38,332 nt of DNA from Desulfovibrio sp. (lineage in GTDB: Bacteria; Desulfobacterota; Desulfovibrionia; Desulfovibrionales; Desulfovibrionaceae): NCBI GenBank assembly GCA_031288535.1, contig JAITRF010000149.1:1-38332 (forward strand), in the 5' to 3' direction. The translations under genes were made by a program, and so were the position numbers. Below the pieces are notes generated by a model. It made no database searches and had not been told where the DNA came from. It worked only from the letters and a program-made list of their open reading frames with translations. Positions 1 to 38,332 of the stretch are shown here, piece after piece (position 1 is the stretch's first letter; the number at the start of each line of letters is the position of its first letter).

Positions 1-22
1 AACGGGGCCGTTCCTTTTTTTT
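1..22 (+). terminator. right half of a probable rho-independent terminator cut by the window edge
   Basis: A GC-rich segment (aacggggccgtt) is followed by cc and a run of T. This is what the descending arm and U-tract of an intrinsic terminator look like. The matching left arm would lie before base 1, so the hairpin cannot be confirmed. It would end a plus-strand gene outside the window. Confidence 0.35.
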
Positions 23-40
23 GTGGCCCTTTTTTTGCTA

Positions 41-64
41 CCCCCCCCCCCCCCCCCCCCCCCC
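41..64. repeat. 24-base poly-C homopolymer tract
   Basis: Positions 41-64 are uninterrupted C, preceded by several T-rich runs. Tracts this long are slippage-prone and in other bacteria underlie phase variation. No convincing coding frame runs through it: the frames that do give only polyproline or polyglycine followed by unrecognisable sequence. It may be a promoter-spacing switch, a neutral tract, or partly an assembly or sequencing artefact. Confidence 0.9.
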
Positions 65-142
65 GCAACTCCGCTTTCTAATGCGCTCTCCATAGGGAAC
101 GGCGCGCCTTTTCGCATCGCTTTCCCTCTCAAAAAAATATCC

Positions 143-174
143 GGCCCTGTGTCCTTCGGGAAACAGGGCCGTTT
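143..174. terminator. hairpin, possible bidirectional terminator
   Basis: Arms ggccctgt (143-150) and acagggcc (163-170) pair perfectly around a 12-base loop. On the plus strand the stem is followed by gtttt. On the minus strand it is followed by a T-rich run (complement of aaaaaaa at 131-137). It may end a minus-strand transcript or the plus-strand one entering from the left. Confidence 0.45.
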
Positions 175-568
175 TGGCGTTGTTGCCGCATGCGACAACT
201 TCCTCCGTTCTGCCATGGAAAGCGCAGGCTGCCCATATCCCCATGGGTGAAAGACAGATTTTTTAGTAGGTCGCAGGATATTACTGTGGATGAGGCTACG
301 ATCGTTATTTTTGACGCTTATGGGAATTTAGGACGCAAGTTTCCTGTATTCCCTCAGGCTGGCATGAAGTATCTCTATTACGCCAGCGCAAGTTGTCGGT
401 ACAGACGGCACATTGCTCCGGATGTTCCGTTTGCTCCTTTCACCCACAAAATTATCCTGTTTGCATGGCATACAACGCGGCTGCACATATATATCGATAA
501 ATTATATACTAAATAAATATATAATTAGTATTAATTATATTTTTTCAGAAAACAAAGAGAAGTATTTT
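175..568. other. non-coding stretch upstream of the methyltransferase
   Basis: No convincing gene is seen. A plus-strand open frame at 190-516 has no family resemblance and no clear ribosome-binding site. Base composition drops sharply after about 480 into a very AT-rich block of tandem tat and ata runs, which marks the left edge of the AT-rich methyltransferase island. Confidence 0.6.
482..510 (+). promoter_or_regulatory. candidate sigma70-type promoter for the methyltransferase gene
   Basis: TGCACA at 482-487 matches the -35 consensus at 4 of 6 positions. After 17 bases comes TATACT at 505-510 (5 of 6 to TATAAT). The transcript would have a leader of about 50 bases. AT-rich DNA gives many chance -10 boxes, so this is tentative. 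Confidence 0.4.
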
Positions 569-1231
569 ATGAAAATATTCCATGGTGAACTGGTTAGGAT
601 AAAAATGATGATTCGTCCATTTGTTATTAAGAGATATTTAAATAGTCATAATCGTCGTTTGCTAAATGTAGGGGCGGGACCACATAAAGGAAAAGGAGAT
701 TGGTTGACAGCTGATGCCTTTAAAGCAGAGGCAGATATTTATCTAAATGTCTATTCAAAATTTCCGTTTCCTGACAACTCGTTTGATGTTGTTTACTCTG
801 AGCACCTCATTGAGCACATTGTAGTAGATAAAATTGCTCATTTTCTTCAAGAAGTATATAGAATACTAAAACCAGGTGGTCTGTTAAGAATTACCACACC
901 TGACCTTGAAATTCACTCGTCAAACTATGTTAGCAAAAATGATATCTTCTTCACGCCAATTATTGATAAATATAAAGCAAGGTTGGATAAACAAAAAAAT
1001 AAATATTGGTTGATCCGAAGCAATGGTGGTGCTTTTATGACGAGAGCAGTTCAGAGATTTTACAGACATAGATTTATGTATGATTACGAAATATTAGCAT
1101 CATGTATCAATGAGATTGGTTTTACTAAATCAATAAAACAATCTTATGGACAAAGTATTGTTGAGGAAATTGGACAACAGGATAGATGTGATAGGGCTTT
1201 TGAAACATTATATATTGATGCTATAAAGTAA
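569..1231 (+). CDS. class I SAM-dependent methyltransferase (COG4627-like), probably horizontally acquired
   Basis: The 220-residue protein has a class I methyltransferase core. A glycine-rich motif I (LLNVGAGP, about residues 31-38) is followed by acidic residues near 49-61, then a motif II region SFDVVYSEHLIEH (71-83) and the post-motif LKPGGLLRITTPDLE. This layout matches predicted methyltransferases often found in surface-polysaccharide clusters; the acceptor substrate is unknown. ATG 569 is chosen because the methyltransferase fold starts just after it and a weak purine-rich site (agagaag) lies upstream; in-frame codons further upstream are low-quality sequence. The gene is far richer in A+T than every neighbour and stands alone between terminators, suggesting transfer. 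Family confidence is high, specific role unknown. Confidence 0.85.
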   Translation: MKIFHGELVRIKMMIRPFVIKRYLNSHNRRLLNVGAGPHKGKGDWLTADAFKAEADIYLNVYSKFPFPDNSFDVVYSEHLIEHIVVDKIAHFLQEVYRILKPGGLLRITTPDLEIHSSNYVSKNDIFFTPIIDKYKARLDKQKNKYWLIRSNGGAFMTRAVQRFYRHRFMYDYEILASCINEIGFTKSIKQSYGQSIVEEIGQQDRCDRAFETLYIDAIK

Positions 1232-1270
1232 AAATATTATATAGGGAACATCCTAAATCCATAGTCAGGT

Positions 1271-1304
1271 ACCCCCGGCAAAGCCGGGGGTTTACCATTT
1301 TTTT
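1271..1304 (+). terminator. rho-independent terminator after the methyltransferase gene
   Basis: ACCCCCGGC (1271-1279) pairs with GCCGGGGGT (1283-1291) around a three-base AAA loop. It is followed by ttaccattttttt. The stem is strong and perfect. It lies between convergent genes, so it may also stop minus-strand readthrough from the efflux operon. Confidence 0.85.
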
Positions 1305-1394
1305 GTTATCGCTTCTGGTTATAATCCTCAAGTCAAGAATGCCGAGCTTGCCGTCTTTGTGCCTTCGCAACAGATGCGGGTCGATCATAATGTT

Positions 1395-4300
1395 TTAATG
1401 ACGCGTTCCGGCTTCTTTTTTTCTTCTTCTGAACAGGTTGCTTACGAGCACAAAGAAGATCGGGGTAAAGAAGATGCCCAGAGTGGTGGCCGTAAGCACT
1501 CCGCTGATGACGGCCGTTCCGAGGGCGTTTTGCCCGCCTGAGCCCGCTCCGCGGCTGATCGCCAGGGGGATGACGCCAAGAATGAAGCAGAGCGAGGTCA
1601 TGAGGATCGGCCGCAGGCGCTGTCTGGCCGCCTTGATTGTCGAGGCGAGGAGGTCGCCGCTTTCCATGTACAGATCTTTGGCGAATTCCACTATGAGAAT
1701 CGAGTTTTTGGCGGAAAGGCCGACCACGGTGAGGAAACCGATCTGGAAATAGATGTCGTTGCTCATGCCGCGCAGCCACATGCCCGCCAGCGCCCCGGCA
1801 ACGCCAAGCGGGGCCGCGAGCAGCACGGACAGGGGGATGGTCCAGCTCTCGTAGAGGGCCGCGAGGCAGAGAAAAACCACGACCAAAGATATCGTATAGA
1901 GCATCGGGGCCTGGTCGCCGGACATTTTTTCCTGGAGCGAGATGCTGGTCCAGGCATAGCCCAGGCCTTCCGGCAGTTCCTGGGCCAGGGTCTCCATGGT
2001 GCGCATGGCGTGGCCCGAGCTGTAGCCGTGCTCGGCTTCTCCCTGGATTTCTATGGAAGGTTGGCCGTTGAAGCGTTCAAGGCGCGGCGAACCTCGGGTC
2101 GTGCGCATGCTCAGAAAAGAGGAGAAAGGCACCATTTCGCCTTTGGAGTTGCGCACATAATAGCGGTAGAAGTCGCTTGCCTGCATGCGGAAGGGCGTGT
2201 CGGCCTGCAAATAGACTTTTTTGGTGCGGCCCTTGTCCGTGAAGTCGTTTATGTAGACGCTGCCCCAATACGCGGATACGGCGGTGTTTATTTCCGCCTT
2301 GCGCAGGCTTTGCGCGCCCGCTTTGGCCAGGTCCACGTCCAGCTCGTACTGTTCCACGTCCTCTAATCCGATGTGGCGCACGTTGCGCAGCGAGGGGTCC
2401 CGGCGCGCCTCGGCCAGCACCTGGTCGCGCGCCGCCATGAGGGCGTCGTGGCCGCGTCCGGAACGGTCTATCAGTTCGATGTCGAAGCCCGCGGACGAGC
2501 CGAGTTCCATCACCGCCGGGGGAAAAATGGTGAAGATGCTGGCTTCCGGTATCCGGGAAAGGTTTTGCAGTGCCCGGCGCGTTATGGCCTGGACGCGCTG
2601 TTCGTCCTTCGGGCGATCCGCCCAGTTCTTGAGCCGGATGAAGGTCAGTCCGACGTTCTGCCCGAAGCCCCCGAAACTGACCCCGGCCACGTTCATCACT
2701 GTTTGCACCACATCCGCCTCCTGATTGCGAAAATAATCGCTCACCTTGTCCAGCACCTGCATGGTGCGTTCAAATGTCGCTCCCGAGGGAAGCTGGACGG
2801 TGGATATCAGAAGTCCCTGGTCTTCCTCGGGCAGGAAAGAGGAGGGGAGTATCCGGAACAACGTGGCGATGAGCGCGAGGCAGACCAGAAAAAACAGCAG
2901 CCAGCGGCGCGGTCTGACTATGAGCCCGTCGACCTTCCTCTGGTATCTCGTGGTGACTCTGTCGAACCAGCGGTTGAAGCGCCCGAACAGTCCTTCCGTG
3001 GCCCGATGCGGAGTTTCCGGCAAAATGGTCGCGCACAGGGCGGGGGTCAGGACTATGGCTACCACCACCGAGAGCGTCATGGCGGTCACTATGGTTATGG
3101 AGAACTGCCTGTAGATTACCCCGGTGGACCCGCTCATGAAGGCCATGGGCACAAAGACCGCGGAGATGACCATGGCCACCCCGACCAGGGCGCCGGTGAT
3201 CTGGCTCATGGATTTCCGGGCCGCGTCCCTGGGGCTTAAATGCTCCTCGCGCATAAGGCGCTCCACGTTTTCCACCACCACGATGGCGTCGTCCACCAGC
3301 AGGCCGATGGCCAGCACCATGCCGAACATGGTCAGGGTGTTGACGGTGAAACCGGCGAGATAGAGCACTCCGAAAGTGCCGAGAAGCACCACCGGAATGG
3401 CGATGGTGGGGATGAGCGTGGCCCGGAAGCTTTGCAGAAAGAGATACATGATCAGAAAAACCAGGACCACGGCTTCAAGCAAGGTGTGAAACACCGCGTT
3501 TATGGATTCGCGCACCACCGGCGCGGTATCGTAGGCGAAGTCGTATTTGAGTCCCTGGGGGAAAAAGCGGGAGAGCTCTTCCACCGTGGCCTTGATCAGG
3601 TCCGTAGTTTCCAGCGCGTTGGCCCCGGAAGCGAGTTTTATGGCCAGACTGGCGGAAGGGTAGCCGTTGAAGCGTCCGAAGGCCTGGAAGCGTTCGTTGT
3701 TCAGTTCGACCCGCGCGACGTCCTTTAGATAAAGGATGGAACCGTCCTCAAGGGTGCGGATGAATATGTTTTCAAACTGGGAGACGGATTCGAGGCGTGA
3801 GGCGGCGTTTACGGTGATATTGATTTCCTGTCCGGACAGGGCCGGGGCCGCCCCCACCTGTCCGCCCGTGACCTGGTCGTTTTGTTCGGAGACGGCCGCG
3901 ATCACGTCCGAGGGATTGAGCTTGAAGCGTTCCATTTTTTCCGGGTCGCACCAGATGCGCATCGCGTACTGGGCGCCGTAAACCGTGGATTCTCCCACCC
4001 CGGAAAGGCGGCTGACCGGGTCCTGAACATAGCTCGTCACGTAGTCTCCGATGTCGCTGTTCGTCATGCTCCCGTCGGTGCTGAAAATGGAGACGATGAT
4101 GAGAAAGTTGCGCACGGACTTGACCACGGAGATGCCCATGCGCTGCACCACTTCAGGAAGCATGGGCGTGGCGAGCTGGAGCTTGTTCTGCACCTGCACC
4201 TGGGCTATGTCGATGTTGGTGCCGGCCTCAAAGGCGAAGTTGATGATGCTCTGTCCGGCGGAATCGCTGGTGGAGTACATGTACATGAGGTGGTCGATGC

Positions 4301-4511
4301 CTTTCATCTGCTGCTCGATGACCTGGGTGACGGATTCTTCGACCGTCTTGGCCGAAGCCCCCGGATAGAGCGCGGATATGGCCACCTCGGGCGAGGCTAT
4401 GCTGGGATACTGGGCGATTGGCAGAGTTTTGAGGGCGAAGGAACCCCCGAGCATTATGAGAATGGCGATGACCCAGGCGAATATGGGACGGTCTATGAAG
4501 AAATTGGACAC
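1395..4511 (-). CDS. acrB: RND multidrug efflux transporter, HAE1 family (AcrB/MexB type)
   Basis: The 1038-residue inner-membrane transporter uses the proton gradient to pump drugs and other hydrophobic compounds through a tripartite channel. Its length is typical of AcrB/MexB. The N-terminus (MSNFFIDRPIFAWV) is the family hallmark. The proton-relay pair D407-D408 sits in GLLVDDAIVVVEN, at the same positions as in AcrB, and a conserved lysine lies in GLSAKNSILIVEFAK in the second half. Start is GTG 4511, preceded by GAGG at a normal distance. It follows the adaptor gene by about 106 bases, a gap that holds a palindromic repeat. No outer-membrane TolC/OprM gene is present in the window. The substrate range cannot be inferred; the acrB/mexB symbol is by family only. 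Confidence 0.95.
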   Translation of the reverse strand: MSNFFIDRPIFAWVIAILIMLGGSFALKTLPIAQYPSIASPEVAISALYPGASAKTVEESVTQVIEQQMKGIDHLMYMYSTSDSAGQSIINFAFEAGTNIDIAQVQVQNKLQLATPMLPEVVQRMGISVVKSVRNFLIIVSIFSTDGSMTNSDIGDYVTSYVQDPVSRLSGVGESTVYGAQYAMRIWCDPEKMERFKLNPSDVIAAVSEQNDQVTGGQVGAAPALSGQEINITVNAASRLESVSQFENIFIRTLEDGSILYLKDVARVELNNERFQAFGRFNGYPSASLAIKLASGANALETTDLIKATVEELSRFFPQGLKYDFAYDTAPVVRESINAVFHTLLEAVVLVFLIMYLFLQSFRATLIPTIAIPVVLLGTFGVLYLAGFTVNTLTMFGMVLAIGLLVDDAIVVVENVERLMREEHLSPRDAARKSMSQITGALVGVAMVISAVFVPMAFMSGSTGVIYRQFSITIVTAMTLSVVVAIVLTPALCATILPETPHRATEGLFGRFNRWFDRVTTRYQRKVDGLIVRPRRWLLFFLVCLALIATLFRILPSSFLPEEDQGLLISTVQLPSGATFERTMQVLDKVSDYFRNQEADVVQTVMNVAGVSFGGFGQNVGLTFIRLKNWADRPKDEQRVQAITRRALQNLSRIPEASIFTIFPPAVMELGSSAGFDIELIDRSGRGHDALMAARDQVLAEARRDPSLRNVRHIGLEDVEQYELDVDLAKAGAQSLRKAEINTAVSAYWGSVYINDFTDKGRTKKVYLQADTPFRMQASDFYRYYVRNSKGEMVPFSSFLSMRTTRGSPRLERFNGQPSIEIQGEAEHGYSSGHAMRTMETLAQELPEGLGYAWTSISLQEKMSGDQAPMLYTISLVVVFLCLAALYESWTIPLSVLLAAPLGVAGALAGMWLRGMSNDIYFQIGFLTVVGLSAKNSILIVEFAKDLYMESGDLLASTIKAARQRLRPILMTSLCFILGVIPLAISRGAGSGGQNALGTAVISGVLTATTLGIFFTPIFFVLVSNLFRRRKKEAGTRH

Positions 4512-4571
4512 TTGCTACCTCTGCTCCGCCGCGCGTCGAAACGCCTGCCGCAAGGCCACCTTCGCGGCAGA

Positions 4572-4616
4572 CTTATTCGAATTTCAAAGCAAACATAACG
4601 ACATGTTTGAGTTGAA
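4572..4616 (-). repeat. family B palindromic repeat, copy 1
   Basis: Between the adaptor and transporter genes an imperfect inverted repeat runs from atttcaaagcaaacat to atgtttgagttgaaat (14 of 16 pairs). Read on the minus strand, its core TCAAACATGTCGTTATGTTTG and its tail TTGAAATTCGAATAAG recur upstream of rodZ (19 of 21 and 16 of 16 identical). It may form an intra-operon hairpin that tunes expression of the two pump genes. Confidence 0.75.
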
Positions 4617-4617
4617 A

Positions 4618-5928
4618 TTACACTTTTGAAGCGGTTTTTCCAGGATCCCGCCCGGAAGTGCGGCTTTGCGCCTTTTCCCCGGAGGGCAGTTCCGCGCCCG
4701 TGACCAGTTTGCCCGGGCCGGTTTTGAGATGCCCCTCGACCAGCAGCCTGTCTCCGGATTTCAGGCCGGAAGTTATCAGCCATGTGTTGCCGATATTGCG
4801 TTGAATGCGCACGTCGCGGCGCACCGTCCTGAAGGTGTTTTCCGGAGAATTCCGCGGAATGTCTCCGTTTTCCAGCACATAGACGTAGGCCGTGGAAAAC
4901 TGGTCGCGCTGCACGGTTTTTTGCGGCGCGAGGACGGAGTTTTCCAGGACGGCCTCTTCAAATATCGCCCGCACGTGCATCCCCGGCAGAAGGAGCTTGT
5001 CCTGGTTTTCAAATTCCGCGCGGATGTTGACCATCCCGGTGCTCTTGTCAATCGTTATGTCGGAAAAAAGCAGGACGCCGAAAATTTCCGGGGAAGCATC
5101 CCCGCCGGCGGCGTCAAGACGCCCGTAGAGGGAGCCGTCTTCAAGTTTCAGCCTGATTCTCGCCTTGTCCGCTTCAATCCCGCGCCAGCCGTCTTCTGCG
5201 AGGATTCCGCGCAGACGCATTATTTCCGTGTTTGCCTGGGATATGTCCACGTACACCCTGTCCAGACTTTGGATTGTGGCGAGGGGTTCGATCTGGTTCT
5301 GCGTCGCCAGGGCTCCCTGGGTGATGTAGGAGCGGCTTATCCTGCCGCTTACCGGGGCGGTGACCTTTGTATACCCGAGATTGATGCGCGCGGCTTCCAG
5401 CGCCTTGCGCGCCGCTTCCACTTCCGCCCTGGACCGGGTATAGGCGGAAATCGCGTTGTCGTATTCCTGGCGGCTGACGGCGTCGCGTTTAATGATTTTG
5501 CCGTATCGTTCCGCGAGGAGGCGGGCGGAGAACTCGTTGGCCTCGGCCATGGCCAGGGCGGCTTCCGCGTTTTTGCAGGCCGCTTCGAAGACGGCCGGTT
5601 CTATTTCATACAGGGTCTGACCGGCCGTGACGTCGCTTCCTTCCTCAAACAGCCTTTTGCGGATGATGCCGGAAACCTGGGGGCGGACGTCGGAGGTAAT
5701 GAGGGCCGATACCCGGCCGGGCAGTTCGGTGGTGAGGACGAGACGCTCTTCTTTGATTACGCTGTAGCGTACGAGAGGGATGGGCGCGGCCGCCCGCGGG
5801 GCTTCCTCGCAGGCGCAGCAAAGCAGGGCGAGCGTGAGGGCGGAAAGCGTAAGGAGGGCGGAACGCGGGCGGGAAAGATTTTCTGACAGGCTCTGGCCGG
5901 GCGGGGCCGGATTATTTTCGCGTTGCAT
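4618..5928 (-). CDS. acrA: RND efflux periplasmic adaptor (membrane fusion) lipoprotein, AcrA/MexA type
   Basis: The protein is 436 residues from ATG 5928. A signal segment rich in Leu and Ala ends in LLCCAC, a plausible lipobox, so it is probably anchored in the inner membrane. The mature part follows the HlyD/AcrA plan: a first lipoyl half (PQVSGIIRKRLFEEGSDVTAGQTLYEI), an alpha-helical hairpin, a second lipoyl half (NLGYTKVTAPVSGRISRSY) and a beta-barrel. It bridges the transporter to an outer-membrane channel. An in-frame ATG at 5967 would add 13 residues and has a GAAGG 10 bases upstream. I prefer 5928 because a promoter-operator-like element fills 5939-5967. From 5928 the mRNA would have almost no leader, so the start is uncertain. 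Confidence 0.9.
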   Translation of the reverse strand: MQRENNPAPPGQSLSENLSRPRSALLTLSALTLALLCCACEEAPRAAAPIPLVRYSVIKEERLVLTTELPGRVSALITSDVRPQVSGIIRKRLFEEGSDVTAGQTLYEIEPAVFEAACKNAEAALAMAEANEFSARLLAERYGKIIKRDAVSRQEYDNAISAYTRSRAEVEAARKALEAARINLGYTKVTAPVSGRISRSYITQGALATQNQIEPLATIQSLDRVYVDISQANTEIMRLRGILAEDGWRGIEADKARIRLKLEDGSLYGRLDAAGGDASPEIFGVLLFSDITIDKSTGMVNIRAEFENQDKLLLPGMHVRAIFEEAVLENSVLAPQKTVQRDQFSTAYVYVLENGDIPRNSPENTFRTVRRDVRIQRNIGNTWLITSGLKSGDRLLVEGHLKTGPGKLVTGAELPSGEKAQSRTSGRDPGKTASKV

Positions 5929-5938
5929 AATGCGGGGG

Positions 5939-5967
5939 AAGATATTACAAAGAAATTGTAAAATCAA
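5939..5967 (-). promoter_or_regulatory. efflux operon promoter with a palindromic operator filling its spacer
   Basis: On the minus strand TTGATT (5967-5962, 4 of 6) and TATCTT (5944-5939, 4 of 6) are separated by exactly 17 bases. Those 17 bases are the perfect inverted repeat TTACAA-N5-TTGTAA (5945-5961). A repressor dimer bound here, as TetR-family regulators do at many efflux promoters, would block RNA polymerase. No regulator gene lies nearby. The predicted transcription start would be only a few bases before ATG 5928. Confidence 0.5.
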
Positions 5968-6207
5968 TCTCGAATCGGCCTTCGTCGTTACGGGTTTCGC
6001 AAGTCGCGCATTGTTTCAGGGGGGGAGACTTTGGTTCAGCAAAAAATCTTTTGTGGTCGGAAGTTGCTTCATTCAGGGGAATTGCCGTTTGGCGCAGGGC
6101 AAGGCCCTGCATACCGTTTTTGCGCCCCCTCCGTTCGGGGAGCGGGCAATCCGCCCGGCTCCCGTCCGCCGGGACGGAGCCGGGCGGTGGACGGAGTTGG
6201 CCGCGGA
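5968..6207. other. divergent intergenic region with two strong hairpins upstream of the surA-like gene
   Basis: This gap separates the efflux operon from the chaperone gene. GCAGGGC-AAG-GCCCTGC (6094-6110), followed by ataccgttttt, resembles an intrinsic terminator or attenuator. A longer stem, CCGCCCGGCTCC (6151-6162) with GGAGCCGGGCGG (6176-6187), has an additional inner stem and sits just before the chaperone start. It could be a structured leader. No ORF is credible here. Confidence 0.55.
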
Positions 6208-7140
6208 TTGAGACACGCGCTGAAATATATCGCCGTCTTCCTGTTCTTTCTGCCGGTTTGCGGGCATGCGGCCACCCCGGGCGATATGACGGTCAACAAG
6301 ATAGCCGCGGTTGTGAACGGCGAGATGGTCACCCTGCATGAGCTGCGCATGCAGACCATGGTGGAACTGGCCCGCCGGCGTCTCAACCCGGACAGCCCCG
6401 AAGCGAAGGAAGTGCAGAAACAGGTGCTGGACGGGCTGATCAACGATATGCTCATGCGCCAGGACGCCAAACGCTACAAGGTGACGGTTTCGGATGCGGA
6501 AGTGGAGGAGGAGCTTGAGCGGACCCTGAAAAGAACCGGCATGACCCGCAAGCAGCTTGAAGAAGGCTTGAAGAAGGAAAGGGCCACGCTGGCCATGTAC
6601 AAGGAGCGCATCGGCAACAGCCTGCTGCGCCAGCGCATGGCCGGTTACATGGTGATGCGCAAGGTTTTCGTAACCCCTGAGGAAATATCCGCATATTATA
6701 CCAAACATAAGGACGAGTTCGCCGGGGAAAAGACTGTGGACTTTTCCCTGCTCATGCTTCAGGATGGGAAAAATGTTCAGGATATCTATCAGAAAATAAA
6801 ATCCGGGGCCGTGAGCTTCGAGGATGCGGCCCGCAAGCACTCCGCGGACGCCTCCTCCCAGAACGGCGGGCGTATGGACGGGGTGATTTTCGAACGTCTG
6901 CCCCCGGAAATGAAAAAACTCCTCAGCGGCCTCAAAGACGGGCAGATGTCTCCGCTTTTGCGCATTAAAGGCGGGTATGTGGTGATAAAGAGGGAACGGA
7001 TCAACGAGGCCAGACCCCTGACCTTCGAGGAAGCCAGGCCGCGGATAGAGGAGATACTCAAAACGCCGCTTCTGGAAGAAAGATTCAAGGAATATATAGG
7101 GCAGTTGCGCGCCAAGTCGGTGATAGACATACGCATTTGA
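6208..7140 (+). CDS. periplasmic SurA/PpiC-type peptidyl-prolyl isomerase and chaperone
   Basis: The 310-residue protein starts with a signal peptide (KYIAVFLFFLPVCGHA) and then a SurA_N-like helical domain beginning NKIAAVVNGEMVTLHEL. A single rotamase (parvulin) domain spans roughly residues 165-285, with DAARKHSADASSQNGGRMDGV and LKDGQMSPLLRIKGGYVVIKR. SurA of enterobacteria has two rotamase domains; this one has one. It probably assists outer-membrane protein folding. The TTG at 6208 is chosen because it begins the signal peptide, with GGAG 11 bases upstream. The in-frame sequence before it is arginine/proline-rich and overlaps a hairpin. Confidence 0.85.
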   Translation: MRHALKYIAVFLFFLPVCGHAATPGDMTVNKIAAVVNGEMVTLHELRMQTMVELARRRLNPDSPEAKEVQKQVLDGLINDMLMRQDAKRYKVTVSDAEVEEELERTLKRTGMTRKQLEEGLKKERATLAMYKERIGNSLLRQRMAGYMVMRKVFVTPEEISAYYTKHKDEFAGEKTVDFSLLMLQDGKNVQDIYQKIKSGAVSFEDAARKHSADASSQNGGRMDGVIFERLPPEMKKLLSGLKDGQMSPLLRIKGGYVVIKRERINEARPLTFEEARPRIEEILKTPLLEERFKEYIGQLRAKSVIDIRI

Positions 7141-7427
7141 ACGATACGGGATCATCCGGGTCTGACCGGAGATCCCCGCGGGATATCTGTATAATTCCGA
7201 TTCCAGATCAAACATGCCGTCATGTTTGATCTGGAATCGGAACGCGCGACAGGATGTCGCGCCGAAGCGCTGTCCGTAAGGCGGCGCAGCCGCTTTACGG
7301 ACAGCGGCGGCAACGATATGCGAAGCGTTTCGAGAGGCCGGGCGGGACGGCGCTCCCGCCGCAGCCGTCAAATCAAAACTGCATGGATGCGGTTTCGAAT
7401 TGAAATTCGAATAAGCAGAGGATGATG
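7141..7427. other. highly structured intergenic region between the surA-like gene and rodZ
   Basis: At least four hairpins are packed here. They are the 22-bp perfect stem 7195-7242, GCGCGAC-aggat-GTCGCGC just after it, an 18-bp stem with one G-U pair at 7268-7306, and GGCGGGA-N6-TCCCGCC at 7341-7360. TTCGAATT-ga-AATTCGAA at 7394-7411 closes the set. No open frame fits. It may be an mRNA-stabilising or regulatory spacer, a processed small RNA, or a decayed palindromic insertion. Confidence 0.7.
7195..7415 (+). repeat. family B palindromic repeat, copy 2, with an internal insertion of hairpins
   Basis: It begins with a perfect 22-bp inverted repeat (7195-7216 with 7221-7242, loop ccgt) containing the core TCAAACATGCCGTCATGTTTG. 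It ends with TTGAAATTCGAATAAG (7400-7415). Both parts match copy 1 in the efflux operon, where they lie almost side by side. Here about 170 bases of other hairpins separate them. Confidence 0.7.
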
Positions 7428-8444
7428 ATGCCTACACCTTTTCAGGAATTGGGCGCGGTGATACGGGCGCAGCGCGAATCCATGGGATTGTCCGTTGAGG
7501 ACGTTTCCGCCCGTATCAAAATTTCCACGCGCATCCTGACGTCCATCGAGGAAGGTTCCTCTGTCGGCCTTCCGCACGCCGTCTATACAAAAAACTTCAT
7601 ACGCAGTTTCGGGACGATGGTTGGCTGTGAGCCCGCAGAGCTCAACGCGCGCCTGGAGGAAATTTTCCCCAGGGCCAGCTTCGACGAAGCCACGCATGAA
7701 CCGGTCTTCAGCAAAAACGCCACGACCGCCTATCCGGGCACGGTCAGACGCCTTATCGTCTTTTGCGTCCTGCTCGTCTTTTTGGGTGGGCTCGCGGGGG
7801 TCTGCTGGTATATCGGCGTGCATTACGGGACGCAGATAATTGAAATGGTCAGGAAGCCCTTTTCCGCCTTTACCGACGAAGCTCGGGAACAGCCGGACCA
7901 GCCCTCCGGCGTGACGGGTTCAGGGACGGAGGGAGCCGCCCGGTCCGGGGAGGCGGTCCCGGGCGACGGCGTAAAACCGGACCCGAGCAGGCAGGTGGCG
8001 ATGCCCGTTTTACCGCCGCCGCGCGTGGATTTACCGGGTTCTGCCGCGAACGATACGCCGATTCCCGCTTCTCCCGCTGTTTTGCCGGGGGCGGGCGCTC
8101 CCGCGCCGGAAACCGGGAGCGTTGAGTCCAGGGTTTCCCAGGGAGACGCGCCTGGCAACGGAGGCCGGACGAACGCGACTACCGCATCCGATGCGACCGG
8201 CGTCAAAAACCAGATACTCATCCGCAGTCGGGCCGCCTGTTGGCTGATCGCCCGCGCCGACGGAGGAGAGGGGCGTGAATATACGCTTAAATCCGGCGAG
8301 AGTTTTGTGCTTACTTACAGGAAAAATATGGAGATTACCCTCGGCAATGCCGGGGGCGTCGACATAGAGCACAACGGCCGGAAAATAGCCTCGTCCGGAC
8401 GCCAGGGGCAACGGGTTGTTCTGCGTTTTCCCCAGCAGCCTTGA
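7428..8444 (+). CDS. rodZ: RodZ-like helix-turn-helix membrane protein
   Basis: The 338-residue protein has an N-terminal HTH_25 (Xre-like) domain, about residues 5-70 (ELGAVIRAQRESMGLSVEDVSARIKIS). One membrane span lies near 107-129 ([22 protein letters not shown]), then a Pro/Gly/Ala-rich linker. A C-terminal DUF4115 beta domain covers about 265-335 (RAACWLIARADGG to QRVVLRF). In RodZ this layout links MreB to the cell wall elongation machinery. Three ATG codons stand in a row; the third (7428) has the best spacing from AGAGG (7417-7421). recO follows after 9 bases, suggesting co-transcription. Confidence 0.85.
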   Translation: MPTPFQELGAVIRAQRESMGLSVEDVSARIKISTRILTSIEEGSSVGLPHAVYTKNFIRSFGTMVGCEPAELNARLEEIFPRASFDEATHEPVFSKNATTAYPGTVRRLIVFCVLLVFLGGLAGVCWYIGVHYGTQIIEMVRKPFSAFTDEAREQPDQPSGVTGSGTEGAARSGEAVPGDGVKPDPSRQVAMPVLPPPRVDLPGSAANDTPIPASPAVLPGAGAPAPETGSVESRVSQGDAPGNGGRTNATTASDATGVKNQILIRSRAACWLIARADGGEGREYTLKSGESFVLTYRKNMEITLGNAGGVDIEHNGRKIASSGRQGQRVVLRFPQQP

Positions 8445-8453
8445 CGGGCGTAT

Positions 8454-9203
8454 ATGGATTTTTCCGAAAGAGTCCTTGTTTTGCAGGTCGGCCAGTTCAG
8501 AGAGTCCGATCTATGGGTGAGATTTCTCTCCCCGTCGCGCGGTCTGCTCACCGCCTTCGCCTTTGGCGGCAGCCGCAGCCGCAGGCGTTTCGCGGGTTGT
8601 CTGGACGTCTTTAACGAGATCGACGTGAGCGTGGGTTCTTCCTTGCGCTCGCCCTATCTGGCCCTGCGCGAAGGGGTGCTGGTGCGGGGTTTGTCGCGTC
8701 TGCGCCGCGACTGGCGGCGTTTTGGCGTGGCGGTGAACTGCGCGCGTTTTCTGCAAAGCTTCGGGGTGCAGCCGGAAGGCGCGGCCAAGGCTTATTTTCT
8801 GCTGCGTGAGACCGTCGAAGCGCTCGAAGAGGCGGAGCGGACTCCCTCCAGACTTTTGCCGCTGTTTTTTCGCGCGCGCCTGTCCTTTGATCAGGGCTAC
8901 GCCCTGTCTTTGACCTACTGTTTCCGTTGCGGGCGCAATTTGTCCAGCGTCCCGTGCCGCCTGCTGACGCGGGAAGGGCGAATAGCCTGCCGCGCCTGTG
9001 CGGTTTCTTTCCCGGACAACCGCCTGCCGCTCGGGCCGGAAGCGTTGTCGGCCCTGCGGCATTTGCACGTCCTTCCGCCCGCGGACTGGCACGGCCTCGA
9101 CCTGCCGCCTCCGGCCGAAAGAGAATTTTCCTTGGCGATGGATGCCTTTGTCCGCTATCATGTGGGGATATTCTGGAAGAACGGACGTTTTGTCAGGCAT
9201 TGA
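8454..9203 (+). CDS. recO: DNA repair protein RecO
   Basis: The 249-residue protein has the RecO plan: an N-terminal OB fold (VLVLQVGQFRESDLWVRFLSPSRGLLTAFAFGG), then a helical region and a zinc-binding site with Cys156, Cys159, Cys179 and Cys182 (YCFRCG and ACRACA). RecO anneals single strands and helps load RecA in the RecFOR recombination pathway. It starts with ATG 8454, nine bases after rodZ. The glycyl-tRNA synthetase genes follow downstream on the same strand, an order I recall from Desulfovibrio. Confidence 0.9.
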   Translation: MDFSERVLVLQVGQFRESDLWVRFLSPSRGLLTAFAFGGSRSRRRFAGCLDVFNEIDVSVGSSLRSPYLALREGVLVRGLSRLRRDWRRFGVAVNCARFLQSFGVQPEGAAKAYFLLRETVEALEEAERTPSRLLPLFFRARLSFDQGYALSLTYCFRCGRNLSSVPCRLLTREGRIACRACAVSFPDNRLPLGPEALSALRHLHVLPPADWHGLDLPPPAEREFSLAMDAFVRYHVGIFWKNGRFVRH

Positions 9204-9272
9204 CGCCGTGTCAAGCTATACCGGTAACGTCAGGTATGCTCCGCGGCTTATCTGTTTATAAAGGAGAGGGCG

Positions 9273-10154
9273 ATGTATTTTCAGGAAGCGGTCCTGACCC
9301 TGCAAAATTTCTGGGCCGGGCGCGGTTGCGTCATACAGCAGCCCTATGACGTGGAGTGCGGCGCCGGCACTTTCAATCCGGCCACCTTTCTGCGCGTCAT
9401 AGGTCCGGAGCCGTGGAAGGTCGCCTATGTGGAACCGTCGCGGCGGCCGACTGACGGACGCTACGGCGACAATCCCAACCGGCTCCAGCACTATTTTCAG
9501 TTCCAGGTTGTGCTCAAGCCTTCCCCGGACGACGCGCAGGAGCTTTACCTGGACAGCCTGCGCGCCTTGGGCATCGACCGGTCCGGCCACGACATCAGAT
9601 TTGTGGAAGATGACTGGGAATCGCCCACCCTGGGGGCCTGGGGACTGGGCTGGGAAGTCTGGCTGAACGGCATGGAGGTAACGCAGTTTACCTATTTCCA
9701 GCAGGTCGGAGGCATCGATCTCTCCCCGGTGAGTGTGGAGCTGACCTACGGCCTGGAACGTCTCTGCATGTATCTGCAGGAAAAGGACTCCGTCTACGAT
9801 CTGGCCTGGAACGCGGACCTTTCCTATGGAGATATTTATCACCGGAACGAGGTGGAACAGTCCCGTTTCAATTTCGAGGCCGGCGACCCGGATATGCTTT
9901 TGCGCCATTTCAATGATTTTGAGCGTGAATGTCTTGTCCTGACGGAGCTGGGACTGCTCTGGCCGGCCTATGAGCAGGTCATGAAATCCTCCCATGTTTT
10001 CAACCTGCTGGATGCGCGCGGCGCGATATCCATCACTGAGCGCACCGGCTATATAGCGAGAATTCGGCGTCTGGCCGGGGTTTGCGCCCGTTTGTACGCG
10101 CAGCAGCGCAAGGATATGGGTTGGCCGCTGCTGCGCGGGGCAAGAGCGGTTTGA
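9273..10154 (+). CDS. glyQ: glycyl-tRNA synthetase alpha subunit
   Basis: The 293-residue catalytic alpha subunit of the bacterial heterotetrameric GlyRS charges tRNA-Gly with glycine. The N-terminal block shows the family signature [17 protein letters not shown], then [19 protein letters not shown] and a class II active-site region with [21 protein letters not shown]. Length matches the family (about 290-300). A good site, aaaggagaggg, precedes ATG 9273. glyS follows after 34 bases, so both subunits are made together. Confidence 0.97.
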
Positions 10155-10188
10155 CTTTGAACAGGAAAAATTTCTGAAAGGACGCGTT

Positions 10189-12300
10189 ATGTCTGCCTTT
10201 GTTCTTGAAATCGGCACAGAGGAAATCCCGGCCCGTTTTCTCGCCGCAACGGAAAAGGAACTGGCGGCGCGCTTTCACGCCGCCTTTGAGGAAGCCGGAC
10301 TGGCCTTTTCCGGGTTGGAGGTCTGCTCCACGCCGCGCAGGCTTGCGCTCTGCGTCCGGGAGATGGCCGGATGCTCCACCCTGCGCGAGGAGCTTGTGAC
10401 CGGTCCGCCCAGCCGGGCCGCATTTGACGTCGGGGGTCGGCCGACGTTGGCTGCGGAAGGTTTTGCCAGAACGCACGGGGCGCGGCTCGAGGACCTTTTT
10501 ACCGTGGAAACGGCCAAAGGTCCCTATGTCGCCCTGCGCAAAACCGGAGGCGGAATTGCCACCGTGCCTCTGCTTGCGGAGATATGCCCGCGCGTCATAG
10601 GCTCTCTGCCGTTCCCCAAGCGCATGCGCTGGGGCGAAGGGGAATTCAGCTTCGCGCGGCCGGTGCGCTGGATCCTGGCCCTTTACGGCCCAACTGTAAT
10701 TCCCTTTACGATCAACGGGCTTTCTTCCGGGCGGGAGAGCCGCGGCCACCGCGTGCATGGTCCCGGTCCCTTTTCCCTGGACGACGCGGCCGGGTATTTT
10801 GCCATGATGCGGGACAAATGCGGCATCGTGGCCGGCGCGGCGGAGCGCGAGGGCATCATAAAAGAACGCGGCGACAGTCTGGCGGCCGGGAAAAAAGGGC
10901 GTGTGCTCTGGAAAACTTCCCTGCTGGAGGAAGTTCGGTACCTGTGCGAGCGTCCCGAGCCCATCCTGGGGTCTTTTGAACAGGTTTACCTTGAGGTGCC
11001 GAGGGAAGTTCTGCTCACGAGCATGGAAAAACATCAGAAGAGTTTCGGCATCGAGGGTGAAAACGGGAGACTGCTGCCGTATTTTCTGACCGTACTCAAC
11101 ATGTCCCCGCGGGATGCCGATCTGGTCCGCAAGGGCTGGGAGCGGGTGCTGCGCGCGAGGCTTGAGGACGCGCGTTTTTTCTGGAAGACGGATCTTGCCC
11201 GCGCCGGGTTTGAGCCCTGGCTCAAATCCCTGGACTCGGTGATTTTCATGGCCAACCTGGGCGACATGGGCGAAAGGGCGCGTCGCCTGGAGAAACTGTG
11301 CGCCTATCTTTCCGGGCAGGTGCGCTGCAATTCCGGGGAAAACCCGCCGCCGCGAGCTGACGCGATGCGGGCCGGGTTCCTGGCCAAGGCGGATCTGGTT
11401 TCGGAAATGGTCAAGGAGTTCGATACGCTTCAGGGGGTTATGGGCGGGATATATGCCGCGCGCTTTGGAGAAAAGCCGGAGGTGGCCGCGGCCATTGCCG
11501 AACAGTATCTTCCGGCAGGCCCGGACAGCCCGGTGCCCCCGAGCCTTTGCGGGGCGCTGGTTTCCCTGGCGGACAAGGCGGACGCCCTGGCCGGATGTTT
11601 CGGTCTGGGCCTTGTCCCGACCGGAGCGGCGGATCCTTACGCGCTGCGGCGGGCGGCCCTCGGCATCGCGCGCATCGCGCTTGAGAAGGGATTGCGCTTC
11701 GACGTTTCGTCTCTTTTCGCCGAAGCCCTGCGCGGCTACGGGGAACGGGAGTGGAAGCTGCAGCCGGATCAGGCGCTCGCAAGGCTCATGGACTTTTTCC
11801 TTTTGCGTTTGAAAAATCTGTTTATCTCTGAAGGCGCGGAGACTTTGGCCGTGGAGGCCGTCATTCAGGCCGGAGCGGACGACGTCTTTGCGGCGCGCGA
11901 ACGGGTTTCGGCCCTGGCGGCGTTTGGCGCAAGCCCGGATTACGCCGCCGGGGTGTTGACCTTCAAACGCGCGGCGAACATTATCCACAAGATTGACGAG
12001 GACGAGGCTTTGTCCATAGACGGCGCCTATGACTGCGGCCTTTTGGCCGAGGAGGCGGAAAAGACCCTGGCGGGCGAGCTTGAGCGCATCGCCCCGCTTT
12101 TCGACGAGTTCTGGGCAAAGGACAGGTATCCGGAAATTTTCGCCCTGCTTGGCGAACTCCGTCCCGCAGTGGACGCCTTTTTTGATCAGGTTATGGTGAT
12201 GTGCGAAGATGCGGACTTGCGCCGCAACAGACTTAACATTCTCAGGAGCCTGGTGAACCGGCTGGGACGTCTGGCGGATTTTTCCGCTCTGCAGATGTAA
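10189..12300 (+). CDS. glyS: glycyl-tRNA synthetase beta subunit
   Basis: The 703-residue beta subunit handles tRNA recognition. It begins with the signature FVLEIGTEEIPARFL and ends with the DALR-type anticodon-binding region (FFDQVMVMCEDADLRRNRLNILRSLVN). An HD-like module with EFDTLQGVMGGIYA sits in the middle. Length is normal (about 690-710). It forms an operon with glyQ. A 73-codon gene begins 28 bases downstream. Confidence 0.97.
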   Translation: MSAFVLEIGTEEIPARFLAATEKELAARFHAAFEEAGLAFSGLEVCSTPRRLALCVREMAGCSTLREELVTGPPSRAAFDVGGRPTLAAEGFARTHGARLEDLFTVETAKGPYVALRKTGGGIATVPLLAEICPRVIGSLPFPKRMRWGEGEFSFARPVRWILALYGPTVIPFTINGLSSGRESRGHRVHGPGPFSLDDAAGYFAMMRDKCGIVAGAAEREGIIKERGDSLAAGKKGRVLWKTSLLEEVRYLCERPEPILGSFEQVYLEVPREVLLTSMEKHQKSFGIEGENGRLLPYFLTVLNMSPRDADLVRKGWERVLRARLEDARFFWKTDLARAGFEPWLKSLDSVIFMANLGDMGERARRLEKLCAYLSGQVRCNSGENPPPRADAMRAGFLAKADLVSEMVKEFDTLQGVMGGIYAARFGEKPEVAAAIAEQYLPAGPDSPVPPSLCGALVSLADKADALAGCFGLGLVPTGAADPYALRRAALGIARIALEKGLRFDVSSLFAEALRGYGEREWKLQPDQALARLMDFFLLRLKNLFISEGAETLAVEAVIQAGADDVFAARERVSALAAFGASPDYAAGVLTFKRAANIIHKIDEDEALSIDGAYDCGLLAEEAEKTLAGELERIAPLFDEFWAKDRYPEIFALLGELRPAVDAFFDQVMVMCEDADLRRNRLNILRSLVNRLGRLADFSALQM

Positions 12301-12328
12301 TGCGCTGTTTCACGGGAATGGTGGCGAC

Positions 12329-12550
12329 ATGGGTACGATAGTGCGTCAGTCGGAATTGGTCCGCAGGGCTTTTGTGCACCTTTGCGGTCTGCTGCGCGAT
12401 AATCCGGAAAAAAAAGCCGCCGCGCTTATAGATGAAACGGCCATGCGCTTCAACCTCTCGCCTTTGGACAGCGACGCGCTTTGCAGGATGTTCAGCGAGG
12501 AGGCGGGAGAACGGCGCGCAGACCCCGCGGAGGAAGCGCACGGCCGATGA
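12329..12550 (+). CDS. small uncharacterised protein between glyS and lptF
   Basis: I do not recognise this 73-residue acidic, Ala/Arg-rich and probably helical protein. It has no signal peptide, membrane span or cysteine motif. Its support is positional: it fills the glyS-lptF gap on the same strand, has a GGTGG-type site before ATG 12329, and its TGA overlaps the lptF ATG (ATGA at 12547-12550), a typical translational-coupling junction. It could be a cytosolic accessory of the LPS export genes or simply a coupling leader. Confidence 0.6.
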   Translation: MGTIVRQSELVRRAFVHLCGLLRDNPEKKAAALIDETAMRFNLSPLDSDALCRMFSEEAGERRADPAEEAHGR

Positions 12551-13749
12551 AACTGAGACTCCCCGGTTTCACGCTGCTGCACTACTCCATTCTGCGGGAG
12601 CTGACGCTGACTTTTCTGGTGTGCGCCGCTTCCCTGGTGTCTTTGATTCTGCTCAGCCGCGGCGTGCACATGCGCAATCTGTTTCTGGGCCTTGAGCTTA
12701 CGGCCGCGGACATTGCCCTGATTTTTCTTTTTCTGATGCCGCCCTTTCTTATCCTGGTGCTTCCCATCTCCTGTATGATCAGCGTGTTCCTGACCTTTCT
12801 GCGCATGAGCACGGATCGTGAACTGACGGCGATAAAGGCGGGGGGGATAGGCATTTACCAGATGGTGCGGTCTCCGGCCCTTTTTTCTTTTGTCTGCATG
12901 TGCGTCGCGATTTTCATTTCAGTGCACGGGATTGCCTGGGGCATGGGCAATTTCCGGAGCACGATCCTGCACATAGCCAACAGCAGGATCAAGGTCGTGG
13001 TTCAGCCGGGAGTTTTCAACAAGGACGTTTTGGGCCTTACCCTGTTCGCCCGCCAGGTGGACCCGGCAAGCGGCAAACTGAAACAGGTGATTTTCGAGGA
13101 CAAGACCGGAAAAGACAAGACCAGCCTGACCATTCTGGCCCCGGAAGGGGAAATAACGACCGAGCCGGAGCATGGGGACATCGTCCTCAACCTCCGGGAC
13201 GGGCGCATTTATCGCGCTGACGAGGACAACAACATCAGCATCATGACTTTTGGTGAATACAAGGTGCGCCTGTCCTTGAACAACCTTTTTTCCGGCATCG
13301 ACCTGGGGGAGGTGACGCCGAACGAGATGTCCTGGAAAACGCTCAGGGAAATGCAGGCCGATGCCAGCGCTCCGGATGCGCGTTTCCAGCGCAGGGTGGA
13401 GGTGGAACTGCACAAGCGCGCTTCGTTGCCGGTGGCCTGCATGGTGCTCGGGCTCTTCGCCCTGCCTCTGGCCTGCGCCTTTCAGGGCGTGCATCGCCAG
13501 ATCGGCGCGGCGCTCGCCCTGCTTCTTTTTCTGATGTATTACAGCGTGTATTCCTTCGGGCTGACTCTGGGTGAATCCGGCCGTCTGCCTCCGGCCCTCG
13601 GGCTGTGGCTGTCCAATATCCTTTTTGCCCTGGCGGCCGGCTTCGGCCTGCATCTGGCGAACCGGGAAGGTTTCCCGTCCCTGGCGCGCTTTGCCGGGAA
13701 CCTGAGGGGGAAGCTGCGCGCTTCTTTCAGGAAGGACAAACAGGCATGA
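12547..13749 (+). CDS. lptF: LPS export system permease LptF
   Basis: The 400-residue inner-membrane subunit of the LptB2FG ABC exporter extracts lipopolysaccharide from the inner membrane. It shows the YjgP/YjgQ layout: hydrophobic spans in the first about 120 residues, a periplasmic beta-jellyroll in the middle (KVVVQPGVFNKDVLGLTLFARQVD is LptF-like), and spans at the C-terminus. ATG 12547 overlaps the stop of the preceding small gene, and its own TGA overlaps the lptG ATG. The presence of lptF/lptG indicates an LPS-bearing Gram-negative cell. Confidence 0.93.
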   Translation: MKLRLPGFTLLHYSILRELTLTFLVCAASLVSLILLSRGVHMRNLFLGLELTAADIALIFLFLMPPFLILVLPISCMISVFLTFLRMSTDRELTAIKAGGIGIYQMVRSPALFSFVCMCVAIFISVHGIAWGMGNFRSTILHIANSRIKVVVQPGVFNKDVLGLTLFARQVDPASGKLKQVIFEDKTGKDKTSLTILAPEGEITTEPEHGDIVLNLRDGRIYRADEDNNISIMTFGEYKVRLSLNNLFSGIDLGEVTPNEMSWKTLREMQADASAPDARFQRRVEVELHKRASLPVACMVLGLFALPLACAFQGVHRQIGAALALLLFLMYYSVYSFGLTLGESGRLPPALGLWLSNILFALAAGFGLHLANREGFPSLARFAGNLRGKLRASFRKDKQA

Positions 13750-14849
13750 GGATACTCAGCCTCTATCTGCTCCGCCAGAATCTTTTTTTGCTTTTCGCCT
13801 TTCTCTGCGTGGGCGCGGGTCTTTTCGCGATCACGGATCTTTTCGAGCGACTGGATGAATTCCTGGGCAGCGGTCTGGGTCCGGGGCGCGTGGCCTATTA
13901 TTTTCTCCTGCGGCTTCCGCTGATCATCTATACCATCTTCCCTGCGGTATATCTGATAAGCACGGTGGCGCAACTGGTCATGCTGGAGAGCGGCAGGGAG
14001 CGCATGGCCCTTGCTTCCGGGGGTGTGTCGCCTTTTGCGGTGGCGCGTTTTGTGATTGTCTACGGGGCCGCGCTGGCGGCCGTCCAGTTTGTTTTCGGCC
14101 AGCTGGTGGGGGTCGCCGCCGACAGGGAGGCGGCGCTCATCTGGCAGGTCGAGGTGCGCGGCAGGATTTTGGAGGAAGCAAAGGTCAAAGGTTTGTGGTT
14201 CAAGGAAGGAAGAAACGTCATCCACCTGGGCGTCGCTTATCCGGCCGCCCGGACGGGACAGGGAGTGATCGTCTATGTCCTGGACGAAGAGGGCGTGGAA
14301 ATTGATGAAATAATAAAGGCCGAAAAATTTCGCGCGCTGTCGGACAGCGTCTGGAGCCTGGAAAACGGGGTGAGGCTGAAGCCGCGCGCTTATTCCGCCG
14401 AGGCTTTCCGGGAGACCGCGCTGCCTGTAAAGCAGGATCTACGCGCCTTCCAGGTTGTGGAACGAAGTATGGGCATGGATCCGGAGCGCTTTTCCCTGCC
14501 GGAGCTGTACGGGATCATCAGCCGCCTGGAGGAGGCCGGCTCCAATGTGGAAGCGTTGAGAACCGCCATGTACGCCAAGGCCGCCTATGCTTTTTCCATT
14601 ATCGTCATGGGGGCGCTGGCCCTTCTGATCAGCGGCGTCACAGGGAACCTGTACAAAGCCGTGGCTCTGGGCATTATCGTCATTTTTTTCTATCACGGGA
14701 CCAATTCCCTTTTTGTGAGTATGGGGGAAAAAAGCATCGTTTCGCCGCTGACCGGGGCCTGGGCGGCCAACGTCGTCTTTCTCGCGGCGGGTCTTTTGTG
14801 GGCGGCGCGCGTCTTTGTCGCCGGCGTTCCGGTCGGGCGCGCGGCGTGA
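13746..14849 (+). CDS. lptG: LPS export system permease LptG
   Basis: The 367-residue partner of LptF has the same YjgP/YjgQ architecture. N-terminal spans (LFLLFAFLCVGAGLFAITDLFERLDEF) precede a periplasmic domain with the LptG-type segment KVKGLWFKEGRNVIHLG, and C-terminal spans run to residue 365. The ATG at 13746 lies within the lptF stop (ATGA), so the two permeases are translationally coupled. A hairpin covers its stop codon. Confidence 0.93.
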   Translation: MRILSLYLLRQNLFLLFAFLCVGAGLFAITDLFERLDEFLGSGLGPGRVAYYFLLRLPLIIYTIFPAVYLISTVAQLVMLESGRERMALASGGVSPFAVARFVIVYGAALAAVQFVFGQLVGVAADREAALIWQVEVRGRILEEAKVKGLWFKEGRNVIHLGVAYPAARTGQGVIVYVLDEEGVEIDEIIKAEKFRALSDSVWSLENGVRLKPRAYSAEAFRETALPVKQDLRAFQVVERSMGMDPERFSLPELYGIISRLEEAGSNVEALRTAMYAKAAYAFSIIVMGALALLISGVTGNLYKAVALGIIVIFFYHGTNSLFVSMGEKSIVSPLTGAWAANVVFLAAGLLWAARVFVAGVPVGRAA

Positions 14850-14900
14850 CGCCTGTGGCGTCAAACGTCAAATCCCACGCAGCCGGGCTTTGTGGGATTT
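14847..14900. terminator. two hairpins between lptG and the convergent tRNA gene
   Basis: TGACGCC-tgt-GGCGTCA (14847-14863) includes the lptG stop codon. AAATCCCAC (14870-14878) pairs with GTGGGATTT (14892-14900). Neither has a long T-tract, but the second ends in ATTT on both strands. They lie between convergent transcripts and may stop both. Confidence 0.45.
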
Positions 14901-14914
14901 GTGCAAAGGTTGTC

Positions 14915-14990
14915 TGGTGGGCCCACGAGGATTCGAACCTCGGACAGTCCGGTTATGAGCCGGAGGCTCTGCCAACTGAGCTACGGGCCC
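14915..14990 (-). tRNA. tRNA with CAT anticodon, probably elongator tRNA-Met
   Basis: On the minus strand a 76-base cloverleaf starts GGGCCCG, pairs with the 3' acceptor arm and carries an encoded CCA. The D-arm is GTAGCTCAGTTGGCAGAGC. The anticodon loop CTCATAA gives CAT (14955-14957), and the T-arm holds GGTTCGAATCC. The G1-C72 pair and D-arm are like elongator Met. A lysidine-modified tRNA-Ile2 also has a CAT anticodon and cannot be fully excluded. It lies on the opposite strand between lptG and the S10 operon. Confidence 0.9.
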
Positions 14991-15005
14991 ATCGCAATGC
15001 CGCCA

Positions 15006-15034
15006 TATCTACAGACGGAATGCCTTGCTGTCAA
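15006..15034 (-). promoter_or_regulatory. promoter of the CAT tRNA gene
   Basis: On the minus strand a perfect -35 TTGACA (15034-15029) is followed after 17 bases by TAGATA (15011-15006). Transcription would start about 8 bases before the mature tRNA end at 14990. The -35 is part of a small TCAAGC-ttc-GCTTGA palindrome. Confidence 0.55.
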
Positions 15035-15089
15035 GCTTCGCTTGAAAAACCCGGCACGGAGAAAAAATACAAAAAAACAGGAAAAGGAC

Positions 15090-15118
15090 TTGACCGGCAG
15101 GTGGGGATCGTGTATTGA
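15090..15118 (+). promoter_or_regulatory. candidate promoter for the S10 operon
   Basis: TTGACC (15090-15095) matches the -35 consensus at 5 of 6 positions. After 17 bases comes TATTGA (15113-15118), with 4 of 6 matches to the -10. A transcript from here would have a leader of about 300 bases before rpsJ. It is upstream of the hairpins described for the leader. Confidence 0.45.
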
Positions 15119-15420
15119 CGGCCTTCGCGCCGCAAAACGGTGGGAAGCGGCGCGCCCGCGCCTCAGCGCGGGAAGGCGGATGGAATTCGCCTTATCGCTC
15201 CCGGCCGCACACCTTCGCCGGCCGGGGTTGACATTTGCAGGCTTGCCCGGCCAATGTCGCCGGATCCGGCAACGGCTCCAGAGCGGGAATCAGGTAGCCC
15301 CGGTCTGAGCGGTCTGCAAATATCGAGAATCCGCAAGGGTTCGGTCGGCTGACGCAGGCGGCGCTTTGAAGGAATACAGTCGTTTGCGGCCGGCTTTTTT
15401 TTCTTATTACGGAGTACGAG

Positions 15421-15738
15421 ATGACGACAGTCAGCAGCGATCGCATCAGGATAAAACTCAAGGCTTACGACTACCGTATCCTCGACAAAGCCGTCTCCGA
15501 AATAGTGGACACGGCCCGCAACACCGGCGCGGGCGTAGCCGGACCCATACCTTTGCCGACAAATATCCATAAATATACCGTGAACCGCAGCGTGCACGTG
15601 GACAAAAAATCCCGTGAGCAGTTTGAAATGCGCATACACAAGCGGCTGGTGGACATTCTGGAACCGACGCAGCAGACGGTTGACGCTTTGGGCAAGCTCT
15701 CGCTGCCGGCCGGCGTGGATGTGGAAATCAAGCTGTAG
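15421..15738 (+). CDS. rpsJ: 30S ribosomal protein S10
   Basis: The 105-residue S10 is the first gene of the superoperon. It contains [18 protein letters not shown]-type N-terminus and the family stretch [26 protein letters not shown], both hallmark. S10 sits in the 30S head and, as NusE, also joins the antitermination complex. The ATG at 15421 follows acggag. rplC starts 12 bases after its stop. Confidence 0.98.
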
Positions 15739-15750
15739 AAAGAGGTCGTC

Positions 15751-16380
15751 ATGGCTCGGAAACTTGGAATCCTGGGTAGAAAACTGGGTATGACCCGCAT
15801 CTTTGCGGGCGACGGTTCCGCTCTCGCCGTAACGGTGGTTGAAGCTGGTCCCTGCCCGGTGATTCAGGTGAAAAACGTCGAAAAGGACGGCTACGACGCC
15901 GTGCAGATCGCCTTCGGCGCCTGCCGGGAGAAGCGTCTGACAAAGCCCCTGCTGGGCCACTTCAACAAGGCCGGTCAGGGGCATTTTCGTTCCCTGCGCG
16001 AGGTGCGGCTGGACGCCCCGGCGGAAATCGCCGTGGGCGCGGCCATAGACGTTACCCTGTTCGCCCCCGGGGACATGGTAAAGGTCAGCGGCACAAGCAT
16101 CGGCAAAGGTACGGCGGGCGTGATGAAGCGCTGGAATTTCCGCGGGGCTCCTTCCTCGCACGGCGCGGAAAAGGTGCACAGAAGCGGCGGCGGCATCGGC
16201 AACAACACCGAACCGGCCAAGGTCTGGAAAGGCAAAAAAATGGCCGGGCGCATGGGCGGCCGGACGGTCACCATCAGCAGCGCGCGTATCGTGGCAGTGC
16301 GTCCCGAAGACAACGTGATCCTTATAAAAGGCGCGGTGCCGGGTCCGCGCAACGGCTTGGTGCTGGTGCGCAAGCAATAG
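15751..16380 (+). CDS. rplC: 50S ribosomal protein L3
   Basis: The 209-residue L3 is an early 50S assembly protein whose loop reaches the peptidyl transferase centre. It begins with the signature [13 protein letters not shown] and carries the conserved loop region around [39 protein letters not shown] (split here as seen near residues 133-171). A 107-base gap separates it from rplD, longer than most in this operon. Confidence 0.98.
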
Positions 16381-16487
16381 GGCGTCGCTCGTCGTCGCGA
16401 CGTTTCGACGGCCGGTCCCGGAAGGCGGGGAAACGCGCTTTGCCGCCCTGTGAAAAGCCGCAAATAAACGCTTCAGAGGATAGGTTC

Positions 16488-17129
16488 ATGGCAGAGGTAA
16501 CAGTAGTCGATCAGGAAAATAACGTAGCCGGGAGCGTGACTCTGGCCCCGGAGCTGTTTGAGGTCGAAGTCAGGCCCGAAATCCTGAATCTGGTGGTGCG
16601 CGCCCACCGCGCGGCTTTGCGCGCCGGCACGCACGCTACCTTGAACCGCGCGAAGATGAAGGGCGGAGGCAGCAAGCCCTGGCGCCAGAAAGGCACGGGG
16701 CGCGCGCGTTCAGGCTCGAACACCTCCCCCGTCTGGACGGGAGGCGCGGTGGCCTTCGGGCCGCAACCGCGTTCCTATGCCTTCAAGGTCAACAAAAAAA
16801 TAAAACGCCTCGCCCTGCGCATGGCCGTGTCCTCCCGTCTGGCCTGGCAACGCCTCATGGTAGTGAAGGACATCACCCTGCCGGAGGCCAAAACCAAACA
16901 TTTCGCCAAGGTGCAGAAAGATCTCAACCTGCGCCGGGCGTTGCTCGTGGCCCCGGCCGATGCGCGCAGCCTCATCCTTTCGGCCCGCAACCTGCCCGGC
17001 CTCACCCTGCTCACGCCCGAGCGCCTGAATGCTTACGAGGTGTTGCGCCATCAGAGTCTGGTGCTTCTGGAAAGCGTTCTCGCCCCGGTGGCGGCGCGCC
17101 TTGCCCCGTTCGGCGCGGAAGACGAATGA
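16488..17129 (+). CDS. rplD: 50S ribosomal protein L4
   Basis: The 213-residue L4 lines the exit tunnel and in E. coli represses its own S10 operon. It shows the family loop GGGSKPWRQKGTGRARSGS and the C-terminal region with RRALLVAPAD. The ATG at 16488 follows agaggat. In-frame codons before it up to 16440 are not supported by similarity. rplW follows after 10 bases. Confidence 0.97.
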   Translation: MAEVTVVDQENNVAGSVTLAPELFEVEVRPEILNLVVRAHRAALRAGTHATLNRAKMKGGGSKPWRQKGTGRARSGSNTSPVWTGGAVAFGPQPRSYAFKVNKKIKRLALRMAVSSRLAWQRLMVVKDITLPEAKTKHFAKVQKDLNLRRALLVAPADARSLILSARNLPGLTLLTPERLNAYEVLRHQSLVLLESVLAPVAARLAPFGAEDE

Positions 17130-17139
17130 GGAATACGCC

Positions 17140-17439
17140 ATGGACTATACGCAGATTCTCATAATGCCGTTGATCTCCGAAAAAGGGACGTTTCTGAAAG
17201 AACAGGCGAACCAGGTGGCATTTTTCGTGAACAGAAACGCGAACAAGCTGATGGTGAAAAAGGCCGTGGAGGAAGCGTTTTCCGTTTCCGTGAAATCCGT
17301 GAACATCGTGGTGAAAAGACCTCTGGCGCGCATGTTCAGCAGAGGGCGTAAACGCCTGTACGGCAGAACGCCGGGATACAAGAAGGCCTATGTCACGCTT
17401 GCGCCCGGCAGCAAGATCGAGTTCTTCGAGGGAGTGTAA
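17140..17439 (+). CDS. rplW: 50S ribosomal protein L23
   Basis: The 99-residue L23 docks at the tunnel exit and binds signal recognition particle and trigger factor. The start [19 protein letters not shown] and the motif [19 protein letters not shown] are typical. ATG 17140 is chosen because the L23 family begins there; a longer open frame upstream overlaps rplD. rplB starts 5 bases downstream. Confidence 0.97.
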
Positions 17440-17444
17440 GAAAG

Positions 17445-18269
17445 ATGGCCATCCGCACGCTTAAACCCACCTCGCCCGGCAGGCGTTTCCAGACGGTTTC
17501 CGATTTTGAGGAAATCACCGCCACGCGTCCGGAAAAATCGCTTACGACCGGCCTTTGCAAAAAAGCCGGACGCAACAACAACGGACGCATCACCAGCCGC
17601 AGGCGCGGAGGCGGTCACAAACGCCTCTATCGCGTCATAGATTTCAAACGCGACAAGCTCGACGTTTCGGCCACGGTGTCCACCATAGAATACGATCCCA
17701 ACCGCTCGGCGCGTATTGCGCTTCTGCGCTATGCCGACGGCGAGAAACGCTATATCATTGCCCCGGTCGGCCTGGGCGTCGGCGATTCCATAATCGCCGG
17801 CGCGGGCGCGGACATCAAACCCGGCAACGCCCTGCCCCTGGGCAAGATCCCGGTGGGCACGCTTGTGCACAACATTGAACTGCACCCGGGGCGCGGCGGC
17901 GTTTTCTGCCGCAGCGCGGGGTCCTACGCCCAGGTGGTGGCCCGCGAGGGCAAATACGTCACCCTGCGCATGCCTTCCGGGGAAGTGCGCAAGGTTCTGG
18001 CCGCTGGCTTCGCCTCCATAGGCCAGGTCGGCAACATCCAGCACGAAAACGTCTCTCTGGGCAAGGCTGGGCGCAACCGCCTGCTGGGGCGGCGTCCCAA
18101 GGTGCGCGGCGTGGCCATGAACCCCGTGGACCATCCCCTCGGGGGCGGCGAAGGCAGAAGCTCCGGCGGCAGGCATCCGGTCACTCCTTGGGGGGTGCCT
18201 ACAAAGGGCTATAAAACCCGTGATCCGAAAAAATCTTCTACCAAGCTCATTGTTAACCGCCGGAAGTAA
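17445..18269 (+). CDS. rplB: 50S ribosomal protein L2
   Basis: The 274-residue L2 is required for subunit joining and peptidyl transfer. It shows [13 protein letters not shown] at the N-terminus, the [19 protein letters not shown] basic region and the strongly conserved C-terminal [18 protein letters not shown] with its key histidine. Length is as expected. It is tightly packed with rplW (5 bases) and rpsS (14 bases). Confidence 0.98.
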
Positions 18270-18283
18270 GCCGGGAGTGATTT

Positions 18284-18568
18284 ATGCCGAGATCGCTGAA
18301 AAAAGGTCCATTTATAGACTCTCATCTGCTGCGTAAAGTCGAGGCGGCGAATTCCAACAACGACCGCCGCATCATCAAAACCTGGTCGCGCAGGTCCACC
18401 GTGCTGCCGGAGATGGTCGGACTGACCTTTGCCGTACACAACGGGAAAAAGTTCATCCCGGTCTTCGTCACGGAAAACATGGTCGGCCACAAGCTCGGCG
18501 AATTTTCCATAACCCGCACTTTCCACGGACATTCCGGAGACAGGAAAGCGGCCAAGGTCAAAAAGTAA
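18284..18568 (+). CDS. rpsS: 30S ribosomal protein S19
   Basis: The 94-residue S19 forms the 30S head with S13. It starts with the hallmark [14 protein letters not shown] and has [27 protein letters not shown] 18284 follows gggag. rplV begins 10 bases after its stop. Confidence 0.98.
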
Positions 18569-18578
18569 GGTAAGCATC

Positions 18579-18911
18579 ATGGAAAGCAGAGCTACTCTGA
18601 AGGCGGTGCGCCTTTCGCCTCGCAAGGCGCGCCTGGTGGCCGCCAACGTGGTGGGCATGGACGTGTCCAAGGCCTTGGATATCCTGCGCTTCACCCCACA
18701 GAAAGCCGCTGGCGTGATCCGCTCGGTTATGTATTCGGCCCTGTCCAACAGCACCTCCAATACCTCCATCGACCCGGACACACTGGTGGTCAGACGGATC
18801 ATAGTCAACGAAGGCCCGAGCTGGAAACGCTTTCTGCCGCGCGCCCAGGGAAGGGCCTCGTCCATCCGCAAGCGCACCAGCCACATCACCGTCATTCTTG
18901 CCGAGGATTAG
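18579..18911 (+). CDS. rplV: 50S ribosomal protein L22
   Basis: The 110-residue L22 lines the exit tunnel, with its hairpin near the macrolide constriction. Typical segments are VRLSPRKARLVA at the N-terminus and the hairpin region WKRFLPRAQGRASSIRKRTSHI. Length is normal. rpsC begins 9 bases later. Confidence 0.97.
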   Translation: MESRATLKAVRLSPRKARLVAANVVGMDVSKALDILRFTPQKAAGVIRSVMYSALSNSTSNTSIDPDTLVVRRIIVNEGPSWKRFLPRAQGRASSIRKRTSHITVILAED

Positions 18912-18920
18912 GAACAAATT

Positions 18921-19568
18921 ATGGGTCAGAAAGTAAATCCGTTCGGTTTCAGGCTCGGATACAACAAGAACTGGCAGTCGCGCTGGTACAGCAAAAAGGA
19001 ATATCCGGCTTTCGTCCTGGAGGATCACAAGATACGCAGCCATGTGAAAAAGCTGCTTTATGCCGCGGGCATCTCGCGCATCGAAATAGAGCGCCCCGGA
19101 GACAAGGCTCGTCTTATCCTCTCCACGGCCCGTCCCGGCATCGTCATCGGACGCAAGGGAGTGGAAATTGAAAAGCTGCGCTCGGACCTGCACAAAAAGT
19201 TCGGCCGGGATTTCGCCATAGAAGTTAATGAAATACGCCGCCCGGAAGTGGAGGCGCAACTGGTGGCGGAAAATGTGGCCCAACAGCTTGAACGGCGCGT
19301 GGCCTTCCGCAGGGCCATGAAGCGTACGGTTTCCCAGGCGCGCAAGTTCGGGGCCGAAGGTATCAAGATCGGCTGTGCCGGACGTCTGGCCGGGGCGGAA
19401 ATAGCCCGCAGCGAATGGTACCGCGACGGGCGAGTGCCCCTGCAAACCCTGCGCGCGGACATTGATTACGGGTACGCCGAAGCCAAGACGACTTACGGCG
19501 TAATCGGGGTCAAAGTCTGGATTTTCAAAGGCGAAATTCTGGATCAAGAGGTGTTCGGAAATGCTTAG
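18921..19568 (+). CDS. rpsC: 30S ribosomal protein S3
   Basis: The 215-residue S3 lies at the mRNA entry and has helicase activity. It begins [18 protein letters not shown], then a KH domain with the GRKG loop ([15 protein letters not shown]), and ends with the S3 C-domain ([14 protein letters not shown]). Its end overlaps rplP by 8 bases. Confidence 0.98.
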
Positions 19569-19977
19569 TCCCAAAAGAACAAAATTCCGCAAGATGCAGA
19601 AGGGCAGGATCAAGGGTCCGGCCTCGGGCGGGGCGGAAATTTCCTTCGGAGACATCGGCCTCAAGGCCATGGAGCACGGCAAGCTTACCAATCAGCAGAT
19701 CGAGGCGGCCCGTATCGCCATGATGCGCCACATAAAGCGCGGCGGCAAGGTCTGGATTCGCATATTCCCGGACCATTCCTATACTTCGAAGCCTCTGGAA
19801 GTGCGCATGGGAAAAGGGAAAGGCGCTCCGGCCGGGTGGTACGCCCCGGTAAAGCCCGGACGCATCCTCTATGAGATCAAGGGAGTGTCCGCGGAACTGG
19901 CGAAGGAGGCGCTGACCCGCGCCGCGCACAAGCTTCCCGTCAAGACCCATATCGTGGCTCGGGAGGGTTTCTTATGA
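19561..19977 (+). CDS. rplP: 50S ribosomal protein L16
   Basis: The 138-residue L16 binds near the A-site tRNA. It begins [19 protein letters not shown] and has the conserved [40 protein letters not shown] region (about residues 60-100). It overlaps rpsC by 8 bases and rpmC by 4 bases (ATGA), so translation of the three is probably coupled. Confidence 0.98.
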
Positions 19978-20339
19978 GCAAGGCGGCGCACAAGATCAAA
20001 AAACGCGAACCCTATCGCGCCAAGCTGAAGAGCCGATCCCGGGCCGTGGCCCCGGGCCGGGGAGCCAGGGAGGCCCGCGAAGCGATGCGGGTGAATGTAA
20101 CAGCGGCTCTGGCCTTGAAAAAAGTCAGTTCGCCGGCCATGCGGGAATTTGACAAGCTTGATCTGGAGGGCCTCAAGGCGCAGCTCGGCGAAGCGCGCAA
20201 GGAACTTTTTGATCTGCGTTTTCGCAAGGCCACAGGACAGTTGGAGAATTCATCCCGGCCCGGGACTGTGCGCAAGCGCGTGGCGCGGCTGCTTACCCTT
20301 ATCCGGCAAAAGGAACTGGTATCTCAAGATGAGCGCTGA
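19974..20339 (+). CDS. rpmC: 50S ribosomal protein L29 with an unusual N-terminal extension
   Basis: The protein is 121 residues, about twice the usual 60-70. The C-terminal part from about residue 56 ([20 protein letters not shown], then [20 protein letters not shown]) is a full normal L29. Residues 1-55 are rich in Lys, Arg and Ala and look disordered. The long start at 19974 is supported by GGAGG seven bases upstream and by the ATGA overlap with rplP. The internal ATG at 20139, which would give a normal L29, has no visible ribosome-binding site. Its end overlaps rpsQ by 11 bases. L29 identity is sure; whether the extension is kept in the mature protein is not. Confidence 0.9.
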
Positions 20340-20598
20340 ACAACTTGCATACAGAAACGGCCGCTCGCTGGTGGGCACGGTGGTGAGCAACTGCAACGAC
20401 AAGACAATAGTCGTGCGGGTGGAAACCCTGGTCAAGCACCCCCTGTTGAAAAAATACATCCGCCGCCATAAAAAATTCACGGCCCACGACCCGAATAATG
20501 AATGCGGCCTTGGCGATACGGTGAAAATTATCGAATACCGCCCGCTGTCGCGCAACAAACGCTGGCACTTGGCCTCAATACTGGAAAAGGCCGTGTAA
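20329..20598 (+). CDS. rpsQ: 30S ribosomal protein S17
   Basis: The 89-residue S17 is a primary 16S rRNA-binding OB-fold protein. It has the typical [21 protein letters not shown] and [19 protein letters not shown] segments. ATG 20329 is chosen because the conserved part begins within a few residues; it overlaps the end of rpmC by 11 bases. It is the last gene before a 179-base gap. Confidence 0.97.
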
Positions 20599-20777
20599 CG
20601 GCGGTTGAGCGCGAAAAGATCGTCCGCTTCGGAACGGGCGTGCGCGGCTTTGCGCCGCGAGACGGTTTGCGGGGCGGTTGCGCGGAAAATCCTTGCAGGA
20701 CGCGCAACACCGGAAGTTGACGCGTTCAAAAGCAAAATCGCTAGTTTGAGCAAAAACGGGAATAAGGAGCTCGCGTC
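20599..20777 (+). promoter_or_regulatory. structured spacer between rpsQ and rplN, possible spc promoter
   Basis: This is the largest gap inside the superoperon. It has CGCGGC-N5-GCCGCG (20643-20659) and GTTGCGCG (20677-20684) pairing with CGCGCAAC (20701-20708). A TTGACG at 20717-20722 could be a -35, but the -10 at the right distance (gctagt) is poor. In E. coli a separate spc operon starts at rplN. Either an internal promoter or a regulatory RNA structure is possible; no gene is seen. Confidence 0.4.
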
Positions 20778-21146
20778 ATGATACAGGTTGAATCCTCTCT
20801 GGAAGTCGCGGACAATTCCGGCGCGAAAAGCGTGGCCTGCATCAAGGTGCTGGGCGGTTCGAAACGCCGTTATGCCTCGGTCGGAGACATTATCGTGGTG
20901 TCCGTCAAGGACGCCATGCCGCACAGCAAGGTGAAAAAGGGCGAGGTCATGCAGGCGGTTGTCGTGCGCACGGCTAAAGAGCTTCGCCGTTCGGACGGGT
21001 CTTATATAAAATTCGACAGCAACGCCGCCGTGTTGCTTACCAAACAGGGAGAGCCGGTCGGAACGCGCATTTTCGGACCCGTGGCCAGGGAACTGCGCGC
21101 CAGGAATTTTATGAAGATCGTTTCCCTTGCCCCCGAGGTGTTGTAG
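20778..21146 (+). CDS. rplN: 50S ribosomal protein L14
   Basis: The 122-residue L14 forms an intersubunit bridge and binds the silencing factor RsfS. It begins [19 protein letters not shown] and contains [15 protein letters not shown] and the usual C-terminal [24 protein letters not shown]. Length is exactly typical (122). An aggagc site precedes the ATG, and rplX follows after 9 bases. Confidence 0.98.
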
Positions 21147-21155
21147 GAGCATCCT

Positions 21156-21518
21156 ATGAAACAGTTCCGCATCCACAAAGACGACGTGGTTATGGTCATG
21201 GCCGGAAAGGACAAAGGCAAAGTGGGCCGCGTCCTTAAGGTCCTGCACAAAAAAGACCGGGTTCTCGTTGAAAAGGTGAATATCTATATCCGCCATACGC
21301 GGCCCAATCCCCAGCTCCAGCAACCGGGCGGGCGCATTGAAAAGGAAATGCCCCTGCATGTGTCCAACGTCATGCTGCAATGTCCGGTTTGTAACAAGGT
21401 GACGCGCGTAGGCTACCGTTACCTTGAGGAGGTGAAGGACGGCAAAAGCGCGCGCCGGCGAGTGCGTTTCTGCAAAAAATGCAACGAAATACTGGTTCGG
21501 GGTGGGAAGAAGAAATGA
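21156..21518 (+). CDS. rplX: 50S ribosomal protein L24, zinc-ribbon form
   Basis: The 120-residue L24 initiates 50S assembly. Its KOW domain ([21 protein letters not shown]) is N-terminal and the [13 protein letters not shown] segment follows. The C-terminus has two CxxC pairs (CPVCNK and CKKCNE), a zinc ribbon found in many bacterial L24 proteins but absent from E. coli L24. The stop overlaps the rplE ATG (ATGA). Confidence 0.96.
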
Positions 21519-22054
21519 CACGCCTGGAAAAGGAATATCGCGAGAAAGTCGTGCCGGCGCTGCAAAAGGAATTCGGCTATAAAAGCCCCATGCAGATCCC
21601 CGGCGTTGTTAAAGTTTCCCTGAACATCGGCCTTGGCGCGGCTTCGCAGAACAACAAGCTCATGGAGGAGGCCGTGGCTGAATTGACGGCCATCGCCGGC
21701 CAGAAGGCCATAATCACCAGGGCCAAAAAATCCATAGCGGCGTTCAAGTTGCGCGAAGGCATGCCCATAGGCTGCCGCGTGACCCTGCGCGGACCGCGAA
21801 TGTGGGATTTTCTGGACAAACTCGTCAATTTCGCCCTGCCCAGGGTGCGCGACTTTCGCGGCATTCCGGATCGTGGCTTTGACGGGCGCGGCAACTTTAC
21901 TCTCGGCATCAGGGAACATACGATTTTTCCGGAGCTGGATGTGGACCGCGTCGACAACCCCAAAGGCATGAATATAACTATAGTGACCTCGGCCGCCTCC
22001 GACCGGGAAGGCAAGCATCTTCTGGAACAACTGGGGATGCCTTTCAGAAAATAA
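21515..22054 (+). CDS. rplE: 50S ribosomal protein L5
   Basis: The 179-residue L5 binds 5S rRNA and contacts P-site tRNA. It shows the conserved [40 protein letters not shown] and [20 protein letters not shown] segments. ATG 21515 is chosen at the ATGA overlap with rplX, where the family N-terminus begins. A 71-base gap follows before rpsN. Confidence 0.98.
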
Positions 22055-22125
22055 GCGGCGCCTGCCGCCGCCGGAAGCTGCGCGTCCGGAGAAAACGAAC
22101 CAGGCAAAAGTAAGGAGAGCATACC

Positions 22126-22311
22126 TTGTCCCGCACTTCTCTTGAGGTTAAAGCCGGCCGCAAGCCAAAGTTCAGCGCGCGTCGTTATAATCGTTGTCCG
22201 ATTTGCGGACGTCCGCGCGCCTTTATGCGTAAATTCGGCCTGTGCCGAATCTGTTTCCGCAATATGTCGCTACGCGGCGAACTTCCCGGCGTGCGTAAGT
22301 CAAGCTGGTAA
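22126..22311 (+). CDS. rpsN: 30S ribosomal protein S14, zinc-binding type Z
   Basis: The 61-residue short S14 has four zinc cysteines in [22 protein letters not shown], typical of the C+ type. The zinc-free E. coli form is about 101 residues. The start is a TTG at 22126, eight bases after GGAG, giving [15 protein letters not shown]. Confidence 0.96.
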
Positions 22312-22332
22312 CGAAGGTTCAAGGAGTATTAC

Positions 22333-22713
22333 ATGCTGACCGATCCCATAGCCGATATGCTGACGCGCATCCGGAACGCGCACATGGCCCTGCACAAGGA
22401 AGTGAAGGTGCCTGCCTCAAAGATCAAGAAGGCCATCGCCGACATCCTGAAACAGGAAGGCTATGTGGAGGACGTGGCGGAGGCGGGCAGGTTCATCAAC
22501 ATAGCTCTCAAATATCGCGGCGGCAAACCGGCGATCACCGGCCTGAAGCGGATAAGCAGCCCCGGCAGGCGCGTTTATGTGGCTTCCGCGCAAATCCCCA
22601 GGGTGCAGAACGGGCTTGGCGTGTGCATCATTTCCACCTCCGCCGGGGTGCTTGACGGCGCGACCGCAAAAGACAGGCAGGTCGGCGGCGAGCTCCTGTG
22701 CGAAATATGGTAG
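22333..22713 (+). CDS. rpsH: 30S ribosomal protein S8
   Basis: The 126-residue S8 binds the central 16S domain and in E. coli represses the spc operon. It begins with the hallmark MLTDPIADMLTRIRNAH and ends with TAKDRQVGGELLCEIW, where the usual TSxG switch is slightly altered to STSAGVLDG. An aaggag site precedes it, and rplF starts 7 bases later. Confidence 0.98.
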   Translation: MLTDPIADMLTRIRNAHMALHKEVKVPASKIKKAIADILKQEGYVEDVAEAGRFINIALKYRGGKPAITGLKRISSPGRRVYVASAQIPRVQNGLGVCIISTSAGVLDGATAKDRQVGGELLCEIW

Positions 22714-22720
22714 GTTGTCT

Positions 22721-23260
22721 ATGTCCAGAATAGGAAAAATACCCGTCGCCCTTCCCAAGGGCGTGGAAGTCAGACTCGAGGGCGGGGTCATCAATGTCGG
22801 GGGCCCCAAGGGCAACCTCGCCACCCCTGCCGACGAGCATCTGAATTACGAGTTCGGGGCGGATCAGGTCGTGATCACCCGCAAGGACGACTCCCGCACG
22901 GCCAGAGCCCGCCACGGGCTTCGCCGCACCTTGCTCGCCAACTGCGTGGAGGGCGTGACCAAGGGATTTTCCAAAACCCTGGAGGTCATAGGCGTCGGCT
23001 ACAGAGTGGCCGTCAAGGGGACCACGATTGAACTTTCCCTCGGCTATTCCCACCCGGTCCTGGTGGATTTGCCTCAAGGCATCGAAGCGAAGGCCGAAGG
23101 GCAGAAACTGACCATCTCAGGCATCAGCAAGGAGCAGGTGGGGGAGCTGGCCGCGGGCATCCGCCGTCTGCGCAAGCCCGAGCCGTACAAGGGCAAGGGC
23201 ATCCGCTATGAAAACGAACCGGTCCGCCGCAAGGTCGGCAAGTCCGGCAGCAAGAAATAG
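22721..23260 (+). CDS. rplF: 50S ribosomal protein L6
   Basis: The 179-residue L6 lies near the GTPase centre. It begins MSRIGKIPVALPKGVEV and has two repeated alpha-beta domains, ending with the signature IRRLRKPEPYKGKGIRYENEPVRRKVGKS (about 148-176). ATG 22721 is the family start. rplR follows after 11 bases. Confidence 0.98.
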   Translation: MSRIGKIPVALPKGVEVRLEGGVINVGGPKGNLATPADEHLNYEFGADQVVITRKDDSRTARARHGLRRTLLANCVEGVTKGFSKTLEVIGVGYRVAVKGTTIELSLGYSHPVLVDLPQGIEAKAEGQKLTISGISKEQVGELAAGIRRLRKPEPYKGKGIRYENEPVRRKVGKSGSKK

Positions 23261-23271
23261 GCAGGTGGAAC

Positions 23272-23637
23272 ATGTCAGTCTTTTCCAAAGAAACAGCGCG
23301 CCGCCGGCGCAAGGCGCGCATCCGCAAAAAGATTTCCGGCACGGCCGAGCGGCCGCGCCTGGTGGTTTTCCGCTCCAACCTGCACCTTTACGCCCAGCTT
23401 GTGGACGACGGGGCAGGCGCCACCCTGCTTTCCGTTTCCACCTTGGGTCTGAAAAAGGCCGGCGAAACGCAGGTACGCTGCGACAGGGCCGGGGGTGAGC
23501 TGGTAGGCAGGGAGATCGCCCGCCTGGCCGTGGAAAAGAACATAAAAAACGTGGTGTTTGATCGCAACGGCTATATATATCACGGGCGGATCAAGGCTGT
23601 GGCCGACGGCGCGCGTGAAGCCGGCCTTGAATTTTAA
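23272..23637 (+). CDS. rplR: 50S ribosomal protein L18
   Basis: The 121-residue L18 binds 5S rRNA with L5. It shows [27 protein letters not shown] near the start and [28 protein letters not shown] at the end, both typical. rpsE follows after 16 bases. Confidence 0.97.
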
Positions 23638-23653
23638 TCCGGTAAGGTAATTC

Positions 23654-24145
23654 ATGGAACAGAATGAACTTGGGATGGTTGAGAAGATAGTCTCTCTCAA
23701 CCGCGTCGCAAAAGTTGTCAAAGGCGGGCGCAGGTTCTCCTTTTCCGCCCTGGTGGTGGTCGGTGACGGGAAAGGTTCGGTCGGCTTCGGTCTCGGCAAG
23801 GCCCAGGAGGTTCCGGAGGCCTTGCGCAAGGCGACTGAACGCGCCAGGAAGTCCATGATCCGGGTGCCGCTCGTAGAAGGTACCCTGCCTTACGAAGTGC
23901 TGGGCATTTACGGCGCCGGCAGGGTGATGCTGAAGCCCGCCTCGCGCGGTACGGGCATCATCGCCGGAGGCGCGGTGCGGGCGGTCATGGAGGCGGTCGG
24001 CGTCTCCGACGTTCTGGCCAAGGCCATAGGCACCAACAACCCGCACAACGTGCTGCGCGCCACGGTTCAGGGTCTGGCCTCCCTGCGCGGCAGCGACGAC
24101 GTGGGCGAAATGCGGGGCAAAACGCTTTTTACCCCGCGCAAGTAG
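23654..24145 (+). CDS. rpsE: 30S ribosomal protein S5
   Basis: The 163-residue S5 helps decoding accuracy. Its double-stranded RNA-binding N-domain contains [24 protein letters not shown], followed by [22 protein letters not shown]. The C-domain has [22 protein letters not shown]. Start is ATG 23654. rpmD lies 15 bases downstream. Confidence 0.98.
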
Positions 24146-24160
24146 AAAACAGGTGAAGCC

Positions 24161-24331
24161 ATGCTCAAGGTCACGCTCATCCGCAGCAAAATAGGCAGTA
24201 CTCCCAAGCAGCGGCAGGTCCTCGCCGCACTCGGGCTGCGCCGCATGCACCAGGAAAAGGAAATTCAGGACAATGCCTCCATGCGCGGCATGATCGCCAA
24301 GGTCAGGCATATGCTCAAGGTGGTGGAATAA
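24161..24331 (+). CDS. rpmD: 50S ribosomal protein L30
   Basis: Translating 24161-24331 gives a 56-residue L30: MLKVTLIRSKIGSTPKQ, then a segment with LGLRRMHQEKEIQDN, then GMIAKVRHMLKVVE. This matches the family closely in length and motifs. The site aggtgaagcc precedes the ATG. Its TAA shares one base with the rplO ATG. L30 is missing from some bacterial groups, so its presence is useful to record. Confidence 0.95.
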   Translation: MLKVTLIRSKIGSTPKQRQVLAALGLRRMHQEKEIQDNASMRGMIAKVRHMLKVVE

Positions 24332-24837
24332 TGCATCTCCATACCCTCTATCCCTTCAAGGAAGAGCGCAAAAGCAGAAAACGCGCGGGGCGCGGCTCCG
24401 GGTCCGGGCTCGGCTGCACGGCCGGGCGGGGCAACAAGGGCCAGAACGCCAGGTCCGGCGGCGGGGTTCCGGCGGGTTTTGAAGGCGGCCAGATGCCCCT
24501 GCAAAGACGACTGCCCAAGCGCGGATTCAAAAATTTTCTTTTTCGCTCCCGTTACAGCGAAGTCAACATTTCCGATCTCGTCCGGGTTTTTGCGGGTAAA
24601 AGCGAGATTCGCCTTGAAGACATCTATGCCTTTGGCCTTGCCGGAAACGGCAGTCCGGTCAAAGTGCTTGGCAAGGGCGAAGCGGAGGCCTTCACGGTCG
24701 AGGCGCACAGGTTCAGCGCCTGCGCGCGGGAGAAGATTGAAAAGGCGGGAGGCAGGGCGGTGGCCCTTGAAGAGCCCGAAGAGCGCGTCCCCGGATTCAA
24801 CAAGTTCAAAATTTCCGCAAAAAAAAGCAAGGGATAG
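24331..24837 (+). CDS. rplO: 50S ribosomal protein L15
   Basis: The 168-residue L15 is slightly longer than the usual 145-150. It shows the glycine-rich N-domain GRGSGSGLGCTAGRGNKGQ, FEGGQMPLQRRLPKRGFKN and a C-domain ending VPGFNKFKISAKKSKG. Residues near the C-terminus account for the extra length. secY starts 3 bases after its stop. Confidence 0.97.
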   Translation: MHLHTLYPFKEERKSRKRAGRGSGSGLGCTAGRGNKGQNARSGGGVPAGFEGGQMPLQRRLPKRGFKNFLFRSRYSEVNISDLVRVFAGKSEIRLEDIYAFGLAGNGSPVKVLGKGEAEAFTVEAHRFSACAREKIEKAGGRAVALEEPEERVPGFNKFKISAKKSKG

Positions 24838-24840
24838 GCC

Positions 24841-26154
24841 GTGTCCGTTCAAGGCATGAAAAACATGGCCCTAGTGCCGGAGCTTTGGCCGAAGCTGGGT
24901 TGGACCTTTTTTCTTTTGCTCGCCTTTCGCGTCGGCATCCACGTTCCGGTCCCCGGGGTGGATACGGTGGCCATGGCGGCCTTTTTCCAGCAGGCGCAGA
25001 GTACGCTTTTCGGTGTTTTCGACATGTTTTCCGGGGGAGGATTGCGCAATGTCTCGATTTTCGCTCTGGGCGTAATGCCTTATATTTCCGCCTCCATTAT
25101 CATGCAGCTTTTGCAGGTGCTAAGCCCGGATCTGAAGCGCATGGCCAAGGAGGAAGGCGCATCCGGACGCAAGAAGATCACCCAGTACACGCGCTACGCC
25201 ACCGTGCTTATCACCGTCGTGCAGGGTCTGGGCCTTGCCGTCATGCTGGAAGGCATGACGGGACCGAACGGAGTGCCTATGGTGCCTGAGCCCGGCCTCA
25301 TGTTCCGCTTCGTCACCATCATAACCGTGACCGCAGGCACGATTCTGCTGATGTGGCTGGGCGAGCAGATAACCAGCAAAGGCATAGGCAACGGCATTTC
25401 GCTGATTATTTTCGCGGGCATAGTGGCCGGCATCCCCGGCGCCATGGTGCAGACCTACGCCCTGGCCGGAGACAGCCTCCCTTATGTGGCCCTGCCGATT
25501 ATCGGCGTTTTGATCCTGGTCGTGACGGTCGTGGTCGTTTTCATTGAAAGGGCGCAGCGGCGCATACCCGTCCATTATGCAAAAAGACAGCAGGGCCGGC
25601 GCATGTACGGCGGGCAGACCACGCATCTGCCGTTGCGCCTGAACACGGCCGGGGTTATTCCGCCAATTTTTGCAGGTTCGCTCCTGTATTTTCCCGCCAC
25701 CATCGCCCAGTTTTCCGAAAATCCCTTTTTGCAGAGTTTTTCCGTGTGGTTTTCGCCGTCCACGGTCCTGCACAGCATCTGCTATGTGGCGCTTATCGTC
25801 TTTTTCTGCTATTTTTATACGGCCATAATTTTCGACCCCAAAGACATAGCGGAAAATCTGAAGAAGCAGAACGGTTTTATTCCCGGCATCCGTCCCGGAG
25901 ACAAGACCAGGGAGTACATAGACAACGTCCTGACGCGCATTACCCTGTGGGGGGCCATATACATCAGCCTTATCTGCCTGTTGCCGCAGTTTTTGATCCA
26001 GTATTTCAACCTGCCTTTCTATTTCGGCGGCACCAGCATACTTATCGTCGTCGGTGTGGCCATGGACTTCATGGGACAGGTGAACTCCTACATGATATCC
26101 AGGCAGTACGAAGGATTGTTGGGCAAGGCCAGGATCAGGGGCCGGTTTCAATAG
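24841..26154 (+). CDS. secY: preprotein translocase subunit SecY
   Basis: The 437-residue channel subunit of the Sec translocon has about ten membrane spans. Recognisable parts are IHVPVPGVDT, the plug-region SGGGLRNVSIFALGVMPYISASIIMQLL, the QRRIPVHYAKRQQGRRM cytoplasmic loop that binds SecA, and the end GLLGKARIRGRFQ. The GTG start at 24841 lies 3 bases after rplO. Its stop shares one base with the map GTG (TAGTG). Confidence 0.98.
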   Translation: MSVQGMKNMALVPELWPKLGWTFFLLLAFRVGIHVPVPGVDTVAMAAFFQQAQSTLFGVFDMFSGGGLRNVSIFALGVMPYISASIIMQLLQVLSPDLKRMAKEEGASGRKKITQYTRYATVLITVVQGLGLAVMLEGMTGPNGVPMVPEPGLMFRFVTIITVTAGTILLMWLGEQITSKGIGNGISLIIFAGIVAGIPGAMVQTYALAGDSLPYVALPIIGVLILVVTVVVVFIERAQRRIPVHYAKRQQGRRMYGGQTTHLPLRLNTAGVIPPIFAGSLLYFPATIAQFSENPFLQSFSVWFSPSTVLHSICYVALIVFFCYFYTAIIFDPKDIAENLKKQNGFIPGIRPGDKTREYIDNVLTRITLWGAIYISLICLLPQFLIQYFNLPFYFGGTSILIVVGVAMDFMGQVNSYMISRQYEGLLGKARIRGRFQ

Positions 26155-26945
26155 TGCAGAAATTTCGCGGAATATTTCTCAAGAACGAAAATGAGCTTGC
26201 GCTTATGCGTGAAGCCAACCGCATAGGCGTGAGCATACTTGACGCCATATGCGCGGAAGTTCGGGCAGGGGTGGCGACCATACGTTTTGAGGAAATCGCC
26301 CAGGATCTCTGCCGCGCCAGCAATGTGCGGCCGGCTTTTCACGGCTACGACGGGTTTCCCTTTGCCGTTTGCTGCTCTGTGAATGAAGAAGTGGTGCATG
26401 GTTTTCCATCCGCTACGCGCCTGCTGCGCGAAGGCGATATAGTCAGCTTTGATTTCGGCGTGATTTATGAGGGATTTTACAGCGACTGCGCGCGCACTCT
26501 GGGGGTGGGAGAGATTTCCGTGCAGGCGCGCCGGCTGATCCGGGTCACGGAAGAATGCCTGGCTCTGGGCATAGCCGAGGCGCGCCCCGGCCGTTATCTG
26601 CAGGATATTTCCCGCTCCGTGCAAAGCCATGCCGAAAAAAACGGCTATGCGGTGATCAAGCGTTTCGTGGGACACGGGGTAGGGCGCAAGCTGCACGAGA
26701 AACCGGAAATTCCGAACTTTGAGGCCGGCAGCCTGTATCCCTTGCCCCTGAAAGCCGGAATGGTTTTGGCCATAGAACCGATGCTGGCCCTCGGGACCTG
26801 CGAGGTGGATATCCTGCCCGACAAATGGACGGCTGTGACCAAAGACCGCAAGCTCGCCGCCCATTGTGAGCATTCCGTCGCCGTGACTTCACACGGCCCG
26901 GAGATTTTGAGCCTTCCGGCTGGAAAAGGGCACGTGCCGCTTTGA
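26154..26945 (+). CDS. map: methionine aminopeptidase, type I
   Basis: The 263-residue metalloenzyme removes N-terminal methionine from new proteins. The metal ligands are visible: two Asp in [17 protein letters not shown], His in [15 protein letters not shown], Glu in LAIEPMLA and Glu in AHCEHSVAV. The HGFP segment (EEVVHGFPS) is also conserved. Start is GTG 26154, overlapping the secY stop by one base; the family N-terminus begins there. It lies directly upstream of the rpmJ promoter. Confidence 0.96.
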
Positions 26946-26982
26946 ATGCCGGGTGTATCGTTTCTGCCGAAGAAACATTGTA

Positions 26983-27011
26983 TTGACAGAAAAGCGAAAA
27001 AGAAATATAAA
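26983..27011 (+). promoter_or_regulatory. near-consensus sigma70 promoter for the rpmJ-rplQ (alpha) operon
   Basis: TTGACA (26983-26988) is a perfect -35. After exactly 17 bases comes TATAAA (27006-27011, 5 of 6). Transcription would start near 27018, about 50 bases before rpmJ. It sits in the 121-base map-rpmJ gap and provides independent expression of rpmJ, rpsM, rpsK, rpsD, rpoA and rplQ. Confidence 0.8.
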
Positions 27012-27066
27012 GTTATGTTCAGGCGCGGACACGGGTCCGTGCTCACGAAGCAAAGCGGAGCGAGCC

Positions 27067-27180
27067 ATGAAAGTAAGACCTTCAATCAAGAGGATGTGCC
27101 CCAAATGCAAGGTGATCCGTCGCCACGGCATTTTGCGGGTTCTTTGCGAAAACCCCAGGCACAAGCAGCGCCAAGGCTAG
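27067..27180 (+). CDS. rpmJ: 50S ribosomal protein L36, zinc type
   Basis: The 37-residue L36 begins [21 protein letters not shown] and ends with the family segment [13 protein letters not shown]. Its zinc ligands are the cysteines of CPKC, a third cysteine in LCEN and the following histidine. This is the zinc-binding (C+) form. ATG 27067 is the family start. rpsM begins 17 bases later. Confidence 0.96.
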
Positions 27181-27197
27181 GCGGGCAGGAGAATTAG

Positions 27198-27566
27198 ATG
27201 GCCAGGATCGCCGGAGTTGATTTGCCGAGAGGCAAAAGGTCCGATATCGCCCTTACTTATATTTTCGGTATCGGCCGCGCCAGCGCGCTGAAGATTTTGG
27301 ACAGCGCCGGTATAAACTGGGTGCGCGGCATAGATGAGCTTTCCTCCGAGGAAATCAACGAAATCCGCAAGGAAATCGAACAGAATCACAAGGTGGAAGG
27401 CGACTTGCGCCGTGAGACGGGATCAAGCGTGAAGCGGCTGATGGATATAGGATGCTACCGCGGCCTGCGCCATCGCAAAGGTTTGCCGGCCAGGGGGCAG
27501 CGCACGCACACCAACGCGCGTACCCGGAAAGGCCCGCGCCGCGGGGCCGCTCCCAAGAAAAAATAA
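27198..27566 (+). CDS. rpsM: 30S ribosomal protein S13
   Basis: The 122-residue S13 is in the 30S head and contacts P-site tRNA and L5. It starts [19 protein letters not shown] and ends with the basic tail [21 protein letters not shown] (about residues 93-113). rpsK follows after 42 bases. Confidence 0.98.
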
Positions 27567-27608
27567 TCCGCGCCATCCCGGCGCCAACCATAACCTTCGG
27601 GATCTGAC

Positions 27609-27998
27609 ATGGCCAAAGCCAGACGCACGGTAAAAAAGAAAGAGAAGAAGAATGTTCCGGTGGGCCTCGCCCATATTCAGGCCTCGTTCAACAATACCAT
27701 AATCACTTTTACCGACACCAGGGGCAATGCCGTGGCTTGGGCCAGCGCCGGGCAGGCTGGTTTCAAAGGTTCGCGCAAGTCCACGCCCTTCGCCGCCCAG
27801 GTGGCTGCCGAGCAGGCCGCGCGCAAGGCGCAGGAACACGGGATGCGCACTGTCGGCATCTATGTGATCGGCCCCGGTTCCGGCCGGGAATCCGCCATGC
27901 GCGCCATCAACAACGTCGGCTTCAAAGTGGCCTTTATCCGGGACGTGACCCCGATTCCCCACAACGGCTGCCGCCCGCCCAAACGGCGCAGGGTATAA
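27609..27998 (+). CDS. rpsK: 30S ribosomal protein S11
   Basis: The 129-residue S11 lies on the platform near the Shine-Dalgarno helix. It shows [35 protein letters not shown] and the end [19 protein letters not shown], all typical. rpsD follows after 43 bases with its own strong ribosome-binding site. Confidence 0.98.
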
Positions 27999-28041
27999 GG
28001 GTTTTGAGGGAAAATCAATTCGCTCTCTAAGGAGGAGCACC

Positions 28042-28668
28042 TTGGCCAAGTATAATGATTCCAAGTGCCGGTTGTGCCGCCGCGAAGGCGTCAAGCTTAT
28101 GATCAAGGGCGACCGCTGTCATACGGCCAAATGCGCAGTGGAGCGCAGGCCTTATGCGCCCGGCCAGCATGGCCACGCGCGCAAGAAAGTTTCCGATTAC
28201 GCCCTGCAGTTGCGCGAAAAGCAGAAGGTTCGCCGCATCTACGGGGTGCTGGAACAGCAGTTCCACAACTATTTTGTCAAGGCCGACAAGGCCAAGGGCA
28301 TCACCGGGCATAACCTCCTGGTCAGCCTGGAACGCAGGCTGGACAACGTTGTCTACCGTCTGGGCTTCGCCAGTTCCCGTCAGCAGGCCCGGCAGCTTGT
28401 GCGGCACGGCCTGTTTATCATGAACGGGCGCAAAGTCACCATTCCCTCCTTGTTGATCAAGGCCGGGGACGTGGTCGAGGTTCCGGAGAAGCACCGCAAG
28501 ATCGCGGTCTTGTCCGAGGCCGCGCAGGTGATTGCGCGCAGGGGTCTGCCCGGATGGTTGGAGATGGACGGGACCGCCTTTCGCGGCACGGTTCGGGCTT
28601 TGCCGCAGCGCGAAGACATTCAGACGCCGATCAATGAAGACTTGATTGTGGAACTTTATTCCAAGTAA
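28042..28668 (+). CDS. rpsD: 30S ribosomal protein S4, zinc type
   Basis: The 208-residue S4 starts 16S assembly and in E. coli represses the alpha operon. The start is TTG 28042, preceded by a near-perfect aaggaggag. The N-terminus has [11 protein letters not shown] with further cysteines in [12 protein letters not shown], a zinc site absent from E. coli S4. An S4 RNA-binding domain follows ([21 protein letters not shown], then [17 protein letters not shown]). Confidence 0.97.
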
Positions 28669-28690
28669 GGAACGCGAAGCGGGTAGGGAT

Positions 28691-29734
28691 ATGATGTTCA
28701 AACAAGGCGACAGGCTCATAAATTCGCGCAACTGGTCGGAACTGGTCAAACCGGAGCAGGTAACGCGCACCAGCGATCCCGCGGATGCCTCCTACGGACG
28801 CTTTGTCTGCGAGCCGCTGGAGCGCGGCTACGGCACGACCATCGGAAACGCCTTGCGGCGTATCCTGCTGTCTTCGCTGCAGGGCGCGGCTTTTGTTTCC
28901 GTTAAAATAAGCGGCGTGCAGCACGAATTTACCACCATCCCCGGGGTGCTTGAGGATGTGACGGACATCGTCCTCAATCTTAAGCAGGTGCGTATGGTCA
29001 TGGACACGGACGAGCCGCAGCGCGTGTCCCTCAAAGTTTCAAAGCCGGGTGCGGTGTCTGCGGAAAGCCTGGCCTGTACCCAGCACGTGCGTGTAATCAA
29101 CCCCGATCTGCACCTTTTTACGATCACCGATCCCTGCGATGTGGAGATGGAGCTTGAGGTGCACATGGGCAAGGGTTATGTGCCGGCCGACATGCAGGAT
29201 TGTCTGACCGAGGAGATCGGTCTCATTGCCCTGGATGCCAGCTATGCCCCGGTGCGTAAAGTCTCCTACACGGTAGAGCAGGCGCGCGTCGGGCAGATGA
29301 CCAACTATGACCGGCTGATCATTGAAGTCTGGACCGACGGCTCGATTACCCCCGACGATGCGGTGGCCTACAGCGCGAAAATATTGAAGGATCAGCTTTC
29401 CGTCTTCATCAATTTCGACGAACGCATTTCCGGCGAAACTCCGGCCGGCGGGGCGGGCGGCGGAGAGCTTAACGAAAACCTCTTCAAGTCCATCGACGAG
29501 CTGGAACTCTCCGTGCGCGCCACCAACTGCCTCAAGTCGGCCAGTATTGCCCTGGTGGGAGAACTTGTGCAGCGCCAGGAAAACGATATGCTCCGGACCA
29601 AGAATTTCGGCAAGAAATCCCTGGACGAGATTAAGCGGATGCTTTCGGAAATGGGCCTTGATTTCGGTATGAAGATCGAGAATTTCGACAAGAAGTACAA
29701 GGATTGGAAGAGGAAACTGCAAAATGAGGCATAG
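28691..29734 (+). CDS. rpoA: RNA polymerase alpha subunit
   Basis: The 347-residue alpha subunit nucleates RNA polymerase assembly. The N-terminal domain has [20 protein letters not shown] and the dimer region. The C-terminal domain contains [20 protein letters not shown] and [17 protein letters not shown], which contact UP elements and activators. Two consecutive ATG codons exist (28691, 28694); the first is used here, with AGGG just upstream. It overlaps rplQ by 11 bases. Confidence 0.97.
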
Positions 29735-30152
29735 AAAGTCCGGCCGCAAACTCGGCAGAAATCCCTCGCACAGAAAGGCTCTGCTGCGCAATATGGCCAA
29801 GGCCCTGATTCTTCACAGCCGCATCACCACCACAGAGGCCAAGGCCAAGACCCTGCGCGCCGTTGTCGAGCCCCTGATAACCCTGGCCCTGAAAAATGAC
29901 CTTCACGCGCGCCGTCAGGCGTACCGGGTGCTGGGCGAACACAAGCTGGTGCAAAGGCTTTTTGACGACATCGGTCCCTTGTTCAAAGAGGGAGGGGGCG
30001 GCTATACCCGTGTTGTGAAATATCCTTTGCCGCGCAAAGGCGATGCCGCTCCTCTGGCTTTTATCGAGTTCACCAGGAAACCGGAAGGGACGAACGTGCC
30101 TTCTCCCTTGAAAAAGCCCAAGGCCGCCAAGGAAAACGAGCAATCCGACTAG
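29724..30152 (+). CDS. rplQ: 50S ribosomal protein L17
   Basis: The 142-residue L17 begins [31 protein letters not shown], the classic signature (residues 1-31). The C-terminal segment [25 protein letters not shown] is also conserved, followed by a lysine-rich tail. It is the last gene of the superoperon, converging on folD, with repeat A1 directly after its stop. Confidence 0.97.
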
Positions 30153-30156
30153 AGCG

Positions 30157-30292
30157 TTACGCTTGAAATGCTTGCGGGCGGGCCTTGCCCGCCCGCAAGC
30201 ATTTCGCTGTCAAGGATTTGCCTGCAAATTCTTGCAGCGGGATTGCCGCAAGACGAATCTGCTTTGCCGGCAAACGACAATCTCAAGCGTAA
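30157..30292 (+). repeat. family A palindromic repeat, copy 1, between rplQ and folD
   Basis: A perfect 19-bp stem (30165-30183 with 30187-30205, loop ctt) is followed by ctgtCAAGGATTT and smaller hairpins such as CTGCAA-attc-TTGCAG. The whole block is enclosed by TTACGCTTGA (30157-30166) and its complement TCAAGCGTAA (30283-30292). It lies between convergent genes and could serve as a bidirectional terminator, but it has no T-tract. Parts recur upstream of metK. Confidence 0.75.
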
Positions 30293-30303
30293 ATTTTACG
30301 GCG

Positions 30304-31158
30304 TCACAGCCGCGCCGCGAAGGCCTGGACGGTGTTGCGCAGCAGCATGGCGATGGTCATGGGACCTATGCCGCCGGGTACCGGGGTCAGGGCTGAGGCA
30401 ATTTTACTCACCGAGGTGAAGTCAGCGTCTCCGCGCAAGCCATTTTCCGTGACGGAGATGCCGATGTCCACCACCACCGCGCCTTTTTTCACCATTTCAC
30501 CGCGTACGGATTCCGGCCTGCCCATGGCCAGAAAGAGAAAATCCGCCTCCCTGAACAGGGCGGCGGCCTTGGGCGTCGCCGAATGGCAGAGCGTGACCGT
30601 GGCGTTGCCCCAGGCGTTTTTCGCGCTGAGCATCACGGACAGGGGTCTGCCGACGATATTGCTGCGCCCCGCCACCACGGCCCGTTTCCCTGCCGGGTTC
30701 AACCCGTAGCGCTTGAGAAGCTCCATGACCCCGGAAGGGGTGCAGGGGCGCAGACCGGGAATGTCCTGAAGAAGGCGGCCCATGTTCACGGGGTGAAAGC
30801 CGTCCACATCCTTGGCCGGGTCGATGCATTCAAGACAGGGGCGGCTGTCCAGGTGACCGGGCAGGGGGAGTTGGAGCAGGATACCGTCGATATCCTGGCG
30901 TCCGTTCAAAGTACGGATGCAGTCAAGCACCTCGTTCTGGGAGGTTTTGGAGGGCAGGCGCAGGGTTTCGGATCGGATGCCGGTTTCCGCGCAGGCGCGC
31001 TCCTTGTTGCGCACGTACGTGTGGGAAGGGGCGTCGTCGCCTACCAGAATGACGGCAAGACCGGGTCCGCGCCCGGTCCCGCCGCGCATTTTTTCCACTT
31101 CAAGGGCCGTTTCCGCCCGTATCGAAGCGGCTACGGCCTTTCCATCCAGCAGGATCAC
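30304..31158 (-). CDS. folD: bifunctional methylenetetrahydrofolate dehydrogenase/cyclohydrolase FolD
   Basis: The 284-residue enzyme interconverts methylene-, methenyl- and formyl-tetrahydrofolate using NADP. It shows the substrate motif SHTYVRNKERACAETGI with the catalytic Tyr and Lys. DGILLQLPLPGHL, AKDVDGFHP and the nucleotide-binding GRSNIVGRPL follow. Start is GTG 31158, immediately after the eno stop (TAG then GTG), so the two are co-transcribed. Confidence 0.96.
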   Translation of the reverse strand: MILLDGKAVAASIRAETALEVEKMRGGTGRGPGLAVILVGDDAPSHTYVRNKERACAETGIRSETLRLPSKTSQNEVLDCIRTLNGRQDIDGILLQLPLPGHLDSRPCLECIDPAKDVDGFHPVNMGRLLQDIPGLRPCTPSGVMELLKRYGLNPAGKRAVVAGRSNIVGRPLSVMLSAKNAWGNATVTLCHSATPKAAALFREADFLFLAMGRPESVRGEMVKKGAVVVDIGISVTENGLRGDADFTSVSKIASALTPVPGGIGPMTIAMLLRNTVQAFAARL

Positions 31159-33316
<2,158 letters not shown>

Positions 33317-33331
33317 TGATTCAAGCCGGGA

Positions 33332-34504
33332 TCAGACCTTCGCCGCGGTTTTGATGTCGGCCGCCGCATCGGTTTTTTCCCAGGTAAATTCCGGATCCTC
33401 GCGGCCGAAGTGTCCGTAGCAGGAGCTTTTCAGGAAAATCGGCCGGATGAGATCAAGGCGTTTTATGATGTGGTAGGGGCGCAGATCGAAAACTTCCTTG
33501 ACCGCCGCAGTCAGCGTCTCGTCCGGGATATGCCCGGTGCCGAGCGAGGAGACCAGCACGGATACAGGACGGGCCAGTCCTATGCAGTAGGCGATCTGCA
33601 CTTCGCATTTTGGGGCCAGGCCGGAGGCCACGACATTTTTTGCTATGTAACGGGCCATGTACGCCCCGGAGCGGTCGACCTTGGAGCAGTCCTTGCCGGA
33701 AAACGCGCCTCCGCCGTGGTGCCCCATGCCCCCGTAAGTATCTTGAATGATTTTGCGTCCGGTAAGCCCGCAGTCGCCCATGGGACCGCCTATTTCAAAG
33801 CGCCCGGTGGTGTTTATGAAAATCTCGCAGTCGTCCTTGTCGAAAATGTCCCGGGGCAGGGTGGGGATGATTATCTTTTCCGTCACGTCGGCGATAATCT
33901 TCTCCTGCTCCACGCCTTTGGCGTGCTGGGTGGAAACGACGACATTGTTGATGCGTACGGGTTTGCCATCTATGTATTCAAAGGAGACCTGGGTTTTCCC
34001 GTCCGGGCGCAGGTAGTCGATCAGGCCTTCCTTGCGCGCCGCTGTGAGCTTTTGCGAGAGCCGGTGCGCCCAATAGATGGGGGAAGGCATGAGCGTCGGG
34101 GTGTCATCGCAGGCAAACCCGAACATCATTCCCTGATCGCCTGCCCCTTGGTCCTCGTTCACGGCGCGGTCCACGCCCTGGGCGATGTCGGGCGACTGTT
34201 TGTCTATGGATGAAATTACGGCGCAGGTCTGCCAGTCGAAGCCCATGTCCGAACTGTTGTAGCCGATGTTGCGGATCGTGCCGCGCACTATTTCCGGCAG
34301 GTCCGCATAGGCTTTGCTGGATATCTCTCCGGCAATGAAGGCCATGCCGGTCGTGACCAGGGTCTCGCAGGCCACGCGCGAGCCGGGGTCTCCGCTCAGC
34401 AAGGCGTCCAGAACCGCATCGGAAATCTGATCCGCCACCTTGTCCGGATGCCCTTCGGTAACGGATTCCGAAGTGAAATAATATTTTCCCTTGGCTGGAA
34501 TCAT
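33332..34504 (-). CDS. metK: S-adenosylmethionine synthetase
   Basis: The 390-residue enzyme makes S-adenosylmethionine from methionine and ATP. Signature parts are [36 protein letters not shown] and the phosphate-binding [22 protein letters not shown] 34504 is preceded by GGGAG with seven-base spacing; an in-frame ATG 30 codons upstream extends through repeat DNA and is rejected. The family A repeat lies in its 5' region. Confidence 0.97.
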
Positions 34505-34548
34505 AAACGTCTCCCGTTTGAATTTTTTTCGAATGCCTCTATAGCATT

Positions 34549-34614
34549 TTACGTTCGAAACGCTTGCTTGACGGCGAGCAAAGCCAGCCTGCAAGCATTT
34601 CGCGGCAAGGATTT
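34549..34614 (+). repeat. family A palindromic repeat, copy 2, upstream of metK
   Basis: TTACGTTCGAAACGCTTGC (34549-34567) and GCAAGCATTTCGCGGCAAGGATTT (34591-34614, given here in two parts of the same run) correspond to the same parts of copy 1. Copy 1 has TTACGCTTGAAATGCTTGC and GCAAGCATTTCGCTGTC then AAGGATTT. The arms CGAAACGCTTGC and GCAAGCATTTCG pair with one mismatch. Both copies have the same orientation and bracket the metK-folD run. Confidence 0.7.
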
Positions 34615-34669
34615 AAGTGGTACAGCGTGCCAGACTATATCAATAAATCAACATATATGTCTTTATTAT

Positions 34670-34879
34670 TTATACCTGCCTCCGGGCTTTGTCCAGACTT
34701 TTCCCGTCTGCCCTGCGTCCGGCGTAGTATCGATTCCCGAAAAACTCCGCCACATCCGTGCGTTGCCGGAGTTCCTCGTTCAGACGCTCATGCGGATTGT
34801 CGGACCATATCTGACGCCAATTCGTTTTAAAACATGTTCCTCTTCTCAACTTCGGGATGGCCAACGCAATACTGCCCAC
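34670..34879 (-). pseudogene. remnant of an IS256 (Mutator) family transposase
   Basis: On the minus strand WRQIWSDNPHERLNEELRQR followed by TDVAEFFGNR (34819-34730) matches the conserved C-terminal region of IS256-type transposases (WxxxWSNNPxERLNxEIRRRTDVVGIFPNR). After NR the frame is lost: the next residues do not resemble the expected IRLVGAVLxEQ. No N-terminal part or inverted terminal repeats are seen. It is a decayed fragment between the metK repeat and tRNA-Ser. Confidence 0.75.
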
Positions 34880-35041
34880 TCGCGTATGTCAACGTCGTTT
34901 CCGGTATCCGTTGCGTTCATTAGAGCATATATAGCATAAAAGTCAACATACTCTAATCAATGACATTTTACTTGCTCGTTACACGCCGCCATCGAAAAAT
35001 TGCATAAAATCTTTTTATAGAATAAAGTGTTAGACGGCTGC
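34880..35041. other. AT-rich stretch before tRNA-Ser with a possible promoter
   Basis: No gene is seen. A possible tRNA promoter is TTGCAT (35000-35005) and TAAAGT (35023-35028), 17 bases apart, about 14 bases before the mature tRNA. Matches are modest (3 and 4 of 6), so this is weak. Confidence 0.35.
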
Positions 35042-35137
<96 letters not shown>

Positions 35138-35157
35138 AATTTGTTTCAATTCGTTCG

Positions 35158-35205
35158 AGAAAGACCGGAAATCATTTCTAAGAAATGATTTCCGGTCTTT
35201 CTTTT
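35158..35205 (+). terminator. strong rho-independent terminator after tRNA-Ser
   Basis: A perfect 21-bp stem (35158-35178 with 35182-35202) has a three-base loop (taa) and is followed by TTT and G. The stem includes AGACCGGAAATCATTTC. It is a very stable hairpin, 22 bases beyond the tRNA CCA. Confidence 0.85.
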
Positions 35206-35325
35206 GTCCGGCGTCATCGGGTAGAAAACGAAAAAAATCGCCTCTTGTCTGGGTAACTTGATGGATATAAAGCTGAAAGCGAGTTCGGTGGAAAAAGTTA
35301 CCCGCCCAGATAAGGAGGTGGCGTT

Positions 35326-35673
35326 ATGGCCCTGACCATCACCAGTCCGGACAAGGTGGGCAAGTTGCTCCTGGCGATAGAAACCACCATGAACGAGAAA
35401 TGCGGACTGGAAGTTTCTACGGCCTTGCGCATGGCCCCATACGTCTTTCTGCGACCCGGTTCCCTGGTCTGGGGCGAATGGACGAAAATCGATTGGGAAG
35501 CCGCTGAGTGGCGCATCCCCGGCTACAAGATGAAGAACAACAAGCCCCATGTGGTGCCGCTGGCGCGTCAGGTTCTGGAACTGCTGGAAAATTTGCGCAA
35601 GTACACCGGCGAGGGACAGTATCTTTTCCCTTCATGGGGTAAATCCGGCTACCTGAGTACCAATTCGCTGTGA
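35326..35673 (+). pseudogene. truncated P4-type tyrosine recombinase (integrase) fragment
   Basis: The 115-codon fragment matches the middle of P4-like phage integrases. It contains ITSPDKVGKLLLAIE, then ALRMAPYVFLRPGSLVWGEW, with the first catalytic Arg. Next is the beta-strand Lys region YKMKNNKPHVVPLARQ, then GQYLFPSWG. It ends at YLSTNSL and a stop. The HxxR box and the tyrosine nucleophile are missing, so it cannot recombine. A good aaggaggtg site precedes its ATG, so a stub may be translated. Its position just after tRNA-Ser fits the usual int-at-tRNA arrangement. Confidence 0.85.
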
Positions 35674-36309
35674 ATGGCTGCTCCAGTGCCGGGAACCCTG
35701 GGCCGAGCGGGCGAACCATGCCTTGCGTCTGGCCGGGCATGAGAGGCCCGCATCGACCACAGAACTTTGGAAGCTCAGGGCATTGACCGTGCGCCGACAA
35801 CGCACCTTGGGCCGAGTGTCGCGGCGATGGAACGCAAGAGAATTCGCACCATGCGCGGCAACCGGAACCGACAGCGGGAAAGTACGGCTTTGGGAACCGC
35901 GTCCCAGGTCGCGCACAAGCCTGTTCCGGCCCCAACGCTTGAGGAATGTCGGGCCGTCTTGCTGGCTCTCGCCAAGCAGGAACCCGGCAAAATCGACAGC
36001 CATTAGCAGGAACAAATCAAGCCCTATATGGAGTACTTCGCAGAAGCGGAAGACAAGGCCGAAGCCTTTGCTTTCTGCCGGGAACGGATGCAGGCCGACA
36101 TGACTACCGAAGCGCCCCGGCTGAAAGAAATGAGCCGGGAGCTTTCCGAAAGGCTCCGGCGCTTCGGCGGCACCTGGGCCAAACAGGGAGCCTTGCGGCA
36201 GGAAGCTATGAATCATATCCGCCTCGCCCCTGACCGTGAACAGGCTTTCGCGGCCATCACCGGGGAAATGGACAGGGCTTTGGAGAGAAGTCGGGGGCTG
36301 GGGCGGTAA
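35657..36309 (+). pseudogene. decayed MobA/MobL-family relaxase remnant fused to the integrase stub
   Basis: In one frame CEWLLQCREPWAERANHAL followed by RLAGHE ends about 35743. Two extra bases (or one missing) shift into a second frame reading ARIDHRTLEAQGIDRAPTTH and LGPSVAAMERKRIRTMRGNRNRQ. That combination (WAxxxNxAL then AGHxxRIDHRxLEAQGIxRxPTxHLGPxxxAMER) is typical of MobA/MobL relaxases. A TAG at 36004 interrupts the frame, which then continues to 36309. The N-terminal catalytic HUH domain is absent. It is a remnant of a mobilisable plasmid or integrative element. Confidence 0.8.
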
Positions 36310-36499
36310 ACGTCTTGATGAAAACCCACCCACTACAATCGATTGGATGTTTGAATTTTTATTCCCAACAGCAACAAAGAACAAACCTCAATAATTTCTT
36401 AACAACTTTCCAATATCTTTGCCTCTACGAGTCGAGCCCCACAAAGTGTGGAGACTTCCAGGCGTTATGCCTTCACGCATCACCACATTGGAGGATTTT
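36310..36499 (+). other. AT-rich spacer before the MXKDX gene
   Basis: This 190-base region has no gene. It holds the aggagg ribosome-binding site (ggagg at 36490-36494) of the next gene. A promoter is likely but no convincing pair of boxes stands out. Confidence 0.4.
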
Positions 36500-36781
36500 A
36501 TGAAAAAGCTTCTTTCCATCATGGCTTCCGCGGTTGTTCTTTGCTCCCTCGCTTTCACCCCGGCACTTGCGATGGATAAGGGCGGCGATATGCAGAAAAA
36601 AGACGCCGGAATGATGAAGGGCGACGGCATGCAACCCGGCGACATGGGCAAGGAAGGTATGATGAAAGACGACGGCATGAAAGAAGACAAAGGCATGCAG
36701 TCCGGCGGCGACATGGGCAAGGAAGGTATGATGAAGGACGGCGACACGAAAAAAGACAGTGGCATGGGCAAAAAAATGTAA
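36500..36781 (+). CDS. secreted pentapeptide MXKDX repeat protein
   Basis: The 93-residue protein has a clear signal peptide (MKKLLSIMASAVVLCSLAF, then TPALA) with cleavage after ALA. The mature part is almost entirely Met, Lys, Asp and Gly, with units such as MMKDD, MKEDK and MMKDG and a perfect doubled GDMGKEGMMKD. This is the MXKDX repeat family, of unknown function; the methionine content suggests metal binding, which is inference. ATG 36500 follows ggagg at normal spacing. It lies upstream of a two-component system on the same strand. Confidence 0.85.
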   Translation: MKKLLSIMASAVVLCSLAFTPALAMDKGGDMQKKDAGMMKGDGMQPGDMGKEGMMKDDGMKEDKGMQSGGDMGKEGMMKDGDTKKDSGMGKKM

Positions 36782-36792
36782 GCACGGGATGT

Positions 36793-36825
36793 CGGGGCAA
36801 AGCGGCGCGAACTCCCTTTGCCCCG
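36793..36825 (+). terminator. hairpin after the MXKDX gene
   Basis: CGGGGCAAAG (36793-36802) pairs perfectly with CTTTGCCCCG (36816-36825) around a 13-base loop. No T-tract follows, so termination may be weak, or the hairpin may protect the upstream mRNA 3' end. Confidence 0.45.
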
Positions 36826-36960
36826 GATTCCGCATGTACAGTTGGCAGACGCATTCCGCCAGCCGAAAAAATAGCTTCCTCATTGTGCCCTCGGCGTCAA
36901 CCGCCTACTATACAGCATGCGGAACAGAATCGATGTGTAAACAAGCAAGGCGGACGCGGC

Positions 36961-37635
36961 ATGTACAATATTCTTATCGTTGAAGATGAAAGTAAAATAG
37001 CGGAAACCGTTATGGAGTACCTCAAACGCGAGGGGTATAACGTGCGGCATGTTATGACGATTGCCGAAGCCTTGCAGTCCATAAACGCGGATACCGATCT
37101 GGTTGTTCTGGATCTTATGTTGCCGGATGGTAACGGGGAGGATGTCTGCGAGAGGGTTGTCAGCTTGTACAACACTCCCGTCATCATGCTGACCTCAAAA
37201 CGCAGTGAACAGTCAAAAATCAGCGGCTTCGCCCACGGCGCGGATGATTACCTGACCAAGCCCTTCAGTCCCAGAGAATTGACAATGAGGGTAAAATCGG
37301 TGCTCAAACGCTCCCGCCCCAGCGAAAACACTATTCGGTTGGAGCATGAAATCGTTTTGCATCTTGACCGGCGAACCGTCACGAAAAACGCTGTGGAAAT
37401 CAAACTGACGCCCAACGAATATTCCATCCTGTTTTGTCTGGCAAACAACGCGAAAGCCTTGGTGAACCGCGACAAGCTGGTGGAGCATATCAATTCGCCG
37501 GATGCCCTTGACCGAACGGTGGATGTCCATGTCAGACATCTCCGGCAAAAGCTTGAGGACGACCTCAAAAATCCGCAAATCATAAAAACCGTTCATGGCC
37601 ACGGCTACATGCTGGGGGTGAAGCGTCATGCGTAA
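36961..37635 (+). CDS. OmpR-family two-component response regulator
   Basis: The 224-residue DNA-binding regulator has a receiver domain with acidic residues E8, D9, the phosphorylatable D51 (VVLDLMLPD), T78 and K100 (TKPFSPREL). A C-terminal winged-helix domain (IKLTPNEYSILFCLANNAKALVNRDKL, then DRTVDVHVRHLRQKLED and IIKTVHGHGYML) follows. The start ATG 36961 precedes a MYNILIVEDE N-terminus. Its last bases overlap the kinase ATG (37628), so the pair is translationally coupled. The signal is unknown. Base composition looks lower in GC than the ribosomal region, consistent with an accessory origin. Confidence 0.95.
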   Translation: MYNILIVEDESKIAETVMEYLKREGYNVRHVMTIAEALQSINADTDLVVLDLMLPDGNGEDVCERVVSLYNTPVIMLTSKRSEQSKISGFAHGADDYLTKPFSPRELTMRVKSVLKRSRPSENTIRLEHEIVLHLDRRTVTKNAVEIKLTPNEYSILFCLANNAKALVNRDKLVEHINSPDALDRTVDVHVRHLRQKLEDDLKNPQIIKTVHGHGYMLGVKRHA

Positions 37636-38332
37636 AAAATGGCCCTTTACCCGGCTGTTCGCAGTGTCTTTCGCCGTTATCACGCTTGTCACTGTGACCG
37701 TGTTCATCTTTTTTGGTCTGCGCATCATAGACAGGTTTTTCTCGTACTATGTGGACAAGGTGCATGAAGAAACCCAGCATATGCTGGTTATGCAGGCCGC
37801 AAGCCACTACAAAATGTTCGACACATGGAGCGGTTACGACGGGAAGGAAACCGGGGCGATCGCCAAACTGTCCGGCGACTATTTCACCATTACCGACAAC
37901 CAAGGCAATACAGTCTATACCAGCGAGAAAGGCGTTGAGCGGTGCTGCGCCAACCCCAACCATGTCTATACAAACGTGAAGTATCCGATACTGGTGGACG
38001 GAAAACGTGTCGGCGAGTTGAGCGCCGGGTATTTCACCAACCATATCACATCACCGGAGGCGGACGCCTTTCGAGGCAGCGGCGTTTCTCTCGTTGTTCT
38101 TGCCATTATCTGCATAAGCCTTTGCGGCGCTTTGGTATCCATCTTGTTCTTTTACAGGCTTTCCAGACCCATGCGCGATATAGCGGCCACAGCCAAGGAA
38201 ATATCCAAAGGCCATTTGCAAAGCAGGGTCGTCATACAAAGCAGTGTGGTGGAAATGCACGAAATTGCCGACTCCATCAATACGCTTGGAACGTCACTGT
38301 TGAATCAGGAAAAATTCCGGCAACAGCTTATT
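37628..38332 (+). CDS. sensor histidine kinase, N-terminal part (cut by the window end)
   Basis: The 235 visible residues show a membrane span (about 10-33), a periplasmic sensor domain (34-150) with an adjacent Cys-Cys pair (residues 106-107, ERCCANPNHVY), and a second span (152-176). A HAMP domain follows (LSRPMRDIAATAKEISKGHL to about 225), then the beginning of the dimerisation helix (NQEKFRQQL). The phosphorylated histidine and ATPase domain lie beyond the window. ATG 37628 overlaps the regulator stop. It should phosphorylate the adjacent OmpR-type regulator. Confidence 0.93.
   Translation, partial: MRKKWPFTRLFAVSFAVITLVTVTVFIFFGLRIIDRFFSYYVDKVHEETQHMLVMQAASHYKMFDTWSGYDGKETGAIAKLSGDYFTITDNQGNTVYTSEKGVERCCANPNHVYTNVKYPILVDGKRVGELSAGYFTNHITSPEADAFRGSGVSLVVLAIICISLCGALVSILFFYRLSRPMRDIAATAKEISKGHLQSRVVIQSSVVEMHEIADSINTLGTSLLNQEKFRQQLI

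Follow-up and report, generated by a model that had tools for sequence, protein, structure and literature searches.

A palindrome between divergent surA-like and RND efflux genes of a Desulfovibrio sp., read as possible abutting core-promoter sequence

The palindrome that separates a surA-like gene from an RND efflux operon in a Desulfovibrio sp. genome is, in our reading, part of a compact divergent promoter region and would consist of the core-promoter sequence of two promoters that abut each other, a reading to which we assign a probability of about one half. The window, that is, the whole stretch of DNA analysed here, comprises 38,332 nucleotides (contig JAITRF010000149.1 of assembly GCA_031288535.1), with the surA operon on the plus strand and the RND adaptor-pump operon on the minus strand. 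The more widely common part of the region would be the surA-side TTGCAT-17 bp-TANNNN, whose -10-like TTACAA constitutes one arm of the palindrome. One sub-clade would then have added a TTACAA on the opposite strand, together with TATCTT, as the adaptor's own weak promoter, and the mirror image would arise where the two core promoters abut. RNA polymerase would use the hexamers of both strands, a repressor would not be needed, and the order of gain given here is the one that we infer.

The features considered are collected in Table 1. By eye, the N-terminus of the adaptor contains a signal peptide with a lipoprotein-like Cys, while surA is followed on the plus strand by genes for RodZ-like, RecO, GlyQ, GlyS and two LptF/G-type proteins. 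It should also be noted that a run of C near the contig end (window 41-64) is possibly an assembly artefact.

Table 1 Features of the region between and around the surA-like gene and the efflux operon, in window coordinates.
Feature	Position	Strand	Basis or remark
RND inner-membrane pump, AcrB family	1395..4511	-	Pfam ACR_tran
RND periplasmic adaptor, HlyD/AcrA-like	4618..5928	-	Pfam HlyD_D23, HlyD_3; translation; start taken as ATG 5928
Conserved 59-bp island common with G008	5911..5969	none	1 mismatch, in palindrome loop; flanks align poorly
Genus-restricted conserved block, CGTTGCATAATGCGGGGGAAGATATTA on +	5921..5947	none	Single copy; pattern counts and alignment
Putative -35 TTGCAT, surA promoter	5923..5928	+	Invariant in 9/9 block-bearing genomes; 3/6 consensus
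Putative -10 TATCTT, adaptor promoter	5939..5944	-	4/6 consensus; also in G008 and G005
Palindrome TTACAA-N5-TTGTAA	5945..5961	none	Sequence; sole exact match in genome
Putative -10 TACAAA, surA promoter	5946..5951	+	TANNNN in 9/9 block-bearing genomes; 4/6 consensus
Putative -35 TTGATT, adaptor promoter	5962..5967	-	4/6 consensus; kept in G008; G005 differs
surA-like periplasmic chaperone/peptidyl-prolyl isomerase	6208..7140	+	Pfam SurA_N, Rotamase_2; putative TTG start

The palindrome and its conservation

The sequence of the region, its pattern of conservation and its linkage to surA or to the adaptor are matters of direct observation. The palindrome has perfect 6-bp arms around the 5-base loop AGAAA (TTACAAAGAAATTGTAA), and the original prediction, by which a perfect TTACAA-N5-TTGTAA fills the whole 17-bp spacer between TTGATT and TATCTT, is confirmed by the sequence, both hexamers being read on the minus strand. 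The dyad lies over the predicted pump promoter, itself a weak prediction. This is the one exact copy in the 2,832,608-base (2.83-Mb) genome, and near copies with up to two mismatches are not enriched there (41 sites per strand, as compared with 74 for the reversed control pattern). Among 2000 shuffles, one contained a hexamer pair with at least 8 of 12 consensus letters whose 17-bp spacer was a perfect 6+5+6 palindrome, a joint criterion that was set after the site had been seen. Our literature search returned no report of a TTACAA/TTGTAA palindrome.

The first arm (5945-5950) overlaps both the end of the 27-bp block described below and the TANNNN hexamer on the plus strand. The second arm (minus-strand TTACAA, 5961-5956) is paired with the first in the window, G008 and G005 only, no arm pair being found in the other six block-bearing genomes, and the exact pattern TTTTACAATT-N(1-8)-CTTTGTAATATCTTCC is present in 3 of 199 family genomes, namely that of the window (G000), G008 and G005. 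Conservation, the absence of which would have counted against the original prediction, is thus seen in two further species, with both arms present in each. The adaptor tree supports the grouping G005+(G000+G008) with 100/99, and confinement of the second arm to a supported clade speaks for the divergent promoter reading; the surA tree contains no G008 sequence and leaves the relationship of G000 and G005 unresolved. The window and G008 are identical at 58 of the 59 bases of 5911-5969 and at 81% of 196 four-fold sites of the adaptor, which gives P of about 5e-5 for the 59-base identity, over an interval chosen after the alignment was seen. G005 is more distant, with 53% identity over 162 four-fold sites, and nonetheless keeps both arms as well as TATCTTCC.

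The two sister species differ in the spacing of the arms, which is N5 in the window and G008 and N10 in G005, where five extra bases are found. The distance from TATCTT to a -35-like hexamer is, in contrast, 17 bp in both layouts, the hexamer being TTGATT in the window and G008 and TTTACA in its place in G005. As the promoter spacing is kept in G005 while the dyad spacing is not, a core promoter is favoured over an operator. On the other side, the window and G008 share the N5 spacing and the same two arms, which would be expected of an operator as well, and this common spacing in two species makes the operator reading possible. TTTTACAATT...CTTTGTAATATCTTCC is conserved in three species, beyond what two weak hexamers would need.

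Promoter-like sequence on the two strands

When up to two mismatches to its pattern were allowed, 9 of 15 genus genomes contained the block, each in a single copy, and none of 25 genomes from outside the genus did; in eight of the nine it lies upstream of surA, and both results count in favour of the divergent promoter reading. A second, surA-direction pattern finds the same nine genomes. An exact pattern scan of a species-level contig collection gave eight matches, six in Desulfovibrio sp. records, whose sample codes may point to termite guts, and two in unrelated records; by a hand estimate, a few exact matches would be expected by chance. All nine block-bearing genomes present TTGCAT-N17-TANNNN towards surA, although it should be considered that TTGCAT was itself part of the search pattern when its invariance was counted. 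The surA-direction hexamers match the consensus at 7 of 12 positions in eight of these genomes and at 6 of 12 in G011.

Six of the nine genomes have the block between divergently oriented surA and adaptor genes. The other three are G010, where the block precedes surA and the contig ends 52 bases past the block, G011, where a second SurA-like gene with the same reading direction takes the place of the adaptor beyond the block, and G008, where the adaptor alone stands beside it. The block of G011 is thus clearly without an efflux operon next to it, and G008 keeps 58 of 59 bases with no surA ortholog found (genome 92% complete; best SurA match, 25% identity), observations that support the surA and the adaptor side of the divergent promoter reading, respectively. 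In G008, surA has been lost, has moved or is unassembled. Relatives of surA that lack the block are found in G014, G006 and G007. Relatives of the adaptor were found in 57 of 59 genomes, and eight genus genomes, including that of the window, have one with at least 59% identity; in seven of these the block lies upstream and aligns ungapped over 27 bases, the exception being G009, with no block upstream. By eye, the regions upstream of the adaptor in G008 and G012 (L003, L005) also contain another repeated element, with TTTCCGCATGGAAATC- and CGCATTGAAAAGT-like parts.

We hold with modest confidence in the hexamers that the block is a surA promoter. Its match to the sigma-70 consensus is poor, so that recognition by a different sigma factor, or a binding site for a regulator, could account for the block just as well; a further point against the divergent promoter reading is that the block stands about 220-290 bases from surA in the window and in G012. 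The block of G001 and G002 may act for the adaptor, since it overlaps a better adaptor-direction pair there, TTGACC-18-CATTAT (9/12). A sigma-54 reading of TTGCAT was rejected, since the upstream GG stands at varying distance (few aligned sequences, by eye). Boxes of the BirA and CpxR types were also considered and gave no fit. Positions 6090-6207 of the window, between block and surA, are G+C-rich and REP-like and contain inverted repeats; a stretch that is similar by eye precedes surA in G012 (L043) and was not seen before surA in G001, G002, G005 and G013.

In the adaptor direction, TTGATT and TATCTT together have 8 of 12 consensus letters, so that the core promoters of both strands, at 8/12 (minus) and 7/12 (plus), are weak matches. 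The G005 counterpart, with TTTACA, reaches 9/12, and the 17-bp spacing of TATCTT in both layouts is evidence for the divergent promoter reading. Against it, other adaptor-direction pairs, in the window and in congeners, are as good or better. The intergenic region holds two pairs with at least 8/12, the better being a minus-strand TCGAGA-18-TGTAAT (9/12), while shuffles of the region gave a mean of 1.38 such pairs, and a further adaptor-direction pair in the window is TTCCCC-18-AATAAT (8/12). A stricter scan of 5700-6300 (9/12, with fixed A and T in the -10) returned no promoter. Among the congeners, G012 has TTGCCC-18-CATTAT (8/12), and in G001, G002 and G013, CTTGCA-17-TATAGT (8/12) lies closer to the adaptor.

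The start predicted from TATCTT falls a few bases before ATG 5928, and no Shine-Dalgarno-like sequence was seen by eye before this ATG. The suggestion that the adaptor mRNA may be leaderless can therefore be retained for the window, where leaderless translation from ATG 5928 is possible, but not as a conserved feature, because the equivalent ATG opens short frames other than the adaptor in the sister species, of 19 codons in G008 and of 5 codons in G005. The only other usual in-frame start before the signal peptide that we found on reading the window is TTG 5967, within the predicted promoter. In G008 (L101), the end of the 19-codon frame overlaps the presumed start codon of the adaptor (ATGA), while in the window (5869-5928) this frame continues into the adaptor and yields a long N-terminus before the signal peptide.

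Going by its title, work of Warman and colleagues reportedly ascribes divergent transcription to symmetry of the DNA sequence. The region described here comprises two divergent genes, one short intergenic element and hexamer pairs on both strands, and in these respects resembles divergent (bidirectional) bacterial promoters as defined in PMC12340889, which cites Warman et al. 2021. It differs from them in that its hexamers are weak and known from sequence alone.

Repressor control, chance and RNA structure

The explanation that ranks next after the divergent promoter region is that a dimeric repressor of the TetR, MarR or another type, encoded elsewhere in the genome, binds the palindrome as its operator and blocks the adaptor promoter, and possibly surA as well, given the overlap with the surA -10. 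We regard this as a tentative alternative, less probable than the divergent promoter region. RND efflux operons repressed by TetR or MarR regulators, of the AcrR-acrAB type, resemble our region in the order of adaptor and pump genes and in a dyad that would lie over the adaptor promoter, here a weak prediction. The perfect arms, the 17-bp size and the position over a putative promoter are as an operator would have them, G008 and G005 have preserved the two arms, and the sole difference between the window and G008 in 59 bp lies in the loop. In eight order-level relatives (L021, L022, L024-L026, L028, L030, L031) the adaptor relative is immediately preceded by a TetR gene, and in the congener G006 (L027) by a MarR gene; these nine loci were picked by eye among 24 viewed loci and tested by Pfam. 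This type of pump thus appears to be often repressor-controlled in relatives.

The evidence to the contrary is of several kinds. The five extra bases between the arms in G005 amount to half a helical turn, more than an operator for a rigid dimer would be expected to allow, and the other six block-bearing genomes lack the arm pair. Unlike loci of the AcrR-acrAB type, the window has no TetR/MarR-type regulator among the ten proteins that were tested by Pfam (up to 14849: methyltransferase, pump, adaptor, SurA, RodZ-like, RecO, GlyQ, GlyS and two LptF/G-type), which bears out the earlier statement that no regulator gene is adjacent. The genome has one TetR_N match and six MarR_2 matches, three of them above the cut-off. 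The original prediction had proposed to look for the palindrome near TetR/MarR genes across the genome, and this search, which covered the TetR_N and MarR_2 families, turned up no site with up to two mismatches in the seven loci (1.8-3.2 kb each); palindrome-like sites with three mismatches occur in two of them. Neither TTACAA nor TTGTAA was found at four paralogous adaptor loci, in 360 bases each at estimated starts. A second exact site is likewise absent, and near sites are not enriched. Repressor control of the pump, as originally proposed, is therefore upheld in part: a conserved stretch does lie upstream of the RND adaptor, with both arms kept in two sister species, but neither a fixed arm spacing (10 bases in G005, 5 in the window) nor a regulon (a single exact copy) was found. 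Our literature search brought up no report on TetR/RND operators in promoter spacers or on operators of Desulfovibrio RND-efflux operons. As a separate observation, two paralogous RND adaptors of the genome, L098 (G000:C66) and L099 (G000:C58), have by eye a common inverted-repeat-like stretch near their starts, with ATCAAAACTGC- and GCAGTTTTGAT-like parts, possibly of a repeat family.

A more specific and rather improbable version is that the dyad was recruited in one sub-clade, where an unlinked, single-target regulator would join the control of surA to that of the RND pump by way of a mirror arm on the existing surA promoter. If true, envelope quality control, through the outer-membrane chaperone surA, would be coupled to efflux.

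It is more doubtful still that the palindrome is a functionless by-product of chance, with selection acting only on the surA block and the nearby promoter letters. A perfect 6+5+6 inverted repeat is by itself not rare, as there are 17 in the window and two in the 279-bp intergenic region (that at 5945-5961 and another), and 1000 dinucleotide-shuffled versions of the latter included 100 with at least one; against a chance origin, three species have the two arms without any change, and the distant G005 is one of them.

Equally unlikely, and rejected by us, is a role of the palindrome in mRNA stability or translation as a hairpin at the 5' terminus of an RNA (that of surA, if transcription begins near 5930), because, of the four relatives folded along with the window (G008, G005, G002 and G010), all but G008 have a weak stem or none. 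RNA of 5930-5975 does fold in the window, at -10.2 kcal/mol (z -4.05) for the plus strand and -6.1 kcal/mol (z -2.46) for the minus strand, the G008 equivalent forms a 6-bp stem and three further pairs (z -2.07 over its full length), and in G005 a stem of 6 bp is retained around a larger loop. The G005 stem is weak, though (-4.2 kcal/mol, z -0.44), G002 and G010, which lack the second arm, have no such stem, G008 keeps the palindrome with no surA alongside, and Rfam gave no match at the gathering score, its sole match (E 0.38) being on another stretch. Moreover, given the predicted promoters, neither strand would be transcribed across the whole palindrome.

Implications for the surA element

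If the divergent promoter reading is correct, a surA element, probably older than the efflux promoter letters, would have been re-used, and would have gained an opposed second set of promoter letters in one Desulfovibrio-like sub-clade. In that case, even a perfect palindrome placed in the spacer of a promoter would not have to be a repressor site.
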